A DNA stretch of 64,000 nt. It comes from Mariniflexile maritimum (GTDB taxonomy: Bacteria > Bacteroidota > Bacteroidia > Flavobacteriales > Flavobacteriaceae). Position 1 is the stretch's first letter, and each line of letters starts with the position of its first letter. Of the stretch, positions 1 to 64,000 are shown one piece after another. The notes below the pieces were generated by a model. The model saw only the letters and a list, made by a program, of their open reading frames with translations, was not told the origin of the DNA and searched no databases. The stretch is taken from NCBI RefSeq assembly GCF_009746565.1, contig NZ_WRPN01000002.1, positions 1-64,000 of the forward strand. Direction: 5' to 3'. Position numbers and translations under genes: made by a program.

Positions 1-125
1 GCTTTACAAATAGAATCGATTTTTAGTGGTTCACTTTCATCCGCTGTAGGTGGTTCACTTTCACCCGCCGCACTATGCTCACTTTAATCCGCTGTGGGTG
101 GTATACTATGCCCGTTTTTTGCACA
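1..125. mobile_element. Terminus of an IS21-like insertion sequence (partial)
   Basis: The left edge of the window is the end of an insertion sequence that continues outside it; no transposase lies in the visible part. The junction is read from the interrupted gene on the minus strand: its reading frame is normal through the Asp codon at 125-127 and then turns into repetitive sequence. Read away from the junction, the element begins TGTGCAAAAAACGG, and multiple tandem terminal repeats follow. IS21-family elements have TG...CA ends and several internal terminal repeats bound by IstA, which fits. The family assignment rests on end structure only. Confidence 0.6.
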
Positions 126-1780
126 TCAATAAATACAATCGTATTTGGTAATTTTGGAGGGTCATCCTTTCTAAGAGCTTTTAATTCAGTCAAGAAATAA
201 GAAAAAGCAATTGCAGATTTCTCTCCTTCACTCAAATTAGTTGCAGGGTGACCACTTCTTTCAAGTGTGAACTTTTCGTTTCGTATTTCAATTTTTATAT
301 CATCTCGATGAAGAAAAATTTCTAAAATATCATTCAATTCCGTTTGGCCTTTTACACTGCTTTTTAGCTGAGCTTCAAGAGCTAATTTATCAATTTTATT
401 TGTGGTGATTTTAGAATTGATGTTTGTTATTATTGATACTGCTTTGTTTTTATCAGATTCTTTTTTATTATAATTCTCAGCTTGTAAATATTCTGCGACA
501 TAATGGTTTAAAATTTTTGCTAATGCCTTTTTCTTATTCTCGTCAAATTCAGCTAACCAGTCATTATGAGCCTTTACAGCTTTTTTTATTTCCTTAAAAT
601 CTTCTTCAAAAGTTATTAATTCAATTTCGGTTGCAGGAATATTATTGAAATAATCGGAAGTTTTACGTTTTAAGTCCTTCCCTAACACTATCAGTTGAGT
701 TTTATATTTTCTAACAGTTTTACTGTAATTATCTATTGCCTCTTGATAATCTTTCTGAAAACTTTTTCCAAAATTCCTTTTATCAGGAAATTTTATTTTT
801 AATTTCTCTTTTTCGACATCTATTTCCTCATGTACGCTTGCAATAGTATCTTGTATTTCTTTGAGTTTTTTTGAATAGTATGAGTTTAAATCGCTAATCC
901 TATTTTCGGGTAAATTTTTCGTGCAAAATTTGCATTCTGTTGAATTTTGGTGCAGTTTTATTCCTATTTGAACCCAATCGAATAATTCTTGGTCTCCGTC
1001 TAATTCTGGAAAGGGAATTGATTTTGGAGCAGTATCTTCTAAAACCCTTTTTACTTCGTTTGCAAGGCTTTCAAGGTTTTCTGTAAAACTATAATCTTCC
1101 TTTTGTGGTTCAAAATCTTTTGTTGCAACTACATCTACTTTTATTTTATCCCGTTCAGTATTGGATAGAGTGTATTTTGTCAAATCACTTTTTACCTTAC
1201 TAGCAATTACCCTAAAATGGGAAATATTAAAGTCATCTCTTGTTAATTTACCATCTAAATAGTTTTCTCTTATGTTTTTTGCTTTGTCAGTAAACTTGCT
1301 TCCAGTTTTCTTGTCATATTTTCCAAATTCATCAACGATTTTCTGATAACGATTATCTCTGATGTTTTCTAACTGCTCTTTCTTTTTATCTAATGTCTTA
1401 ATCTTTTTATCCAGTTCACCCGATGGGTCACCAAGATAAAATGATATCGGTTGAATGTCTGAATTTGGTACATCAAATGTAAAAATCCGTTTGATGTAGT
1501 TAGTATTGAATACTTTTACGTCATACGGGAAGTTTTCTAAATCATTGTGGGTATGGTTTGTAGGTGAATTATTTTTTTCTGTAGTAAAGTCAAATTCTGA
1601 CCCTGTGAAATATTTGTTTTTATCCTTAAATTCTAAGTTTTGAAAAAGCTTTGAAAGGGTTGTTTTTCCTGAATAGTTCCAACCGTAAATGAGATTCTTT
1701 TTCTTGAAATTATCTATGCCATTCCAAGTGAAGTTTTGGAATATGCCAAAGTCTTTGAGTTTGTTGATTTTTGTAATCAT
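23..1780 (-). pseudogene. RloC-like zinc-hook anticodon nuclease, C-terminus lost to an IS
   Basis: ABC/SMC-like ATPase of the RloC/PrrC type, the anticodon nucleases that accompany type I restriction loci. Walker A is GWNYSGKTT (residues 33-41). A long coiled-coil middle carries a CxxC zinc hook (CKFC, Cys283 and Cys286), the RloC hallmark, and the ABC signature LSEGE is at 516-520. Walker B begins normally (TIVFID, 547-552) and then stops: residues 553-585 are translated IS repeats. The rest of the ATPase domain and the expected C-terminal HEPN-like nuclease domain are missing. The start codon overlaps the stop of the methylase gene (TAATG), so it was the last gene of the restriction operon. 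The product should lack both ATPase function and RNase activity. The rest may lie beyond the IS outside the window. The RloC call is strong from the hook plus context; the tRNA target is unknown. Confidence 0.75.
26..121. repeat. Four 24-bp imperfect tandem repeats at the IS end
   Basis: Units start at 26, 50, 74 and 98 with an exact 24-bp period. The first two share GTGGTTCACTTTCA followed by a CCGC core; the third (TCACTTTAATCCGC) and fourth are more diverged. They are most simply transposase-binding repeats of the IS terminus. Confidence 0.7.
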
Positions 1781-3753
1781 TAACCTAAAGTTTCATTTAA
1801 AGTTGCTTTAATCATCAACTCAGCATCAATAGAGGATTTAGTTAAGGTCTCTCTTAATTTTTCGCATTTTTCCATAAGAAAAACCAACTCTTCTTGTTTA
1901 GCAAGAGAGGGAACTTTAACCTTTACTGTTTTGATTTTAGTAACTGATAGTGAAACATTAGCCATTCCTTTCATAAGTGGAACTAATAATTCGTCTTTAT
2001 AGTTACTAAGGAAATAATAAAGGTATTTTGCTGAAAGCACCGTTTTGTCTTTTGGAACTGCTGCTGCCAAAATCGACCCTAATGCAAACTTACCTGTTTG
2101 AAAATGAATTCTTTTTAAAGATGCATGTCCGTGCCCACTGGATGAAACTAATGGAATACAAACTGCATCACAATCAAATTGATGCTCATTATGTGAACTT
2201 CTTTCTTCGGCTGTTACAACTAATGGATATTTCCCCTCTACAGCTTTTTGGATACCAGTAATACCTTTAACAACATTGCAAAGCTCTCCAATAGTTTTAT
2301 ATTCATATTCGCCAATATCCGTTAATGCTGATTGTATTTCGCTTATGTCAGATTGAATATTTGATAAATCATTAGTTAATTCATCTATTAATGTGCTTGA
2401 ATCTTTACCATTATTTTCAGGCTTTGAATTAGGATTTTTTATATCCAAATCATAATCTCTCTCAACTATTTTTTCAATAGAAACTTTCCAAGCAGATTCA
2501 TTTTCTTTTCTGTTATACCACCAATCTTTAATTGGTTGAAATTCTTCTAACTGCATTGGTTTAGTTTTGGAATAACTTTTAATTCCTTCTGGATAGGAGA
2601 GTTGATAATACCAAATTTCTTTAGTGGGGGAACCTTTCTCAAAGAACAAAAGGTTTGTTGCAACTGTTGCATAAGGTTTAAACACAGAGTTTGGTAAACG
2701 TATTATCGTATGCAAATTACAATCTTCTAATAATTTCTGTCTAATCCTTTGTTTTACACCTTCACCAGCTAAAGAACCGTCGGGCAACACAATTCCTGCT
2801 TTTCCACCTTGTTTTAGTAAGTGTATCATCAAGATTAAAAAGAGGTCAGCACTTTCTTTTGTCCTAAAATTCTGAGGAAAATTGTTTTCATTATTGTTTG
2901 CAACAATACCGCCAAAAGGTGGATTTGCCAAAATTGTATTTACTCGGTTTTTCTCTGTATAATTGCTCAATGGTTGTTCTAAACTATCACGAAATATAAT
3001 ATTTGGAACTTCTATGTCGTGCAAAATTAAGTTGGTTGTAGCTAACAAATAAGGTAATGGCTTGTATTCCCAACCAATTATATTTTCTGCAATGCTTTGC
3101 CGTTCTTCAACGCTGTTGGCCTGTTTTTTCAAGTGTTCGATTGCTGCCGTTAGATAGCCACCAGTACCACAAGAAGGGTCAAGAATTTTATCGCCCAATT
3201 GCGGATTTATAATTTCGGTAATAAACTGAGTAATTGCCCTAGGGGTATAAAACTCACCCGATTTACCCGCAGATTGAAGTTCCTTTAGAATGGTTTCGTA
3301 AAGTTCGCCAAATGCGTGTTTGTCTTTGGTTGTGTTAAAATCAATTTCATTGAGTTTATTCAGTACCTTGCGGATATTAGTTCCGCTTTTCATGTAGTTG
3401 TTATTGCCTTCAAAAACTTCACGAAGTATCAACGCTCGTTTGTACTTCACACCTTCCGATGGCACAAGCTGAATATCTTTTAATTGCTTGAAAAGTTTAT
3501 TGTCAACAAAGCTTTGAAGTTCATCACCTGTAATTCCTTCATCATCGCCAGCCCATGCGTCCCAATGCAATTCGGCTGGTATCGGACTCACATAATTGTC
3601 GTCCATTAATTCAAGTTCCTTGTCTTTGTCGGAAAATATTTTGTAGAAAAGCATCCAACCCAACTGCTCAATGCGTTGAGCATCGCCATTCAGCCCAGTA
3701 TCTGTCCACATTATTTTGCGGATGCTGTTCAATATTCCTTTTAAGTTTGCCAT
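1780..3753 (-). CDS. hsdM: Type I restriction-modification methylase HsdM fused to one HsdS-like recognition domain
   Basis: N6-adenine DNA methyltransferase of a type I system. An HsdM N-terminal helical domain (about 1-150) precedes the catalytic domain, with motif I DPSCGTGGY (192-200) and motif IV NPPF (277-280). After about residue 440 a linker and short coiled coil lead into a segment (about 480-640) that resembles one target recognition domain of HsdS, ending in a KQEELVFLMEKCEKL-type helix. It is 657 aa, against roughly 500 for a plain HsdM, and no separate hsdS is seen. Two such fusion chains would be needed to read a two-part site, so a palindromic recognition sequence is plausible (inference). 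The gene starts 8 bp after the FRG gene and its stop overlaps the next start. Confidence 0.85.
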   Translation of the reverse strand: MANLKGILNSIRKIMWTDTGLNGDAQRIEQLGWMLFYKIFSDKDKELELMDDNYVSPIPAELHWDAWAGDDEGITGDELQSFVDNKLFKQLKDIQLVPSEGVKYKRALILREVFEGNNNYMKSGTNIRKVLNKLNEIDFNTTKDKHAFGELYETILKELQSAGKSGEFYTPRAITQFITEIINPQLGDKILDPSCGTGGYLTAAIEHLKKQANSVEERQSIAENIIGWEYKPLPYLLATTNLILHDIEVPNIIFRDSLEQPLSNYTEKNRVNTILANPPFGGIVANNNENNFPQNFRTKESADLFLILMIHLLKQGGKAGIVLPDGSLAGEGVKQRIRQKLLEDCNLHTIIRLPNSVFKPYATVATNLLFFEKGSPTKEIWYYQLSYPEGIKSYSKTKPMQLEEFQPIKDWWYNRKENESAWKVSIEKIVERDYDLDIKNPNSKPENNGKDSSTLIDELTNDLSNIQSDISEIQSALTDIGEYEYKTIGELCNVVKGITGIQKAVEGKYPLVVTAEERSSHNEHQFDCDAVCIPLVSSSGHGHASLKRIHFQTGKFALGSILAAAVPKDKTVLSAKYLYYFLSNYKDELLVPLMKGMANVSLSVTKIKTVKVKVPSLAKQEELVFLMEKCEKLRETLTKSSIDAELMIKATLNETLG

Positions 3754-3761
3754 ATATTATT

Positions 3762-4766
3762 CTAAAAAAAATCTTGGTTCAAATAATGTTTAAATGAGTT
3801 ATTTGCTATTGATTCTTCCTGAGGGTAAATATACTCAGCATTTATTGGAAATCTTTTCCCTTTAGTTAGTTTTAAGGTTATATACTCATATAAAGACTTA
3901 TGAATATTTAAGCAAGTAATTTTAGGTAGATAGTATGGGCTATCTTTAACTCGTTGATTTTGGCCTTGAAAAAAATATTCTAATGGCTTGTCTTCACTAC
4001 CGTTAAAAATGAAAAGCCCTTTTTGATTAATTATATTCAAATTTTGTTGATTCCAAACTAAATTAAAAGAGGGTCTATTTTTCAAACTAAAGGCGAACCC
4101 ATTTCTTTTATAGCCTGGGATTTGAGCCAGTTGGATTTGAGCTAAATTATTATAATTAAAATTTTCCAAATCATTTAATACCTGATCAGCGTTAACCTTT
4201 GGTGAATTTTCTAAAATATCATCAATTTGTGATAAACTAGATTGAATGTATTCAAGATAATTAATTAAGTCCCTCCATTTAGTATCAATAATATAAATAG
4301 AACAGTAATTGTCAATACTATTATCGGAATTTGAATATTTTAAACCGTCGGTTGCAAAAAACAATGCATTTTCAAAATTGTAAGTCCAATCCAATAATGG
4401 GGTCGGCGCACCATAATGCTGCAAAAAACTTAATACCGAAATATCAAAAGCTGGCTGTCCAAAAGCATTGAAAAATTTTTCAAGTAATCTATTCTGCCAA
4501 TTTTTTGCATTATTTATTTCAAGACTTATAAAATCAATAAAACTATGACCAAGTTTTTGCAATTCAAGATTTAACCAATGCCTTTGAGCTGAATTATAGA
4601 GTTTATATTTAGCCTCAGTCATACCTCTAAAGACCAAACCGTATTTTGATTGTTCCTTTTTATAAGCTGCTAACAATTCATTAAGGTGTTCTTTTGAATC
4701 TACATTTATATGCTCAAAATAATTACTCTTTTGTTCAATACTATTATATATTTCAACTTTAGCCAT
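3762..4766 (-). CDS. FRG-domain protein embedded in the type I restriction operon
   Basis: 334-aa protein with the FRG domain signature: LVFRGM near residue 45, a downstream YNSAQRHW helix, and the PTPLLDWTYNFENALFFA block near 120-140 that is conserved in FRG proteins. There is no signal peptide or membrane segment, so it is cytoplasmic. Its ATG shares a base with the hsdR stop (TAATG) and it ends 8 bp before hsdM, so it is co-translated with the restriction genes. FRG proteins recur in defence loci but have no firmly assigned biochemical activity that I know of. A modulatory or effector role tied to the restriction system is inference from position. Confidence 0.75.
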   Translation of the reverse strand: MAKVEIYNSIEQKSNYFEHINVDSKEHLNELLAAYKKEQSKYGLVFRGMTEAKYKLYNSAQRHWLNLELQKLGHSFIDFISLEINNAKNWQNRLLEKFFNAFGQPAFDISVLSFLQHYGAPTPLLDWTYNFENALFFATDGLKYSNSDNSIDNYCSIYIIDTKWRDLINYLEYIQSSLSQIDDILENSPKVNADQVLNDLENFNYNNLAQIQLAQIPGYKRNGFAFSLKNRPSFNLVWNQQNLNIINQKGLFIFNGSEDKPLEYFFQGQNQRVKDSPYYLPKITCLNIHKSLYEYITLKLTKGKRFPINAEYIYPQEESIANNSFKHYLNQDFF

Positions 4767-7159
4767 TAAGCTCCTGATTTATATAATTCTTGCTCTAGTT
4801 CTTTTATTGCTTTCAAGTATTTTGCCTTACTTCCAAATTGTTTTATGATTTCCATTGGAGAACCAAAATCAGTTAAAGGTTTTACTTTTAGAATATCCAT
4901 ACTTTCAATATTGGTAACACCTTCGTCTGCATATTTATCAAGCAAACTTTCTAAAACCTTTCGGGCTTCTTTACCATATTTTGTAAAGTAATCACGTTTT
5001 TTCACATTGTTTGCTCGCTCTTTTCTTGTTAGCGGTGGTTGGTCAAAAGCAACATGGCAGATTAAATCGAACAAATCAACTTCGCGGTTTACGGCATCTC
5101 GCAACGCTTCAACCAAAACACCTTGTTCTTCCAACTCTTTTATAATTGATTCTTTTTTGTCGGAATTGTTCCATTTATTCAAAAAGTCATCAAGCGAAGC
5201 ATATTTGCCTTTAATCAATTCTTTTGTGTGGTCTTTTAAGCTTGTAGTGATTGGTTTTCCGTCATTGTCGAAATACATTTCACGACTAATCAAAATAGAA
5301 ACATCAACACCGTTTACATAAACCTTTTGTCTTGGCTCATTTATCCTGTCTGTAGATGTTTGCGGTTCAGGTTGTCGGATTTCAGGTTTGATTTGTATTT
5401 CTTCACCTGAAATTTCATCAACGATTAGAGAGGTATCATTTTCTTCTTCGTCAACAATATAGCTCAAATCGGTATCTTCGGCGACTGGTTTTATACGAAT
5501 TGGGTCACCGTCAAAATCAGGGTCGGCAAACAGGTCTGTTACATTTCTAAAGTCGAGAATGGTAAAATACATTTTGCCAAATTCTTCATTGATTCGTGTG
5601 CCTCTACCCACGATCTGCTTAAACTTGGTCATGGATTTTATCTCGGCATCTAGCACAATAACTTTACATGTTTGAGCATCAACACCAGTAGTCATTAATT
5701 CCGATGTAGTTGCAATTACGGGAAAGCGTTCTTCAGGATTTATGAAATTGTCAAGTTCTCTTTTTCCTTCATCATTATCGCCCGTAATCTGCATGATATA
5801 CTTGTAATTTTGAGCCACTAAGTCTGAATTAAGGTTTGAAAGAGCAGAACGCATTCGTTCAGCATGGTCAATGTCGGTGCAGAAAACAATGGTTTTTGCA
5901 AAACGGTCATAACCTTTCAAAAATTCAGTTAGCTTTCGTGCTACCGCTTGGGTGCGTTCTTCAATTACCAAGTTTCTGTCAAAGTCCTTTCGGTTATACA
6001 CTCGGTCTTCAACCTCATTCCCATCTTTATCAGTTTTGCCTCTTTCTGGCCGCCATCCCTCAGCATCAACATTCAGATTTACTCTAACAACTCTGTAAGG
6101 AGCAAGGAAACCATCATCAATTCCTTGTTTAAGTGAATACGTATAAAGTGGTTCGCCAAAATATTCACTATTTGAAACTTCATTAGTTTCCTTTGGTGTA
6201 GCAGTCAAACCAATATGCGTTGCTTTCTTGAAATAGGTTAGTATCTCTCTCCAAGCACTGTCTTCTTTAGCACTTCCTCTATGGCACTCATCAATAACAA
6301 TTAAATCAAAGAATTCAGGAGAAAATTGCTTGTATGCGTTCGCTTCTTCGTCAGCACCTGACAAACCTTGGTATAAAGCTAAATAGACCTCATAGCTTTT
6401 ATCAATCATGCGGTGTTTTACAACCGTCATTTTATCCTTGAAATGTTTAAAGTCACCTCTTCGTGTTTGGTCAATTAGGGCGTTTCGGTCAGCTAAGAAT
6501 AATATTCTTTTTTTCTTTCCACTTTTCCAAAGGCGGTGAATAATTTGAAAAGCTGTGTAAGTTTTTCCAGTACCAGTTGCCATAACAAGAAGAATTCTGT
6601 CTTGTCCTTTTGTAATAGCTTCGACTGTTCGATTTACCGCAATTTGTTGGTAGTATCTTGGGCTTCTTCCGCTTCCGTCAAAGTAGTAATCTTGAGCTAC
6701 CACTCTTTCTGCTTCTAGTGTTTCAATTCCCTTGTATTTCTTATATTTCTGCCAAAGCTCTTCGGGGGTTGGGAAACTGTTAATATCTAATTCAGTTTCA
6801 ATATTTCCATTGGTCGCTGTTCGGTCATGGAAAACAAAACCGTCTCCATTACTGCTAAATACACAAGGGATGTCGAGGATTCTAGCATAGTCTAAAGCTT
6901 GTTGAATACCTGCTCGAACAGAATGCTTATTGTCTTTTGCCTCAACAATAGCTATTGGAATATTTGGTTTGTAGTAAAGTATGTAGTCTGCCCTTTTTCT
7001 TGCGCCTCTGGCAGTGAGTTTTCCTCTTACGTAAATTTTACCATCCGTAAATGAAACTTCTTCAAGTAGTTGCGTTAATTTATCCCAACCTGATTTTTCA
7101 ATCGCAGGAGTAATAAACTTGGTGCATATATCTCTTTCCGATAGTGTTTTCTTGTTCAT
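4766..7159 (-). CDS. hsdR: Type I restriction endonuclease subunit HsdR (EcoEI-like)
   Basis: ATP-dependent translocase/nuclease subunit. The N-terminal PD-(D/E)xK-like nuclease core shows Asp58 and EAK at 73-75. The SF2 helicase core follows with Walker A ATGTGKT (194-200), the DECH box at 290-293, LTATP motif III and the arginine-finger block VGRGTRINE. The C-terminal 170 residues match the EcoEI-type HsdR C-terminal domain that contacts the methylase. At 797 aa it is typical of the compact EcoEI type. It is the first gene of the four-gene minus-strand operon and overlaps the FRG gene by one base. All motifs look intact. Confidence 0.93.
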   Translation of the reverse strand: MNKKTLSERDICTKFITPAIEKSGWDKLTQLLEEVSFTDGKIYVRGKLTARGARKRADYILYYKPNIPIAIVEAKDNKHSVRAGIQQALDYARILDIPCVFSSNGDGFVFHDRTATNGNIETELDINSFPTPEELWQKYKKYKGIETLEAERVVAQDYYFDGSGRSPRYYQQIAVNRTVEAITKGQDRILLVMATGTGKTYTAFQIIHRLWKSGKKKRILFLADRNALIDQTRRGDFKHFKDKMTVVKHRMIDKSYEVYLALYQGLSGADEEANAYKQFSPEFFDLIVIDECHRGSAKEDSAWREILTYFKKATHIGLTATPKETNEVSNSEYFGEPLYTYSLKQGIDDGFLAPYRVVRVNLNVDAEGWRPERGKTDKDGNEVEDRVYNRKDFDRNLVIEERTQAVARKLTEFLKGYDRFAKTIVFCTDIDHAERMRSALSNLNSDLVAQNYKYIMQITGDNDEGKRELDNFINPEERFPVIATTSELMTTGVDAQTCKVIVLDAEIKSMTKFKQIVGRGTRINEEFGKMYFTILDFRNVTDLFADPDFDGDPIRIKPVAEDTDLSYIVDEEENDTSLIVDEISGEEIQIKPEIRQPEPQTSTDRINEPRQKVYVNGVDVSILISREMYFDNDGKPITTSLKDHTKELIKGKYASLDDFLNKWNNSDKKESIIKELEEQGVLVEALRDAVNREVDLFDLICHVAFDQPPLTRKERANNVKKRDYFTKYGKEARKVLESLLDKYADEGVTNIESMDILKVKPLTDFGSPMEIIKQFGSKAKYLKAIKELEQELYKSGA

Positions 7160-7529
7160 AGAAACATTAAGCCAAATATGACATCAAATATGGTTAAATT
7201 AGTTTGAGTTACTTTTTATTTTGCTTGAAAAATTTAAATATACCAACTTTAAAATTGTGTAGGAAATAAAATATCATTTTAATAAAAAAATGCATATAAA
7301 CTTTTAGTTACTTTGCTCGGTTTTTATTTTAAAAGCAATATGTTACGCACGCCAGTCTTCACTTAAACCACACGGATTTGAGCCTTGTTATGCTATCTGT
7401 TACAATTTTACCTAGAAATAGCCAAAATTCGCTTAGAGGCGTTCATATAGAAGAGGTCAAGAAGTTTATAACGTCTATGCAATAAAACATTTTTGAGGCT
7501 CTAAGAAGCAGTATTTTAATGTTGTTATA
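7160..7529. other. AT-rich spacer upstream of the restriction operon
   Basis: About 370 bases without a credible gene. Reading on the minus strand there are two CATATTTG boxes (7173-7180 and 7185-7192), near-misses to the TAnnTTTG -7 element, just before hsdR. I see no matching -33 element. The stretch 7340-7460 has higher GC than its surroundings and no recognisable coding frame. Confidence 0.4.
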
Positions 7530-7563
7530 AAAAAGAAAACCCTGTAACAATAAAATCACAGGG
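7530..7563 (-). terminator. Rho-independent terminator after the DUF1737 gene
   Basis: Read on the minus strand, CCCTGT (7563-7558) pairs with ACAGGG (7545-7540) around a 12-base AT loop, followed by TTTTCTTTTTT. It closes the unit that begins at 8475 and separates it from hsdR. Confidence 0.7.
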
Positions 7564-7592
7564 CTTTCAGGTCTAAATGCAGAGTTCAAACA

Positions 7593-7742
7593 TTATTTTC
7601 CCATAATTACAAAATAGTCTTTATCGGGAGTTACCACCAAATTACTGGATATTTTATATCCTTTTTTCAGTAAATTATTTACTTCTTCTTCAAAATCTTT
7701 TGCCTCATAACTTTTTACAATTTTGACTTTTTTAATGTCCAT
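7593..7742 (-). CDS. Small DUF1737-like protein (49 aa)
   Basis: A 49-codon frame beginning MDIKKVKIVKSYEAKDFEEE. It has an alternating helix/strand layout with the KxxDFEEEVNNLLKKGYKI pattern seen in DUF1737 proteins, which are short alpha/beta proteins often encoded by phages and islands. It starts 4 bp after the stop of the 242-aa gene and is followed directly by a terminator, so the two are co-transcribed. The function of the family is unknown. Confidence 0.65.
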   Translation of the reverse strand: MDIKKVKIVKSYEAKDFEEEVNNLLKKGYKISSNLVVTPDKDYFVIMGK

Positions 7743-7746
7743 TTGA

Positions 7747-8475
7747 TTAAATTTTATAGGTTAATACTTTATTGAAACTGAAAATCACTTTTGATAAATC
7801 ACGGCTTAAACCGTGTTCACCTGTTTGCTGCTGCTGAATTAAAGAGTGGTCATCATAGAGGTATTTTCCAACGTGCGGCCACAAATCATCATATGTCAAT
7901 CCAATCACTTTAGAAGCCTTAATAAAGTCTGTGACATCGTGCATTATTTGGACTTGGTCTTTGTGAAAAGCATAAATGCTGAACGGTTCTTTGCTTAAGG
8001 CTATTATAACCTTATTATCTTTGATGTTGAATAATTCTAAAATCCGATAGCTTATTTTCTTAGGAGCTTTTTCCAACGCACGTTTTAACTGTTGGTTGCT
8101 GTTCTGCCTTACTTCGGCATACTGAAAGAAACTATTGTTGTATTGGTACAATTCAATTATGCTGTCTTTAGTTCTTTCATGCATTTGTTCAAGTTCTTTT
8201 AACCTAGAGGTGTTTAGGTCTCTTAATTCTAAAAACTTCTCAAAAGTCAAATCCAATTCTTTAGCTGAAGCGGAATTGTCATATTCGTTTTTTTGATGTT
8301 TCATAAAGACGTCCATAAACCCGCCGTTGAGCAGGTCTTCTGATTTAATGTTTTTGACTTTTAATTTTTCCAACTCCTTTGATGCATTAATGTAAATGTT
8401 AGCTGCATTAGTGATTCTTTCAATTGTGGCGTTGTAGCCTTTTTGGTCGTAACCAATTTTTAAATTTCTGTTCAT
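7747..8475 (-). CDS. Island protein of unknown function (242 aa)
   Basis: Not recognised. The protein is soluble and charged, with long helical segments (about 10-110, rich in Glu, Lys and Leu, possibly coiled-coil) and a more globular second half containing strands around KVIIALSKEPFSIYAFHKDQ. There is no signal peptide, membrane span or Cys motif. It lies directly downstream of the iteron-like array and shares an operon with the DUF1737 gene, so a role in element maintenance, mobilisation or copy control is possible but unproven. Confidence 0.55.
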   Translation of the reverse strand: MNRNLKIGYDQKGYNATIERITNAANIYINASKELEKLKVKNIKSEDLLNGGFMDVFMKHQKNEYDNSASAKELDLTFEKFLELRDLNTSRLKELEQMHERTKDSIIELYQYNNSFFQYAEVRQNSNQQLKRALEKAPKKISYRILELFNIKDNKVIIALSKEPFSIYAFHKDQVQIMHDVTDFIKASKVIGLTYDDLWPHVGKYLYDDHSLIQQQQTGEHGLSRDLSKVIFSFNKVLTYKI

Positions 8476-8543
8476 AATGTTTTTTGTTTTATCAAGCAGA
8501 TTATTAAAAATGCTGCTTTAGTTAATTTTTTAATGAATGAGTA

Positions 8544-8732
8544 TGTAGGGTAATTTTTAAAAACTTTTATATATATGTATATATGTGCATTTATTTTTAT
8601 AATTACTCTACTTGCTCTACAAATAGGTTTAAAATCAGCATTTATGGTGGGTTAATTGTGTAGGGTAACTTGTAGAGTAATAAATGGGAAGCTCTACATA
8701 TTCTACAATTTAGTGTAGAGCAAGTAGGGCAA
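8544..8732. repeat. Iteron-like array of TGTAGRGYAA motifs, candidate replication origin
   Basis: The 10-base motif T-GTAGRGYAA occurs in forward orientation at 8544-8553, 8659-8668, 8671-8680, 8714-8723 and 8724-8732 (the last lacking its first T). It is inverted at 8603-8611 (first T also absent) and 8612-8621, with a degenerate inverted copy at 8689-8698. Several copies are adjacent, about one helical turn apart, and the block at 8603-8621 is the near-exact reverse complement of 8714-8732. The array sits right behind the helicase gene in an AT-rich stretch containing ATATATATGTATATATG (8570-8586). Iterons next to the initiator gene are typical of satellite and plasmid origins; the origin call is inference. 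Confidence 0.6.
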
Positions 8733-8770
8733 TTTTTAATTTTAATTTTGTTTTCCATTTTCTCTAAGTT

Positions 8771-10225
8771 TTAAGGTTTTTTAATTAAGGAAAATTTAGT
8801 AACACCTCCAGAAATTCTAGTTTCATATTTGTGACCTTTAAAGGCGGCATAAGTCTGTAGCCATTGACTAGTGATTTTGCTTCTTACGCTATTGTCATTT
8901 GAACTAATATCTAATTTGTTGGCAAGATCTTTAAGATTGTAATATTCTCTGCTAGAGGTGTATTCCTTTTCCATTAATTCAACAAACTTCTTAGAAGTGT
9001 TATTAATTAGGTTTTGTTTTCTGAGAGCGGGGTCATCGTAATTGGTTAATCCAAGTTTTAGGTACATTTGCAAACAGCTCATCATAAATTTGTCAAATGC
9101 TTTATAGTCGTTTTCGTCCCATTCTGTAAACAATAGCTTTTTGAATTCTTGTTGAGGTTTGTTGCTGGAATTGAAATAATTATTTAATAATAGAAGTTGT
9201 TTACGGTCTGAATAACTATCAGAATTTTGAGGTATGGTGTAGTTGGTAGTCATAGCTATTTTTGGACTGTCGGCATTATCAACTATGATTTTTTTCTGAT
9301 GTTTACGTTCGATATTTAATGAATCTGTAATAGTGCTAAATAAGTCTTCAAATTCAAACTCTCTGCCTACATCTTGAATTACAAATAAATCGGTATCAGG
9401 CTCTATGCTTTGATAAACAAATTTGTCTCGCTTTAAGTCTAAATTCTTGCCATTGTACTCAATTACATTTATTAATTCACTAAGAGCTTTGATTATTATG
9501 CCTTTACCGCTACGTCCATGAGGGTCATTGGTAGCTTGAGATAAAACATCGCTTATTATAACAGCTTTAGCAATAGAAGGATTTTTGTATTTATGTAATA
9601 GGTAGCCTATAACAATAATAACATTCAAATAGTGTTCCTTTGAATTGGTTGTTAGTTTTAAGAATTTCTTGAATTGTGATTTTAATTTGCAGCTCCCATC
9701 AAAATGTCTATTAATAATTGCACTTTTAAAAATGTACCGCTTTTGTTTTTTGAATTCTTTATACGGAATTGCATATATTCCTTTTGGATTAACTCTAACA
9801 ACAATATTTTCATAGAAGTAATGTGATATGCTTTTAGTATCTCTATATTTCTCTATCTCAAGTTCAGGTAAGCTGCCAATAAGAGCCTTTTTTGATATTA
9901 AAAACCTTTCTCCATTGACTAAAAACTCACTTGTAAGAACCTCTTTTTTTTGTGAGTTAACATACGTCAAACAGAAATTAAAAACATCTTGTGGACTATA
10001 AAAAACAACAATATTGAAAGTTGTTTTTATAGTAAAGGTTCCACCAAAAAAATTAAGGATAGAGAAGCCATTTGCAATAAGAAACTCTCTTAAAAGTGAA
10101 GGCTCTATTATAGGTCTTCCATTAGTTGGATGTGTTTTCCAAAAAATGTTTCCTTTAAATTTCTTATTTTTAGCTTGAACTTTTGATAAAATGCTTTGAG
10201 GGCTATGCTTTGATTTTTTTACCAT
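8771..10225 (-). CDS. Primase/SF3-type helicase of the island
   Basis: 484-aa replication protein. The C-terminal half is a superfamily 3-like ATPase: P-loop DPHGRSGKGI (234-243), a Walker B-like segment LFVIQDVGREFEFEDLF, and a motif-C-like KIAMTTNY. The last ~80 residues form a helical domain that could be a winged helix. The N-terminal half (1-200) lacks an obvious TOPRIM or AEP catalytic triad, so primase activity is uncertain. Such proteins start replication of phage satellites, integrative elements and plasmids. It begins 6 bp after the HTH gene and the iteron-like array follows its stop. Confidence 0.7.
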   Translation of the reverse strand: MVKKSKHSPQSILSKVQAKNKKFKGNIFWKTHPTNGRPIIEPSLLREFLIANGFSILNFFGGTFTIKTTFNIVVFYSPQDVFNFCLTYVNSQKKEVLTSEFLVNGERFLISKKALIGSLPELEIEKYRDTKSISHYFYENIVVRVNPKGIYAIPYKEFKKQKRYIFKSAIINRHFDGSCKLKSQFKKFLKLTTNSKEHYLNVIIVIGYLLHKYKNPSIAKAVIISDVLSQATNDPHGRSGKGIIIKALSELINVIEYNGKNLDLKRDKFVYQSIEPDTDLFVIQDVGREFEFEDLFSTITDSLNIERKHQKKIIVDNADSPKIAMTTNYTIPQNSDSYSDRKQLLLLNNYFNSSNKPQQEFKKLLFTEWDENDYKAFDKFMMSCLQMYLKLGLTNYDDPALRKQNLINNTSKKFVELMEKEYTSSREYYNLKDLANKLDISSNDNSVRSKITSQWLQTYAAFKGHKYETRISGGVTKFSLIKKP

Positions 10226-10231
10226 AGCCCT

Positions 10232-10525
10232 TTATTTTTTTAGTTCAATAATTTGTTGCTCTATTTGTGAGCGTTTGTAGTAAACTCGTCCACCAATCTG
10301 AAATGCTGTTAATATTCCTTTGCGAGTCCAATTATGTATTGTACTCAAATCGACATTAAGCATTTTTGCCAATTCTTGGCGTTGAAGATAGGTGGTGGGT
10401 TCTTTAGGTTGAAATTCTTTTTTTAACTCGCTAAGTAAAGAGATTGTTACTCCTTTAATTACATCTTGAGTAATTTCTTTTTTTAATTGGTCTGGTGTTG
10501 AGCCAATGAATTGAATTTGTTCCAT
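10232..10525 (-). CDS. Excisionase-type helix-turn-helix protein
   Basis: 97 aa. The C-terminal 50 residues form a MerR-like winged HTH of the HTH_17/excisionase family: LQRQELAKMLNVDLSTIHNW, then RKGILTAFQIGGRVYYKRSQIEQ. In integrative elements such proteins act as excisionase (Xis) or as regulators of the downstream replication gene. The gene is 6 bp upstream of the helicase gene, so the two form an operon. Confidence 0.8.
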   Translation of the reverse strand: MEQIQFIGSTPDQLKKEITQDVIKGVTISLLSELKKEFQPKEPTTYLQRQELAKMLNVDLSTIHNWTRKGILTAFQIGGRVYYKRSQIEQQIIELKK

Positions 10526-10623
10526 GCTTGCAACGTTTTAAATGTTATGCTGCAAATCACGGATTCATTTATGCTGTCAAAAAAGGGGTAAAAAGTGTGT
10601 TTTATGTGTTTTTTAAATCGTAT

Positions 10624-11322
10624 TCAATTTAATTCTTTTTTTATCTCTTTAAATTTAGAGAAATGGTCATTTAACATTGGTAGGTGAGTGTTTTCGTAAG
10701 CATGTTTTTTATCAACATTTTTAATTTTAACATCATAACTTTTTTTAATGAAGGCTTTGTATTCTTCTGTAGTTAAAAAACGTTGCTTTTTGTAAATTGG
10801 GTCGTTGTATAAATTACTATTAAAAAAGTGCCATATATTCATAAAACGTGTTGCCGTTCCATGTGATTTTCCAAGAGCATAATTTTCAACTAAATACTTA
10901 AATAATTCAAACCCATTGCTGCTAAAGTGATTAGGGTTGTAATCAGAATGTTTGATGTTTTGACCATCCGTATTAGTATTTGTGCTTTTAGGGTTCAAGT
11001 AGATGTCGTTTAATTCTTTCTCAAAGACATTCCTAAGGCCAATAAGAGGGGTAATTTGTCTTTCTGCAAGTTCAGTTATTTGAAAATTGTTTTTTGCATC
11101 ATGTAAAGCCTCGATAATTTCATTTATAAGGTTTTGTATAAAGTCTATTTTATCTTTGAAATCGGTATGCAGACTTAATTCCTGATTGAACCTTTGGGAT
11201 AAAGAGTTATATAGGCCACTAAAGTATTTTGTGAAGTTTTTATTTTCTTTAACTTTCATTTTAGCCCAAGTTTTAGATAGCTGTTTTTCACTTTTTGAAA
11301 GTTTTTTGTCTTCTTTCTTCAT
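10624..11322 (-). CDS. Island protein of unknown function, co-transcribed with the integrase
   Basis: 232 aa, not recognised. The N-terminus is very basic and helical (KKEDKKLSKSEKQLSK), followed by a predicted helical bundle. A second half (about 125-225) has a conserved-looking EYKAFIKKSYDVKIKNVDKKHAYENTH region. There is no signal peptide or membrane segment. Its ATG lies 19 bp after the integrase stop on the same strand, which suggests joint expression and perhaps a DNA-binding accessory role (inference). Confidence 0.55.
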   Translation of the reverse strand: MKKEDKKLSKSEKQLSKTWAKMKVKENKNFTKYFSGLYNSLSQRFNQELSLHTDFKDKIDFIQNLINEIIEALHDAKNNFQITELAERQITPLIGLRNVFEKELNDIYLNPKSTNTNTDGQNIKHSDYNPNHFSSNGFELFKYLVENYALGKSHGTATRFMNIWHFFNSNLYNDPIYKKQRFLTTEEYKAFIKKSYDVKIKNVDKKHAYENTHLPMLNDHFSKFKEIKKELN

Positions 11323-11341
11323 TTAGTTGATTCTTTATTTA

Positions 11342-12595
11342 TTAGTTGAAATGGTCAAAGGCTTGCTTAGCTTTTTCATAATCAGGTAGTACAATGTAGT
11401 TGAGGAATTCTTTTTCAGTACCATGCCCAGTAATGTATATTAGATAGGGTGTAGGTATTTTTCCATAGTTATTTGTAGCAAAAGTCCTTCTCCCAATATG
11501 ACTGCTAACAAGTTCCCATTTAGGGAAATTTCCTGAAATATCTCTAAAATCATATTTAGTAGGTTTTTTCCCTTCTTCAGCTATACTTATTCTCTTTTTG
11601 CCCTCACACATTGTATTAATTTTAGCCTCTTTACAGACCTCCTTAATATAGTCGTTATATTTTTGGTCAGAAATTGGTTTAGGGAAATTGTTTTTAAGGG
11701 ATTTCAATAACGTTTTTAATTCCTTTGAAACAGGAACATACATAGATTTGCCTGTTTTTATTTGGTCAAACTTGATAAACGTTTTTTTGTTCTCATCTGT
11801 AATTATCATTTCCTTTTTAAACCGCATAAAATCACTAATCCTCTGTCCCGTATATATGCTTATCAGAAGCCAATTTCTTGCGTTTTCTAAATAGCTGTGT
11901 TTTAACTCAACATTTTTTATTTTTTCAATCTCTTCTAATGTTAAGTATGTTTTTGGTGATTTTTCAGTTTTAATTTTCAAATCATTTAAGCTATCACTTA
12001 TTTCAATACCTTTTTTGTTAGCATATCGACAAATGGTTTTAATGCGTTCTAACTCCTTGTTTTGAGTATTTACCGCATAGCTATACTTGTTAGAAAATTT
12101 AATGTAGTTAGTTTTAAAATCTTCATCAATGTCTTTTACCCTTAAGATTGTGTTGTATTCATTTTGAATCCTAATAATTTTATTTTTTGTTGTTGTGATG
12201 CGTTTTATTTGGCTTTCCTTGATTTCGTTATTGGTTTTTTTACTCTCAATGTAATATTCAATAAAATCAACCAAATAAATAGGTAGTTCAGTTTTCTTAG
12301 AGTTATTGTAGAAATCATTTACTATGTCTTTAAGCCACGCTTTTTGGTTTGGATTTGGGTTTTCTTGTTCAAACCGTTCAAGAATATAGTCTTCTAACGG
12401 AGCTAATTTTTTATTTACGCTTGCTATTTCATTTTTTTCATCGCCAGTTAAACCTTTCTTTTTTTTCCATGCTCCTTTTGAAATATGGATTTGGGTATTT
12501 GACTCAAATTGCTCTCTATTAGATTTTAGCTGCAAACGTACTTTCAATGCTGCTTTTTCCTTTGTAGAACGATATAGAAAATAAACTCTTGCCAT
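11342..12595 (-). CDS. Tyrosine recombinase/integrase of the island
   Basis: 417 aa phage-type integrase. An arm-binding N-terminal domain (1-100) precedes a SAM-like core-binding domain (about 105-205) and the catalytic domain. Visible catalytic residues are Arg252 (TGQRISD), His366 and Arg369 (SHIGRR), the GH box at 390-391 and Tyr400 (FLNYIV). All are intact, so the enzyme may be active. It is the gene nearest the right junction, with three TGTACG direct repeats just upstream of its start. Confidence 0.92.
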   Translation of the reverse strand: MARVYFLYRSTKEKAALKVRLQLKSNREQFESNTQIHISKGAWKKKKGLTGDEKNEIASVNKKLAPLEDYILERFEQENPNPNQKAWLKDIVNDFYNNSKKTELPIYLVDFIEYYIESKKTNNEIKESQIKRITTTKNKIIRIQNEYNTILRVKDIDEDFKTNYIKFSNKYSYAVNTQNKELERIKTICRYANKKGIEISDSLNDLKIKTEKSPKTYLTLEEIEKIKNVELKHSYLENARNWLLISIYTGQRISDFMRFKKEMIITDENKKTFIKFDQIKTGKSMYVPVSKELKTLLKSLKNNFPKPISDQKYNDYIKEVCKEAKINTMCEGKKRISIAEEGKKPTKYDFRDISGNFPKWELVSSHIGRRTFATNNYGKIPTPYLIYITGHGTEKEFLNYIVLPDYEKAKQAFDHFN

Positions 12596-12618
12596 AATTA
12601 GATTGTTGTTACAATTTC

Positions 12619-12662
12619 TGTACGCTAATTTATGATAATTGTACGTTAATTGTACGTAAAAT
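12619..12662. repeat. Three TGTACG direct repeats upstream of the integrase
   Basis: TGTACGCTAATT (12619-12630), TGTACGTTAATT (12640-12651) and TGTACGTAAAAT (12651-12662). Their position between the integrase start and the putative junction suits arm-type integrase binding sites or operators controlling integrase expression. Confidence 0.55.
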
Positions 12663-12776
12663 TTCTTTTTATTTCAATTGCTTTAAATCTATTTCTATTT
12701 TGAAACCTATATATAGTCTGTTATTTAGGGGGTTTTCATTAATTTTTGGTAGAATGAAATTTAATTAAAATATATA

Positions 12777-12801
12777 TTTGTGCTGTCCCCGCCCGCACAA
12801 A
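12777..12801. other. Candidate attachment site at the island's right junction
   Basis: TTTGTGC and GCACAAA form a perfect 7-bp inverted repeat around a GC-rich TGTCCCCGCCC, an abrupt change from AT-rich surroundings, and a strong terminator follows immediately. This looks like the 3' end of a small stable RNA gene (tRNA-like acceptor end plus terminator), the usual target of tyrosine integrases. The sequence to its left does not continue as a tRNA T-arm, as expected if only the crossover segment remains. No second copy is visible, so this is a hypothesis. Confidence 0.35.
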
Positions 12802-12830
12802 AACCGAAGAGCAATCTTCGGTTTTTTTTT
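12802..12830 (+). terminator. Strong rho-independent terminator at the island edge
   Basis: AACCGAAGA (12802-12810) pairs perfectly with TCTTCGGTT (12815-12823) around GCAA and is followed by a run of T. No gene precedes it on the plus strand within the island, which suggests that it belongs to the gene whose 3' end served as the insertion target. Confidence 0.75.
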
Positions 12831-12857
12831 GTTTAAAATTGGCCTTTAAAAAAAGTC

Positions 12858-12903
12858 AGGTACAACATAGGTACAACATTTTGCTATTCTAACGCTAATT
12901 TAT
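12858..12903. repeat. Tandem AGGTACAACAT pair plus an integrase-region repeat outside the junction
   Basis: AGGTACAACAT occurs twice head to tail (12858-12868 and 12869-12879). ACGCTAATTTAT at 12892-12903 is an exact copy of 12622-12633 upstream of the integrase. Repeats of this kind on both sides of the candidate junction suggest arm sites, or the relic end of a second element at the same target. Confidence 0.45.
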
Positions 12904-12981
12904 TGACACTACTTTTTACAGACACCACAAACAACGCATGAAATAACCACCCCAAGACCTGGGATATATAGCCGATATATT

Positions 12982-13012
12982 TTTGGTTTTAATAATTATT
13001 TATATATATTTG
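12982..13012 (+). promoter_or_regulatory. Consensus Bacteroidota promoter for the hexuronate operon
   Basis: TTTG (12982-12985), 19 bp, TATATTTG (13005-13012): an exact match to the -33 TTTG / -7 TAnnTTTG housekeeping promoter. Transcription would start near 13019, inside the operator that follows, giving a leader of about 300 nt before kduD. Confidence 0.65.
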
Positions 13013-13026
13013 TGTAATCGATTGCA
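13013..13026. promoter_or_regulatory. LacI/GalR-family operator palindrome
   Basis: TGTAATCGATTGCA fits the LacI/GalR consensus TGNAANCGNTTNCA at every fixed position, with the central CG and near-perfect dyad symmetry. It directly abuts the -7 box and covers the predicted start of transcription, an ideal place for repression. The cognate regulator is not in this window. Confidence 0.65.
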
Positions 13027-13321
13027 TTTCTGTAATTTTTGCTGGAGAAACCGTGGTAGTAAATAATTGAAAATATACAAGATTTGCATATTGAAGCATT
13101 GGCAGCCCTGTCTTTTTTCGTTACCTAAAAAAGAAGGTGAAATGGTCTTTTAACGTAATTACATTCGGAAATAAATGGTTCTGTTTCGTTGTTGGTATGA
13201 AAAGTATATAAATACGGCACCAAAAGTACTTAATCGGTGTGTTTAAGATGTATAAATAATAAGTTTGCATATATTGAAAAAAAATAAAAATCACATACAA
13301 ATAACTTCTTAAAAATTAATT
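13027..13321 (+). other. Long leader of the hexuronate operon
   Basis: About 295 bases without a gene between the operator and kduD. A second TAAGTTTG -7-like box lies at 13260-13267 without a clear -33 partner and may be an internal promoter. I see no known riboswitch and no convincing terminator hairpin. Confidence 0.4.
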
Positions 13322-14113
13322 ATGTCTATTAACTTATTCGATTTAACAGGTAAGGTTGCATTAGTAACAGGAGCGGTTCATGGACTGGGAATGTCCATGG
13401 CAAAAGGCTTAGGCAATGCAGGTGCCACCATTGTTGTAAATAATAATACCGCAGAGGCATTGGAAGAAGCGGTTGCTGAATACAAAGCATCTGGCTTAAA
13501 TGCTTTTGGCTACGTGTTTGATGTTACCGATGAAAAAGCGGTAGCCGCATCCATAGCAAAAATAGAAGCTGAAGTGGGGCCCATAGATATTTTGGTAAAC
13601 AACGCCGGCATAATAAAAAGAACCCCCATTGTTGATATGGAAGTAGCCGATTTTGAATTGGTCATTAAAATCGATTTGGTTGGGCCTTTCATAGTGTCGA
13701 AACATGTCGCAAAAAGCATGATTAAACGCGGCGGCGGAAAAATAATAAACATTTGCTCGATGATGAGCGAATTAGGAAGGGATTCCGTAAGCGCGTATGC
13801 AGCGGCAAAAGGCGGACTTAAAATGTTAACCCGCAGTATGGCTACCGAATGGGCAAAATTCAACATTCAAACCAACGGTATAGGTCCCGGCTATTTTGCA
13901 ACTAGCCAAACAGCACCTATTCGGGTGGATGGCCATCCGTTTAACGAATTTATTATAAGCAGAACACCGGCAGGACGTTGGGGCAACCCAGACGATTTGC
14001 AAGGAGCAGCCATCTTTTTAAGCTCAAAAGCCAGCGATTTTGTAAATGGCCATATAGTGTATGTGGATGGCGGTATTTTGGCAACCATTGGCAAACCTTC
14101 AAACGAAAATTAA
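13322..14113 (+). CDS. kduD: SDR dehydrogenase, probable 2-dehydro-3-deoxy-D-gluconate 5-dehydrogenase
   Basis: 263-aa classical short-chain dehydrogenase. The nucleotide-binding TGAVHGLG is near residue 17, NNAG near 92, the catalytic Ser in ICSMMSE, and the YAAAK catalytic pair near 158-162. KduD reduces 5-keto-4-deoxyuronate-derived diketo sugar to KDG during pectin or alginate-type uronate breakdown. Closely related enzymes act as gluconate 5-dehydrogenases, so the exact substrate rests on the uxaC/exuT context. It is the first gene of the operon, 17 bp before uxaC. Confidence 0.75.
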   Translation: MSINLFDLTGKVALVTGAVHGLGMSMAKGLGNAGATIVVNNNTAEALEEAVAEYKASGLNAFGYVFDVTDEKAVAASIAKIEAEVGPIDILVNNAGIIKRTPIVDMEVADFELVIKIDLVGPFIVSKHVAKSMIKRGGGKIINICSMMSELGRDSVSAYAAAKGGLKMLTRSMATEWAKFNIQTNGIGPGYFATSQTAPIRVDGHPFNEFIISRTPAGRWGNPDDLQGAAIFLSSKASDFVNGHIVYVDGGILATIGKPSNEN

Positions 14114-14130
14114 TATTTCACACTAATAAA

Positions 14131-15531
14131 ATGAGCACAAAATTTATTCACGACAACTTTTTACTAGAGAATAAATACGCTGAGGAATTGTACCATACCT
14201 ATTCTAAACATCAGCCAATTATCGATTACCACAACCATTTACCGCCACAGCAAATTGCTGAAGACAAAACATTCGGCAATATTACCAATGTTTGGATAAA
14301 TGGCGACCATTACAAGTGGCGCGCCATGCGCACTTTAGGAATCGATGAAGAATTTGTTACCGGAAAAGCTTCCGATAAGGACAAATTTTTAAACTGGGCA
14401 AAAACAGTGCCTTACACCATGCGCAACCCGCTGTACCACTGGACACACCTAGAATTGGCACGTTATTTTGATATTTACGATTTGCTAAATGAAAAATCGG
14501 CTGAGAAAGTTTGGGAAATCACCCAGGAAAAATTAAATTCCAGCGAGTATAGCTGTCGGGGTTTGCTTAAAAAAGTGAATGCGGAATTGGTTTGTACCAC
14601 CGAAGACCCCATTGATACTTTACAATACCACCAACAACTCGCCAAAAGCGATTTTAACGTGAAGGTAAGTACCGCTTTTAGGCCCGATAAAGCCATCTTA
14701 ATTTCCAATGATGGCTATAATGATTATATCGACACTCTAGGAAACGTAGCAGGAGTAAGCATCAATTCATTTGCCGATTTATGTGATGCCTTGAGAAAAC
14801 GCATTGTGTTTTTTAACGAAAACGGCTGCAAACTTTGCGACCATGGCCTAGACCAAATATATTTTGAGCAATACACCGAAAATGAGGTCAATACCATCTT
14901 CAAAAAGAAACGCGAAAACAAAGCCATTAGCAACGAGGAAGCTTTAAAATTCCAAAGTGCTGTATTGGTGTTTTTATGTGAAACCTACCACGAGTTTGGA
15001 TGGGTGCAACAATTCCATTTAGGAGCCTTAAGAAACAACAATGCCCGTATGCACCGTATTTTAGGCCCCGATACCGGTTGGGATTCCATTGGCGATTACC
15101 CGCAAGCACAAAAACTATCTGCTTTTTTAAATGCGCTGGATAGCAAGGATACATTAACCAAAACCATTATTTACAACTTAAATCCTGCCGACAATGAAGT
15201 GATGGCTACCATGATTGGTAACTTTAACGACGGAAGCGTAAAAGGAAAAGTACAATTTGGCTCTGGTTGGTGGTTTTTAGACCAAAAGGATGGCATGACC
15301 AAGCAATTGAACGCACTTTCAAACATGGGTTTAATTAGTTGTTTTGTTGGGATGTTAACCGATTCGAGAAGCTTTTTATCATTTCCAAGACACGAGTATT
15401 TCCGACGTATTTTATGCAATCTTTTAGGAGATGAAATAAAAAGAGGTGAGCTGCCAAACGACATGGAATGGATAGGCAACATGGTAGCCGATATAAGTTA
15501 TAACAACGCCAAAAACTATTTTAAATTTTGA
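14131..15531 (+). CDS. uxaC: Glucuronate/galacturonate isomerase
   Basis: 466-aa UxaC, a metal-dependent hydrolase-fold isomerase converting D-glucuronate to D-fructuronate and D-galacturonate to D-tagaturonate. The metal-binding DYHNHLPP lies near residue 31, and family blocks NPLYHWTHLEL and WVQQFHLGALRNNN are present. I chose ATG 14131, which gives the family's normal N-terminus (MSTKFIHDNFLLEN); the open frame runs further upstream only inside kduD. Cytoplasmic. Confidence 0.93.
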   Translation: MSTKFIHDNFLLENKYAEELYHTYSKHQPIIDYHNHLPPQQIAEDKTFGNITNVWINGDHYKWRAMRTLGIDEEFVTGKASDKDKFLNWAKTVPYTMRNPLYHWTHLELARYFDIYDLLNEKSAEKVWEITQEKLNSSEYSCRGLLKKVNAELVCTTEDPIDTLQYHQQLAKSDFNVKVSTAFRPDKAILISNDGYNDYIDTLGNVAGVSINSFADLCDALRKRIVFFNENGCKLCDHGLDQIYFEQYTENEVNTIFKKKRENKAISNEEALKFQSAVLVFLCETYHEFGWVQQFHLGALRNNNARMHRILGPDTGWDSIGDYPQAQKLSAFLNALDSKDTLTKTIIYNLNPADNEVMATMIGNFNDGSVKGKVQFGSGWWFLDQKDGMTKQLNALSNMGLISCFVGMLTDSRSFLSFPRHEYFRRILCNLLGDEIKRGELPNDMEWIGNMVADISYNNAKNYFKF

Positions 15532-15593
15532 AACAATCCATTAATGGGTTAGCTTTGGGAGAAATCAAGTAAACACGCATAAACCAAATAAAT

Positions 15594-17042
15594 ATGAATA
15601 AAAATACAGCAACAAAACCAACAAAGTACAGATGGTACATTTGTGGACTTTTATTTATGGCCACCACCATAAATTACCTAGACAGGCAAGTGCTTTCTTT
15701 AACATGGAAAGATTTTATAGCTCCAGAATTTCATTGGACAAACAATGATTATGGAAACATAACAGCCTTGTTCTCAATTTTTTATGCTGTTTCTTTATTA
15801 TTTGCAGGTCGTTTTGTAGATATTATGGATACTAAAAAAGGGTTTCTTTGGGCCATCGGTGTTTGGTCTGTTGGGGCTTGTTTGCATGCATTTGCTGGTA
15901 TTGCAACTGCGGGCTATATCACCGGAGAGTGGTTTTTAGGTTTTGAAGGTTCAAAAGATATCATCAGCACCATTAACGATACAGGTTTAGTAATTTCTAT
16001 AAGCGTTACGCTATTTATTTTTGCCCGTTTTGTGTTGGCTTTAGGTGAAGCCGGAAATTTTCCAGCGGCAATCAAAGCTACTGCAGAATATTTCCCAAAA
16101 AAAGACCGTGCTTTTTCTACAAGTATCTTTAATGCAGGCGCAACGGTTGGCGCCTTAGCTGCACCCATTTCAATTCCCTTTATTGCGAAAGCTTATGGGT
16201 GGGAAATGGCCTTTATCATTATAGGGGCCTTGGGTTTTGTATGGATGGGTTTTTGGATTTTTATGTATGAAAAACCAGAAAAACATTCAAAAGTAAATGC
16301 AGCAGAACTAGAATACATTCAGCAAGATATAATAGCAGATAGTAAAATTGAAGGCTATGTGCCAGAAACCACGAAAAAAGTTACTTTAATGGACTGCTTT
16401 AAGTACAAACAAACCTGGGCTTTTGCATTTGGTAAATTTATGACCGATGGCGTTTGGTGGTTTTTCTTATTCTGGACCCCCGCCTATTTAAGCTCGGTTT
16501 ACGGCATGGATTCTACCGAAGCAGCGTTCCCATTATTTGTATTGTACATGATTACGCTACTCTCAATTATTGGCGGATGGTTGCCAACTTATTTTGTAGA
16601 TAATAAAGGCATGAACCCCTATGAAGGCAGAATGAGAGCCATGTTAATTTTTGCGTTTTTCCCATTGTTGGCCTTAATCGCGCAGCCTTTAGGCCATTAC
16701 ACCTATTGGATTCCTGTAATCATTATTGGAATTGCTGGCGCGGCTCATCAAGCGTGGTCTGCAAATATTTTTACAACAGTGGGCGATATGTTTCCTAAAA
16801 AGGCAATTGCCACCGTTACGGGTATTGGAGGTTTGGCTGGAGGAGTAGGCTCTACCCTAATCAATAAAGGTTCTGGTGTTCTATTCGATTTTACTGAAAC
16901 TACAAACATGGCCTTTATGGGGTTCAAAGGTATTGAAGCGGGATATTTTATTGTCTTTTCAATATGTGCCGTTTGTTACTTAATAGGTTGGGTGGTTATG
17001 AAAACCTTAGTTCCAAAATATAGACCCATTACAGATTTATAA
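15594..17042 (+). CDS. exuT: MFS hexuronate transporter, ExuT-like
   Basis: 482-aa major facilitator superfamily permease of the anion:cation symporter (ACS) family, with about 12 membrane segments. The family start NYLDRQVLSLTW lies near residue 23 and GEAGNFPAA near 152. It probably imports glucuronate/galacturonate with protons across the inner membrane for UxaC. It is the third gene of the operon, 62 bp after uxaC, with a terminator after it. Other ACS substrates cannot be excluded from sequence alone. Confidence 0.8.
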   Translation: MNKNTATKPTKYRWYICGLLFMATTINYLDRQVLSLTWKDFIAPEFHWTNNDYGNITALFSIFYAVSLLFAGRFVDIMDTKKGFLWAIGVWSVGACLHAFAGIATAGYITGEWFLGFEGSKDIISTINDTGLVISISVTLFIFARFVLALGEAGNFPAAIKATAEYFPKKDRAFSTSIFNAGATVGALAAPISIPFIAKAYGWEMAFIIIGALGFVWMGFWIFMYEKPEKHSKVNAAELEYIQQDIIADSKIEGYVPETTKKVTLMDCFKYKQTWAFAFGKFMTDGVWWFFLFWTPAYLSSVYGMDSTEAAFPLFVLYMITLLSIIGGWLPTYFVDNKGMNPYEGRMRAMLIFAFFPLLALIAQPLGHYTYWIPVIIIGIAGAAHQAWSANIFTTVGDMFPKKAIATVTGIGGLAGGVGSTLINKGSGVLFDFTETTNMAFMGFKGIEAGYFIVFSICAVCYLIGWVVMKTLVPKYRPITDL

Positions 17043-17090
17043 TTTAACGGTGTTCACAATCAAATAAACGAAGTACCTAAAACTTCAAAT

Positions 17091-17129
17091 AAAAAACCCA
17101 TCCTGAACATAAATCAGGATGGGTTTTTT
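17091..17129. terminator. Bidirectional terminator between exuT and the TonB receptor
   Basis: ACCCATCCTGA (17096-17106) pairs perfectly with TCAGGATGGGT (17114-17124), with A-run and T-run flanks. It serves the convergent genes on both sides. Confidence 0.85.
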
Positions 17130-17160
17130 GTGGTTTATGGGGTTATAAATTCATAGAATC

Positions 17161-19410
17161 TTAAAACTTCAACGTTAAGCCCAACAGTAGGTTTGTAGTT
17201 GCCTGCGGATAGTAATAAATATAGCCGCCACCATAATCGGCACCGTTCGACACATATTTTTCGTTAAAAATATTGTTTACCAGTCCGGAAAATACAACCG
17301 ATTTAAAAATGGCCTTTGGTGATATTTCATAAACAACATTAAAGTCGTTTACAAAATAGCTTTTTAACATAGATTGCTTATTGTTGATATTGTTCAAAAA
17401 CTGTTTGCCAACATATTTGCTCAAAAAGGAAAGCTGGAGGTTTTCCTGTGGCATAAATATTATAGTATTGCCTCCAACCACGTTGGGCGCAAATGCAATA
17501 GGCGTATTGGCAATGTCGCTGTTTGTAGCATTGATCGCTTTCACAAAATCGATGTTTTCATGGTCGCTTATGGCAATATTGGGTTGCACGCGCCATTTGT
17601 TTGAAATGAGAAGGGTTGCATCCATTTCCAGTCCTAATCGGTAGCTTTTACCGCTAGTGGCACGTATGGGGTTTCCAACGCCATCCAATTTGCCCGTTAA
17701 TACCAATTGGTTTTTATAGAACATGTAGTATATGTTTGAGTTTAGGCTAAATTTATCCGATTGGTGGCGCCACCCCAATTCCACATCGTTAAGCTGCTCA
17801 TGTTCGGTGATGCCCGCTTCAAAATCATCCCGATTGGGCTCTCTGTTGGCCCGTGCATACGAGGTGTAAAAACTATTGGCCTCATTTTTTCGATAAGTGA
17901 TACCAAATTTTGGGTTGAAAAAATTAAAATGGGCATTGGTTACAAAAGCGTTTCTGTCCGAATTCAATCCATTGGTTTTATATCCTACAAAACGCCCCTG
18001 CAAATCAATAAATCCGGTTATGTTTTCAATCAGTTTAAAGGTTGCTTTTGAAAATATGCTAACATCGGTCTTATCGGCATCTCCTTCATAATAACGGTCG
18101 TTAATAGAAGCGTTTTCAGCAAACTGTCGCGCCCAAATAACTTCCCCAAAATGATTTCCAGAATAAGTATTATAGGATATTCCCGAAATAATTTCAAAAG
18201 CATTGTTTTTATAGGTTGCGTTGGCGTTTATTACATAAAAATGGTTGTCTAGCCAGCGTCTTCTAATGACATCGGTAATGGGTTTGTTGTCATCATTGGT
18301 GCCTGTTGCCACAACAATGCCGTTATAAAGGGCTATATCATCGGTATCGTTTTTATATTGTTCAAAATAACCGCGTCCCTTGGTGTAATTCAACCCAACA
18401 GTGGTGGACCATTGGTTGGTTAAGCGCTCGTTCCAATGCAGTTGGTAATGGTCTTGCCAATAATTATCCGTTTCATTTTTATAAGTGTAGGGGTTTTGGC
18501 GACGGTTTTCCTTTAGTTCATCTGCTGTTAAACCAGCCCAAGCTTGGTAGGTTTGTTCGTTGTTTCCAAAGGCCAATGCCTTAATTAAGGTTGTTCCATC
18601 TTTATAAACGCCTTGCAGGAAATAGGCTTTTAAATCGGTAAATGCACGGTCAATATACCCATCTGAATCAATTTTGGAGAAACGTCCGGATATTTCAAAA
18701 TGGTCGTTTAACAGGCCCGTACTTAATTTGATGGTGTGCTTGCGTGTGTTGAAGCTTCCAAAGCTGTTCGAGATTTCACCGGTAGCGACTTCCGAAAAAG
18801 CATCGGTCAAAATGTTTAAACTGGCTCCAAAAGCGCCCGAACCATTGGTTGATGTGCCAACGCCTCGTTGCAGTTGCAAACTTTCGGTAGATGAGGCGAA
18901 ATCGCCCAAATTCACCCAAAACGTGCCCTGACTTTCGGAATCGTTATAAGGAATTCCGTTAATGGTTACGTTAACGCGGGTAGCATCGGTACCACGTACC
19001 CGAATGCCGGTGTAGCCAACCCCTGCGCCTGCATCACTGGTTGTAACTACCGAGGGCAAGTGGTTAAGTAAAATGGGCAAATCTTGACCCAAATTGCGTT
19101 TTTCCAATTGCTTTTTGGTAATGTTTGAATAGGTTATGGGCGAATTGGCATTAACGCGAACGGCCTTTACCAGCACTTCGTCCAGCGTTTGTTCTGAAAA
19201 CCCACGATAGTTGTCGCGATGGGATGTTGTAGAGTCTTGTTGTACTTGGTTTTCTTGCGCGTTGCTAAAATGGGATAGCGTTAAAAGCGCTAAAAATGCG
19301 ACAGAATTTTTAATTTTGAAGCTCGAGATGGGTCGCTTAAAATTGAATTGCTTTTCAAAAAAATGAAAATTGTTTGGATTGCTGAAGAATCTTTTAAAGG
19401 TAGATTTCAT
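17161..19410 (-). CDS. TonB-dependent outer-membrane receptor, probable thiamine uptake
   Basis: 749-aa TonB-dependent receptor. A signal peptide with a long basic n-region (hydrophobic core SVAFLALLTLSHFSNA near 37-52) is followed by a TonB-box-like LDEVLVKAVRV, a plug domain (about 90-200; IRVRGTDATRVNVTINGIP) and a 22-strand barrel ending in LTLKF. The TPP riboswitch in its leader indicates that the ligand is thiamine or a phosphorylated form; Bacteroidota are known to place THI elements before such receptors. No periplasmic or inner-membrane thiamine transporter gene is adjacent. Monocistronic, with a terminator at 17091-17129. Confidence 0.85.
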   Translation of the reverse strand: MKSTFKRFFSNPNNFHFFEKQFNFKRPISSFKIKNSVAFLALLTLSHFSNAQENQVQQDSTTSHRDNYRGFSEQTLDEVLVKAVRVNANSPITYSNITKKQLEKRNLGQDLPILLNHLPSVVTTSDAGAGVGYTGIRVRGTDATRVNVTINGIPYNDSESQGTFWVNLGDFASSTESLQLQRGVGTSTNGSGAFGASLNILTDAFSEVATGEISNSFGSFNTRKHTIKLSTGLLNDHFEISGRFSKIDSDGYIDRAFTDLKAYFLQGVYKDGTTLIKALAFGNNEQTYQAWAGLTADELKENRRQNPYTYKNETDNYWQDHYQLHWNERLTNQWSTTVGLNYTKGRGYFEQYKNDTDDIALYNGIVVATGTNDDNKPITDVIRRRWLDNHFYVINANATYKNNAFEIISGISYNTYSGNHFGEVIWARQFAENASINDRYYEGDADKTDVSIFSKATFKLIENITGFIDLQGRFVGYKTNGLNSDRNAFVTNAHFNFFNPKFGITYRKNEANSFYTSYARANREPNRDDFEAGITEHEQLNDVELGWRHQSDKFSLNSNIYYMFYKNQLVLTGKLDGVGNPIRATSGKSYRLGLEMDATLLISNKWRVQPNIAISDHENIDFVKAINATNSDIANTPIAFAPNVVGGNTIIFMPQENLQLSFLSKYVGKQFLNNINNKQSMLKSYFVNDFNVVYEISPKAIFKSVVFSGLVNNIFNEKYVSNGADYGGGYIYYYPQATTNLLLGLTLKF

Positions 19411-19529
19411 TACGATTATGTTGTTTATAATCGAATAAAAAGAGGTAATTATTCTTCGTTGTTAATAATTGATTTTTTGTAATATGCTTTGGCAAGCTAA
19501 GCACGATTACCTAACACGCATGGTGTTTT

Positions 19530-19676
19530 GCATTTCCTAAACAGCATTACCTGTTCCAGGTTCAATGGGTATGATCTCAGCCCATTCGATTTTGGATTTT
19601 AGATTCCAGATTTTTTGAACAGCTAATTCGTTAATCGTAAATCTACCATCGTCAATCAAAAAAAGCACCCCTTTTT
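19530..19676 (-). ncRNA. TPP riboswitch (THI element)
   Basis: On the minus strand the order is GGGGTGC (19671-19665), a variable arm, CTGAGA (19580-19575), ATACCC, then CCTG with ACAGGTAATGC (to 19544) and TTAGGAA (19540-19534). These are the conserved THI-box blocks in the right order and spacing. The expression platform is not obvious: no clear terminator lies in the ~120 nt before the start codon, so control of translation initiation is more likely. Confidence 0.9.
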
Positions 19677-19687
19677 TGAGAACGTTA

Positions 19688-19695
19688 CAAAGATA
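19688..19695 (-). promoter_or_regulatory. -7 element in front of the TPP riboswitch
   Basis: TATCTTTG on the minus strand matches TAnnTTTG and places the transcript start a few bases before the riboswitch. A TTG at 19723-19721 is 25 bp upstream, slightly longer than the usual spacing. Confidence 0.45.
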
Positions 19696-19741
19696 TGGGA
19701 GATTTTTGATTTACGAATGGCAATTGGCCAATTTTTTATTT

Positions 19742-20602
19742 TTAATAGATTTCGGTTGAAAATTCTGTGAGCGTTTTTAAATCGTTTTCAACTTTAAATT
19801 TCCAAGGTAGCAATGCAGAATAATCTTCACCAAAGTTTGTTTCTGTTTCTAGATTGAAAATATCGGTATCGTGTTCGGCATAAATTTTATCGTAGATGCT
19901 TTTGGCGAATTTTTGCCATTTTTCATTGGTATCTATTTCAGATGCAGCAAATTCCTTTCTCATTTTCCTTGAATAAAACTCTAGCAAATCGAATTTTAAC
20001 TGGTTGTATTCCAATAGGTATTTGTCTTTTTTTAAAGGTTGTACATAGGAACATGGCAACAAAAATATTGGGATAATAGAGACTTCACCTTTGCCGTTCA
20101 AGAATTTCACATCGTTAAATTGAACGTCAATATAACCACAAAAGAAAGACGATTTATCTACTTTTGGAACGCCTTTAAAGTTATCCCAGGTTAATTTATT
20201 ATCGGTACTCCAAATAATATCTTCTTGAAACTCTGCAATGTTATCCATTTTATAGACTTCAAACTTAATTTGATGGCAGGTGGACCACGCGCTTGGTAAT
20301 TTATGCGCTATTATTTTTACAGTATTTCCGCCTATGCTTCGCGCTTTGTTTTTTGCTAGGTTTTTTACCCGTTCGTAATCGCAATCTATACTAAAACCAC
20401 CGTCCTTAATATCGAATTCCCCTAGTTTAACAGGGTTTTGGCTGCTATCAAGGTTTTTGTTTTCTTCAACAATAACTACGGTTTCCGTTTTTTTCAATGG
20501 CTGTAAACTTGTTACGGTATCGCCTTTAACCTTCATTTGTGTTGCGCAGTTAAAAAATAGGGCAACCATTAAGATGAAGCTAAGTTTGTGGTAATTTTTC
20601 AT
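19742..20602 (-). CDS. Lipoprotein of unknown function (286 aa)
   Basis: N-terminal lipobox signal (hydrophobic stretch ending FFNC, Cys19), so probably membrane-anchored. Residues about 60-120 form a small domain with GGNTVKIIAHKLPSAWSTCH. The second half begins WSTDNKLTWDNFKGVP, resembling the start of DUF922-type putative protease domains, but I cannot confirm a catalytic HExxH. Function unknown. It is separated from aat by about 110 bases. Confidence 0.6.
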   Translation of the reverse strand: MKNYHKLSFILMVALFFNCATQMKVKGDTVTSLQPLKKTETVVIVEENKNLDSSQNPVKLGEFDIKDGGFSIDCDYERVKNLAKNKARSIGGNTVKIIAHKLPSAWSTCHQIKFEVYKMDNIAEFQEDIIWSTDNKLTWDNFKGVPKVDKSSFFCGYIDVQFNDVKFLNGKGEVSIIPIFLLPCSYVQPLKKDKYLLEYNQLKFDLLEFYSRKMRKEFAASEIDTNEKWQKFAKSIYDKIYAEHDTDIFNLETETNFGEDYSALLPWKFKVENDLKTLTEFSTEIY

Positions 20603-20715
20603 TTTGAATTCAAAAAAATTAATCTATTCCTTCGAGGATTTTTCACCAATAAATTAACAACTAAATTTCGATTTAAAAAAGTTAAAACAAGCTGTTTTTT
20701 CTTGTGAAATAGAAT

Positions 20716-21348
20716 CTATTTTAGGGTGATATACTCCATAAAAACATCCCTTGGAATGTTTTCGGCCCCCAAACTTTCCAAATGGGTGGTGTAAACTTGG
20801 CAGTCTATAAGTTTGTAGTTTGTGTTTTGGATAAAAGTGATGAAGGCCAACTTACTGGCGTTGCTTTTTTTGGCAAACATGCTTTCGCCACAAAAAACGC
20901 CATTACCTACATCAACGCCGTAAAAGCCTCCAACCAGTTCGGTATCTTGCCAAACCTCAACGGAAGTTGCGTAGCCCAAATTGTGAAGGTTTGTATAGGC
21001 TTCAACCATGCTATGGGTTATCCATGTAGCGGCTTGCCCTTCACGTTTTACGTTTGAACATGCGTTAATAACCGCTTTAAAAGCTTGATTAACTGTAACA
21101 GTGTAATGTTTATTCCGTAGCACTTGTTTCATGCTTTTCGATACTTTCAACTTTTCTGGAAACAAGACAAAACGTGGGTTGGGCGACCACCATAAAATGG
21201 GTTCATCATCACAAAACCAAGGGAAGATACCTTGTTTATAGGCCTGTAACAAACGGGGCACCGATAAATCGCCACCAATAGCCAGCAAACCATCGGGCGT
21301 TGCTTGGTTAACGCTGGGGAAATTTATGTCTTCGGTTAGGAATTGCAT
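20716..21348 (-). CDS. aat: Leucyl/phenylalanyl-tRNA-protein transferase
   Basis: 210 aa. It adds Leu or Phe from tRNA to N-terminal Arg/Lys of proteins, marking them for ClpS/ClpAP (N-end rule). Family blocks are all present: LLAIGGDLS, AYKQGIFPWF, ILWWSPNPR, YTNLHNLGYATSVEVW and GESMFAKKSNASK. The length matches the bacterial family. It appears monocistronic. Confidence 0.93.
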   Translation of the reverse strand: MQFLTEDINFPSVNQATPDGLLAIGGDLSVPRLLQAYKQGIFPWFCDDEPILWWSPNPRFVLFPEKLKVSKSMKQVLRNKHYTVTVNQAFKAVINACSNVKREGQAATWITHSMVEAYTNLHNLGYATSVEVWQDTELVGGFYGVDVGNGVFCGESMFAKKSNASKLAFITFIQNTNYKLIDCQVYTTHLESLGAENIPRDVFMEYITLK

Positions 21349-21439
21349 TATAATAAATCAAAAAATCGATATTTTAATTGTTTTATAAAACAAGAACGGA
21401 TTGCTTCAATCATGCTTCCTTCGCAATGGCTTAAAAAAT

Positions 21440-21480
21440 AAAAAACCTCTTTGCTTTGGTAAACAGAGAGGTTGTTTTTT
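21440..21480. terminator. Terminator between the aat and DUF3127 genes
   Basis: AACCTCTTTG (21444-21453) pairs with CAGAGAGGTT (21464-21473) with one G-U, flanked by A- and T-runs. On the minus strand it ends the DUF3127 transcript before aat. Confidence 0.7.
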
Positions 21481-21520
21481 TAGTTCCTTCAACTGTGCGC
21501 AGGATGACGATATTGGTTGG

Positions 21521-21898
21521 TTAAAATGGCAGATCGTCGTGGTCGTCTTCGTTTAAATTACCCGCAGGTTCAAAAGCATCCATAGGTGGTACCGGTGGTA
21601 AATTACCTTCGGCGCTTGCCGCTTGTAATGCTTCTATGCGCCATCCTTGAATGGCGTTAAAATATTTGGTTTCGCCTTGTGGGTTTACCCATTCACGACC
21701 GCGTAAGTTGATGCTAACCTTTACTTGTTGCCCTACCTTATAGTTATTTAACAAATCGGTTTTATCTTGTACAAACTCAATTAAAATATGTTGCGGATAT
21801 TGCTCTTCAGTAGTAACTACCAATTCGCGTTTTCTAAATCCGCCACTTCCCACTGTTTGGGTTTCGTTAATCATTTTAATTCTTCCTTGAACTTCCAT
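21521..21898 (-). CDS. DUF3127 protein (OB-fold, SSB-like)
   Basis: 125 aa. The DUF3127 core covers about 1-92 with EVQGRI, GFRKRELVVTTEEQYPQ and a K(V/S)xINLRGREW block; an acidic tail ends in DDLPF, similar to the terminal DLPF of SSB. The family is common in Bacteroidota and looks OB-fold-like. The acidic tip suggests docking to the same partners as SSB (inference). Function not established. Confidence 0.8.
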   Translation of the reverse strand: MEVQGRIKMINETQTVGSGGFRKRELVVTTEEQYPQHILIEFVQDKTDLLNNYKVGQQVKVSINLRGREWVNPQGETKYFNAIQGWRIEALQAASAEGNLPPVPPMDAFEPAGNLNEDDHDDLPF

Positions 21899-21976
21899 GT
21901 TTTTGTTGTTTATTCTTATTATTAATCTTTAATTTTTATTGGTAAAATCCAAAACTTGAAATGGTCGCTGTCAAAT

Positions 21977-22846
21977 TCAGGACAGCAATAGTTTCCAAGC
22001 ACTTTCCACATCGCCAAAACTTAAATAATTGCGTGCCAATTTATGTTTTTCTCTATGGCTTGCCGTTTGTATGTTTGGGTAGCGTTCACTTATATTTTTA
22101 ATGAATGTTTTCACCTCGTTTTTGCTTGGTAATTTTTCAATAGTTCCTAACAGGCCTAAATCGTTTCCTGTTAAAACCATGCTGTTTTTAATGTCGTCCG
22201 GAAAATTGGCTACGCCAATACCTAAGTTTGCTGCCGGTTTTGGTATTTCAAAAAACCCTTTTTTTGCACGACTGTAATAATTTCCACCTGCCCTGGCAAC
22301 CAAATCCAGTTTTTCTTGGTTTATGCTACCATCGGTATTTAAAACCTCGTCGTCGATATGTATTTTAAGTACTTCGCAAATCACTAAGTTGCCCGCGCCC
22401 CCTTCCGTTCCTAAAGCAATAATGTCGGTTACTTTACATTCCAACTGTATGGGCGATTCTGCTACCCGAAACGGTTTCACCACTACCGATTTTAACATGG
22501 TTAGTCCCGATTTTTCAAATTCGTTAACCCCTTCCGGAAAATCGGCGCTACTTAACGATGTTTGATGCACCATGTCAAAATTCACCACATTAATAACCAC
22601 CTCTTTGGTGGCTTTAATGTTTTTTAAGGTGTGTTTTTCCGCGTTGTTTTTTTCGCGTAGCACTGGCGAAAAAACCACTATGGGCGGGTTGGCGCTAAAT
22701 ACATTAAAAAAGCTAAACGGTGCCAGATTTACCTCCCCGTTAAATGAAATGGTACTCGCAAAAGCAATGGGCCGTGGTGCCACCGCACTTAACAAATAAC
22801 TATGTAATTTACTGGTTGATAAGCTTTTTGGATCTAAAGACGGCAT
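21977..22846 (-). CDS. Flavin reductase-like FMN-binding protein
   Basis: 289 aa. The N-terminal ~210 residues form a flavin reductase-like split-barrel domain with PRPIAFASTISFNGEVNLAPFSFF, a typical FMN-binding start for this family. The C-terminal ~80 residues are a helical extension found in Bacteroidota members. Substrate unknown; the family includes flavin oxidoreductases that use FMN. It is transcribed divergently from the histidine kinase gene, with 200 bp between them. Confidence 0.75.
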   Translation of the reverse strand: MPSLDPKSLSTSKLHSYLLSAVAPRPIAFASTISFNGEVNLAPFSFFNVFSANPPIVVFSPVLREKNNAEKHTLKNIKATKEVVINVVNFDMVHQTSLSSADFPEGVNEFEKSGLTMLKSVVVKPFRVAESPIQLECKVTDIIALGTEGGAGNLVICEVLKIHIDDEVLNTDGSINQEKLDLVARAGGNYYSRAKKGFFEIPKPAANLGIGVANFPDDIKNSMVLTGNDLGLLGTIEKLPSKNEVKTFIKNISERYPNIQTASHREKHKLARNYLSFGDVESAWKLLLS

Positions 22847-23046
22847 TGAACTTTTTTGGTTTCAACAAAACTAACATTTTTTTTATACATACTTTATAAA
22901 TAGGGATGTTAGTTTTTTACGGCTGTAAATAAAATACTTATTGTACAAAAGTAACCAATATCAACAGCAAAAAAAATCAATTTATAAACAACTTGAACAA
23001 TAATATTAACAGATTTGCATTATATTACATGTAATTTTAATGTACA

Positions 23047-24195
23047 ATGGTTTTTACAAAATACGGTAACACGTTACGTTGGGTAATTATAGTGGCTTCT
23101 TTTGCTGTTGTGAGTTTAATTTTATGGAAAACTTACGAGTTTTTTCAGCATTTTAAAGAGGAAGAACGTACCAAAATGGAAAACTGGTCGTTTGCACAAA
23201 CCGATTTTATAAATTCGGATACCAATGCCAATTTGGAGCTTACCCTAAAAATACTGAACAGTAACAAAACCACGCCCATGTTGGTTGTTAATGAAGAGGG
23301 CGCTTTGGTAAGTTATAACAATTTAGACGAAACCAAGATTTCTGATTCGGCCTATGTTAAAAAATTAATTTTAAAGTTTCAGGAAGAAAACAAGCCCATT
23401 CCCGTAAAATTGGGCGATAGTATTGTGAGCACCATTTACTATGGAAATTCCGAATTGCTCAACAAACTTAAATACTATCCTTTAGCCTTATTGCTTATCG
23501 TGTTTTTATTTGGTGCCGTTATTTTCTTCTTTTATAGAAGCAATAAAAACGCGACCCAAAATAAATTATGGTCGGGTATGGCAAAGGAAACGGCGCATCA
23601 AATAGGCACGCCCTTATCGTCCTTGATTGGTTGGACCGAAATTTTGAAATCAGAAAACATCAATCCCACATATATTGCTGAAATTGAAAAGGATATCGAC
23701 AGGCTGCAAACCATTACCGAACGTTTCAGTAAAATAGGGTCTTTGCCAACTTTGGAAAAGACCGACATTGTAAAAGAAACCATCGATTCATTCGATTATT
23801 TAAAAGCCCGATCATCCAAGTTAATTGATTTTGAAATTGACAGTCCCGATGATGAAATTATGGTAAACCTTAACAAGCAATTGTATAGTTGGACCATTGA
23901 AAATTTAGTAAAAAACGCCATAGATGCCATGAAAGGCCGCGGAAAGCTTACCATAGCCATTTCACAATTGGAAGACGCTATTATGGTAAGTGTAACCGAT
24001 ACCGGGAAGGGCCTTTCAAAGAAGAACTTCAACAAAATATTCGAGCCCGGATTTACCACAAAAAAACGAGGCTGGGGCTTGGGCCTATCGCTTGCAAAAC
24101 GGATTATTGAAGATTTCCACAATGGCAAAATAAAGGTTTTACATTCTGAAATAGGCAAAGGAACCACCTTTCAAATTACCCTAAAACGCGCTTGA
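23047..24195 (+). CDS. Membrane sensor histidine kinase without an adjacent response regulator
   Basis: 382 aa. Two membrane segments (about 10-32 and 140-163) bracket a ~105-residue periplasmic sensor. The H box is METAHQIGTPLSSLIGW-like (His near 182), the N box NLVKNAIDAM, followed by DTGKGLS and GWGLGLSLAKRI ATP-binding blocks. It lacks a HAMP domain of normal length. It is followed after 3 bp by the 116-aa Cys-motif membrane gene, and no regulator is nearby, so its output partner is elsewhere. Confidence 0.88.
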   Translation: MVFTKYGNTLRWVIIVASFAVVSLILWKTYEFFQHFKEEERTKMENWSFAQTDFINSDTNANLELTLKILNSNKTTPMLVVNEEGALVSYNNLDETKISDSAYVKKLILKFQEENKPIPVKLGDSIVSTIYYGNSELLNKLKYYPLALLLIVFLFGAVIFFFYRSNKNATQNKLWSGMAKETAHQIGTPLSSLIGWTEILKSENINPTYIAEIEKDIDRLQTITERFSKIGSLPTLEKTDIVKETIDSFDYLKARSSKLIDFEIDSPDDEIMVNLNKQLYSWTIENLVKNAIDAMKGRGKLTIAISQLEDAIMVSVTDTGKGLSKKNFNKIFEPGFTTKKRGWGLGLSLAKRIIEDFHNGKIKVLHSEIGKGTTFQITLKRA

Positions 24196-24198
24196 TGC

Positions 24199-24549
24199 AT
24201 GACTGAAACCTTTGTTGCCATAAAAGAAGTTGGTTTAAACAACCATTGCCCTATATGTTACAACCAAGAAGGGCTAAGGCTAACCTTTAAACAAAAAACC
24301 GTTGAAAACAGGTTTTGTAAGGCCGTTACTTCTAAAATTGAGCACGAAATGGTATGCAAAAACTGTAATAACGTTATTTATCCCGTAAACTGGACCGATG
24401 ATATGGAACGCGTTTTTGATTACCATAAAAAAGCGGTTACCCCGCGAAAAGCTTCAACACACTTAAAAAAAGCTTCTTGGATAGCATTAGCTTCAGTGGT
24501 TTTAATGGCTATTGGTATCATGGCCATTTTTATCTATATGAAATTATAA
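24199..24549 (+). CDS. Small membrane protein with two Cys pairs (zinc-ribbon-like)
   Basis: 116 aa. CPIC (17-20) and CKNC (near 52-55) are spaced like a treble-clef or zinc-ribbon pair, followed by a single C-terminal membrane helix (about 93-115). It starts 3 bp after the kinase stop, so the two are translationally coupled, and ends in a 6-bp convergent overlap with the HIT gene. Function unknown; a modulator of the kinase is conceivable. Confidence 0.65.
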   Translation: MTETFVAIKEVGLNNHCPICYNQEGLRLTFKQKTVENRFCKAVTSKIEHEMVCKNCNNVIYPVNWTDDMERVFDYHKKAVTPRKASTHLKKASWIALASVVLMAIGIMAIFIYMKL

Positions 24550-24933
24550 CTGTGCCTTAATACTATGGGCAATCGATAGGAATTCTTCGGGCGATAATTT
24601 GGTTTTCTGAATAAAACGCGCATCTTCCATGGAATGTAGTGGAATTAAATGGACGTGCGCATGCGGTACTTCCAAACCAATAACGGTCATGCCAACGCGT
24701 TTGCACGGTATGGCCTTTTCAATGGCAATGGCTATGCGCCGTGAAAATTGCATGAGGCCCAAATAGGTGGTTTCGTCCAGATCGAAAATTTTATCTACTT
24801 CCTTTTTTGGGATGCAAAGCGTGTGCCCCATACTGTTTGGGTTTACATCTAAAAAAGCTAAAAAATCGTCGGTTTCGGCAATTTTATAACTTGGTATGTC
24901 GCCTTGAATGATTTTAGTGAAGATGGATGCCAT
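24544..24933 (-). CDS. HIT-family nucleotide-binding hydrolase
   Basis: 129 aa. The histidine triad motif HAHVHLIPL is in the last third and the family start FTKIIQGDIPSYKI near residue 4. HIT proteins hydrolyse or transfer nucleotidyl groups (AMP-lysine, Ap4A-like substrates). It lies just downstream of greA on the same strand, the usual neighbourhood in this group. Confidence 0.9.
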   Translation of the reverse strand: MASIFTKIIQGDIPSYKIAETDDFLAFLDVNPNSMGHTLCIPKKEVDKIFDLDETTYLGLMQFSRRIAIAIEKAIPCKRVGMTVIGLEVPHAHVHLIPLHSMEDARFIQKTKLSPEEFLSIAHSIKAQL

Positions 24934-25112
24934 GATTAAATAATTTTAGAATATTGGGTAAACAAAATAAACAACCTTTTTTTTATGTTGACCATGCTTA
25001 GAAACGAAGTTGCTTATAAATAATGTTTTGAGTCATTTCGAGGCAGGAAACAATCTGTAGGTTATTTGTAAGCAATAAAAAAAATGCTTCATACTTTGCA
25101 ATAACGGTTCTA

Positions 25113-25586
25113 TTATCTTGAAATCTCTATGATATCAAATTTCAATATGCCATTGGGCACTTGTATTTCGGCAACATCGCCCACCGATTTGCCCAATAAA
25201 CCCTTACCAATAGGCGAGTTTACCGATATTTTGCCGGTGGCCAAATCGGCTTCACCATCGGCAACCAAGGTATAAACCATTTCCATGCCATTGGTTTGGT
25301 TTTTTATCTTCACTTTCGATAAAACCAATATCTTTGAATTATCCAACTGCGATTCATCAATAACGCGTGCGCCAGCTAAAGCCTCTTCCAGTTTAGAAAT
25401 GCGCATCTCCAACATGCCCTGGGCTTCCTTGGCGGCATCATATTCGGCATTTTCGCTTAAATCGCCTTTATCCCTAGCTTCCGCAATGGCCCTCGACGCT
25501 TTTACGCGCTCAACATCCTTTAGTTGTTTAAGTTCATCCCTTAATTTTTTTAACCCCTCTGGTGTATAGTATGATACTTTACTCAT
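25113..25586 (-). CDS. greA: Transcription elongation factor GreA
   Basis: 157 aa. The N-terminal antiparallel coiled coil carries the acidic tip (DKGDLSENAEYDAAKE), which reaches the RNA polymerase active site to stimulate cleavage of backtracked RNA. The C-terminal FKBP-like domain is intact (SPIGKGLLGKSVGD). The start MSKVSYYTPEGL is standard. Its leader is unusual: a terminator-like hairpin lies between the likely promoter and the gene. Confidence 0.95.
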   Translation of the reverse strand: MSKVSYYTPEGLKKLRDELKQLKDVERVKASRAIAEARDKGDLSENAEYDAAKEAQGMLEMRISKLEEALAGARVIDESQLDNSKILVLSKVKIKNQTNGMEMVYTLVADGEADLATGKISVNSPIGKGLLGKSVGDVAEIQVPNGILKFDIIEISR

Positions 25587-25657
25587 AGCTTCATCGTTTT
25601 ATTTAATAAAAGATGCTGAAACCCACTCCATCAATATCTTGTGTAGGAAATCAGCAT

Positions 25658-25685
25658 ATAAAAAAAATCCCGTTCACACGAGATT
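25658..25685 (-). terminator. Terminator-like hairpin in the greA leader
   Basis: On the minus strand AATCTCG (25685-25679) pairs with CGGGATT (25672-25666, one G-U) around a 6-nt loop, followed by a T-run. It starts where transcription from the -7 box at 25699-25692 would begin. A second pairing is possible further down: ATGCTGA (25657-25651) with TCAGCAT (25619-25613). Confidence 0.5.
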
Positions 25686-25691
25686 GAATAA

Positions 25692-25699
25692 CAAAAGTA
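25692..25699 (-). promoter_or_regulatory. -7 element for greA
   Basis: TACTTTTG on the minus strand, an exact TAnnTTTG match about 106 bases before the greA start. No good -33 element is visible at the normal distance. Confidence 0.4.
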
Positions 25700-25843
25700 C
25701 AAAATATTTGGTTACCTCGATAGGAATGTTTCAAAAACTAATTGGCGCTTTGGTTGAAAAAATTAAAGGTTAAAAGGAATTATGCCAACTATTTAACGGA
25801 TTTTGCTTAATGTTGTATATTGAAAATTTGCATTGAAGTTATT

Positions 25844-26272
25844 ATGAAGCCTTTTTTATATATTGCCTGTTTTGTTTTTTTGTTTACATGTAGCAATTCT
25901 ACCGAAAACGAGAATTGTAAATATCTTTTAAGCGTAAGTTTTACCCGCAATATAAATTTAAGCTTGCCCGAATATAGCCAACTGCAATTTGCGGGCAATT
26001 CCATTTACATTCCTAACCTGGGCGGTAATAAAGGTGTGATTGTAGCCAATACCGGTGCCGATTTTTTAGCTTGGGATGCAACCGACCCAAACCATATACC
26101 AAGCGACTGCTCCCGATTGATAAATTCTAATTTGGAAGCCACTTGTGGTTGCGAGGACGGAAACACGTATAGCTTGGTTAACGGGTATGCTTTAAAAGGC
26201 AAGGTGCTTCCATGCGGGCTGAAAAATTACCGCGTTGAAAAAACAGGAAATATGCTTTATATTTCTAATTGA
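25844..26272 (+). CDS. Small lipoprotein with a Rieske-like fold lacking the His ligands
   Basis: 142 aa from ATG 25844, chosen because it places a lipobox (FLFTC, Cys18) at the right distance; the frame extends 8 codons further upstream. The mature part follows the layout of a Rieske domain, with a conserved GxxC-G-C and then GxxYSLxxGxxxxG, PCGLxxYxVxxxGxxLxI, but the two cluster-binding His are absent. It therefore probably does not hold a 2Fe-2S cluster. The fold assignment is from pattern only. Confidence 0.5.
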   Translation: MKPFLYIACFVFLFTCSNSTENENCKYLLSVSFTRNINLSLPEYSQLQFAGNSIYIPNLGGNKGVIVANTGADFLAWDATDPNHIPSDCSRLINSNLEATCGCEDGNTYSLVNGYALKGKVLPCGLKNYRVEKTGNMLYISN

Positions 26273-26320
26273 TTTAAAGTAAGTTGTTGCCAACCCCAGA
26301 AAAATAAACCTTAAATTCAC

Positions 26321-26328
26321 TATTTTTG
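26321..26328 (+). promoter_or_regulatory. -7 element for mtgA
   Basis: TATTTTTG, an exact TAnnTTTG match 22 bp before the mtgA start codon. No clear -33 box. Confidence 0.4.
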
Positions 26329-26349
26329 CCAGCAATTTGATAGATAAAC

Positions 26350-27033
26350 ATGATTAGAAAAGTATTTCGGTTTTTATATAAATGCATGCTTTGGTTTTTT
26401 GCCATTTCCATAGGCTTGGTTATTTTGTACAAATGGATGCCTGTTCCCGTTACGCCATTAATGGTTATACGCACCGTGCAACAAACGGTTAATGGCGATG
26501 AAATTGTTTGGAAACACGATTGGGAACCAATAGACAATATTTCAAAGAACCTGCAACTAGCGGTTATTTGCAGCGAAGACCAAAATTTTTTAAACCATAG
26601 TGGTTTCGATATGAAAGCCATTGAAAAAGCCATTGAATACAATAAAAAAGGGAAACGCACACGAGGGGCAAGCACCATAAGCCAACAAACCGCCAAAAAC
26701 GTGTTTTTGTGGCCCCATAGAAGTTGGCTGCGCAAAGGCTTGGAGGTTTATTTTACGTTTTTGATTGAATTAATTTGGTCCAAGGAGCGTATTATGGAAG
26801 TTTATTTAAACAGCGTTGAAATGGGCAAAGGGGTTTACGGTGCCGAAGCCGCGGCGCAATATTGGTTTAAAAAACCAGCCTCCAAATTAAGAAAACAAGA
26901 AGCGGCAGCCATTGCAGCGGTACTTCCCAACCCGTTAAGGTATCGGGCGCATCCTGCGACCAACTATATTCAGGGGCGAAAAAATTGGATATCACGCCAA
27001 ATCAATTTTTTTGGGCCTTTAAACTACGATTAA
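26350..27033 (+). CDS. mtgA: Monofunctional peptidoglycan transglycosylase
   Basis: 227 aa GT51 glycosyltransferase that polymerises lipid II. One N-terminal membrane anchor (about 12-32) is followed by the catalytic motif [13 protein letters not shown] (Glu near 78), [12 protein letters not shown], and [27 protein letters not shown]. There is no transpeptidase domain. Length and motif order match MtgA. It is followed after 37 bp by a GreA/GreB-like gene. Confidence 0.93.
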
Positions 27034-27070
27034 AGGGCAAATTCCAAATAAACATTAGTTATTTTAAGGT

Positions 27071-27535
27071 ATGCTTGAAGGTTTAAAAATTAAGGAAAAC
27101 CTGTATTTGCAATGTGTTGCCTTTGTTGAAAACCGCTTTCAAACCATTCAAGATACCATCACTGAAATTCAAGAGTCCTTAACCTCTGAAACGAAAAGTA
27201 GCGCGGGCGATAAGCACGAAACCGGCAGGGCCATGTTGCAGTTAGAACGCGAAAAGGCAGGGAATCAGTTGGCCGAAATTCAAAAGATACGGGAACACTT
27301 GTCGAAAATAGTGCTTTCAACAAATTCGTCTGGCTTTGTTGGTTTGGGCAATATTGTATTCACCAATAAAACCAACTATTTTATTGGCATTAGCGCAGGT
27401 AAACTGGAAGTAGATGAGGTTGAGTTTTATGCTATTTCACCAAACACACCTGTTGGCCAATTATTAATGCGGAAAACCATAGGTGAATGTGTTAGTTTCA
27501 ATAAACAATCCTTCATAATTGAAAATATAGTTTGA
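27071..27535 (+). CDS. GreA/GreB-related protein of unknown function
   Basis: 154 aa. The N-terminal half is a helical, probably coiled-coil segment. The C-terminal half resembles the GreA/GreB FKBP-like domain, with ISPNTPVGQLLMRKTIGE in the position of the Gre SPIG...LLGKxVGD block. The coiled-coil tip lacks the clear acidic DLSENAEY motif, so RNA-cleavage stimulation is doubtful. It may bind RNA polymerase without cleavage activity (inference). Confidence 0.55.
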   Translation: MLEGLKIKENLYLQCVAFVENRFQTIQDTITEIQESLTSETKSSAGDKHETGRAMLQLEREKAGNQLAEIQKIREHLSKIVLSTNSSGFVGLGNIVFTNKTNYFIGISAGKLEVDEVEFYAISPNTPVGQLLMRKTIGECVSFNKQSFIIENIV

Positions 27536-27587
27536 AAATAAGGAAATTGTTTTTTTGAACAGATACTAAATGAACCGGTTTTTTATT

Positions 27588-28640
27588 TCATTCAACTTCC
27601 TTAACAACATACACATACACCGGAAAATGGTCGCTAAAACCATCGGTAAACCCACTGTACGACCAACTTCTGAATGGATAGCCTTTAAACTGGCCGGTTT
27701 TTTGGGTTAAAAAGTTTTCGTTAAAAATACCCGCCTTATAAAACCGGAATGATGAATAATCTTTTTCCAACAGCGGTTTTGTTAGCAATATCTGGTCGAA
27801 TAAGCTCCAAGCATCTCTATAGGCCGTAGTGCCTATACCGTCTTTAAAATAATTTTCGTACGGGTTGTAAATGCCTTTCAGTCCAACCTTTTCTTTGTTT
27901 CTTTCTGTGTTTAAAACTTTTTTAACGCTTTCGTTTGTGGGGTCGTCATTCAAATCGCCCATAATAAAAATTTTTGCATAGGGGTCAATAATCTGTAAGG
28001 AATCCACCAAGTGTTTGGTAAGTTTGGCGGCTGCCACGCGTTTGGGCCTGCTTCGTGCTTCGCCGCCGCTTCTGGATGGCCAATGGTTAACGATTAGGTG
28101 TATAAGGTCGCCATCCAATGCGCCACTAACCAGTAGTTGGTCGCGGGTATAAACGCGTTTTCTGGTTTGGTCGTCGTAAATTTTTAGTTCATGGCTACTT
28201 GTTGAGATGGGTGTAAATAGTTTTTTCTGGTACAACAGCGCCACATCAATTCCGCGGGCATCGGGCGAGTGGTAATGAATAATGCCATAATCTTTATCGC
28301 GCAACAAAGTATCGTTTACAACATCTTCCAAAACCTCTCTGTTTTCAACTTCCGAAACGCCAATAACGGCAGGTGCGTTGTTGGTGTCCTTTAAACCTAT
28401 TTCAGAAATAACACGGGCCATATTCGCTACTTTCTTTTTATAGGCCGCGGCACGATTGGTATTAAGCTCCATAATGGGGCTGGCCTCATCAAATTTAGTA
28501 GGGTCGTTTATGGTATCAAACAGGTTCTCAAGGTTATAGAAAGCTATGGTGTGTATTTTAAAACGTTTTTTTTCTTGTGCACCTGTTAAGGTAACGTAGC
28601 ATAAGAACAACCCCGCTAGCGCAATTTTCAATGTCTTCAT
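27588..28640 (-). CDS. Secreted endonuclease/exonuclease/phosphatase-family protein
   Basis: 350 aa with a signal peptide (about 1-21). All EEP-fold motifs are visible: YNLENLFD, GVSEVEN, NHWPSRSGG, GDLNDDP and the terminal SDHFPVYVY. The family includes DNase I-like nucleases and phosphodiesterases; secretion points to extracellular or periplasmic nucleic acids or phosphoesters. It is transcribed divergently from a TonB receptor and DUF5689 lipoprotein pair, which suggests a joint uptake function. Confidence 0.85.
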   Translation of the reverse strand: MKTLKIALAGLFLCYVTLTGAQEKKRFKIHTIAFYNLENLFDTINDPTKFDEASPIMELNTNRAAAYKKKVANMARVISEIGLKDTNNAPAVIGVSEVENREVLEDVVNDTLLRDKDYGIIHYHSPDARGIDVALLYQKKLFTPISTSSHELKIYDDQTRKRVYTRDQLLVSGALDGDLIHLIVNHWPSRSGGEARSRPKRVAAAKLTKHLVDSLQIIDPYAKIFIMGDLNDDPTNESVKKVLNTERNKEKVGLKGIYNPYENYFKDGIGTTAYRDAWSLFDQILLTKPLLEKDYSSFRFYKAGIFNENFLTQKTGQFKGYPFRSWSYSGFTDGFSDHFPVYVYVVKEVE

Positions 28641-28713
28641 TGTTGAAATATTATGTTAATGTTATTTTGATTACAAAATATAAATCAAAAGTAAATATTA
28701 ATTATAAATAATG

Positions 28714-28721
28714 TAAATTTG
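28714..28721 (+). promoter_or_regulatory. -7 element for the 922-aa TonB receptor
   Basis: TAAATTTG, an exact TAnnTTTG match 57 bp before the start codon, in the 138-bp divergent spacer. No good -33 box. Confidence 0.4.
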
Positions 28722-28778
28722 TAATCATTAAATTCATAGTATTTAATGCTATTTAAACATATAACTTGATAATTAAGC

Positions 28779-31547
28779 ATGAAAAAAAGATTACTTATTT
28801 CTTTATTCGGAATGTTTTCAATTTTTACGGCTTTCGCACAACAGACCATCATCAAAGGTAGTGTAAAAGATGCGATTTCCTTTGAACCTCTCCCAGAGGT
28901 TTTAGTAACTATTGAAGAAACAAAACAAACCGCTACTACAAACGCTAAAGGGGCTTTTGTATTTTCGGCGAATGTGCCTTTGGGCGAACAGGTTTTAAGG
29001 GTTTCAAAAGTGGGTTATGTTACCAAACGGTACCCCATTGTTGTTAACGAATCCAAAACGGTGAATATTACCGATATGACCTTGGAACTTGACACAGCAA
29101 GTTCCCAAGATTTATTTACCATCACACTTTCTGATGACGAGCTGAATGATGATACCAGTGGTTCGGATAATATTTCCGGATTGTTATCGTCGTCATTGGA
29201 TGTCTTCCAGCGAACCGCTGCGTTCGAGTTTAGTTCCTCATTTTTTAGGGTGCGTGGACTCGATTCTGAAAACGGTTCGGTTTTGATTAACGGTATTGAA
29301 ATGAACAAAATTTATGACGGGCGACCACAATGGAGCGACTGGGGCGGTTTAAACGACATGTTAAGAAACCAAGAGCTTACATCGGGTTTAACCCCATCGG
29401 CATATAATTTTGGAGGTGTTTTAGGAACTACCAACATGAATACCCGCGCTTCTTTATTCCGCGAGGGCGGACAAATAACCTATTCATCTTCCAACAGAAG
29501 CTACACCAATAGGGCAATGGTAAGTTACGCAACCGGCTTAATGAAAGATGGTTGGTCCATGGCATTTATGCTGTCCAGACGTTGGGGCAATGAAGGCTAC
29601 CAAGATGCTACTTTTTATGATGCCAACTCCTTTTTCGCTTCTATTGAAAAGAAATTCGGCAAAAAACACAGTTTAAGCTTTACTTCTATTTACGCACCTA
29701 ACCGTCGCGGGAAATCTTCACCCAACACCCAAGAGGTTTACGACTTAAAGGGTATAAAGTATAATGATTACTGGGGCTATCAAGATGGTAAAAAGCGCAA
29801 TTCACGCATCAAGGAAATTGAAGAGCCCATTTTAATGCTTAACCATTTCTGGGATATTTCCAGCAAAACAACCTTAAACACCAATGTAGGCTACCAGTTT
29901 GGAAAAATAGGCAATAGCCGTTTAGATTATGGCGGAGGCGCCAACCCAAGTCCGACGTACTACCAAAAGTTGCCCAGTTACTTCGTTTCAGACCCCAATG
30001 GCCCTGACTATGCAGGTGCCTACCTAGCGGAACAGGAATTTTTGAACAACGGCCAAATAGATTGGAACCGAATTTACGATGCCAACATAACCAATAATGC
30101 TTCTGGGGTACCGGCCGCCTATGCCTTGTATGAAGATAGAAATGACGATAAACAACTTACGCTGAATTCTATTTTGAACACCGAAATCAATCAGCATATA
30201 CAACTAAACGCAGCCATTGATTATAAAAACTTGAAGTCTGAAAACTTTGCAGAAATCATGGATGTTTTAGGATCCAATACGGGTATTTTAAATGTAGATT
30301 CGTTCGATAATTACCAATACAATACCCAAAACCCGAACAGCATTGTAGGTGTGGGCGATAAATACCGATACAATTATAACTTGTATGCCGATGTTATTTC
30401 GGGCTATGCACAAGGCCTGTTTAAGTTCAATAAAGTTGATTTTTATCTGTCGGGAAGCCTAACCAACACAAGTTACCAACGCGAAGGCCTTTGGGAACAT
30501 AGCCGTTTCCCGGGCGATTTATCAAAAGGAAAAAGTAAAGAGCTAACCTTTACCGGATATGGTGCCAAGGCAGGATTTACCTATAAAATTACAGGAAAGC
30601 ACCTGTTTGATGTGAATGCTGGCTACATAACAAAAGCACCATCCTTACGCAACACCTTTTCAAATTCGCGCGAAAACCAAAACATTGTACAGAACATTAG
30701 CGAAGAAAAAATAAGTGCAATGGATGCCAGTTATATTTTTCGTTCGCCCATAGTAAAAGCAAAATTAACCGGATATTACTCTAAAATTGAAGATGCCAAT
30801 GAAGTTGGATTTTACTTTGCCGATGGATTAAGTGGCGAAGATATTGAAGGCAACGACACCTCGGCCTTTGTTCAAGAAGTGTTACAGGGCATCAACAAAA
30901 AGAATATAGGTGCCGAATTGGGCATTGAGGCACAGGTAACGCCAACCATCAAATTAAAAGGAGCCGCATCGGTTGGCCAATATACTTATGACAATAACCC
31001 CAATTTGTATTTAACCTCGGCAAGCTTTAACTCGCCCAGTGGTTCCATTTCTTATGGAGAAGCCAACTTAAAAAATTATAAAGTAGCCGGTGGCCCACAA
31101 CGTGCTTATTCGGTTGGATTTGAGTACCGCGACCCCGATTATTGGTGGTTTGCCGCTACAACAAACTTCTTCACAAATACCTATTTGGATATTAATGCGC
31201 TAACACGAACCAAAAACTTTTATTTGGATGCCGACGGATTGCCCTTTAACGATTATGATGAAACCCTTGCGAGAACTCTTTTAAAACAAGAGAAATTTGA
31301 CGATTATATGGTTGTCAACCTCGTGGGTGGAAAATCGTGGAAAGTGGGCGATAAATACATAGGCTTTATTGCCAGTATTGGAAACCTTTTGGACAAGGAA
31401 TACAGAACAGGTGGTTTTGAACAGGGCAGAAACGCCAATTATCGCGAGTTAAGAGACGATAATGCAAACCCAACACGCGTATTTGGAAATAAATACTGGT
31501 ACGGCCGTGGTGCTAATTACTTTGTGAACATGTACCTAAGATTTTAA
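28779..31547 (+). CDS. TonB-dependent receptor with carboxypeptidase-like N-terminal domain
   Basis: 922 aa: signal peptide (1-20), a carboxypeptidase regulatory-like domain (about 25-110, starting IIKGSVKDAISFEPLPEV), plug domain (about 125-220, FRVRGLDSENGSVLINGIEM) and a large barrel ending NYFVNMYLRF. It is an outer-membrane importer. The next gene, 12 bp downstream, is a DUF5689 surface lipoprotein, and a secreted EEP nuclease/phosphatase gene is divergent. Together they look like a non-polysaccharide uptake system, possibly for DNA or phosphoesters. Confidence 0.88.
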   Translation: MKKRLLISLFGMFSIFTAFAQQTIIKGSVKDAISFEPLPEVLVTIEETKQTATTNAKGAFVFSANVPLGEQVLRVSKVGYVTKRYPIVVNESKTVNITDMTLELDTASSQDLFTITLSDDELNDDTSGSDNISGLLSSSLDVFQRTAAFEFSSSFFRVRGLDSENGSVLINGIEMNKIYDGRPQWSDWGGLNDMLRNQELTSGLTPSAYNFGGVLGTTNMNTRASLFREGGQITYSSSNRSYTNRAMVSYATGLMKDGWSMAFMLSRRWGNEGYQDATFYDANSFFASIEKKFGKKHSLSFTSIYAPNRRGKSSPNTQEVYDLKGIKYNDYWGYQDGKKRNSRIKEIEEPILMLNHFWDISSKTTLNTNVGYQFGKIGNSRLDYGGGANPSPTYYQKLPSYFVSDPNGPDYAGAYLAEQEFLNNGQIDWNRIYDANITNNASGVPAAYALYEDRNDDKQLTLNSILNTEINQHIQLNAAIDYKNLKSENFAEIMDVLGSNTGILNVDSFDNYQYNTQNPNSIVGVGDKYRYNYNLYADVISGYAQGLFKFNKVDFYLSGSLTNTSYQREGLWEHSRFPGDLSKGKSKELTFTGYGAKAGFTYKITGKHLFDVNAGYITKAPSLRNTFSNSRENQNIVQNISEEKISAMDASYIFRSPIVKAKLTGYYSKIEDANEVGFYFADGLSGEDIEGNDTSAFVQEVLQGINKKNIGAELGIEAQVTPTIKLKGAASVGQYTYDNNPNLYLTSASFNSPSGSISYGEANLKNYKVAGGPQRAYSVGFEYRDPDYWWFAATTNFFTNTYLDINALTRTKNFYLDADGLPFNDYDETLARTLLKQEKFDDYMVVNLVGGKSWKVGDKYIGFIASIGNLLDKEYRTGGFEQGRNANYRELRDDNANPTRVFGNKYWYGRGANYFVNMYLRF

Positions 31548-31559
31548 AAAAAAAGAATT

Positions 31560-32999
31560 ATGAAAAAAAATATATTATTTAAACCGATGAAAACAACAAA
31601 AACAATTATGTTGCTACTTGCTATGGTAGCCAGTTTTGCTTTTACCGCTTGTGTAGAAGATGACGATTATACCATACCCAGCAGTTTAGGAAACGAAGAA
31701 AATGCCAAATTACAAACATTATTGGGTAAAGCCAGTGAAGTAACCTTTGCCGAAGTAAAGGCCATGTACAAATCTGGCACATTTATAAAAGCCATTGAAA
31801 CCGATATTTATGTAAAAGGCTATGTGTCGTCTTCCGATCAAACAGGTAATTTCTTTAAGGAATTTTATATTCAAGACAGTCCCACCAGTCCAACATCGGG
31901 CTTAAAAGTTATATTGAACAGGGTAGATACTTACAACCAATTCAATTTTGGGCGTGAAGTTTATATTAACTTAAAAGGCTTATTTATTGGTGAAGAACGC
32001 GTAGGCAATGGTGTTATTACTATTGGTGGTGGCACCGAAACAGACCAATACGGCACCACCGTAGTGAGTTTAAACGAAAACCAAATCAAGCTAAACGTTC
32101 TTAGGTCGGAAAACACCATGGAAATAACACCTTTAGTTGTTACCTTCTCGCAAATTACGCCTGCACATGTAGGGATTTTGGTAAGCGTTAATAACGTTGA
32201 ATTTGCCGATGATTTGGCAGGGAAACGCTATTTCGACCCCATTCAAGTTTATGACACCCAAAGAATTTTGCAAGCATGCGGCGGTTTTAATTACACACAG
32301 TTTAAACTAGAAACCAGTTCGTTTGCCAGTTTTAAAGATGAATTATTGCCAACAGGAAATGGTACCGTTACCGCAGTGGTAAGCAAAACATTTGATGGGG
32401 CAAGCTTAATTTTGGCTTTAAACGGTACTAGCGATGTGAATTTAACAGGCACCCGATGCTCATTGCTCAATGTAAACGATTTTAACACCATCATTCAAGA
32501 AGATTTTCAAACGGCCACAAACAATACCAATCTCGATTTTGCCGGATGGACAAACTTTGCACAGGCCGGAACTTGGCTTTGGAGAGAAAAAGTATTTTCA
32601 GGAAACGGTTATGCCGAATTTAGCACCTTCAACTCAGGCAGTCCTTCAAACATTGCATGGTTAATTAGCCCGGGCATCAACATGAACGCCCAAACCAATG
32701 AGTACCTAAACTTTAAATCGGCCCAACACCATTTAGATTCGCCCAACAATAAATTAGAGGTATTTGTATCTACAAATTTTAACGGCTCCAACGTGTTGGC
32801 AGCCACTTGGGTTCCCATTACGGCTAGTTTAGCATCACAAAGCAATGCTTGGTATGAATTTGTCGATTCAGGCTTAATCAATCTGTCGTCTTACACAGGA
32901 ACGCTTTATGTGGCGTTTAAGGTTACAGGTTCAGGAACCGATACTACACTTGATGGTGCCTACCAAATTGATGATTTTAAAATCATTGCATCAAAATAA
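31560..32999 (+). CDS. DUF5689 surface lipoprotein with a choice-of-anchor-J-like C-terminal domain
   Basis: 479 aa. A signal peptide with lipobox FAFTAC (Cys31 from the first Met; MKTTKTIM at residue 10 is an alternative start) precedes DUF5689 (about 50-280) and a jelly-roll domain (about 305-478: FAGWTNFAQAGTWLWREK, WLISPGINM) like choice-of-anchor J/cleaved adhesin. It is placed as the partner of the upstream TonB receptor, in the position SusD has in glycan systems. Ligand unknown. A terminator follows. Confidence 0.82.
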   Translation: MKKNILFKPMKTTKTIMLLLAMVASFAFTACVEDDDYTIPSSLGNEENAKLQTLLGKASEVTFAEVKAMYKSGTFIKAIETDIYVKGYVSSSDQTGNFFKEFYIQDSPTSPTSGLKVILNRVDTYNQFNFGREVYINLKGLFIGEERVGNGVITIGGGTETDQYGTTVVSLNENQIKLNVLRSENTMEITPLVVTFSQITPAHVGILVSVNNVEFADDLAGKRYFDPIQVYDTQRILQACGGFNYTQFKLETSSFASFKDELLPTGNGTVTAVVSKTFDGASLILALNGTSDVNLTGTRCSLLNVNDFNTIIQEDFQTATNNTNLDFAGWTNFAQAGTWLWREKVFSGNGYAEFSTFNSGSPSNIAWLISPGINMNAQTNEYLNFKSAQHHLDSPNNKLEVFVSTNFNGSNVLAATWVPITASLASQSNAWYEFVDSGLINLSSYTGTLYVAFKVTGSGTDTTLDGAYQIDDFKIIASK

Positions 33000-33030
33000 C
33001 GGCCTTTTTAAGCAGGCAGCTTACAATACC

Positions 33031-33070
33031 AAAAAAGCTATTCTAAATAATTAGGATAGCTTTTTTTTTG
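33031..33070. terminator. Terminator after the DUF5689 gene
   Basis: AAAGCTATTCTAA pairs with TTAGGATAGCTTT (one wobble) around a short AT loop, followed by a T-run. It can serve the convergent serine hydrolase gene only weakly. Confidence 0.75.
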
Positions 33071-33114
33071 TTTTATAGACATATTTTTTACAGCATCAAC
33101 ATTTGTTATTAACG

Positions 33115-34224
33115 TCAAGGCCTTATTACCAACTGCCTTCCCAATTCGGCCAAAAAGGGAATACCAATGGTTTCGGTTTCATAAATACCGTCGTTAAAAA
33201 TACCGTTCTTATTGGTGTGTATCGTTGCCGTAATGATGTATTCTTTATGGGTGTTTTTATTTTTTATATAGGCACAATCGGTTAAATAACCGTAAGCATA
33301 CCCTACCTTATTGTAAATTTCAATGGTGTTGGGCATGGGCGATTTATCGTCGCCAAAAATTAAGAATTTCCCATAACTATCGTAATGATCGGCATCAAGA
33401 TAACCTGCTTCTTTTGGGGAAATTTTCATCATAGCCATTAAAAATGCCCTATCGCTTTCTGTTAAATGAAACCGTTTTTTCTTGGGGTAATTTTCAGGAA
33501 ACACCAATTGCTTCATGGTTTTGTGCAACGAGGTTATGGGCATGTAGTTTTTAAATGAAAAATCCATAGGTTCGCGAATTAATTGTCCGTCTTTTAAATA
33601 CCCAGTTCCTTTCTTCAATTTTTCAATTGATAAGGGCTTTGAAGGTGTATTTATAATGGGTTTTGTTGAAACTTTAGTGCCATCGTTCAAGTAGAAAAAT
33701 AAGGGTTTCGTAATAAGGTTATCCGAGTTGGGCGTTGACAAGCGATGCGTTATGCGGGCGTCTATGCCTTTGTTTTTAAGTCGGTTATTAATACCATCTT
33801 GCCCAAGGTATTCAAACAGTCTATTGTTGGATTCATTGTCGCTTACAGCAAATATTTTTCGTATTTCATTGGCAAAAGTGGTGTTTAATGAATCACCTTC
33901 AACAAAAAATGGCGTATCTCTGTTAAACTGGCCGTCTTCAGTTAACTTTTCCAACGCTAAAATGGCTGTTGGAAATTTCACGGTACTTGCCGGATAGAAA
34001 TAGTTGCGGTGGTTCACCTGAAAGGCATAATCTTTAAAAACCACTTTGTTTTTAGGGCCTCGAAGTACTTCAGTAAACAAAATTTGGACTTCGTACTGTT
34101 CCAAATTGTCCATTACCGTTTTTATTTTTTGGTTGGAAGAAGCCAAGGCTTTTTTTAATGGATTTAGCTTTGATGGCGCGCAGGAAAAGCTAAGAATAAG
34201 TATAAATACCAGTTGAAATTTCAT
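33115..34224 (-). CDS. Class A beta-lactamase-like serine hydrolase, lipoprotein
   Basis: 369 aa. Lipobox ILSFSC (Cys15). The serine hydrolase triad motifs are in order: STVK (SxxK, near residue 80), SDN (near 128) and KVG in place of KTG (near 309). The length exceeds that of typical class A beta-lactamases (about 290), and the sequence looks like the Bacteroidota family of membrane-anchored penicillin-binding-like hydrolases. A true beta-lactamase role is not proven. Confidence 0.78.
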   Translation of the reverse strand: MKFQLVFILILSFSCAPSKLNPLKKALASSNQKIKTVMDNLEQYEVQILFTEVLRGPKNKVVFKDYAFQVNHRNYFYPASTVKFPTAILALEKLTEDGQFNRDTPFFVEGDSLNTTFANEIRKIFAVSDNESNNRLFEYLGQDGINNRLKNKGIDARITHRLSTPNSDNLITKPLFFYLNDGTKVSTKPIINTPSKPLSIEKLKKGTGYLKDGQLIREPMDFSFKNYMPITSLHKTMKQLVFPENYPKKKRFHLTESDRAFLMAMMKISPKEAGYLDADHYDSYGKFLIFGDDKSPMPNTIEIYNKVGYAYGYLTDCAYIKNKNTHKEYIITATIHTNKNGIFNDGIYETETIGIPFLAELGRQLVIRP

Positions 34225-34503
34225 GTTTGGGTGTTTGGGTAAATATACAAAAATTACAATTTTGAAACATTAGAGTTTTAACCGCAAATGATTTGGAATT
34301 GTTAGTTCAATAAATTTCAAGTTCGTAGATGGAAACTTTAAAATTAAATGCACTATTTTTAGTAACGAGATTGCATGACCACGCGAAAGGATTCGTGCGG
34401 TAGCGGCGAATGTGTTGTTGTATAGTTTAATATAAAACAAAATAGTATTTTCATACATATTGATAATCAAACAATCTTATCTTTAGTCTGTAAAATCAAT
34501 TCT

Positions 34504-35775
34504 ATGAAAGATAAAATGCTTTTCCTATTAAGAAAAATTTATCGCCTTACAGATAAAATCGCTTTCTACCCAACACTTCTAGCTGTTTTGGGGTTGTTTT
34601 TTACCTATGTTCTTATTTATCTGGAAGAGAATGGAATTTCTAAATATCTTCTTGATACTTTTCCTTCATTAGTAATAAACAACACAGAAACGGCAAGAAG
34701 CCTTCTAACAACTTTTATCGCTGGGCTTATTTCCATTATGGTTTTTAGCTTTTCTATGGTGATGATATTGCTCAATCAAGCCTCCAGTAATTTTTCGCCA
34801 AGGTTATTGCCCGGTTTGATAAGCAACAGGAGGCACCAAGTAATTTTGGGTCTATACATTGCTTCCATACTTTATTGCACCTTCATTTTGGTTTATATAG
34901 AACCTAATGGAGACAAATACCAATTACCGGGTTTTGCAGTGCTTTTTGCTATTGTATTCATGGTTATCAGTCTTGCCGCCTTCATTTATTTTATTCATTC
35001 CATTTCTCAGGAAATTCAAATTAATAATATCATGGACAAGATTTTCAGTATTTCCAAACAGCGAATGTTGTATTTGATTGAGAACGAAAAGTACAATGAA
35101 GGCGACTTTCCCAACGCAAGTAATTGGAAAGCATACAAATCGAAACAGTCGGGATATTTACAAAATGTTTCAGTAGAAAACATTGCAAAAATAGCCAAAG
35201 ATAAGGAGGTGAAAATTGATGTGGCTGCTGTAAAAGGTTTGTTTATATCAGAAAAAAGCACCCTTTTTAAATGCGACAAAGCACTGGACGCCGAAGTAAT
35301 TGATAGCATAACCGAGCATTTTGATTTTTCTAAAAGTGAATTTGTTGATGATAACTATGTACTTGCCCTTAAACAAATTACTGAAGTAGCCGTTAAAGCC
35401 ATGTCGCCAGGTATTAACGACCCCGGGACCGCTTTAAATGCCATAGATTATTTATCGCAATTGTTTGCCTTACGCATTCAAAAAAAGGATAAAAGCTTTA
35501 TATATATTGATGATGTTGCCTACGTGAGTATGGCGACTGTTAATTTTAAAACATTGATTTTTCAGGTAATGGCAGAATTAAGAACTTACTGCAAACACGA
35601 CGTAGTTATTGTAGAAAAGTTGTTAATAATGCTTCTTCATCTAAAAAAGATTGTGGATAAGGAACAGGTAAACTATCGGAATATTATTGATGAAGAAATA
35701 GCCAATTTAATTTTGGACGCTGAAGATGTTATTACTAACGAACGTGATTTAAACTATATTAAGTCTATGGCTTAG
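34504..35775 (+). CDS. DUF2254 membrane protein
   Basis: 423 aa with four membrane segments in the first 175 residues (about 18-40, 68-92, 115-138, 146-170) and a ~250-residue cytoplasmic part containing KAMSPGINDPGTALNAIDYL, the family signature. DUF2254 proteins are widespread predicted inner-membrane proteins without a known function. It appears monocistronic. Confidence 0.85.
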   Translation: MKDKMLFLLRKIYRLTDKIAFYPTLLAVLGLFFTYVLIYLEENGISKYLLDTFPSLVINNTETARSLLTTFIAGLISIMVFSFSMVMILLNQASSNFSPRLLPGLISNRRHQVILGLYIASILYCTFILVYIEPNGDKYQLPGFAVLFAIVFMVISLAAFIYFIHSISQEIQINNIMDKIFSISKQRMLYLIENEKYNEGDFPNASNWKAYKSKQSGYLQNVSVENIAKIAKDKEVKIDVAAVKGLFISEKSTLFKCDKALDAEVIDSITEHFDFSKSEFVDDNYVLALKQITEVAVKAMSPGINDPGTALNAIDYLSQLFALRIQKKDKSFIYIDDVAYVSMATVNFKTLIFQVMAELRTYCKHDVVIVEKLLIMLLHLKKIVDKEQVNYRNIIDEEIANLILDAEDVITNERDLNYIKSMA

Positions 35776-35915
35776 GTTAACATCAACAGGTAGTTAGAGG
35801 GGTAGAAATTTTAATTTCTTAAAACTTATATTGTTAAGTATGTAACACCTCAATGACGATTGCATCGGCATCTTTTTAAAAATAAAGCGCTGTAATGTGC
35901 TGTTGGCGTTTAAAC

Positions 35916-35952
35916 AAAAAAAGCCTCACTAAACTAATAGCAAGGCTTTTTA
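35916..35952. terminator. Terminator downstream of RNase G
   Basis: AAAAAGCCT pairs with AGGCTTTTT across a 16-nt loop; A- and T-runs flank both sides, so it works for the minus-strand rng gene and the facing DUF2254 gene. Confidence 0.65.
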
Positions 35953-35955
35953 TAA

Positions 35956-37503
35956 TCATTTAATTTGATTACCATCTTTATCGAAAAAGTGGTACTCTAA
36001 ATACGTGTAAGCATCTCTTGGTAAAATTTTAACCCATTTTTTGTGTTCAAAAAACCATTTTGAACGTGTTGATGGAAAACCTTTTGTTAAAAAGGCCGCT
36101 ATAAAAGGATGTGTGTTTAGGGTCAACTTTTTATAGTCTTTTTTAAATAGTGTTTCAAGGTCGTGGTTTATTTTTTGCACGATGCCTATGGGTGCTTCAA
36201 CCTCAGAGCCGTTCATTATCTCATCAGGGTTTTCTTCCTGTGTTTTAATGTTCATTTCTGGGCGAACGCGCTGTCTGGTAATCTGTATCAAACCAAATTT
36301 ACTTGGTGGCAATATTTTGTGTTTTGCTCGGTCGTCCTTCATTTCGTCGCGAAGGTGATTGAACAGTTTTTGCCTGTTTTCAGCATTGGTCATGTCTATA
36401 AAATCAACTACAATGATGCCTCCCATGTCGCGTAGTCGCAATTGGCGGGCCATTTCGGTAGCTGCTATTAAGTTCACTTCCAGTGCGGTATCCTCTTGGT
36501 TATTGGCCTTATTGGAGCGGTTGCCGCTGTTTACGTCTATAACGTGAAGGGCTTCGGTGTGCTCTATGATTAGATAGGCACCTTTAGCCATGGAAACGGT
36601 TTTACCAAAGGAGGTTTTAATTTGTCTTTCAATCCCGAATTTTTCAAAAATGGGAACGTTTGATTGATACAATTTTACTATTGATTCTTTATTGGGTGCA
36701 ATTTCGTGCACATAATCTTTAATTTGAATGTAAAGCGCTTCATCATCTACATGTATGGCTGTAAAGGTGTCGTTAAAAATGTCTCGTAAAATTGACGAGG
36801 CCTTGTTCATTTCACCTAATACTTTACTTGGATGATGTGCTTTGTGTAGCTTTTTGCACATTGCGGTCCAGCGACCTAGCAAATTTTGCAAATCTTTATC
36901 TAATTCGGCTACTTTTTTGCCTTGTGCTACGGTGCGTACAATAATGCCAAACCCCGGTGGCGTAATGCTTTTTACCAATCGTTTTAGGCGGTCTTTTTCT
37001 TCTTTGTCCTCTATTTTTTGTGAAATGGAGATTCGGCTAGAAAAAGGCACTAAAACAATATATCTGCCGGCAATAGAAAGCTCGGAGCTTATTCTAGGGC
37101 CTTTGGTGGATATGGGTTCTTTTACTATTTGTACCAATAGCGATTGATTTGATTTTAAGACATCGGCAATTTTGCCGTCTTTATCAATATCTTTTTCAAA
37201 TGGGAAATTTTTTAAAGTAAAATCTTTAAGTTTACCTGTGCTTACACTTTTCGTGAACTTTAAAAGCGAAGGTAGTTTTGGACCTAGATCATGATAGTGC
37301 AAAAATGCATCTTTTTCATAACCTACATTTACAAATGCAGCATTAAGCCCAGGAACAGGTTTTCGTATTTTGGCTATAAACACATCGCCAACCGAAAAAT
37401 TGTTGCTATCTTCATCTTTCTGTAGTTCAATAAGTTTTCCATCTTTTAATAAGGCAAAATCAACGTGCTCGGAACTAGATCGAATGATCAATTCTTTATC
37501 CAT
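35956..37503 (-). CDS. rng: Ribonuclease G/E family
   Basis: 515 aa. The N-terminal S1 RNA-binding domain (about 35-120) is followed by the RNase H-like and DNase I-like catalytic core with the metal-binding Asp residues in HVIDVNSGNR and GIIVVDFIDM. It processes rRNA 5' ends and initiates mRNA decay. The Cys pair of the RNase E/G zinc-link, expected after TRQRVRPEM, is absent: that segment reads NPDEIMNGSEVEAPI. The leader holds tandem repeats. Confidence 0.92.
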   Translation of the reverse strand: MDKELIIRSSSEHVDFALLKDGKLIELQKDEDSNNFSVGDVFIAKIRKPVPGLNAAFVNVGYEKDAFLHYHDLGPKLPSLLKFTKSVSTGKLKDFTLKNFPFEKDIDKDGKIADVLKSNQSLLVQIVKEPISTKGPRISSELSIAGRYIVLVPFSSRISISQKIEDKEEKDRLKRLVKSITPPGFGIIVRTVAQGKKVAELDKDLQNLLGRWTAMCKKLHKAHHPSKVLGEMNKASSILRDIFNDTFTAIHVDDEALYIQIKDYVHEIAPNKESIVKLYQSNVPIFEKFGIERQIKTSFGKTVSMAKGAYLIIEHTEALHVIDVNSGNRSNKANNQEDTALEVNLIAATEMARQLRLRDMGGIIVVDFIDMTNAENRQKLFNHLRDEMKDDRAKHKILPPSKFGLIQITRQRVRPEMNIKTQEENPDEIMNGSEVEAPIGIVQKINHDLETLFKKDYKKLTLNTHPFIAAFLTKGFPSTRSKWFFEHKKWVKILPRDAYTYLEYHFFDKDGNQIK

Positions 37504-37545
37504 TTAGTTAATTTTTATCCATACTTTTTAGTTGTGGAGTTGTAG

Positions 37546-37627
37546 AGTTGTAAAGGTGTTTAGTTGTAAAGGTGTTAAGCAAAAGCTTAAAAACCAACAA
37601 AAAACAACCAACAACCAACAACCAACA
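37546..37627. repeat. Short repeats in the rng leader
   Basis: AGTTGTAAAGGTGTT at 37546-37560 and again at 37562-37576, then an inverted repeat TTAAGC-AAAA-GCTTAA (37575-37590) and a CAACCAA-type 7-bp microsatellite (about 37605-37627). On the minus strand these lie 40-125 bases before the RNase G start. Confidence 0.7.
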
Positions 37628-37754
37628 GCTTAACCGTACAGATGGATTATACAATATTTTTCACAGGATTTTTTAATATCCGTGGAGTTCAAAAAGCACT
37701 TTAAAAGTGTTAAAAATTTAATGAACTCATTTCAAAGAACGTTTTTGCTTTTAA

Positions 37755-37788
37755 CCGAAAAAAGTAGTTTTTATAACTACTTTTTAGG
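37755..37788 (-). terminator. Terminator after the 30-aa basic gene
   Basis: AAAAAGTAGTT (37759-37769) pairs perfectly with AACTACTTTTT (37775-37785); on the minus strand a T-run follows. It isolates this gene from rng. Confidence 0.7.
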
Positions 37789-37790
37789 GC

Positions 37791-37883
37791 TTATTTTTTC
37801 TTTTTGTGACGGTTAGCGCGTCTACGTTTTTTACGTTTGTGCGTCGCTACCTTATGTCTCTTGCGTTTTTTACCACTTGGCAT
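37791..37883 (-). CDS. 30-aa extremely basic protein, probable ribosome-associated peptide
   Basis: Frame MPSGKKRKRHKVATHKRKKR followed by ten more residues, mostly Arg and Lys, with no acidic residue. Short Lys/Arg/His-rich proteins of this kind are conserved in Bacteroidota and behave like small ribosomal proteins. The unusual codon-by-codon composition and the terminator right after the stop support a real gene. Its location between HU and RNase G fits a translation or RNA role. I cannot name the subunit it binds with certainty. Confidence 0.7.
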   Translation of the reverse strand: MPSGKKRKRHKVATHKRKKRRRANRHKKKK

Positions 37884-37921
37884 AAATAGTGTCTTTTAAA
37901 TTAATAATTTATTTGAATGTT

Positions 37922-38212
37922 TTATTTAACGTCCACATTTGTTTTAACGCCTTCAACAAAAACTTTTGCCGGCTTAAATGCAGGGATATTATGAGATGGT
38001 ATTTTTATGGTAGTGTTCTTTGAAATGTTTCTACCTGTTTTTTCAGCTCTTGTTTTAATAATAAAGCTACCAAAACCTCTTAGGTACACATTATCACCAC
38101 TTTCAAGGGAAGATTTTACTTCTTCCATAAATGTTTCAACAGTTGCTTGAACATCACCTTTTTCAATTCCTAATTTATCAGAAATTTTTGCTACTATATC
38201 AGCCTTCGTCAT
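37922..38212 (-). CDS. HU-family nucleoid protein
   Basis: 96 aa. HU/IHF fold: N-terminal helices MTKADIVAKISDKLG, the saddle and DNA-binding arm with GFGSFIIKTRAEKTGRN, and IPAFKPAK near the end. It binds and bends DNA as a dimer. A consensus promoter stands at 38255-38287. Confidence 0.93.
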   Translation of the reverse strand: MTKADIVAKISDKLGIEKGDVQATVETFMEEVKSSLESGDNVYLRGFGSFIIKTRAEKTGRNISKNTTIKIPSHNIPAFKPAKVFVEGVKTNVDVK

Positions 38213-38254
38213 TTTAATATATTTTTTAAGTTACTATAAATTCTTAAAGGGATG

Positions 38255-38287
38255 CAAATATAGGAATTTAAAATTCAATATTTCAAA
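38255..38287 (-). promoter_or_regulatory. Consensus promoter of the HU gene
   Basis: On the minus strand TTTG (38287-38284), 21 bp, TATATTTG (38262-38255): a full -33/-7 match. The start site would fall about 35-40 bases before the HU ATG. Confidence 0.65.
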
Positions 38288-38320
38288 CCTAATTCATTAA
38301 AATTTAAGATTATAAACGTT

Positions 38321-38328
38321 TATTTTTG
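38321..38328 (+). promoter_or_regulatory. -7 element for mutY
   Basis: TATTTTTG, exact TAnnTTTG, 22 bp before the mutY ATG; no clear -33 box. Confidence 0.4.
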
Positions 38329-38349
38329 TTTGCTGTATTTATTTAATAA

Positions 38350-39390
38350 ATGAGATTCCCAAAAACAATAATCAACTGGTATTCAAACAACAAGCGCGAG
38401 CTCCCGTGGCGGCAAACTAAAGACCCTTATTTTATATGGCTTTCCGAAATTATTTTACAACAAACCCAAGTGGCTCAAGGCTTGCCCTATTACATGCGTT
38501 TTACCGAAACATTCCCCACGGTATTTCATTTGGCAAACGCCGATGAAAGCAGCGTTTTAAAGTTATGGCAAGGGTTAGGCTATTACTCTAGGGCGCGGAA
38601 CTTGCATGCTACCGCAAAGGTTGTGGCGAACCAATTGCAAGGAAAATTTCCAAATACCTATAAAGATTTGTTGGCATTAAAAGGTGTGGGCGATTATACG
38701 GCAAGCGCCATCGCATCGATTTGTTTCGATGAGCCAACTGCGGTGGTTGATGGGAACGTGTACCGTGTATTGGCAAGGTATTTTGGTATTGCTACTCCTA
38801 TAAACACCTCAAAAGGTTCCAAGGAATTTAAGGAATTGGCACAAAGCTTAATCGATAAAACCAATCCCGCAACCTTTAACCAAGCCATTATGGAGTTTGG
38901 CGCTACGCAATGTAAGCCCCAAAACCCCAATTGCGCCATCTGTCCTTTTAATGATAGCTGCATTGCATGGCATAAAAACAGCGTTGGGGCCTTGCCCGTA
39001 AAGCTAAAAGCAGCGAAAGCGAAAATAAAGCATTTTAATTTTTTGGTCTTCATTGGTTCTGATGGAAAAACCGTTTTAGAACAGCGCAAGGGCAAGGGCA
39101 TCTGGCAAAACCTGTACCAATTTCCTTTAATTGAGACCAACGGAAACCTCTCGTTTGAAGCGTTTAAAGCTCTTGTTGAAACCCATCCGTTGGTAAAAAA
39201 CAGTGTGTTTAAACTGTCTCTTTATAATGAAGAAGCCATCGTTCATAAATTATCGCACCAACATTTACATACCAAATTTTGGATTGTAAACATGAATGGT
39301 TCTTTGGAAAAAGGTATTTCAACAGAAAAAATACATCAATATCCCGTTCCCATTTTAATTGGCAATTTTATGGAGCAATTTAATTTTTGA
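38350..39390 (+). CDS. mutY: A/G-specific adenine DNA glycosylase
   Basis: 346 aa. It removes adenine mispaired with 8-oxoguanine. Catalytic Glu lies in SEIILQQTQV, the HhH motif is LKGVGDYTASAIAS, the catalytic Asp is in VVDGNVYRV, and the 4Fe-4S loop has the canonical C-x6-C-x2-C-x5-C spacing (starting at CKPQNPNC). The C-terminal NUDIX-like domain (about 225-345) recognises 8-oxoG. First gene of mutY-ssb-gldE-gldD. Confidence 0.95.
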   Translation: MRFPKTIINWYSNNKRELPWRQTKDPYFIWLSEIILQQTQVAQGLPYYMRFTETFPTVFHLANADESSVLKLWQGLGYYSRARNLHATAKVVANQLQGKFPNTYKDLLALKGVGDYTASAIASICFDEPTAVVDGNVYRVLARYFGIATPINTSKGSKEFKELAQSLIDKTNPATFNQAIMEFGATQCKPQNPNCAICPFNDSCIAWHKNSVGALPVKLKAAKAKIKHFNFLVFIGSDGKTVLEQRKGKGIWQNLYQFPLIETNGNLSFEAFKALVETHPLVKNSVFKLSLYNEEAIVHKLSHQHLHTKFWIVNMNGSLEKGISTEKIHQYPVPILIGNFMEQFNF

Positions 39391-39470
39391 CGGGTTTCAT
39401 GGTAGCAACCAAAAATTTTATTAATTTTAAAAAAACGGAGAGCAAGTCTTTAAAGTGCAAAGCAATTGAG

Positions 39471-39478
39471 TAATTTTG
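39471..39478 (+). promoter_or_regulatory. -7 element for ssb
   Basis: TAATTTTG, exact TAnnTTTG, 22 bp before the ssb ATG; no clear -33 box. Confidence 0.35.
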
Positions 39479-39500
39479 CTGTTCGATAAAAAAAACGATT

Positions 39501-39950
39501 ATGTCTGGAACATTGAATAAAGTGATGCTCATTGGGCATTTGGGCGATGAGGTTAAAATGCATTATTTTGAGGGTGGTGGCTGCATAGGGCGGTTTCCTT
39601 TGGCAACAAACGAAACTTATACCAGCAAGCAAACTAACGAGCGCGTTACCAATACCGAATGGCATAATATTGTTGTTAGGAATAAAGCGGCCGAAATTTG
39701 CGAAAAATATTTAAGCAAAGGCGATAAAGTGTATATTGAAGGCCGATTGAAAACCCGTAAATGGCAAGATGACAGCGGTACTGAACGGTATTCAACCGAA
39801 ATTTATTGCACCGATTTTACGTTTTTAAGCACTAAAAAAGAAAGCGAGGGCAATGCATCGAATGTTACAACGCCGCCAAAGCCTGCCGAAACTAAGGAAC
39901 CAGACGCACCGCAGCCCATAGGCGATGAAGAAAACGATTTGCCATTTTAA
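39501..39950 (+). CDS. ssb: Single-stranded DNA-binding protein
   Basis: 149 aa. An OB-fold (1-105; NKVMLIGHLGDEVKMHYFEGG, WHNIVVRNKAAE, GDKVYIEGRLKTRKWQD) is followed by a disordered Pro/Glu tail ending DDLPF-like (ENDLPF), the partner-docking tip. Its position between mutY and gldE is the usual order in Flavobacteriaceae. Confidence 0.93.
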   Translation: MSGTLNKVMLIGHLGDEVKMHYFEGGGCIGRFPLATNETYTSKQTNERVTNTEWHNIVVRNKAAEICEKYLSKGDKVYIEGRLKTRKWQDDSGTERYSTEIYCTDFTFLSTKKESEGNASNVTTPPKPAETKEPDAPQPIGDEENDLPF

Positions 39951-40037
39951 AACCTCATTCTTAGAAACCATCATAACCCCGTATAACTAAAACAACATTA
40001 TTTGGATCCTGGCCCCACGAGTTTTATAATTTTAATA

Positions 40038-41306
40038 ATGGAAACTGATATTTCAACTTCCCTAGGTTATATATTATTGTTTGTTTTATTAGCGTGTTCG
40101 GCGCTTATTTCTGGGGCCGAAGTTGCCCTATTTTCACTTTCCAGAACCGATATTGAGAATGGTTTGGAAGCCAAGTCCAAACGCATCCAAATTATTACGA
40201 GCCTGTTAGAACGCCCCAAAAAACTCCTGGCAACTATTTTGGTGGCAAATAATTTTATAAATGTTGGCATCGTTATTTTATTTGCTTATTTAAGCAGCGA
40301 TTTGTTTACGGTTATTGCTTCACCCATACTAAAATTTCTGGTTGAAGTGGTTATTGTTACCTTTTTGATTTTGCTTTTTGGCGAAATCCTGCCAAAAATT
40401 TATGCCAGCCGAAACAATTTAAAATTTGCCACTTTTATGGCCTACCCGCTAAAGGCTTTAGATGTGCTTTTATCACCATTAAGTTTGCCCATGCGCAGTA
40501 TTACCATTGCCATTCATAGCAGGTTGGGCAAGCAAAAATCCAATTTAAGTGTCGATCAGCTCTCACAGGCATTACAGCTTACAAGTGAAGAAGACACCAC
40601 CCGCGAAGAACATAAAATATTGCAGGGAATCGTATCTTTTGGAAACACAGATACCAAACAGGTCATGCGCCCCCGCATTGATATTTTTGCCTTGAATATC
40701 GAGCAGAAATTTTCCGAGGTCATGCAGGAAATTGTAAAAAACGGTTACTCCCGAATCCCCATTTATAAAGACAATATTGATTCCATCCAAGGTATTTTAT
40801 ATGCTAAGGATTTACTGCCGTATTTAGAACGGAAACAGTTTGATTGGACCACCTTGATAAGGGAACCTTTTTTTGTGCCCGAAAACAAAAAACTAGACGA
40901 TTTGATGCTTGAGTTCCAAGAGAAAAAAGTACACTTGGCAGTGGTGGTCGATGAGTATGGCGGTACATCGGGACTTATTTCCTTGGAAGACATCATCGAG
41001 GAAATTGTAGGCGATATAAGCGATGAGTTTGACGACGACGATTTAACCTATTCCAAATTAGACGATAACAATTATGTGTTTGAGGGCAAAACGGCGTTAA
41101 AGGATTTTTATAAAATCATTAAAATTGAAGACGACTCGGTTTTTGAAACCAGTAAAGGCGAAGCAGAGACCATTGCAGGCTTTGTGCTCGAAATATCAGG
41201 CAGTTTTCCAAAATTAAACAGTAAAATACATTTTAAAAATTACGTTTTTAAAATTGAGGCATTAGACAAAAAACGCATCAAATTGGTTAAGTTTACCATC
41301 ACCTAA
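40038..41306 (+). CDS. gldE: Gliding motility-associated protein GldE
   Basis: 422 aa from ATG 40038; the frame also opens upstream at a TTG (40002), but METDIS gives the normal N-terminus. A CNNM/DUF21 transmembrane domain with about four helices (1-180), two CBS domains (about 190-330, including GYSRIPIYKDNID and VDEYGGTSGLISLEDIIEEIVGDI) and a CorC/HlyC C-terminal domain. In Flavobacterium johnsoniae GldE supports gliding and can partly compensate for GldD defects. 39 bp separate it from gldD. Confidence 0.9.
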   Translation: METDISTSLGYILLFVLLACSALISGAEVALFSLSRTDIENGLEAKSKRIQIITSLLERPKKLLATILVANNFINVGIVILFAYLSSDLFTVIASPILKFLVEVVIVTFLILLFGEILPKIYASRNNLKFATFMAYPLKALDVLLSPLSLPMRSITIAIHSRLGKQKSNLSVDQLSQALQLTSEEDTTREEHKILQGIVSFGNTDTKQVMRPRIDIFALNIEQKFSEVMQEIVKNGYSRIPIYKDNIDSIQGILYAKDLLPYLERKQFDWTTLIREPFFVPENKKLDDLMLEFQEKKVHLAVVVDEYGGTSGLISLEDIIEEIVGDISDEFDDDDLTYSKLDDNNYVFEGKTALKDFYKIIKIEDDSVFETSKGEAETIAGFVLEISGSFPKLNSKIHFKNYVFKIEALDKKRIKLVKFTIT

Positions 41307-41345
41307 AAAACGGCCCATAAGATTTCAAAAAAACCAAAAACCCTT

Positions 41346-41948
41346 ATGATTTTAAAACCAATTTCTATTAATAACATAAAAAGCTTCTTAATTTTGGGTT
41401 TCTTGATGCTTCAATCGTGCGGGCAAGATTACGTGCCAAAACCAAATGCATTTTTAAGGTTGGAATATCCAAAGGCACATTATAGAAGCATCAATTTAGA
41501 AACACCATTTTCTTTTGAAGTGAACGCATTGGCAACAAAAATCAAGGTGAAACAATTGGCGGCTCCCACCGAAAGTTTTGGCATCAACATCGAGTACCCA
41601 ACACTAAAAGGCACCATTTTTTTAACTTATAAAGCCATTGCAAATGAAAAAAATTTGGTGGATTTTTTAACCGATGCCCAAAAATTTACTTTGGAACATA
41701 CCATTAAAGCCGATGAAATTCCTGTGTTTCCTTATGAGAATAAAGCGCGAAAGGTGTACGGCATTTTTTCAGAAGTAAAAGGAAATGTGGCATCGCCAGC
41801 ACAGTTTTATGTAACCGATAGCGTAAAGCATTTTTTAACCGGCTCGCTTTATTTTTACGCCAAACCAAACTACGATTCCATTTTACCAGCAGCAAATTAC
41901 TTGCAAAAAGATATGGCACACATTATGGAAACCTTGCACTGGAAATAA
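41346..41948 (+). CDS. gldD: Gliding motility lipoprotein GldD
   Basis: 200 aa. Lipobox LMLQSC (Cys25) is followed by the GldD start DYVPKPNAFLRLEYPKAHY. GldD is required for gliding and for normal type IX secretion-dependent traits in F. johnsoniae. Its presence next to gldE indicates a gliding-competent lineage, although the T9SS core genes are not in this window. Two terminator-like hairpins follow. Confidence 0.92.
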   Translation: MILKPISINNIKSFLILGFLMLQSCGQDYVPKPNAFLRLEYPKAHYRSINLETPFSFEVNALATKIKVKQLAAPTESFGINIEYPTLKGTIFLTYKAIANEKNLVDFLTDAQKFTLEHTIKADEIPVFPYENKARKVYGIFSEVKGNVASPAQFYVTDSVKHFLTGSLYFYAKPNYDSILPAANYLQKDMAHIMETLHWK

Positions 41949-41970
41949 ATGAATACCTCTCTAAAAAATT

Positions 41971-42045
41971 ATAAAAGCATTTTAAATATGCTTTTATAAA
42001 AAAAACCACTATCTTTTACAGGAGTAGTGGTTTTTTTTTTTTTTT
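41971..42045 (+). terminator. Two successive hairpins after gldD
   Basis: ATAAAAGCAT/ATGCTTTTAT (41971-41997, perfect 10 bp), then ACCACTA/TAGTGGT (42005-42031) followed by a run of about 15 T. The second is the stronger intrinsic terminator. Confidence 0.8.
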
Positions 42046-42303
42046 GATTAGGTAGGCCTAAGCAACGTTGGGTGTTTTTATAAAGATTAACCGGTTTTGC
42101 CAATTAAAGCGCATAAAAAAAGCCGGACGTTTGTCCAGCTTTTTTTGCCCCAAATCTACCATGAACTTAACCTACTTATGTTATGGTACTACCAATTTAT
42201 AGGTATTTTAGAAATTCTTATTATTTATTAGATGAACGGTATATTTTTTAGGTTTAAATGTAATTTTAGCAATGTTTAGTGCTTAAAATTAGGTATAGCG
42301 CAA
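42046..42303. other. Spacer between the gldD and purF 3' ends
   Basis: No gene. It contains the bidirectional hairpin at 42114-42147 and otherwise AT-rich sequence with no motif I recognise. Confidence 0.5.
42114..42147. terminator. Terminator for purF
   Basis: AAAAAAGCCGGAC pairs with GTCCAGCTTTTTTT (one mismatch) around GTTT. On the minus strand it lies about 155 bases past the purF stop. Confidence 0.65.
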
Positions 42304-44202
42304 TTAATAGGCGCGCTCTTTATTGCCTTCGTAAAAATTAATAAATGCCCTATTTACAACACGGTTACCACCATCGGTTGGATAGTTTCCTGTAAAATAC
42401 CAATCGCCTAAATGGTCGGGACAGGCTTTATGTAAATTTTCAACCGATTGGAAAATAATATTCACCTCAGCCTTAATGCTTTCATCGCTTAAAAGGCTGG
42501 CTATTTTTGCCGAGATCTGTTCATCTGTAAAGGGCTCGTAAATCTCTTTTACAAAGTTTTGCACGTGTTTGTCGTCCAAATCCGTTTGTTGTACACATTT
42601 ATCATAAACCTCTTTTACAATATGGTATTTATTGGCGTCCTTTAATAACTCAAGTGCAGCCCTAAAAGCTACCAAACTTTCAAGATTTGCCATATCAATG
42701 CCGTAACAGTCGGGATAGCGAATTTGCGGTGCCGATGAAACCACTACTATTTTTTTAGGGTTTAAGCGATCTAGCATTTTTAAGATACTTTTTTTAAGGG
42801 TCGTGCCTCTTACAATGCTATCGTCTATAATTACCAAGTTATCGGTTGGTTTTATAACGCCATAGGTTACGTCGTACACGTGGGCAACTAGGTCGTCGCG
42901 ACTACTGTCTTCGGTAATAAAGGTTCTTAGCTTTACGTCTTTAATGGCTATTTTTTCAACACGGATGCGCTCTGATAAGATTTCGGTTACCTTTTCTGCC
43001 GAAATGGAGCGTTGCCCCGTTAAAATAGCTGCGGTTTTCTTTTTGTTAAGTGCTGCTTCGGCCGTTTCTATCATGCCAAAAAAGGAAGTTTCCGCTGTAT
43101 TTGGTATATATGAAAACACGGTGTTTTTGGTGTCATTATCAATGGCTTCCAAAACTTTTGGCATTAATAGTTTTCCTAGCATTTTCCGTTCTTGGTAAAT
43201 TTCGGCATCGCTTCCGCGGGAAAAATAAACACGTTCAAACGAACAGGCTTTGCGCTCTAAGGGCTCTAATATTTTTTTGATGAGAACTTTGCCCGATTTT
43301 TTTGTGATGATGGCATGTCCGGGCTCTAATTCTTTCACATCTTCAAAAGCAACGTTGAAAACGGTTTGTATCACAGGACGTTCTGAAGCTATCACCACAA
43401 TTTCTTCATCTTGGTAGTAATACGTGGGCCTAATACCTGCGGGGTCCCGTAAAACAAAGGCGTCGCCATGGCCAATAAGTCCTGCCATGGCATACCCACC
43501 ATCCCAATTTTTTGCGGCTTTTCTTAAAATTTTGGCAACGTTTAAACGCTCTGCAATTAAGGGCGACGCTTCCATTTTACTGTAACCTTCTTTTTTTACG
43601 TCTTTATAAATTTTGCTCACAGCGTCGTCAAGGAAGTGCCCGATTTTTTCCATTACGGTAATGGTATCGGTATATTCTTTTGGATGTTGCCCTAAACGGA
43701 TAAGGTTGGCAAATAGCTCTTTAACGTTTGTCATGTTAAAGTTTCCTGCCATGATAAGGTTTCGGTGCATCCAGTTGTTCTGTCTTAAAAAGGGATGGAC
43801 ACTCTCCACACTGTTTTTTCCGAAGGTGCCATAGCGCACATGCCCCAATAGTACTTCGCCAATGTAGGGTATGTGCTTTTTTTGAAGCGCAACATCGTCG
43901 GCATATTCAGGATGTGCCATGAGCTCGTTGTTTACGCGTTCGTTTATTTGGGCAAAAATATCCTGAATGGGTTGTTGGGCAATGGAGCGCACACGGCTAA
44001 TGTAGCGTTCGCCCGGTTTGGTGTTTAGCTTAATACTTGCAAAACCCGCGCCGTCTTGCCCACGGTTGTGCTGTTTTTCCATCATTAAGTACATTTTATT
44101 AACACCATAAAATGCGCTTCCGTATTTTTCCTTATAAAATTCCAACGGTTTTAAAAGTCTGATTACCGCTATGCCACATTCGTGTTTTATTGCATCACTC
44201 AT
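42304..44202 (-). CDS. purF: Amidophosphoribosyltransferase
   Basis: 632 aa, the long Bacteroidota form. The class II glutaminase domain starts with the catalytic Cys in HECGIAV after an 8-residue propeptide, with NRGQDGAG and HVRYGT downstream. The PRPP-binding loop VIIDDSIVRGTTLKKS lies in the second half. It makes 5-phosphoribosylamine, the first step of purine synthesis. It is longer than E. coli PurF (about 505 aa) by insertions and a C-terminal extension. A PfkB kinase gene lies upstream, 127 bp away. Confidence 0.88.
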   Translation of the reverse strand: MSDAIKHECGIAVIRLLKPLEFYKEKYGSAFYGVNKMYLMMEKQHNRGQDGAGFASIKLNTKPGERYISRVRSIAQQPIQDIFAQINERVNNELMAHPEYADDVALQKKHIPYIGEVLLGHVRYGTFGKNSVESVHPFLRQNNWMHRNLIMAGNFNMTNVKELFANLIRLGQHPKEYTDTITVMEKIGHFLDDAVSKIYKDVKKEGYSKMEASPLIAERLNVAKILRKAAKNWDGGYAMAGLIGHGDAFVLRDPAGIRPTYYYQDEEIVVIASERPVIQTVFNVAFEDVKELEPGHAIITKKSGKVLIKKILEPLERKACSFERVYFSRGSDAEIYQERKMLGKLLMPKVLEAIDNDTKNTVFSYIPNTAETSFFGMIETAEAALNKKKTAAILTGQRSISAEKVTEILSERIRVEKIAIKDVKLRTFITEDSSRDDLVAHVYDVTYGVIKPTDNLVIIDDSIVRGTTLKKSILKMLDRLNPKKIVVVSSAPQIRYPDCYGIDMANLESLVAFRAALELLKDANKYHIVKEVYDKCVQQTDLDDKHVQNFVKEIYEPFTDEQISAKIASLLSDESIKAEVNIIFQSVENLHKACPDHLGDWYFTGNYPTDGGNRVVNRAFINFYEGNKERAY

Positions 44203-44329
44203 TTTAAAAAGATTTTGGCTTTACTGAATTAATTTTGTGTGAAATTGTTGAATTTATAAACCCTTGGTTTCACAGATATGCTAAATTTTTATTCAAATTA
44301 AAAACGCGCCCTGATTTGAGCGCGCTGGT

Positions 44330-45256
44330 TTATCCTAATTTTATTTCAAATTGTGTTAATTGCTTAAATTGTAACAAGCGTTTATGGATTTCTTCGTTTT
44401 TCAAGTGCTCCATGCGCAGTGTTCCAAATTTTTCAACACAAAATGATGCTAAAGTCGAGCCATAAATTACGGCGTTTTTCATGTTTTCAAAAGAAATATC
44501 GCCTGTTTTGGATAGGTAGCCCGCAAAACCGCCCGCAAAGGTGTCGCCGGCGCCCGTGGGATCGAAAACTTCTTCCAAAGGTAGCGCTGGGGCGTAAAAC
44601 ACATGTTCATTGTGAAATAACAGGGCACCATGCTCTCCTTTTTTGATGACTACATATTTTGGCCCCATGGCATGTATTTTTCTGGCAGCGACAACCAACG
44701 AGTATTCTCCGGTAAGTTGTCTGGCTTCTTCATCGTTTATGGTAATAACGTCAACGCGTTTCATAACTTGGTGCAGGTCTTCTAAGGCGCTATCCATCCA
44801 AAAATTCATGGTATCCAAAACAACTAATTTTGGTTTGTTCAGCATTTGGTCCAACACACTTAATTGGACGATGGGATGCAGGTTTCCTAACACCACAATG
44901 TTGGCATCGCGGTAATGTTTTGGAACAACGGGATTAAAATTGGCCAGGGTATTTAATTCCGTAACAAGGGTGTCGCGCGAATTCATGTCGTTATGATACT
45001 TACCGCTCCAGAAAAAAGTTTTACCATTTTTAACAATTTCAATGCCCGAAATGTCTATGTTTTTGCGAGATAGAAGGTCTAAATATTCTTGTGGAAAATC
45101 GCTTCCAACCACCGAAACAGCAGCAATATCGATATCAAAATGGGCAGCCGCTAAGCCAATGAATGTGGCAGCACCACCAAGAATTTTGTCGGTTTTCCCG
45201 AAAGGCGTTTCAATAGCATCAAACGCTACGGTGCCAACAATAACTAATTTGCTCAT
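44330..45256 (-). CDS. PfkB-family sugar/nucleoside kinase
   Basis: 308 aa from ATG 45256 (MSKLVIVGTVAFDAIE). The frame opens 9 codons earlier, but a promoter -7 box covers that region. PfkB signatures: GGAATFIGLAAAHF near residue 29 and the C-terminal DPTGAGDTFAGGFAGYL with the catalytic Asp. The substrate is uncertain: ribokinase/adenosine kinase-like, and proximity to purF favours a nucleoside or ribose-type substrate. Confidence 0.82.
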   Translation of the reverse strand: MSKLVIVGTVAFDAIETPFGKTDKILGGAATFIGLAAAHFDIDIAAVSVVGSDFPQEYLDLLSRKNIDISGIEIVKNGKTFFWSGKYHNDMNSRDTLVTELNTLANFNPVVPKHYRDANIVVLGNLHPIVQLSVLDQMLNKPKLVVLDTMNFWMDSALEDLHQVMKRVDVITINDEEARQLTGEYSLVVAARKIHAMGPKYVVIKKGEHGALLFHNEHVFYAPALPLEEVFDPTGAGDTFAGGFAGYLSKTGDISFENMKNAVIYGSTLASFCVEKFGTLRMEHLKNEEIHKRLLQFKQLTQFEIKLG

Positions 45257-45280
45257 TAAAGGGTGTGTGATATTTTTGTG

Positions 45281-45288
45281 CAAATATA
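45281..45288 (-). promoter_or_regulatory. -7 element for the PfkB kinase gene
   Basis: TATATTTG on the minus strand, exact TAnnTTTG, 25 bp before ATG 45256. It argues against the earlier possible start at 45283. Confidence 0.45.
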
Positions 45289-45343
45289 AGTTTTTTAGCC
45301 ACTAATGCACGAATATTTTTTGGAATGTAAAACAATATGAAAT

Positions 45344-45376
45344 TTTGTTTTTTAATGTATAAAATATGTATATTTA
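45344..45376 (+). promoter_or_regulatory. Promoter of the toxin-antitoxin pair
   Basis: TTTG (45344-45347), 21 bp, TATATTTA (45369-45376; one base off TAnnTTTG). The -7 box overlaps the operator palindrome, as expected for autorepression. Confidence 0.55.
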
Positions 45377-45393
45377 TCGTAAATAATACGATA
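45375..45393. promoter_or_regulatory. Autoregulatory operator of the toxin-antitoxin pair
   Basis: TATCGTA and TACGATA form a perfect 7-bp inverted repeat with a 5-bp spacer, ending on the first base of the antitoxin start codon and overlapping the -7 box. Such a site suits a dimeric RHH-type antitoxin. Confidence 0.6.
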
Positions 45394-45677
45394 TGGCATC
45401 AAATAAAAAACGCAAAGAAGTTATTTTAAATGAAGAAACGATAGCGATACTTCAAGAAAAGGCAAAAAGACAAGGAAGAAACCTGAAAAATTATATGGAG
45501 TTTGTTTTGTGTGAGGATGCAAATAGCTTTTTAGAAGAACCCAAAGCTTTAGAGATACGAAAAGCCTTACTTTTAAGTAGGACCCAAAGTGAAGCGGGAT
45601 TGGTAAAAACCAATGAAAATGTTATTAATGCTGCAAAAAAGAGAGTAAATGCGCATAGTGTGGACAAAGCAAGCTGA
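45393..45677 (+). CDS. Antitoxin, ribbon-helix-helix-like
   Basis: 94 aa. The N-terminal segment (about 8-42; KEVILNEETIAILQEKAKRQ) matches the strand-helix-helix layout of RHH DNA-binding antitoxins. The rest is helical and probably wraps the toxin. The toxin start overlaps its 3' end by 29 bases, and an operator palindrome lies over its start codon. Confidence 0.7.
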   Translation: MASNKKRKEVILNEETIAILQEKAKRQGRNLKNYMEFVLCEDANSFLEEPKALEIRKALLLSRTQSEAGLVKTNENVINAAKKRVNAHSVDKAS

Positions 45678-45957
45678 AGATTCTTTTAGTGCAACTATAG
45701 ATTATTTGTTGGAAACTTGGACGGTTAAAGAGTCCAAAAATTTTATCGACTTAACAGAAGCGATTACTGATAGAGTAGCATTAAATCCAAAATTATTTAA
45801 AGCTTCTGTTTTTGATAAAGAAAGTAGAGAAGCAGTTATTACGAAGCATACCAGTTTGTTTTACAGGATTTTAAATAATGATATTATTGAAATTGAATAT
45901 TTTTGGAATAACAACAGAAATCCAAATATTAAGGGAAAAACGATAAAACAAAAATAA
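45649..45957 (+). CDS. RelE/ParE-family toxin
   Basis: 102 aa RelE/ParE fold: IVWTKQAEDSFSATIDYLLETW at the start, then basic patch residues and FYRILNNDIIEIEYFWNNNRNP at the end, where RelE/ParE proteins carry their catalytic or gyrase-contact strand. ParE-like (gyrase) or ribosome-dependent RNase action cannot be separated by eye. It ends 2 bp from the convergent RNase H gene. Confidence 0.8.
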   Translation: MRIVWTKQAEDSFSATIDYLLETWTVKESKNFIDLTEAITDRVALNPKLFKASVFDKESREAVITKHTSLFYRILNNDIIEIEYFWNNNRNPNIKGKTIKQK

Positions 45958-45959
45958 GA

Positions 45960-46610
45960 TCACTTCCTTCCAAAATCGGCAGGAATTTCGCCCCATGCCT
46001 TGGTTTCCCATTTAACGATAATAGTCGTGTAAGTATTGGTTTTAAGCCAGTTTTCAGCTCTGTTAACCAACTCAAAAAGTGCTTTGTTTTTTTCGTTGGG
46101 AACTAATTTAGAGTTACAGGTCTTTTTTTTAACCCAACTCATGGCGGTTTTGCTATCGGTATATAAAATACGGTCGCTATTGTTTTTTTTAAGTAATGCC
46201 AACCCATGTACTATGGCCAAAAACTCGCCAATGTTGTTGGTGCCCTCTTCAAAAGGGCCCTGAATAAAAAGTTGCTTTTTGGTTTTGGTGTCCACGCCGC
46301 GGTATTCCATTTTTCCGGGGTTTCCGCTGGAAGCGGCATCAACCGCTATGGAATTTAGGTTAGGCTGCCCTATTTTTTTTAATTGTTCGGCTGATAAACT
46401 GGTTTTAAATTCGGTTTTCTTTCCAATATAATCAAAATAGTTGCCTTTTGAAGCTTCTTTGGCGGCATCAAAACTTTCAAACGCTTTGTATTGTGCACCT
46501 TCAAAATTGGTTATTTGTGCTTTACAGTCGTTCCAGGTTTCAAAAATGCCCGTTTTGTGGCCTTTCCAAACGGTATAGTATTTTTTCTTTTTTTTTGACA
46601 CAGATTTCAC
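45960..46610 (-). CDS. Ribonuclease H with N-terminal viroplasmin domain
   Basis: 216 aa. The N-terminal caulimovirus-viroplasmin/RNase H1 hybrid-binding domain (about 8-55; KYYTVWKGHKTGIFETWNDC) and the catalytic domain (about 80-216) with acidic residues Asp in VDAASSGNPGK, Glu in NIGEFLAI, Asp in YTDSK and a terminal Asp (ADFGRK). It degrades RNA in RNA:DNA hybrids. This two-domain form is standard in Bacteroidota. The 82-aa gene lies 31 bp upstream. Confidence 0.88.
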   Translation of the reverse strand: MKSVSKKKKKYYTVWKGHKTGIFETWNDCKAQITNFEGAQYKAFESFDAAKEASKGNYFDYIGKKTEFKTSLSAEQLKKIGQPNLNSIAVDAASSGNPGKMEYRGVDTKTKKQLFIQGPFEEGTNNIGEFLAIVHGLALLKKNNSDRILYTDSKTAMSWVKKKTCNSKLVPNEKNKALFELVNRAENWLKTNTYTTIIVKWETKAWGEIPADFGRK

Positions 46611-46641
46611 GGATTTTTACAGATTATTGAAAATTTCTTAA

Positions 46642-46890
46642 CTAATCTCTTACATATTTATCATTATGTGGATACCATTGAGTTGAAATAGCATAGGAAT
46701 AGTTATCATGTTCGATTTCAAATTTCCAAGTCCATCTGTTTACATTTTGATTTCTTATTAGTTCCCTTTTTTCAACTTTAGAAAGATTCTTTGATGCTCT
46801 GATTAAAAGCGGAAAGTCAATATTAAATTGCTTTTTTGAGTAACTCTTGTCGCAATACTTCGACAGTTCTGATTCTGGTAGAAGCCTCAA
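46642..46890 (-). CDS. Short hypothetical protein or remnant (82 aa)
   Basis: Unrecognised frame with plausible codon use and a W/Y-rich second half (NRWTWKFEIEHDNYSYAISTQWYPHNDKY). No ATG start is present: only a TTG at 46890, and the frame continues upstream a few codons to a stop. It may be the 3' part of a decayed gene. It lies between purN and the RNase H gene on the same strand. Confidence 0.4.
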   Translation of the reverse strand: MRLLPESELSKYCDKSYSKKQFNIDFPLLIRASKNLSKVEKRELIRNQNVNRWTWKFEIEHDNYSYAISTQWYPHNDKYVRD

Positions 46891-46933
46891 TTCATCAAAA
46901 TTTTTTTGCTAAATTTCTTTGTTTGAAAATAAT

Positions 46934-47527
46934 CTATTTTGGTTTTTTCGAGTTTCCATTTTCAGAATTTAAAATTCCTTCTACCACCTTCGGAAAATGT
47001 TCCATTTCCAGTTCATGTATTTTTGCGGCCACATCTTCAACACAATCATGGGCTTCAACCTCACATCTTGCTTGAAAAATAACGGTGCCTTCATCATAAT
47101 GTTCATTAACATAATGAATGGTAATGCCCGTTTCAGTTTCTTTATTGGCAACAATGGCCTCGTGTACATGCATACCAAACATCCCTTGGCCACCATATTT
47201 TGGAAGTAGTGCCGGGTGCACATTTATAACCTTATTTGGGAATTCATTGAGAATAAATTCAGGAAATTTCCATAAAAAACCAGCCAAAACAATCAAATCG
47301 GGCTTGGAGGCCTTTAAAATATTGAGAACATCATTGGTTTTGCTAAATGCAATACGATTAAATGAAAGCGCACTTACGCCAAGTGCTTTACAACGATCTA
47401 AAACTTTGGCATGAGGATTGTTAGTTAACACTTGAACAACACACGCCTTATCGCTGTTTTGAAAAAATTTGATTAAATTCTCAGCATTCGTACCGCTTCC
47501 AGACGCAAAAATTACTATTCGTTTCAT
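46934..47527 (-). CDS. purN: Phosphoribosylglycinamide formyltransferase
   Basis: 197 aa. It transfers formyl from 10-formyl-THF to GAR in purine synthesis. Motifs: VIFASGSGTNAENLIKF at the start, INVHPALLP (catalytic Asn/His) and HYVNEHYDEGTVI (catalytic Asp). Lengths match. The convergence of purF, the kinase and purN within 5 kb suggests a loose purine neighbourhood, although intervening genes break any operon. Confidence 0.93.
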   Translation of the reverse strand: MKRIVIFASGSGTNAENLIKFFQNSDKACVVQVLTNNPHAKVLDRCKALGVSALSFNRIAFSKTNDVLNILKASKPDLIVLAGFLWKFPEFILNEFPNKVINVHPALLPKYGGQGMFGMHVHEAIVANKETETGITIHYVNEHYDEGTVIFQARCEVEAHDCVEDVAAKIHELEMEHFPKVVEGILNSENGNSKKPK

Positions 47528-47757
47528 GTTAACTTCTATTTTTTTTAAGTTTTAGGGGCATTATCACGTTAAACAACCTATGTTTTCCAGATTTTTTCAT
47601 TTTTTTTATCACATTACAACCAATAATGCGAACTTGTTCAGGCAAAAAAAAGAATAAATATTAACAAATTAATAGCTAAAATAAAATAGTTAAAACTTAT
47701 TTACTAAATTACAATCACATTTTTGTAGTAAAGATGTGTTTTAAAAATAAAGTTTTT

Positions 47758-47765
47758 TATTTTTG
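47758..47765 (+). promoter_or_regulatory. -7 element for acpP
   Basis: TATTTTTG, exact TAnnTTTG, 31 bp before the acpP ATG; the surrounding 150 bases are very AT-rich, as for a highly expressed gene. No clear -33 box. Confidence 0.45.
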
Positions 47766-47796
47766 CGACTTAATTAAAACCTTAAATTAAAAGATT

Positions 47797-48030
47797 ATGT
47801 CAGACATTGCATCAAGAGTAAAAGCGATTATCGTGGACAAATTAGGAGTTGATGAGAACGAAGTTGTAACTGAAGCGAGCTTCACTAACGATTTAGGAGC
47901 AGACTCTTTAGACACTGTAGAATTAATAATGGAATTTGAAAAAGAATTCGATATCCAGATTCCAGACGATCAAGCTGAAAATATCGCAACAGTTGGTCAA
48001 GCTATCTCTTATATAGAAGCTGCAAAATAA
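47797..48030 (+). CDS. acpP: Acyl carrier protein
   Basis: 77 aa acidic four-helix protein. The phosphopantetheine attachment Ser is in [12 protein letters not shown] (Ser near 37). It carries growing acyl chains in type II fatty acid synthesis. First gene of acpP-fabF-rnc-IPExxxVDY-pyk; 13 bp to fabF. Confidence 0.96.
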
Positions 48031-48043
48031 GCAAAAACATTTT

Positions 48044-49294
48044 ATGGAATTAAAGCGAGTTGTAGTCACAGGATTAGGGGCTTTAACACCTATTGGCAAT
48101 ACCAAGGATGATTTTTGGAACGGCTTAATAAGTGGTAAAAGCGGCGCTGCGCCTATAACCTATTTTGACACCGAAAAGTTTAAAACCAAATTTGCTTGCG
48201 AACTAAAAAACTTTGTGGCAACCGATTTTATCGATAGGAAACTGGCAAGCAGAATGGACCGGTTTACCCAATACGCCATGGTAGCGGCCGATGAAGCCAT
48301 TGCCGATGCAAAGCTAGACCTTGGCGCCATTAATAAATTGCGGGCAGGTGTTATATGGGGAGCAGGTATTGGCGGTTTGGAAACATTTCAAGATGAAGTT
48401 TTAAACTTCGCCAAAGGAGATGGTTCGCCCAGGTTTAATCCGTTTTTTATTCCTAAAATGATTGCCGACATCGCGCCAGGTAACATTTCCATAAAATATG
48501 GATTTATGGGGCCTAATTACACAACGGTTTCTGCGTGCGCCTCATCTGCAAACGCCATGTTCGATGCTTTAAACGCCATTAGGCTGGGGCATTGTGATGT
48601 GGTAATAACTGGCGGAAGCGAAGCAGCGGTTACCATTGCTGGAATGGGTGGCTTCAATGCCATGCATGCCCTTTCAACCAGAAACGAAAGTCCAGAAACG
48701 GCCTCACGTCCATTTGACGCAACCAGAGATGGTTTTGTTCTTGGTGAAGGCGCTGGCGCACTCGTTTTGGAAGAATACGAACATGCCAAAGCGCGAGGTG
48801 CCAAAATTTATGCTGAGTTTGTTGGAGGCGGTCTGTCATCCGACGCTTACCACATGACGGCGCCACACCCTGATGGCATTGGCGTTATGGCCGTTATGAG
48901 AAATTGTTTAGAAAATGCAGGTTTAAAACCAGAAGATGTGGACCATATAAATACCCATGGCACATCAACACCGCTAGGTGACGTTGCAGAACTAAAAGCA
49001 ATTTCAGAAGTATTTGGCAGTCATGCAAAGACCATAAATATTAATTCAACAAAATCAATGACCGGCCACTTATTAGGTGCTGCCGGTGCTATTGAAGCCA
49101 TTTCTACCATTTTGGCCATGGAAAACGGCATCGTGCCTCCAACCATTAACCACACAACGGTAGATGAAAACATTGACCCAGAATTAAATTTAACCTTAAA
49201 CAAGGCACAAAAACGCAACGTAAAAGTAGCAATGAGTAATACATTTGGATTTGGCGGACATAACGCTTGTGTATTATTCAAGAAATTAGACTAA
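48044..49294 (+). CDS. fabF: Beta-ketoacyl-ACP synthase II
   Basis: 416 aa condensing enzyme. Catalytic Cys in SACASSANAM (near 164), His in THGTSTPLGD (near 304) and His in GHLLGAAGAIE (near 341). It elongates acyl-ACP with malonyl-ACP. It directly follows acpP and is followed by rnc after 7 bp. Confidence 0.96.
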   Translation: MELKRVVVTGLGALTPIGNTKDDFWNGLISGKSGAAPITYFDTEKFKTKFACELKNFVATDFIDRKLASRMDRFTQYAMVAADEAIADAKLDLGAINKLRAGVIWGAGIGGLETFQDEVLNFAKGDGSPRFNPFFIPKMIADIAPGNISIKYGFMGPNYTTVSACASSANAMFDALNAIRLGHCDVVITGGSEAAVTIAGMGGFNAMHALSTRNESPETASRPFDATRDGFVLGEGAGALVLEEYEHAKARGAKIYAEFVGGGLSSDAYHMTAPHPDGIGVMAVMRNCLENAGLKPEDVDHINTHGTSTPLGDVAELKAISEVFGSHAKTININSTKSMTGHLLGAAGAIEAISTILAMENGIVPPTINHTTVDENIDPELNLTLNKAQKRNVKVAMSNTFGFGGHNACVLFKKLD

Positions 49295-49301
49295 ATCCCG
49301 A

Positions 49302-50042
49302 ATGAAGTACATTCGTAACATATTGAATTCCCGTTTTAAACGCAACGGGAATTTTTTTATGGCCCTAATCAAGATTCTGGAGTTCAAGCCCAAGGACGAA
49401 AAATTCTATAGAAAAGCCTTCACGCACCGTTCCATGAACATCAAGGACAGCAAAGGGAACGCCATTAATTACGAACGCTTGGAGTTTTTGGGCGATGCCA
49501 TGTTAAGCGCCGTTATCGCATCGCATTTATATCGCGAAGTACCATCGGGCGATGAAGGCTACCTAACCAAAATGCGCTCTAAAGTAGTAAGCAGGGAACA
49601 TTTGAACGAACTTGGAAAAGAACTCAACTTAATTGGCTTGGTTGAAAGTAAAATTCCGCCAGGTCAATTTGGCGACAATATCCACGGAAATTTGTTTGAG
49701 GCTTTAGTGGGCGCCATTTTTTTGGACCGAGGCTATAACTACTGTGAAAAATTTATCTACAATCGAATCATCATACCGTATGTTGATATTGAAACCCTAG
49801 AAGGCAAGGTTATCAGCTATAAGAGCCTTCTTATTGAATGGTGCCAAAAAGAAAAGAAAATATTTAGCTACCATGTTTACGAAGATACTGGCAATGATGA
49901 TATTAGACACTTTTCGGTAAAACTATCCATAGACAATAAAGTAGTTGCAAAGGCAAGAGCAACCTCAAAGAAAAAAGCCGAAGAAAAAGCATCAAAACGC
50001 GCGTTTTTTGTGTTCCAGAACAAAATGTCGAAAATGATTTGA
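49302..50042 (+). CDS. rnc: Ribonuclease III
   Basis: 246 aa. The signature ERLEFLGDAMLSAV and second acidic cluster (GNLFEALVGAIFLD) form the catalytic centre; a dsRNA-binding domain occupies about 180-240 (KSLLIEWCQKEKKI to KKKAEEKASKRA). It cuts double-stranded RNA in rRNA maturation. The downstream Met at residue 20 (MALIKILEF) is an alternative start. Confidence 0.94.
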   Translation: MKYIRNILNSRFKRNGNFFMALIKILEFKPKDEKFYRKAFTHRSMNIKDSKGNAINYERLEFLGDAMLSAVIASHLYREVPSGDEGYLTKMRSKVVSREHLNELGKELNLIGLVESKIPPGQFGDNIHGNLFEALVGAIFLDRGYNYCEKFIYNRIIIPYVDIETLEGKVISYKSLLIEWCQKEKKIFSYHVYEDTGNDDIRHFSVKLSIDNKVVAKARATSKKKAEEKASKRAFFVFQNKMSKMI

Positions 50043-50159
50043 TTTTTTTAAAATAAGCTGTTAACTACAACGTTTTAGTTGCTCTGTTCCTCAATATTCG
50101 TATTAGTTTTTTATTGATATGTTTTTTAAATACTATATTTACGGCATTTAAAATGAAAC

Positions 50160-50645
50160 ATGGCTGTTCACAAACTTATATTGGATGCTGATTTTGATGA
50201 TGCCGATTACACGTTAATAGGCATCCATTGTAACATCGAAGATTACCGTTTGGCATATCTTTTGAACAAAAAACTGAACATCAGTCTCGCCAGAAAACGT
50301 TCCGATTTAGATGGCGGTAACGGAAAAACAGGCTTTTCAATTTTTGAATGGGAAGACGCAAAACGACTTATTACATGGAGTTTAGTGTCCAATACCTGCA
50401 AAAACGAAATCGTGCATCAAGGCAATCAAAAATCATTGTTCGATGCACAAGAAAAAATAATACAAACAACCTATCTAATACCAGAGTTCAAGGCTGTTAA
50501 CTATTTTTTAAAGATAGAAAATGAATGTAGCGAAAGCAACGAAACATATATTTTAAATAAAATAGTGGAGATACCTCAAATAGCTACGGCCTTTGGTGTT
50601 GATAGTGATCAATTAAAATCAAAACACAATTTAATTTTTAGCTAA
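50160..50645 (+). CDS. IPExxxVDY-family protein
   Basis: 161 aa, a Bacteroidota-specific family named after its motif, here IPEFKAVNY with Asn in place of the usual Asp. No known domain. Its stop overlaps the pyk start (TAATG), and the family is conserved between rnc and pyk in this group. A link to pyruvate kinase expression or function is suggested by context only. Confidence 0.82.
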   Translation: MAVHKLILDADFDDADYTLIGIHCNIEDYRLAYLLNKKLNISLARKRSDLDGGNGKTGFSIFEWEDAKRLITWSLVSNTCKNEIVHQGNQKSLFDAQEKIIQTTYLIPEFKAVNYFLKIENECSESNETYILNKIVEIPQIATAFGVDSDQLKSKHNLIFS

Positions 50646-52087
50646 TGCCAATAAGAAAAAAAACCAAAATAGTTGCCACGTTAGGACCCGCAACAAGCAA
50701 TAAGGAAGTTTTAAAAGGAATGCTTGAAGAAGGAGCTAATGTTTTTAGAATAAACTTTTCACATGCCGATTATAACGATGTTGCCGAACGCATTAAAATG
50801 ATACGTGAACTTAATGAAGAATTTGGCTATACCGCGGCAATTTTGGCAGATTTACAAGGGCCTAAACTTCGTGTGGGCGTTATGAAAGAAGAAGTTTTTG
50901 TAAACCCCGGCGATGAAATAACCTTTGTAACGGGCAAACGTTTTGAAGGCACCAAAGAGCGCGTTTACATGACTTATGATAGGTTTCCCCAAGATGCAAA
51001 ACCCGGTGAGCGCATTCTTTTGGATGACGGAAAACTGATTTTTGAGGTCGTTTCAACCGATAAGAAAACAGAAGTTAAAGCACGTGTTATACAAGGTGGT
51101 CCTTTAAAATCTAAAAAAGGGGTTAATTTGCCCAATACCAACATTTCACAACCCGCCTTAACCGAAAAAGATATTGAAGATGCCATTTTTGCCATTGGGC
51201 AAGATGTGGACTGGATAGCGCTTTCCTTTGTGCGCCATGCCGAAGATTTAATGCAACTTCGCGATTTAATAGAAAAGCATAGCGACCACAAAATTCCCAT
51301 TATTGCTAAAATTGAAAAACCCGAAGCGGTTGCCAATATCGATAAAATTGTGGCGCACTGCGATGGGATCATGGTGGCACGTGGCGATTTGGGTGTGGAA
51401 GTTCCTGCCGAGGAAGTGCCACTTATTCAAAAACAGTTGGTTTTACGTGCAAAAAAAGCTAGAATCCCTGTAATTATAGCCACCCAAATGATGGAAACCA
51501 TGATTAATAGTTTAACACCAACCCGTGCCGAGGTTAACGACGTAGCCAACTCGGTAATGGACGGTGCCGATGCGGTGATGCTTTCAGGCGAAACATCGGT
51601 AGGTGAGTATCCTATTCAGGTAATTAGGCAAATGAGCAATATTTTAATAAGTGTGGAAAACTCCTCGTTAATAAAGGTGCCACAATTGCCTCCGCATATT
51701 CGTACAAACCGCTACATAACCAAATCTATTTGCTACCATGCGGCAAATATGGCCAATGAAATTAGCGCCAAGGCCATTTCAACATTAACCAACAGTGGTT
51801 ATACCGCTTTTCAAATTTCGGCATGGAGACCGCTATGCCATATTTTGGTATTTACCTCAAACAAGCGCATCTTAACACGATTGAGCTTACTTTGGGGCGT
51901 ACGCGCTTTTTACTATGATAAATTTGTAAGCACCGACGAAACGATTGAAGATGTGAATGCAATAGCCTGCAAAAAAGGATATTTGGAAGAAGGAGATATG
52001 CTCATTAGTTTAGCCGCTATGCCAATTCAAGATAAAGGAATGGTTAACACCCTTCGTGTAACCGAAATAACAAACTGCAAGATTTAG
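50645..52087 (+). CDS. pyk: Pyruvate kinase
   Basis: 480 aa. The TIM-barrel core has KIVATLGPAT, the active-site signature IIAKIEKPEAV and MVARGDLGVEVP, followed by the B domain insert and the C-terminal allosteric domain. It makes pyruvate and ATP from PEP and ADP. It is translationally coupled to the upstream gene and is followed after 5 bp by an acyltransferase. Confidence 0.96.
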   Translation: MPIRKKTKIVATLGPATSNKEVLKGMLEEGANVFRINFSHADYNDVAERIKMIRELNEEFGYTAAILADLQGPKLRVGVMKEEVFVNPGDEITFVTGKRFEGTKERVYMTYDRFPQDAKPGERILLDDGKLIFEVVSTDKKTEVKARVIQGGPLKSKKGVNLPNTNISQPALTEKDIEDAIFAIGQDVDWIALSFVRHAEDLMQLRDLIEKHSDHKIPIIAKIEKPEAVANIDKIVAHCDGIMVARGDLGVEVPAEEVPLIQKQLVLRAKKARIPVIIATQMMETMINSLTPTRAEVNDVANSVMDGADAVMLSGETSVGEYPIQVIRQMSNILISVENSSLIKVPQLPPHIRTNRYITKSICYHAANMANEISAKAISTLTNSGYTAFQISAWRPLCHILVFTSNKRILTRLSLLWGVRAFYYDKFVSTDETIEDVNAIACKKGYLEEGDMLISLAAMPIQDKGMVNTLRVTEITNCKI

Positions 52088-52092
52088 TTTTT

Positions 52093-53130
52093 TTGAATAA
52101 AATAAACAGGAATAATTTTGACTTTTTAAGGGTTGTTTTTGCTGCAACCGTAGCAATTGCCCATCTTATCGAATTAAGTGAAGTTTCTGTTTTTCAGCCC
52201 TATTTAAACTTATTTAATACCCGTTTAGCAATAGACGGGTTTTTTGTTATTAGTGGGTTTTTAATTGCTAAAAGTTATGAAAACAGTCAAAGTGTCAATG
52301 ATTACATTTTTAGAAGAGTTAAAAGGATTGTACCGGCCTATTTTTTTGTAATTGTATTTTGCGCACTGCTTTTTTCGTTAATCTCAAGTTATTCCATTCA
52401 AAGTTATTTTTTTAGTGGTCAATTTTGGAGCTACTTGGCAGCCAATTTAACCTTCCAAAATTATTTACAGCCATGCCTACCCGGTGTGTTTCAAACCAAT
52501 GCCATTTGTGCTGTAAACGGTGCTTTGTGGACCATTAAAATTGAAGAGGCTTTCTACCTTTTATTGCCTGTTTTTTATTGGTTGGTAAAAAACAAGAAAA
52601 TAAATATTTTTGTTTTGAGCGGCATCGTTTATGTGGGCTCCGTTACTTATTTTAATTATTTCGTAGCCATTGACCACTACCGAATTGCCAAGCAATTGCC
52701 CGGTGCACTTGCCTTTTTTGTAGTTGGCATACTGTTTTATAAAAACTTTTCATATTTGCTTAAGCAAAAGCACTATGTTATTGTGCCTTGTTTGGTCTTG
52801 TTCTTTTTGGAACAGTACGTTTGGGGCACCCACTTTTTAAAGCCCATAACCTACGGTTTTATGGTATTTTATTTTGCCTATGGTTTTAGCTTTTTAAATA
52901 ATTTTGGGAAGTATGGCGATTTTACATACGGCATTTATATTTACCATTTTCCATTAATTCAACTAGCGGTGTTTCTTGGGTTGTTTCATTCAAACAAACC
53001 ATTTCTGGTGGGTGTGTTGGTGTTATTGACCACGCTTGTTTTGGCAGTTTTATCGTGGCATTTACTGGAATTACGCTTTTTGTCAAGAAACAGGAAGTTG
53101 AGGCAAAAAGAGTTGTTGCGTAATGGCTAA
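52093..53130 (+). CDS. Membrane acyltransferase, OafA/Acyl_transf_3 family
   Basis: 345 aa with about ten membrane segments. The family start NNFDFLRVVFAATVAIAHL carries the conserved Arg and His, and RRVKRIVPAYFFVI follows. It probably O-acetylates a surface polysaccharide or lipid. The best start is TTG (52093), 5 bp after pyk; no ATG exists before the conserved region. Confidence 0.82.
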   Translation: MNKINRNNFDFLRVVFAATVAIAHLIELSEVSVFQPYLNLFNTRLAIDGFFVISGFLIAKSYENSQSVNDYIFRRVKRIVPAYFFVIVFCALLFSLISSYSIQSYFFSGQFWSYLAANLTFQNYLQPCLPGVFQTNAICAVNGALWTIKIEEAFYLLLPVFYWLVKNKKINIFVLSGIVYVGSVTYFNYFVAIDHYRIAKQLPGALAFFVVGILFYKNFSYLLKQKHYVIVPCLVLFFLEQYVWGTHFLKPITYGFMVFYFAYGFSFLNNFGKYGDFTYGIYIYHFPLIQLAVFLGLFHSNKPFLVGVLVLLTTLVLAVLSWHLLELRFLSRNRKLRQKELLRNG

Positions 53131-53145
53131 TTTTTTTTACACGTG

Positions 53146-54243
53146 TTAAAACTCGAATTTTAACTGTACGCTCACCGTTTTTTGCTCTGCTGTTTTTTTG
53201 GTTTCAGTATTCAAATGCGATAACGAAATACCCAACAAACGAACCGAATTGCTCAACCGTTCCTGGTACAGCAACTCTTTGGAGGTTTCAAAAATCAAGG
53301 CTTTATCATTAATAAAATAGGGCAAGGTCTTGCTGCGTGTTTGAAGCGTAAAATCGCTATATTTTATTTTTAAGGTTACCGTTTTGCCTGAAACTTTACT
53401 TTTTATTAAACGGCGCGATACTTCATCGGCAATATGGTCTAATTTTTCAAGCATGAAGATTTCGCTTGACAGGTTTTCATTAAAAGTACGTTCGGCAGCC
53501 AAACTTTTCCGTATTCTATTGGGCTTCACTTCGCTGTTATGAATGCCTCGAACCACATAATAATAGTATCTGCCCGATTTTCCAAAATGTTCATCCAAAT
53601 AATCGATGGATTTTTGTTTTAAATCGTTTCCTGTAAAAATGCCCAATTGGTACATTTTATCGGCAGTTACCTTTCCAACGCCATAAAATTTCCTAATATC
53701 CAGTTGTTCCAAAAAAGCAATAACATCTTCAGGATTTACGGTTTTTTGGCCATTGGGCTTATTATAATCGCTAGCAACTTTGGCCACAAATTTGTTAATG
53801 GAAATGCCCGCAGAGGCCGTTAGCCCAATTTCATTAAAAATACGTTCCCGAATTTCTTTTGCAATTAGCGATGCGCTTGGGTTGCCTTTTTTATTGTTTG
53901 TAACGTCCAGATAAGCTTCATCCAGCGAAAGCGGTTCTACCAAATCGGTGTAATCATAAAAAATTTTGCGTATTTTTTTTGAAATTTCGGTGTAACGTTC
54001 AAAATTAGGTCTGACAAAAATGAGCTGCGGGCATAATTTTATTGCCAAATTTCCAGACATGGCGCTTTTTACGCCAAATTTTCGTGCTTCATAACTGGCA
54101 GCGCTAATAACGCCACGTTTGCCATGGCCACCCACCGCAAGCGGTTTTCCTTTTAATTGGGGGTTATCCATTTGCTCGACAGACGCATAAAACGCATCCA
54201 TATCAACATGAATGATTTTTCGAATTGGTAAATCGCTAAACAT
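53146..54243 (-). CDS. dinB: DNA polymerase IV (Y-family)
   Basis: 365 aa translesion polymerase. Catalytic acidic residues in HVDMDAFYASVEQ and SLDEAYLDVT, an HhH region (YGVGKVTADKMYQLG) and a little-finger domain. The extreme C-terminus ends QLKFEF and lacks a clear clamp-binding QxxLF motif. It faces the acyltransferase gene. Confidence 0.94.
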   Translation of the reverse strand: MFSDLPIRKIIHVDMDAFYASVEQMDNPQLKGKPLAVGGHGKRGVISAASYEARKFGVKSAMSGNLAIKLCPQLIFVRPNFERYTEISKKIRKIFYDYTDLVEPLSLDEAYLDVTNNKKGNPSASLIAKEIRERIFNEIGLTASAGISINKFVAKVASDYNKPNGQKTVNPEDVIAFLEQLDIRKFYGVGKVTADKMYQLGIFTGNDLKQKSIDYLDEHFGKSGRYYYYVVRGIHNSEVKPNRIRKSLAAERTFNENLSSEIFMLEKLDHIADEVSRRLIKSKVSGKTVTLKIKYSDFTLQTRSKTLPYFINDKALIFETSKELLYQERLSNSVRLLGISLSHLNTETKKTAEQKTVSVQLKFEF

Positions 54244-54443
54244 AGTGTAAATTTAGGCATTAAATGCCATATTTTTATGGGCAATTTAGTGTGTGGACCA
54301 TTGAGATGAGTTGGTAGGGTCAATAAAATTTTGAATAGTTTCAAAAGCAAATAAGGCTGAATGATGTTTAAAATACTGACTACCTTTGGTTGTTGAAAGC
54401 ATGGGGAATAACGCAAAACACCTTCTTTAAATACTGAAAAAAG

Positions 54444-54908
54444 ATGAAACGTATTATATTTATTTTAATAGCAACTGTTGGGTTTATTGCTTGCAAAACG
54501 CACCGTGAACCCGTAAAAAAATCGATGAAGGACATGAAAGAAGCACTCAGTGCAAAAGGCTTCCAGACCTTCGATTATGTTGATGAAACAACAAAGGACA
54601 CCATTTTAATGCAGCAATATTTTATGGCCTTTTTAAAAAGCGGCCCCACCCGTTCTCAAACAAAAAAAGAAGCGGATAGTCTTCAAACGTTACATTTAGC
54701 ACATTTAACCAAGATGTACAAGTTAGGGTATGCCGATATTTCTGGTCCTTTTGGAGATAACGGCGATATTAGGGGCATAACCATTTACAATGTGCCTACA
54801 CTTAAAATGGCCGATAGTTTGGCAAATGCCGACCCCATGGTTAAAGCAGGACGTTTGGTTATAGAAATACACCCGTGGTGGGCCGCTAAAGGATTTTCAC
54901 TTAGATAA
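54444..54908 (+). CDS. YciI-like lipoprotein
   Basis: 154 aa. Lipobox VGFIAC (Cys17) is followed by a YciI-like ferredoxin-fold domain (about 60-145; LMQQYFMAFLKSGPTR, HLTKMYKLGYADISGPF, ADPMVKAGRLVIEIHPWW). YciI proteins bind small ligands and are often cytoplasmic, so a membrane-anchored version is somewhat unusual. Its stop overlaps the start of the EEP gene (TAATG). Confidence 0.75.
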   Translation: MKRIIFILIATVGFIACKTHREPVKKSMKDMKEALSAKGFQTFDYVDETTKDTILMQQYFMAFLKSGPTRSQTKKEADSLQTLHLAHLTKMYKLGYADISGPFGDNGDIRGITIYNVPTLKMADSLANADPMVKAGRLVIEIHPWWAAKGFSLR

Positions 54909-55777
54909 TGCTCAAGATTTTAAAAATTGGTTATTGGATTGTAAATATTGCAATAATAACAAGGCTTTTGGCCATTCATTTTATTATAAAGGAACGTAGT
55001 TATACCGATTCGATAAACTTCTATAAATATCCTTTGCCCGTAATTATTGCGGTTATTTTAGGACTGTCCATTTTTCTTTACAAACGAAAATACAATGTGA
55101 TATTGGCAGGTATTTTATTGGTTATTTGGCTTGGGCGAAGTTTTAAAATACATATTCCGGAAACGGTTGATGGCACCGATTTAGAAATCGTGTTCTGGAA
55201 TGCATCGCGCGATAACGGCCTTGAAGGTGCCTTTAGTGAAAATGAAGGTATTCCTGATATTCTGGTTTTGGTAGAATCGAAACCTAACAACATTGAAAAT
55301 TTTAAAGCGAAATACCCATCGTATTACCTTTATAAATCGCAACGGGAAATGTACGTGTTCTCTAAAACACCCCTTCATATTGAAAGTCAGCATACCTCCC
55401 CATACAATTCAACGGTCATACAGTTCCAAACACGCAACATTCATTTTTATGCCGTCGATGTTACCGGTAGTATGGATGTACCCCGTGAATGGGAACTGGG
55501 TTTTGTTAACAAGTTGCTTAGCACAAACCAAAGAGCCGTTATTTTGGGCGATTTCAATTTGCCATACGAATCCAAACACCTAAAGCGCCTAAAAACAAAT
55601 TTTAACCATGCATTTAATAAAAAGGGGAATGGCTTTAGGGAAACATGGTTTTGGAACCTGCCATTGCTTTCGCTCGATCATATTTGGATATCAAAAGATT
55701 TAAAAATTCTTAAAACAAAAAAAATACACACTTTCAAATCAGATCATGCCATGCTTAAAACCTATATTCGGCCATGA
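54908..55777 (+). CDS. Membrane-anchored endonuclease/exonuclease/phosphatase-family protein
   Basis: 289 aa. Two or three N-terminal membrane segments (about 5-28, 38-56, 60-75) precede an EEP-fold catalytic domain: WNASRDNG, LVLVESKP, ILGDFNLPYES, LDHIWIS and SDHAMLKTYI. The catalytic part faces the periplasm. Substrate unknown (phosphodiester or phospholipid). It overlaps the YciI-like gene. Confidence 0.8.
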   Translation: MLKILKIGYWIVNIAIITRLLAIHFIIKERSYTDSINFYKYPLPVIIAVILGLSIFLYKRKYNVILAGILLVIWLGRSFKIHIPETVDGTDLEIVFWNASRDNGLEGAFSENEGIPDILVLVESKPNNIENFKAKYPSYYLYKSQREMYVFSKTPLHIESQHTSPYNSTVIQFQTRNIHFYAVDVTGSMDVPREWELGFVNKLLSTNQRAVILGDFNLPYESKHLKRLKTNFNHAFNKKGNGFRETWFWNLPLLSLDHIWISKDLKILKTKKIHTFKSDHAMLKTYIRP

Positions 55778-55944
55778 TGTGTTGTTTTCTGTCTTTCTTT
55801 CAGCCTCTAGCATATCGCAAAAACAATAATATGTGGAAACCAAGAACACTAAAAGAAATTTTATATTTTTGGAACAGTAATTGTAATTCACTGGTTTAAA
55901 AAAGAGTTGTTTATAAAAGCACATTACAATTCCCCAATAAAGAA

Positions 55945-56727
55945 ATGAAAAAGATACTACTTATACTAACAACAATATGTGTGGCGCAACTAGCTTTTGC
56001 ACAACAAGAATCGGCATTTGCCGAGGGCGAATGGATTAGGTTTAAAATGAGTTATAGCGGTTTTTTAAAAGCAGGCACCGCCACCCTTACGGTAAACGAA
56101 ACAAAATTTAACGGTAAAGATGTGTACCATGTGGTAGGAAAAGGCTGGACATCGGGCATGATTAAATGGTTTTTTAAGGTGAAGGATCGCTATGAAAGCT
56201 ATTTTGATAAGAAAGCATTGGTGCCCTATAAGTTTATCAGGAATATTGACGAAGGTGGCTACACGAAAGATATTGAGATTGATTTTAACCAAAGTGCAAA
56301 CAAGGCTTTAGTAAACGATAAAAAAAACAATACCAAAAAAGAGTTTTCCACACCGGCAAACATCCAGGACATGGTTTCAACGTATTATTATTTGCGCAAT
56401 ACCATCGATATTAACAAACTTAAAGTGGGCGATGAGTTTAGAACCAATATGTTTTTTGATGAAGAGAGCTACGGGTTTAAACTGCAATATTTAGGCGAGG
56501 ATGTTATTGATACCGATTTTGGCAAAGTTGAAGCCCTTAAATTTAGGCCCTATGTAATGGCAGGACGCGTATTTAAAGAAGAAGAAAGCCTAACGCTTTG
56601 GGTATCGAAAGACAAAAATAAAGTGCCTTTACGCTTGAAGGCCGATTTACGGATAGGCTCATTACGCGCCGATTTGGATGCTTTTAAAGGTTTGAAATAC
56701 CCCTTTAAAATACAGGTTAACAATTAA
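55945..56727 (+). CDS. DUF3108 periplasmic protein
   Basis: 260 aa with a signal peptide (1-19, ending FAQQE). The DUF3108 beta-rich fold starts at GEWIRFKMSYSGFLKAGTATL; family members are secreted or outer-membrane-associated and resemble lipocalin-like barrels. Function not established. It is monocistronic, with a 337-bp gap after it. Confidence 0.8.
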   Translation: MKKILLILTTICVAQLAFAQQESAFAEGEWIRFKMSYSGFLKAGTATLTVNETKFNGKDVYHVVGKGWTSGMIKWFFKVKDRYESYFDKKALVPYKFIRNIDEGGYTKDIEIDFNQSANKALVNDKKNNTKKEFSTPANIQDMVSTYYYLRNTIDINKLKVGDEFRTNMFFDEESYGFKLQYLGEDVIDTDFGKVEALKFRPYVMAGRVFKEEESLTLWVSKDKNKVPLRLKADLRIGSLRADLDAFKGLKYPFKIQVNN

Positions 56728-57064
56728 CTGGCAACCTCTTAGCCATCTGTAAAATTAATAACCTACCGGTTTCTTCAAACAAGGTTATTTGATTCAAAAA
56801 AGACAGAAAAACGCCTTATAGCGCGTTGGCCGCTGTCTATCCGTAGATTTCTTGTTAAAAACCGTTATAATTCGGCTAAAAAAAGCAACATATTAACAGT
56901 TTTTGAAGAAAGTTATAAATACGAATTCACTAAATTTGGAAAATTTTTAGCACAATTCCATTGGCCTTTACCGGGTTTAAACCAAACGAACGGGATTTTG
57001 CTTGCCAAAACACCAAATAATTACATAATAACCGGATTTAGTTGCCGATATAACAAAATATTGA
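56728..57064. other. Spacer before the M23 peptidase gene
   Basis: No gene. AATAACCT (56757-56764) and AGGTTATT (56782-56789) can pair but lack a T-run, so this is a weak terminator candidate at best. TTTG (56902-56905) and TAAATTTG (56931-56938) are promoter-like but spaced 25 bp, wider than usual. Nothing else recognisable. Confidence 0.45.
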
Positions 57065-58405
57065 ATGGGTAAAATACATGCATCCAAAGCATTAAAAAAG
57101 AAGTTTAATTTCAAATTTATAGCTCGAAAAACAGTCATTAACGGCATACTAATAGCACTAATCGTGTCGGTTTTTGTAGGCTGCAAACAAAACGAACAAC
57201 CCGTTGAAGAAGTAATAGTTGAAAAACCTGCCGATATTTATGAATTCGGTTTCAACCTAAGCAACTTTGTTGTAAAAAGGGATACGATAAGAAAAGGCGA
57301 TAGCTTTGGTGCCATTTTAGAACGCTACAAACTAGACTATACAAAAATATTTTCCATTGCTGAAAAAGCGAAGGATACCTTTGATATACGAAATCTTCAA
57401 ATAGGTAAACCCTATACGATGTTGTGCGCAAAAGATTCCTTGCAAACACCAAAAACCTTTATTTATCAGCCCAATCAAGAGGAGTATTTGGTTATCAGTT
57501 TTCACGACTCCATTCATGCCTACACCAGTAGGAAACCCATTAAATATGTTGAAAAAACAGTAACCGGCGTTATTAACAATAGCATTTCACAAACACTGGA
57601 CCAAAAAGGGATAAGCCCCGTACTTACCAATATGCTTGCCGAACAAATATATGCGTGGACCCTTGATTTTACACGATTTCAAAAAGGGGATTCATTTAAG
57701 GTTATTTATACTGAAAAATATATTGACGATACCATTTATGGCGGCATCCAACATGTAAAAGCGGCTATATTTAACCATAAAAACACGCCCTATTATGCCT
57801 TTAGGTTTAAAACAGATTCCATAAAAAATACTTACGAATATTATAATGAGGCCGCTAAAGATTTACGTCGGGCGTTCCTAAAAGCACCCGTTCAGTTCAG
57901 TAGGATTTCATCGCGATACAACCTGAATAGGCGTATTGCCTATTATGGCTTCGCCCTTCGCCCGCACAAAGGCACCGATTTTGCCGCTCCCATAGGCACC
58001 CCCATTTTAGCAACTGCAAACGGTACGGTTACCGAATCGCGATACAAGGGCGGTAACGGCAATTATGTAAAAATAAGGCACAATGCCACCTACGAAACAC
58101 AGTATTTGCACATGCAACGCCGCAAAGTAAACGTTGGCGATCACGTGAAACAAGGCGACGTTATTGGTTGGATAGGAATGACGGGCAACACAGGCGGCCC
58201 CCACGTATGCTACCGTTTCTGGAAAAACGGCAAACAAATTGACCCGTTAAAAGAAAAATTATCAAATTCCGAACCTATTGCAGAAGCCCTAAAACCAGCT
58301 TATTTAGCGTTTATTAAACCCCTTAAATTGCAATTGGACGGTCTGCCCATTTTTGATGAATCAAAGGAAAAAGAAGTAAAAAATACAATAAAACAAAAAA
58401 AATAA
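57065..58405 (+). CDS. M23-family peptidoglycan DD-metallopeptidase
   Basis: 446 aa. An N-terminal membrane/lipoprotein-type segment (about 26-41, ending VFVGC) precedes a LysM-like or Csd3-like middle and the LytM domain (about 290-400). The zinc ligands HKGTD are present, but the usual HxH motif reads HVC in GPHVCYRFW, replacing the last His with Cys. It is predicted to cleave peptidoglycan cross-links during growth. Only 3 bp separate it from pgi. Confidence 0.85.
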   Translation: MGKIHASKALKKKFNFKFIARKTVINGILIALIVSVFVGCKQNEQPVEEVIVEKPADIYEFGFNLSNFVVKRDTIRKGDSFGAILERYKLDYTKIFSIAEKAKDTFDIRNLQIGKPYTMLCAKDSLQTPKTFIYQPNQEEYLVISFHDSIHAYTSRKPIKYVEKTVTGVINNSISQTLDQKGISPVLTNMLAEQIYAWTLDFTRFQKGDSFKVIYTEKYIDDTIYGGIQHVKAAIFNHKNTPYYAFRFKTDSIKNTYEYYNEAAKDLRRAFLKAPVQFSRISSRYNLNRRIAYYGFALRPHKGTDFAAPIGTPILATANGTVTESRYKGGNGNYVKIRHNATYETQYLHMQRRKVNVGDHVKQGDVIGWIGMTGNTGGPHVCYRFWKNGKQIDPLKEKLSNSEPIAEALKPAYLAFIKPLKLQLDGLPIFDESKEKEVKNTIKQKK

Positions 58406-58408
58406 ATC

Positions 58409-60025
58409 ATGGCGTTACCAACCATCAACCCAACTACAACTTCCGCTTGGAAGAAACTTCAAGACCATTACAGCAAAATCAATACCGTACACATGAAAGA
58501 TTGGTTTGCCAAGGATAAAGAACGTGCAAATAAATTCACCATAAAATGGGACGATTTTTATGTAGATTTCTCAAAAAATAGAATCACTGAAGACACCATA
58601 TCCTATTTATTGGAGCTGGCCAAAGAAGTTAAGTTGAAAGAGGCCATTACAAGTCAGTTTTCGGGCGAGCAAATAAACCAAACCGAAGCACGTGCCGTTT
58701 TGCATACCGCGTTGCGAGCACCAAAAACGGCCAACTTTAAAGTAGATGGCGTTAACGTGATGCCCGAAATATATGCGGTTAAGCAAAAAATAGAGGCTTT
58801 TACAAACGATGTTGTAAATGGAAACCTAAAAGGCTTTACCGGAAAAACCTTTACCGATGTGGTCAATATTGGCATTGGTGGCTCCGATTTGGGCCCTGCC
58901 ATGGTGGTAGATGCACTTCAATACTACAAAAACCAGTTAACCACCCATTTTGTTAGCAATGTGGACGGCGACCATGTAAACGAAGTTATTAAAAAACTAA
59001 ATCCAGAAACAACACTTTTTGTTATTGTTTCAAAAACATTTACCACACAAGAAACCCTTTCCAATGCCAACACCTTAAAAGCATGGTTTTTAAAAACGGG
59101 CAACGACGCTGCCATTGCAAAACATTTTGTGGCGGTTTCAACCAATATAAAAAACGTAAAAGCATTTGGTATTGACGAAAACAACATTTTTCCCATGTGG
59201 GATTGGGTTGGTGGTCGATTTTCACTATGGAGCGCCGTTGGTTTAACCATCAGTTTAGCCATTGGTTACAAAAATTTTGACAGTTTACTGCAAGGTGCCA
59301 ACAAAATGGACGAGCATTTTAAAAATGAAGATTTTAAAACCAACATCCCCGTAGTTTTAGCGTTGCTTACCGTTTGGTACAACAATTTTTTTGGGGCTGA
59401 AAGTGAAGCCATCATTCCATATTCCCAATACCTAAACCAGTTTGCAACCTATTTGCAACAGGGCATTATGGAAAGCAATGGTAAAAGTGTTGATAGAAAC
59501 GGTAAATCCATTGATTATCAAACTGGTACCATTATTTGGGGCGAACCGGGTACCAATGCCCAACACGCCTTTTTTCAATTAATACACCAAGGCACCAAGC
59601 TTATTCCTGCCGATTTTATAGGTTTTGCTACTTCACTACATGGAAACCAAGACCATCAAGATAAATTGATGTCGAATTTTATGGCTCAAACCGAAGCTTT
59701 AATGAACGGTAAAACCGAAGCAGAGGTAAAGGCCGAAGGTGCTTCCGCAGAACTCCTGCCCTTTAAAATATTTCAGGGCAACAAGCCAACAAACACCATT
59801 TTTATCAATCAGCTCACACCCGAAAGTTTAGGAAAACTAATTGCCATGTACGAACATAAGATTTTTGTACAGGGTATTGTTTGGAACATTTTTAGTTACG
59901 ACCAGTTTGGGGTTGAATTGGGCAAGCAATTAGCCAACAAAATTTTAAAGGAATTTAGCGAAGGTGCCTCTCAATTGCATGACAGCTCTACCTTAAACTT
60001 ATTAAATTATTATAAGCGTTTTTAA
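58409..60025 (+). CDS. pgi: Glucose-6-phosphate isomerase
   Basis: 538 aa. Signatures [46 protein letters not shown] (catalytic Glu and His) and [15 protein letters not shown]. It interconverts glucose-6-phosphate and fructose-6-phosphate. It starts 3 bp after the M23 peptidase gene, an odd functional pairing that may reflect cell-wall precursor supply. Confidence 0.96.
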
Positions 60026-60155
60026 TAAAAACATTCATTATTCTTATAGATTTAATATTAAGGGTGCGAATAATTAAAATATTCGTACCTTTTATATTTA
60101 TTAACAAATTGGTTATTTGTTAACATTTTCTTAATGCTTATTGTTTTATTCTCCG

Positions 60156-60163
60156 TATTTTTG
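60156..60163 (+). promoter_or_regulatory. -7 element for the 857-aa TonB receptor
   Basis: TATTTTTG, exact TAnnTTTG, 38 bp before the start codon; no clear -33 box. Confidence 0.4.
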
Positions 60164-60201
60164 CCACGACTAATTCAATTAATTTAATTAATCTAAAGTT
60201 T

Positions 60202-62775
60202 ATGAAAAAATTTACACGATTATTATTGATGTCTGTAGCGATATTATTTACTACAGTTGTGTTGGCACAAACTACCATTAAAGGTAAAGTTATAGATGCC
60301 GAAATTAACGCACCGTTACCTGGAGCAAATATTGTTGAAAAAGGTACAACCAATGGTGTTTCTTCAGATTTTGATGGAAACTTTATCTTAACTACCCAAA
60401 CGTCATCTGGACAAATAGTTATATCCTATGTGGGTTATGGGACTGTAACAATAACGTTTTCAAGTAGTAAGGATTTAGGAAAAATATCCTTAGCTTCTGA
60501 CAATTCATTAGATGAAATTGTGGTTACTGGAACTGGGGTAATCGACTTAGCTGAAGACAGAAAAACACCTATCGCGGTTTCTACAATTAAAGCAAATCAA
60601 ATTCAAGAAAAAGGGGGTAATTCTGATTTACCTGAAATTTTAAAATCGACTCCTTCGGTACAATCTGTACAAAAAGGTGGTTTTGGCGAAGGTCAAATGT
60701 TTTTACGTGGTTTTGATCAAACTAATACTGCATTCTTATTAAATGGACAACCAATTAATGGCGTAGAAGATGGTAAAATGTACTGGTCCAATTGGTCGGG
60801 TGTTTTAGATGTAGCTAAAGCGGTACAGGTGCAACGTGGCTTAGGATCCTCAAAACTCGCCATTTCTTCAGTGGGTGGCACCGTGAACATTGTAACAAAA
60901 ACAATTGATAGAAAAGAAGGCGGTTTTGTGCAACAAATGATAGCGAATGATAATTACATAAAAACAACAGCTTCTTACTCAACTGGTTTAATGTCCAATG
61001 GTTTTGCATTTACCGCATTATTAGGACATTGGCAAGGTGAAGGTTATGCCGACCATACAGACGGACAAGGGCAAACCTATTTTTTGTCTTTTGGATATAA
61101 ATCCAACGAAAAAAATATCTTTAACTTCATGGTAACTGGCGCTCCACAATGGCATGCCGCCTCAGGATATAATACCTTGAAAACCTATTTAGAAAAAGGT
61201 AGAAAATATAACTTTGCATATACAGGAGTAGATAGTCCTAATACTATTAGCGAAGGTTATTATCCAGCTGGAAGAAATGTTTACCATAAACCTGTAGTCA
61301 ACCTAAGCTGGGATTTGACAATAAATGATAATTCTTCGTTATCCACAGTAGCATATGCTTCTTTAGGAAGGGGTGGTTTTGGTTCAACATTAGCTTCTAA
61401 AGGTGTGCCAACTTATGTAAGAGGTTCAAATAACAACCATAATTGGTACGGTTTAGTAACAAATTACAACAATCAATTAAACGAAAATTTAAGTTTTAAT
61501 GCTGGAGCAGATGTGCGTTTGTACAACGGTATTCATTTTAGAAGTGTTAATGAATTTTTGTCGGTTGAATCAGTAAATGCTACGAGTGCTTACAATGGAG
61601 GCGCTTATACTGTAACTAAAACTTATGGCGGACTTAACCCTTGGGGTTTATTGTTCAATCCGAATAATGATCACGCACAACGCCTTCATACTTATTATGA
61701 CTATGAGGAAAAAATTAATTACGTAGGAGCTTTTGGTCAACTGGAATATACTCAAGACCAATTCTCTGCATTTTTTCAAGGGTCTGCTTCAACACAGTCT
61801 CATTTCAGAACAGAATATGGAGAGGCTAAAGTTAAAGGGAAATCTGAAGATTCTGATAAAATAAACAATACTGGCTTTAACGTAAAAGCAGGTGCAGCGT
61901 ATAATTTAAACGACAACAATGTTGTATTTGCAAATGCGGGTTATTATTCTCGTCAACCTTACCATAGCGATTTATTTATTAATGACCGTTCTTCCAACCA
62001 ATTAAATCCATTTGTTGAAGGCAACCAAAAAATAACCGGTTTTGAGGCAGGATATAAATTTTTAGGCGACATAATATCGGCCAACCTTAACGTATATCAT
62101 ACTACGTGGGACAATAAAGTAGATTATAGCTCCAAAGATACAGATAAAGATGGTTTAGCAGATCAATTTACTAAAACAAGTCCTTTGAAACAAGTCCATA
62201 TGGGTGCTGAATTAGAAGTGTTTACACGTCCTTTTGATGGATTTACTTTTAACGGCTTTGTGTCAGTAGGAGATTGGCAGTATAAAGGGAATATCACGAC
62301 TAGAACTACCGATGATGCTGGTGCTGTAATTTCCGAAGGAGCCACATCATACATAGACGGTGTTAAAGTGGGTGAAGCAGCACAGTTTACAGCTGGCATT
62401 AGTGCTGATTACGAAATTCTCCCCCGATTAAAAATTGGGGCAAACTGGAATCAATACGATAACTTGTACGGTGCCGCTGCTTTTGGTTCTAATGAATTTA
62501 AAACAGAAAACAATCGAGGTTCAATTAAATTGCCATCATACGATACTGTAGATACTGGAATTTCATATAAAATGTTATTAGGTGAAAACGACCAAAATTC
62601 ATTACAGATTCGCCTAAATGTAAACAACGTTTTTGACGAAGTTTATATTGAAAACTCAAGAGATAATATCCACGTTGATGCAGACGATGTGGCCTGGAAA
62701 GGCGTGAATGTCAATAATGGGGTTTGGTTTGGTTATGGCAGGACTTGGAACTTAAGTATGCGTTACAACTTCTAA
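60202..62775 (+). CDS. TonB-dependent receptor with carboxypeptidase-like domain
   Basis: 857 aa: signal peptide (about 1-22, ending VVLAQ), carboxypeptidase regulatory-like domain (about 23-100, starting TTIKGKVIDAEINAPLPGANI), plug domain (about 110-210, MFLRGFDQTNTAFLLNGQP) and a barrel ending NLSMRYNF. There is no SusD-like partner or riboswitch, so the ligand is unknown. It is flanked by its own promoter and a strong terminator. Confidence 0.9.
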   Translation: MKKFTRLLLMSVAILFTTVVLAQTTIKGKVIDAEINAPLPGANIVEKGTTNGVSSDFDGNFILTTQTSSGQIVISYVGYGTVTITFSSSKDLGKISLASDNSLDEIVVTGTGVIDLAEDRKTPIAVSTIKANQIQEKGGNSDLPEILKSTPSVQSVQKGGFGEGQMFLRGFDQTNTAFLLNGQPINGVEDGKMYWSNWSGVLDVAKAVQVQRGLGSSKLAISSVGGTVNIVTKTIDRKEGGFVQQMIANDNYIKTTASYSTGLMSNGFAFTALLGHWQGEGYADHTDGQGQTYFLSFGYKSNEKNIFNFMVTGAPQWHAASGYNTLKTYLEKGRKYNFAYTGVDSPNTISEGYYPAGRNVYHKPVVNLSWDLTINDNSSLSTVAYASLGRGGFGSTLASKGVPTYVRGSNNNHNWYGLVTNYNNQLNENLSFNAGADVRLYNGIHFRSVNEFLSVESVNATSAYNGGAYTVTKTYGGLNPWGLLFNPNNDHAQRLHTYYDYEEKINYVGAFGQLEYTQDQFSAFFQGSASTQSHFRTEYGEAKVKGKSEDSDKINNTGFNVKAGAAYNLNDNNVVFANAGYYSRQPYHSDLFINDRSSNQLNPFVEGNQKITGFEAGYKFLGDIISANLNVYHTTWDNKVDYSSKDTDKDGLADQFTKTSPLKQVHMGAELEVFTRPFDGFTFNGFVSVGDWQYKGNITTRTTDDAGAVISEGATSYIDGVKVGEAAQFTAGISADYEILPRLKIGANWNQYDNLYGAAAFGSNEFKTENNRGSIKLPSYDTVDTGISYKMLLGENDQNSLQIRLNVNNVFDEVYIENSRDNIHVDADDVAWKGVNVNNGVWFGYGRTWNLSMRYNF

Positions 62776-62800
62776 TTCTACCCAATTTTAAATAATTTTA

Positions 62801-62832
62801 AAACCGCTTCTAAAAAAGAAGCGGTTTTTTTA
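62801..62832 (+). terminator. Terminator after the TonB receptor
   Basis: AACCGCTTCT (62802-62811) pairs perfectly with AGAAGCGGTT (62817-62826), followed by a T-run. Confidence 0.85.
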
Positions 62833-62880
62833 TGTTTTTAATTATTAAATTTGCTTTTTAAATTTTAAAACCTATAAATC

Positions 62881-63321
62881 ATGTATGAAACTGTAAAAAA
62901 CCTGCACTCTTATTGGGCCTATTTGGTGCTTTTAATTTTAATTATCGCTGTTGTAAATGCCTTGTTAAAAGTGTTTGGCGATAAAGCGTATGAAGCTAAA
63001 GATTTTAGGATATCATTATTTACCCTAATTGTTTCGCACATACAATTGCTTATAGGGTTATTGCTTTATTTTGTGTCGCCCAGATTTGAGCTGTGGGGCG
63101 AAATGGGCGGTGAAGTTATGAAAAACGCCGTAGCACGCCTGTATTTGGTGGAGCATCCGTTGGTAAACATTATTGCCATTGCCTTTATTACCATTGGCTA
63201 TTCAAAACATAAAAAGAAATTAACATCGAAAGCAAAACTAAAGCCCATTGCTATTTTCTATACACTCGCTTTGGTACTATTTTTATCCAGAATACCATGG
63301 AGCGCTTGGTTAGGTAATTAA
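62881..63321 (+). CDS. Four-helix membrane protein, cytochrome b-like layout
   Basis: 146 aa with four membrane segments (about 12-32, 45-65, 92-112, 122-140). His residues near 9, 53, 91 and 110 fall near helix ends or within helices, as in small cytochrome b-type or haem-binding proteins, but pairing is not certain. Conserved in Bacteroidota; function unknown. It stands alone between two terminators. Confidence 0.65.
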   Translation: MYETVKNLHSYWAYLVLLILIIAVVNALLKVFGDKAYEAKDFRISLFTLIVSHIQLLIGLLLYFVSPRFELWGEMGGEVMKNAVARLYLVEHPLVNIIAIAFITIGYSKHKKKLTSKAKLKPIAIFYTLALVLFLSRIPWSAWLGN

Positions 63322-63348
63322 AACAAATACCAGTATTCAAATTTTAAC

Positions 63349-63387
63349 AAAAACCCCGTACGTTTAAAACACTACGGGGTTTTTTTG
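63349..63387. terminator. Terminator between the membrane gene and leuS
   Basis: AAACCCCGTA pairs perfectly with TACGGGGTTT around a 12-nt loop; T-runs on both strands make it bidirectional. Confidence 0.8.
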
Positions 63388-63440
63388 CTTAAGTAGGGCA
63401 GTACCCTAGTTTGGTTTTAAAGGTTTGCGCCTGCTATAAA

Positions 63441-64000
63441 TCAGCCAACAATATTCACGATTTTTCCGGGAACAACAATCACTTTTTTTGGCAATTTGCC
63501 GGCCAATTGTTCTTGGGTTTTTTCGTGTGCCATTACTGCCTTTTCAATTTGCTGCACATTCAAGTCCATGGGCAACTCTAAAGTAAAACGCGTTTTTCCG
63601 TTGAAGGAAATGGGGTAAACCTTGCTACTCTCAACCAAATAACTGGCATCAAATTTTGGGAATGCTGCCGTTGAAATGGATGTTTGATGACCCAACATTT
63701 CCCATAATTCCTCGGCAATATGGGGCGCGTAGGGCGATAATAAAACCAGTAAAGGCTCTAAAATTTCTTTTGAAGTACATTTTTGGGCGGTTAACTCGTT
63801 AACGGCAATCATAAAGGTTGAAACCGAAGTATTGAACGAGAAATTTTCAATATCTTCCTCTACCTTTTTAATGGTTTTATGAAGTGTTTTTAAGGCTTCT
63901 TTTGAAGGTGCTTCATTAGTTACATTTAATCCATCTTCGCTAACATGCAGTTTCCATAATTTTTTAAGGAACCCATGCACGCCTGTAATACCCGCCGTAT
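63441..64000 (-). CDS. leuS: Leucyl-tRNA synthetase, C-terminal part (runs off the right edge)
   Basis: The last ~187 residues of LeuRS. GVHGFLKKLWKL begins the anticodon-binding helical domain, with LLSPYAPHIAEELWE and the C-terminal domain (VYPISFNGKTRFTLELP, GKLPKKVIVVPGKIVNIVG). The frame is open at the window edge, so the catalytic Rossmann and editing domains lie outside. Reading through GTG at 63980 as an internal Val is correct, because ITGVHGF is conserved in the family. Confidence 0.93.
   Translation of the reverse strand, partial: TAGITGVHGFLKKLWKLHVSEDGLNVTNEAPSKEALKTLHKTIKKVEEDIENFSFNTSVSTFMIAVNELTAQKCTSKEILEPLLVLLSPYAPHIAEELWEMLGHQTSISTAAFPKFDASYLVESSKVYPISFNGKTRFTLELPMDLNVQQIEKAVMAHEKTQEQLAGKLPKKVIVVPGKIVNIVG

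Follow-up and report, generated by a model that had tools for sequence, protein, structure and literature searches.

The origins of phage-inducible chromosomal islands (PICIs) lie directly 3′ of the rep gene, where two sets of iterons flank an AT-rich region, and one such origin drove the maintenance of a plasmid (PMC6092414). SaPI Rep and the SCCmec protein Cch2 read iterons downstream of their own genes, and they do so with a C-terminal domain (PMC7581432). Our literature search, which left most subscription journals outside its coverage, found no description of the Bacteroidota origins that are the subject of this work.

Here, we analyse a locus within 64 kb of Bacteroidota DNA (hereafter the window, meaning this whole stretch) from a genome totalling 3.66 Mb. 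We put the probability at roughly 85% that a repeat array at 8545–8732, together with an AT-rich stretch at 8556–8602, is the helicase-read replication origin of an integrative island, i.e. a rep-ori module of the PICI/SaPI type. An earlier note on this DNA had proposed a SaPI-like rep-ori layout, and an AT-rich stretch set among repeats immediately 3′ of a putative initiator gene does match the origins of PICIs and SaPIs (PMC6092414, PMC7581432).

The repeat array and its AT-rich stretch

The array is made up of short half-sites, most of them paired, which are arranged around the AT-rich stretch as follows:

8545–8553, forward strand: half-site GTAGGGTAA, left of the AT-rich stretch (exact motif counts)
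8556–8602, no strand: AT-rich stretch, 89% A+T, candidate melting region (stability scan)
8603–8620, reverse strand: abutting inverted half-sites GTAGAGCAA-GTAGAGTAA, 9-bp spacing (motif counts, 18-mer search)
8660–8680, forward strand: half-sites GTAGGGTAA / GTAGAGTAA, spacing 12 bp (motif counts)
8689–8706, reverse strand: degenerate inverted half-sites with two mismatches apiece, spacing 9 bp (motif-free repeat test)
8715–8732, forward strand: abutting half-sites GTAGAGCAA-GTAGGGCAA, the inverted partner of 8603–8620 (inverted repeat, motif counts)

The 9-mer core GTAGRGYAA has eight exact copies in the window, where 1.2 are expected by chance, and seven of these fall inside 8545–8732 (+8545, −8603, −8612, +8660, +8672, +8715 and +8724). 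Extended to the 10-mer TGTAGRGYAA, the motif retains five exact copies on both strands of the 64 kb, all within 8544–8723; when the 295-bp intergenic stretch is shuffled with its dinucleotides preserved, such copies average 0.004 and never exceed one. A motif-free test of the same intergenic stretch returned nine related copies, compared with a typical three to five and a maximum of seven in 500 shuffles. The array is far above chance, and its seven perfect 9-mers confirm the earlier count of at least seven good copies, five forward and two inverted. Across the 3.66-Mb genome, zero-mismatch matches to the doubled 18-mer (two half-sites) are confined to the array. A search of Rfam gave no relevant match.

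The inverted pair of blocks that had been pointed out before (8603–8621 and 8714–8732) is real and belongs to a 33-nt inverted repeat that is 79% complementary. The partial adjacency of copies also stood, while the proposed spacing of one helical turn had to be refined: half-sites are paired at 9 bp (8603/8612, 8715/8724 and the degenerate 8689/8698) or at 12 bp (8660/8672), which is slightly under or over one turn. Between half-site 8545 and pair 8603, the AT-rich stretch lies in a 58-bp gap, and the least stable 45-mer of the visible island (window 1–12,800) is 8561–8605. Iterons hence lie on both sides of an AT-rich region 3′ of the helicase gene, as in PICIs, albeit asymmetrically, with one clear half-site on the left.

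The island around the array

Listed from the right-hand end, the visible island contains the following features in addition to the array and its cargo:

12784–12801, forward strand: sequence like the 3′ end of tRNA-Leu, candidate right attachment site
11342–12595, reverse strand: tyrosine integrase (family searches)
10624–11322, reverse strand: 232-aa protein, function unassigned, between the integrase and helix-turn-helix genes
10232–10525, reverse strand: helix-turn-helix protein, excisionase-like; HTH_17, PHROG 66 (family searches)
8771–10225, reverse strand: D5/SF3-type helicase, 484 aa, proposed initiator; PHROG 28855 (structure prediction)
7747–8475, reverse strand: 242-aa protein, function unassigned, downstream of the array where the cargo side begins

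The array thus sits between the helicase and 242-aa genes, and the latter is followed by a type I restriction operon that includes an FRG-domain gene and, at the contig start, a truncated AAA_13 gene. Within this cargo (window 23–7159), the FRG-domain gene is the PADLOC candidate PDC-S15 and the AAA_13 gene is PDC-S06. The integrase and the tRNA-Leu-like right end are the candidate attachment features, and the left side runs off the contig (C12). Among the visible island genes searched, none was identified for packaging, capsid remodelling, interference or partition.

The attachment sequence, the contig-start repeat and the AAA_13 family were all tried as leads to the left end, which was not found by them. 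Contig C36, where an intact tRNA-Leu lies, carries next to it a different element with Rhs-like cassettes. The contig-start repeat (GTGGTTCACTTTCATCCGC, window 1–120) is shared with the ends of four further contigs, truncates the AAA_13 gene (23–1780) and looks like the end of an insertion sequence. At the other side, window 12784–12890 holds a remnant of the tRNA-Leu 3′ end with a terminator and GTACAACAT repeats, which is nearly repeated behind the intact tRNA-Leu of C36. In L268 (97–16139), a series of Rhs-like C-terminal cassettes, with a small gene after every one of them, adjoins tRNA-Leu and another tyrosine integrase.

A predicted SF3-type helicase as the proposed initiator

The helicase of the window falls into no family of Pfam or NCBIfam at significant score, no solved structure is related to it by sequence, and the PHROGs family to which it belongs (28855) has no assigned function there. 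Its predicted structure (mean pLDDT 83.6) nevertheless matches D5/SF3 helicases and has the SF3 AAA+ core fold, which bears out the SF3-type assignment made in the earlier note. Of the VIA structural matches, the SaPI5 primase-helicase scores best (Z 19.6 over 388 aligned residues, model residues 25–475), with ASFV PrimPol and poxvirus D5 within about one Z unit. A primase domain is absent from the protein, and none was identified nearby.

Modelled alone, residues of about 394–484 (window 8774–9046) are predicted to form a winged helix (pLDDT 90), so that the C-terminal DNA-binding domain of a SaPI Rep-type initiator has a predicted counterpart here. The best structural matches of this domain are DNA-binding repressors (Z up to 7.6), which support the winged-helix fold and give no information on its target. 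We propose this winged helix as the reader of the iterons.

A recurring architecture behind homologous helicases

Scans of genome contigs and viral contigs with the single window protein returned no relative, and relatives were then sought by genome-wide searches. These yielded helicase homologues within the family (21 of 397 genomes), the order (9 of 395) and the phylum (26 of 395). When the 350 bp after the helicase stop codon were examined for repeated 8-mers, about 15 of some 55 loci were array-positive. They include the integrase-bearing islands L034, L044, L046 and L092, the prophage-like L042 and the plasmids pSR14 and pSR31. With five copies, L034 is a weak case, which was included on account of its pairs at 9 and 11 bp.

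The spelling of the motif varies by locus (e.g. TCGGTAAC, AGGTGTA, GGTGTAAT, AAGTGTTGT, GTGGTCCAG and GTGTCACAG), and what is conserved directly 3′ of homologous helicases is the architecture rather than the letters: half-sites paired at 9-bp spacing and inverted blocks around a spacer. This build recurs on further islands of the Bacteroidota, in a few prophages and on two circular plasmids of Salinibacter. The earlier note had held that absence of the motif near homologous helicases would speak against an origin; the letters are indeed absent there, but the design returns in other letters, including on circular plasmids.

Same-orientation gaps of 8–12 bp measure exactly 9 bp in 25 of 47 cases. 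Pairs at this lag number 2.13 per array-positive locus versus 0.37 in the 3′ flanks of related phage helicases, an excess that is not fully independent, as the array-positive loci were chosen partly by repeat count. In stretches of up to 20 kb, the richest repeat window lies behind the helicase in 8 of 13 loci and ties or falls just beyond in four, whereas another repeat outranks it in L046. In this same-genus island, positions 6300–6900 hold up to 17 TTTTCGGT-like repeats per 300 bp, beside the island's own helicase array.

Most homologous helicases, above all those of phages, have no array behind the gene: seven copies are reached in only 2 of 157 phage 3′ flanks, and 9-bp pairs are absent from both. 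Covariation of repeats and C-termini can therefore not be followed over these roughly 160 phage loci. A homologue on a Persicobacter plasmid has no comparable array within the stretch read, and L045, a similar island, has weak repeats only.

The fullest arrays (L093, L050, L046, L092, L044 and L099) share a two-fold symmetric plan, in which an outer cluster is followed after 42–65 bp by an inner pair, after a further 84–109 bp by an inverted inner pair and after 42–56 bp by a second outer cluster. L034 and L042 have fewer sites and inner distances of 77 and 80. The array of the window keeps the alternating inverted pairs in a compressed and lopsided form, its spacings being shorter than those of its relatives. 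Iteron arrays of plasmids can serve partition or incompatibility, and the array of the window, which is less symmetric than its relatives, might also be such a locus or a decaying remnant that has lost its function. We regard this as very improbable in view of the intact helicase, the seven perfect half-sites and the lack of an identified partition gene in the visible island.

The genomic surroundings of the arrays bear on two further explanations. As the array lies just upstream of the gene at 7747–8475, it could be an operator at which the helix-turn-helix protein (10232–10525) or the helicase itself controls this gene or the cargo operon; paired half-sites also fit repressors, and initiators often autoregulate. 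However, the array of L044 lies between the helicase gene and a tRNA-Cys with no intervening gene, leaving nothing there to control, arrays trail the helicase gene in varied contexts in which the downstream genes differ, and promoter-like matches around the array of the window do not exceed chance. We thus consider an operator unlikely.

Short direct and inverted repeats are likewise typical of the arm-type sites of integrases and the binding sites of excisionases, both of which the island appears to encode. Yet, about 4 kb separate the array from the candidate right attachment site. In L092, an element of about 7.6 kb with a tRNA-Arg and a 48-bp direct repeat (7072 and 14697) as its bounds, the distance between array and tRNA end is about 1.7 kb. 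Arrays track the helicase rather than the island ends, close to which separate candidate arm repeats are found (such as a 20-bp repeat in L044), so that there is scarcely any likelihood of recombination sites.

A plasmid pair points to the wing

The Salinibacter plasmids pSR14 and pSR31 carry different repeats, GTGGTCCAG and GTGTCACAG, and their helicases show differences at 27 of 285 residues in the N-terminal part, 7 of 463 residues in the body and 11 of the last 26 residues (C-terminal end versus body, Fisher p = 2e-11 for this one pair). Aligned with the window model, the variable C-terminal end falls on the wing of its winged helix; together with the differing repeats, this suggests that the wing reads them. 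This comparison is a pointer rather than proof, being a single pair of proteins whose ends vary easily, and the differences in the N-terminal third count against the wing as the specificity determinant.

A model for the candidate origin

In the reading that we favour, a helicase-read origin, the D5/SF3 helicase encoded directly upstream (8771–10225, reverse strand) would act as a self-loading initiator. Its C-terminal winged helix would bind the paired 9-bp half-sites, and hexamers would form at the inverted blocks; the AT-rich stretch would then melt, and the helicase would unwind the DNA for replication enzymes of the host or a helper. We infer not only binding, melting and replication but also their timing, which would follow excision by the integrase. 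The two-fold symmetric layout of the fullest relatives is what is expected for two head-to-head hexamers.

More tentatively, and at somewhat less than even odds, these loci may represent undescribed and widespread self-replicating islands of the Bacteroidota, perhaps with phage satellites among them, that share one origin design with a symmetric layout in its fullest examples and in which the wing switches the spelling of the repeats, thereby creating compatibility groups. If so, Bacteroidota islands that seem to be passive carriers of restriction genes would be replicons themselves, and their origin could be excised as a small helicase-plus-array cassette. Given the varied repeats and near-identical helicases of one plasmid pair, how such initiators choose their origin would be directly testable.

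Comparison with known systems

Like the origin of PLE of Vibrio cholerae, a satellite origin formed by repeats in a non-coding stretch, the candidate origin described here consists of repeats; the PLE initiator, however, is a RepA_N protein for which helicase activity is not predicted (PMC7145576). Parallels also exist with Salinibacter ruber pSR14 and pSR31, in which a homologous helicase (27–28% identity) is followed by paired half-sites in inverted blocks, the pairs being spaced 8–11 bp. Unlike the island, these plasmids are free circular replicons with repeats of their own (GTGGTCCAG or GTGTCACAG) and a helicase that has an N-terminal DnaG-like primase region. In addition, pSR14 has a terminase large subunit-like gene (L051 6614–7414) and may therefore be a phage-plasmid or a packaged element.

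With SCCmec cch2, the locus shares a D5-type helicase, a C-terminal DNA-binding domain—here a predicted one—and repeats directly behind the gene (PMC7581432). The iterons of Cch2 number three and are 5 nt long, and it has a polymerase-primase as its partner, whereas the half-sites here number seven to nine at 9 bp each and no such partner was found.

The likeness extends to SaPIs and to the PICIs of Gram-positive and Gram-negative bacteria, whose order of integrase, excision/regulatory helix-turn-helix gene, initiator helicase and iterons around an AT-rich stretch is seen here as well, and the predicted helicase fold is nearest to that of the SaPI5 primase-helicase. In contrast to those islands, the helicase comes from another sequence family (PHROG 28855) and lacks a primase domain, the repeats are spelled differently and set in 9-bp pairs, and the island resides in a Bacteroidota host with type I restriction cargo and no identified packaging or interference genes. 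By its anatomy, then, the module resembles those of PICIs, SaPI Rep and Cch2, and the island that carries it may be regarded as a candidate PICI at most.
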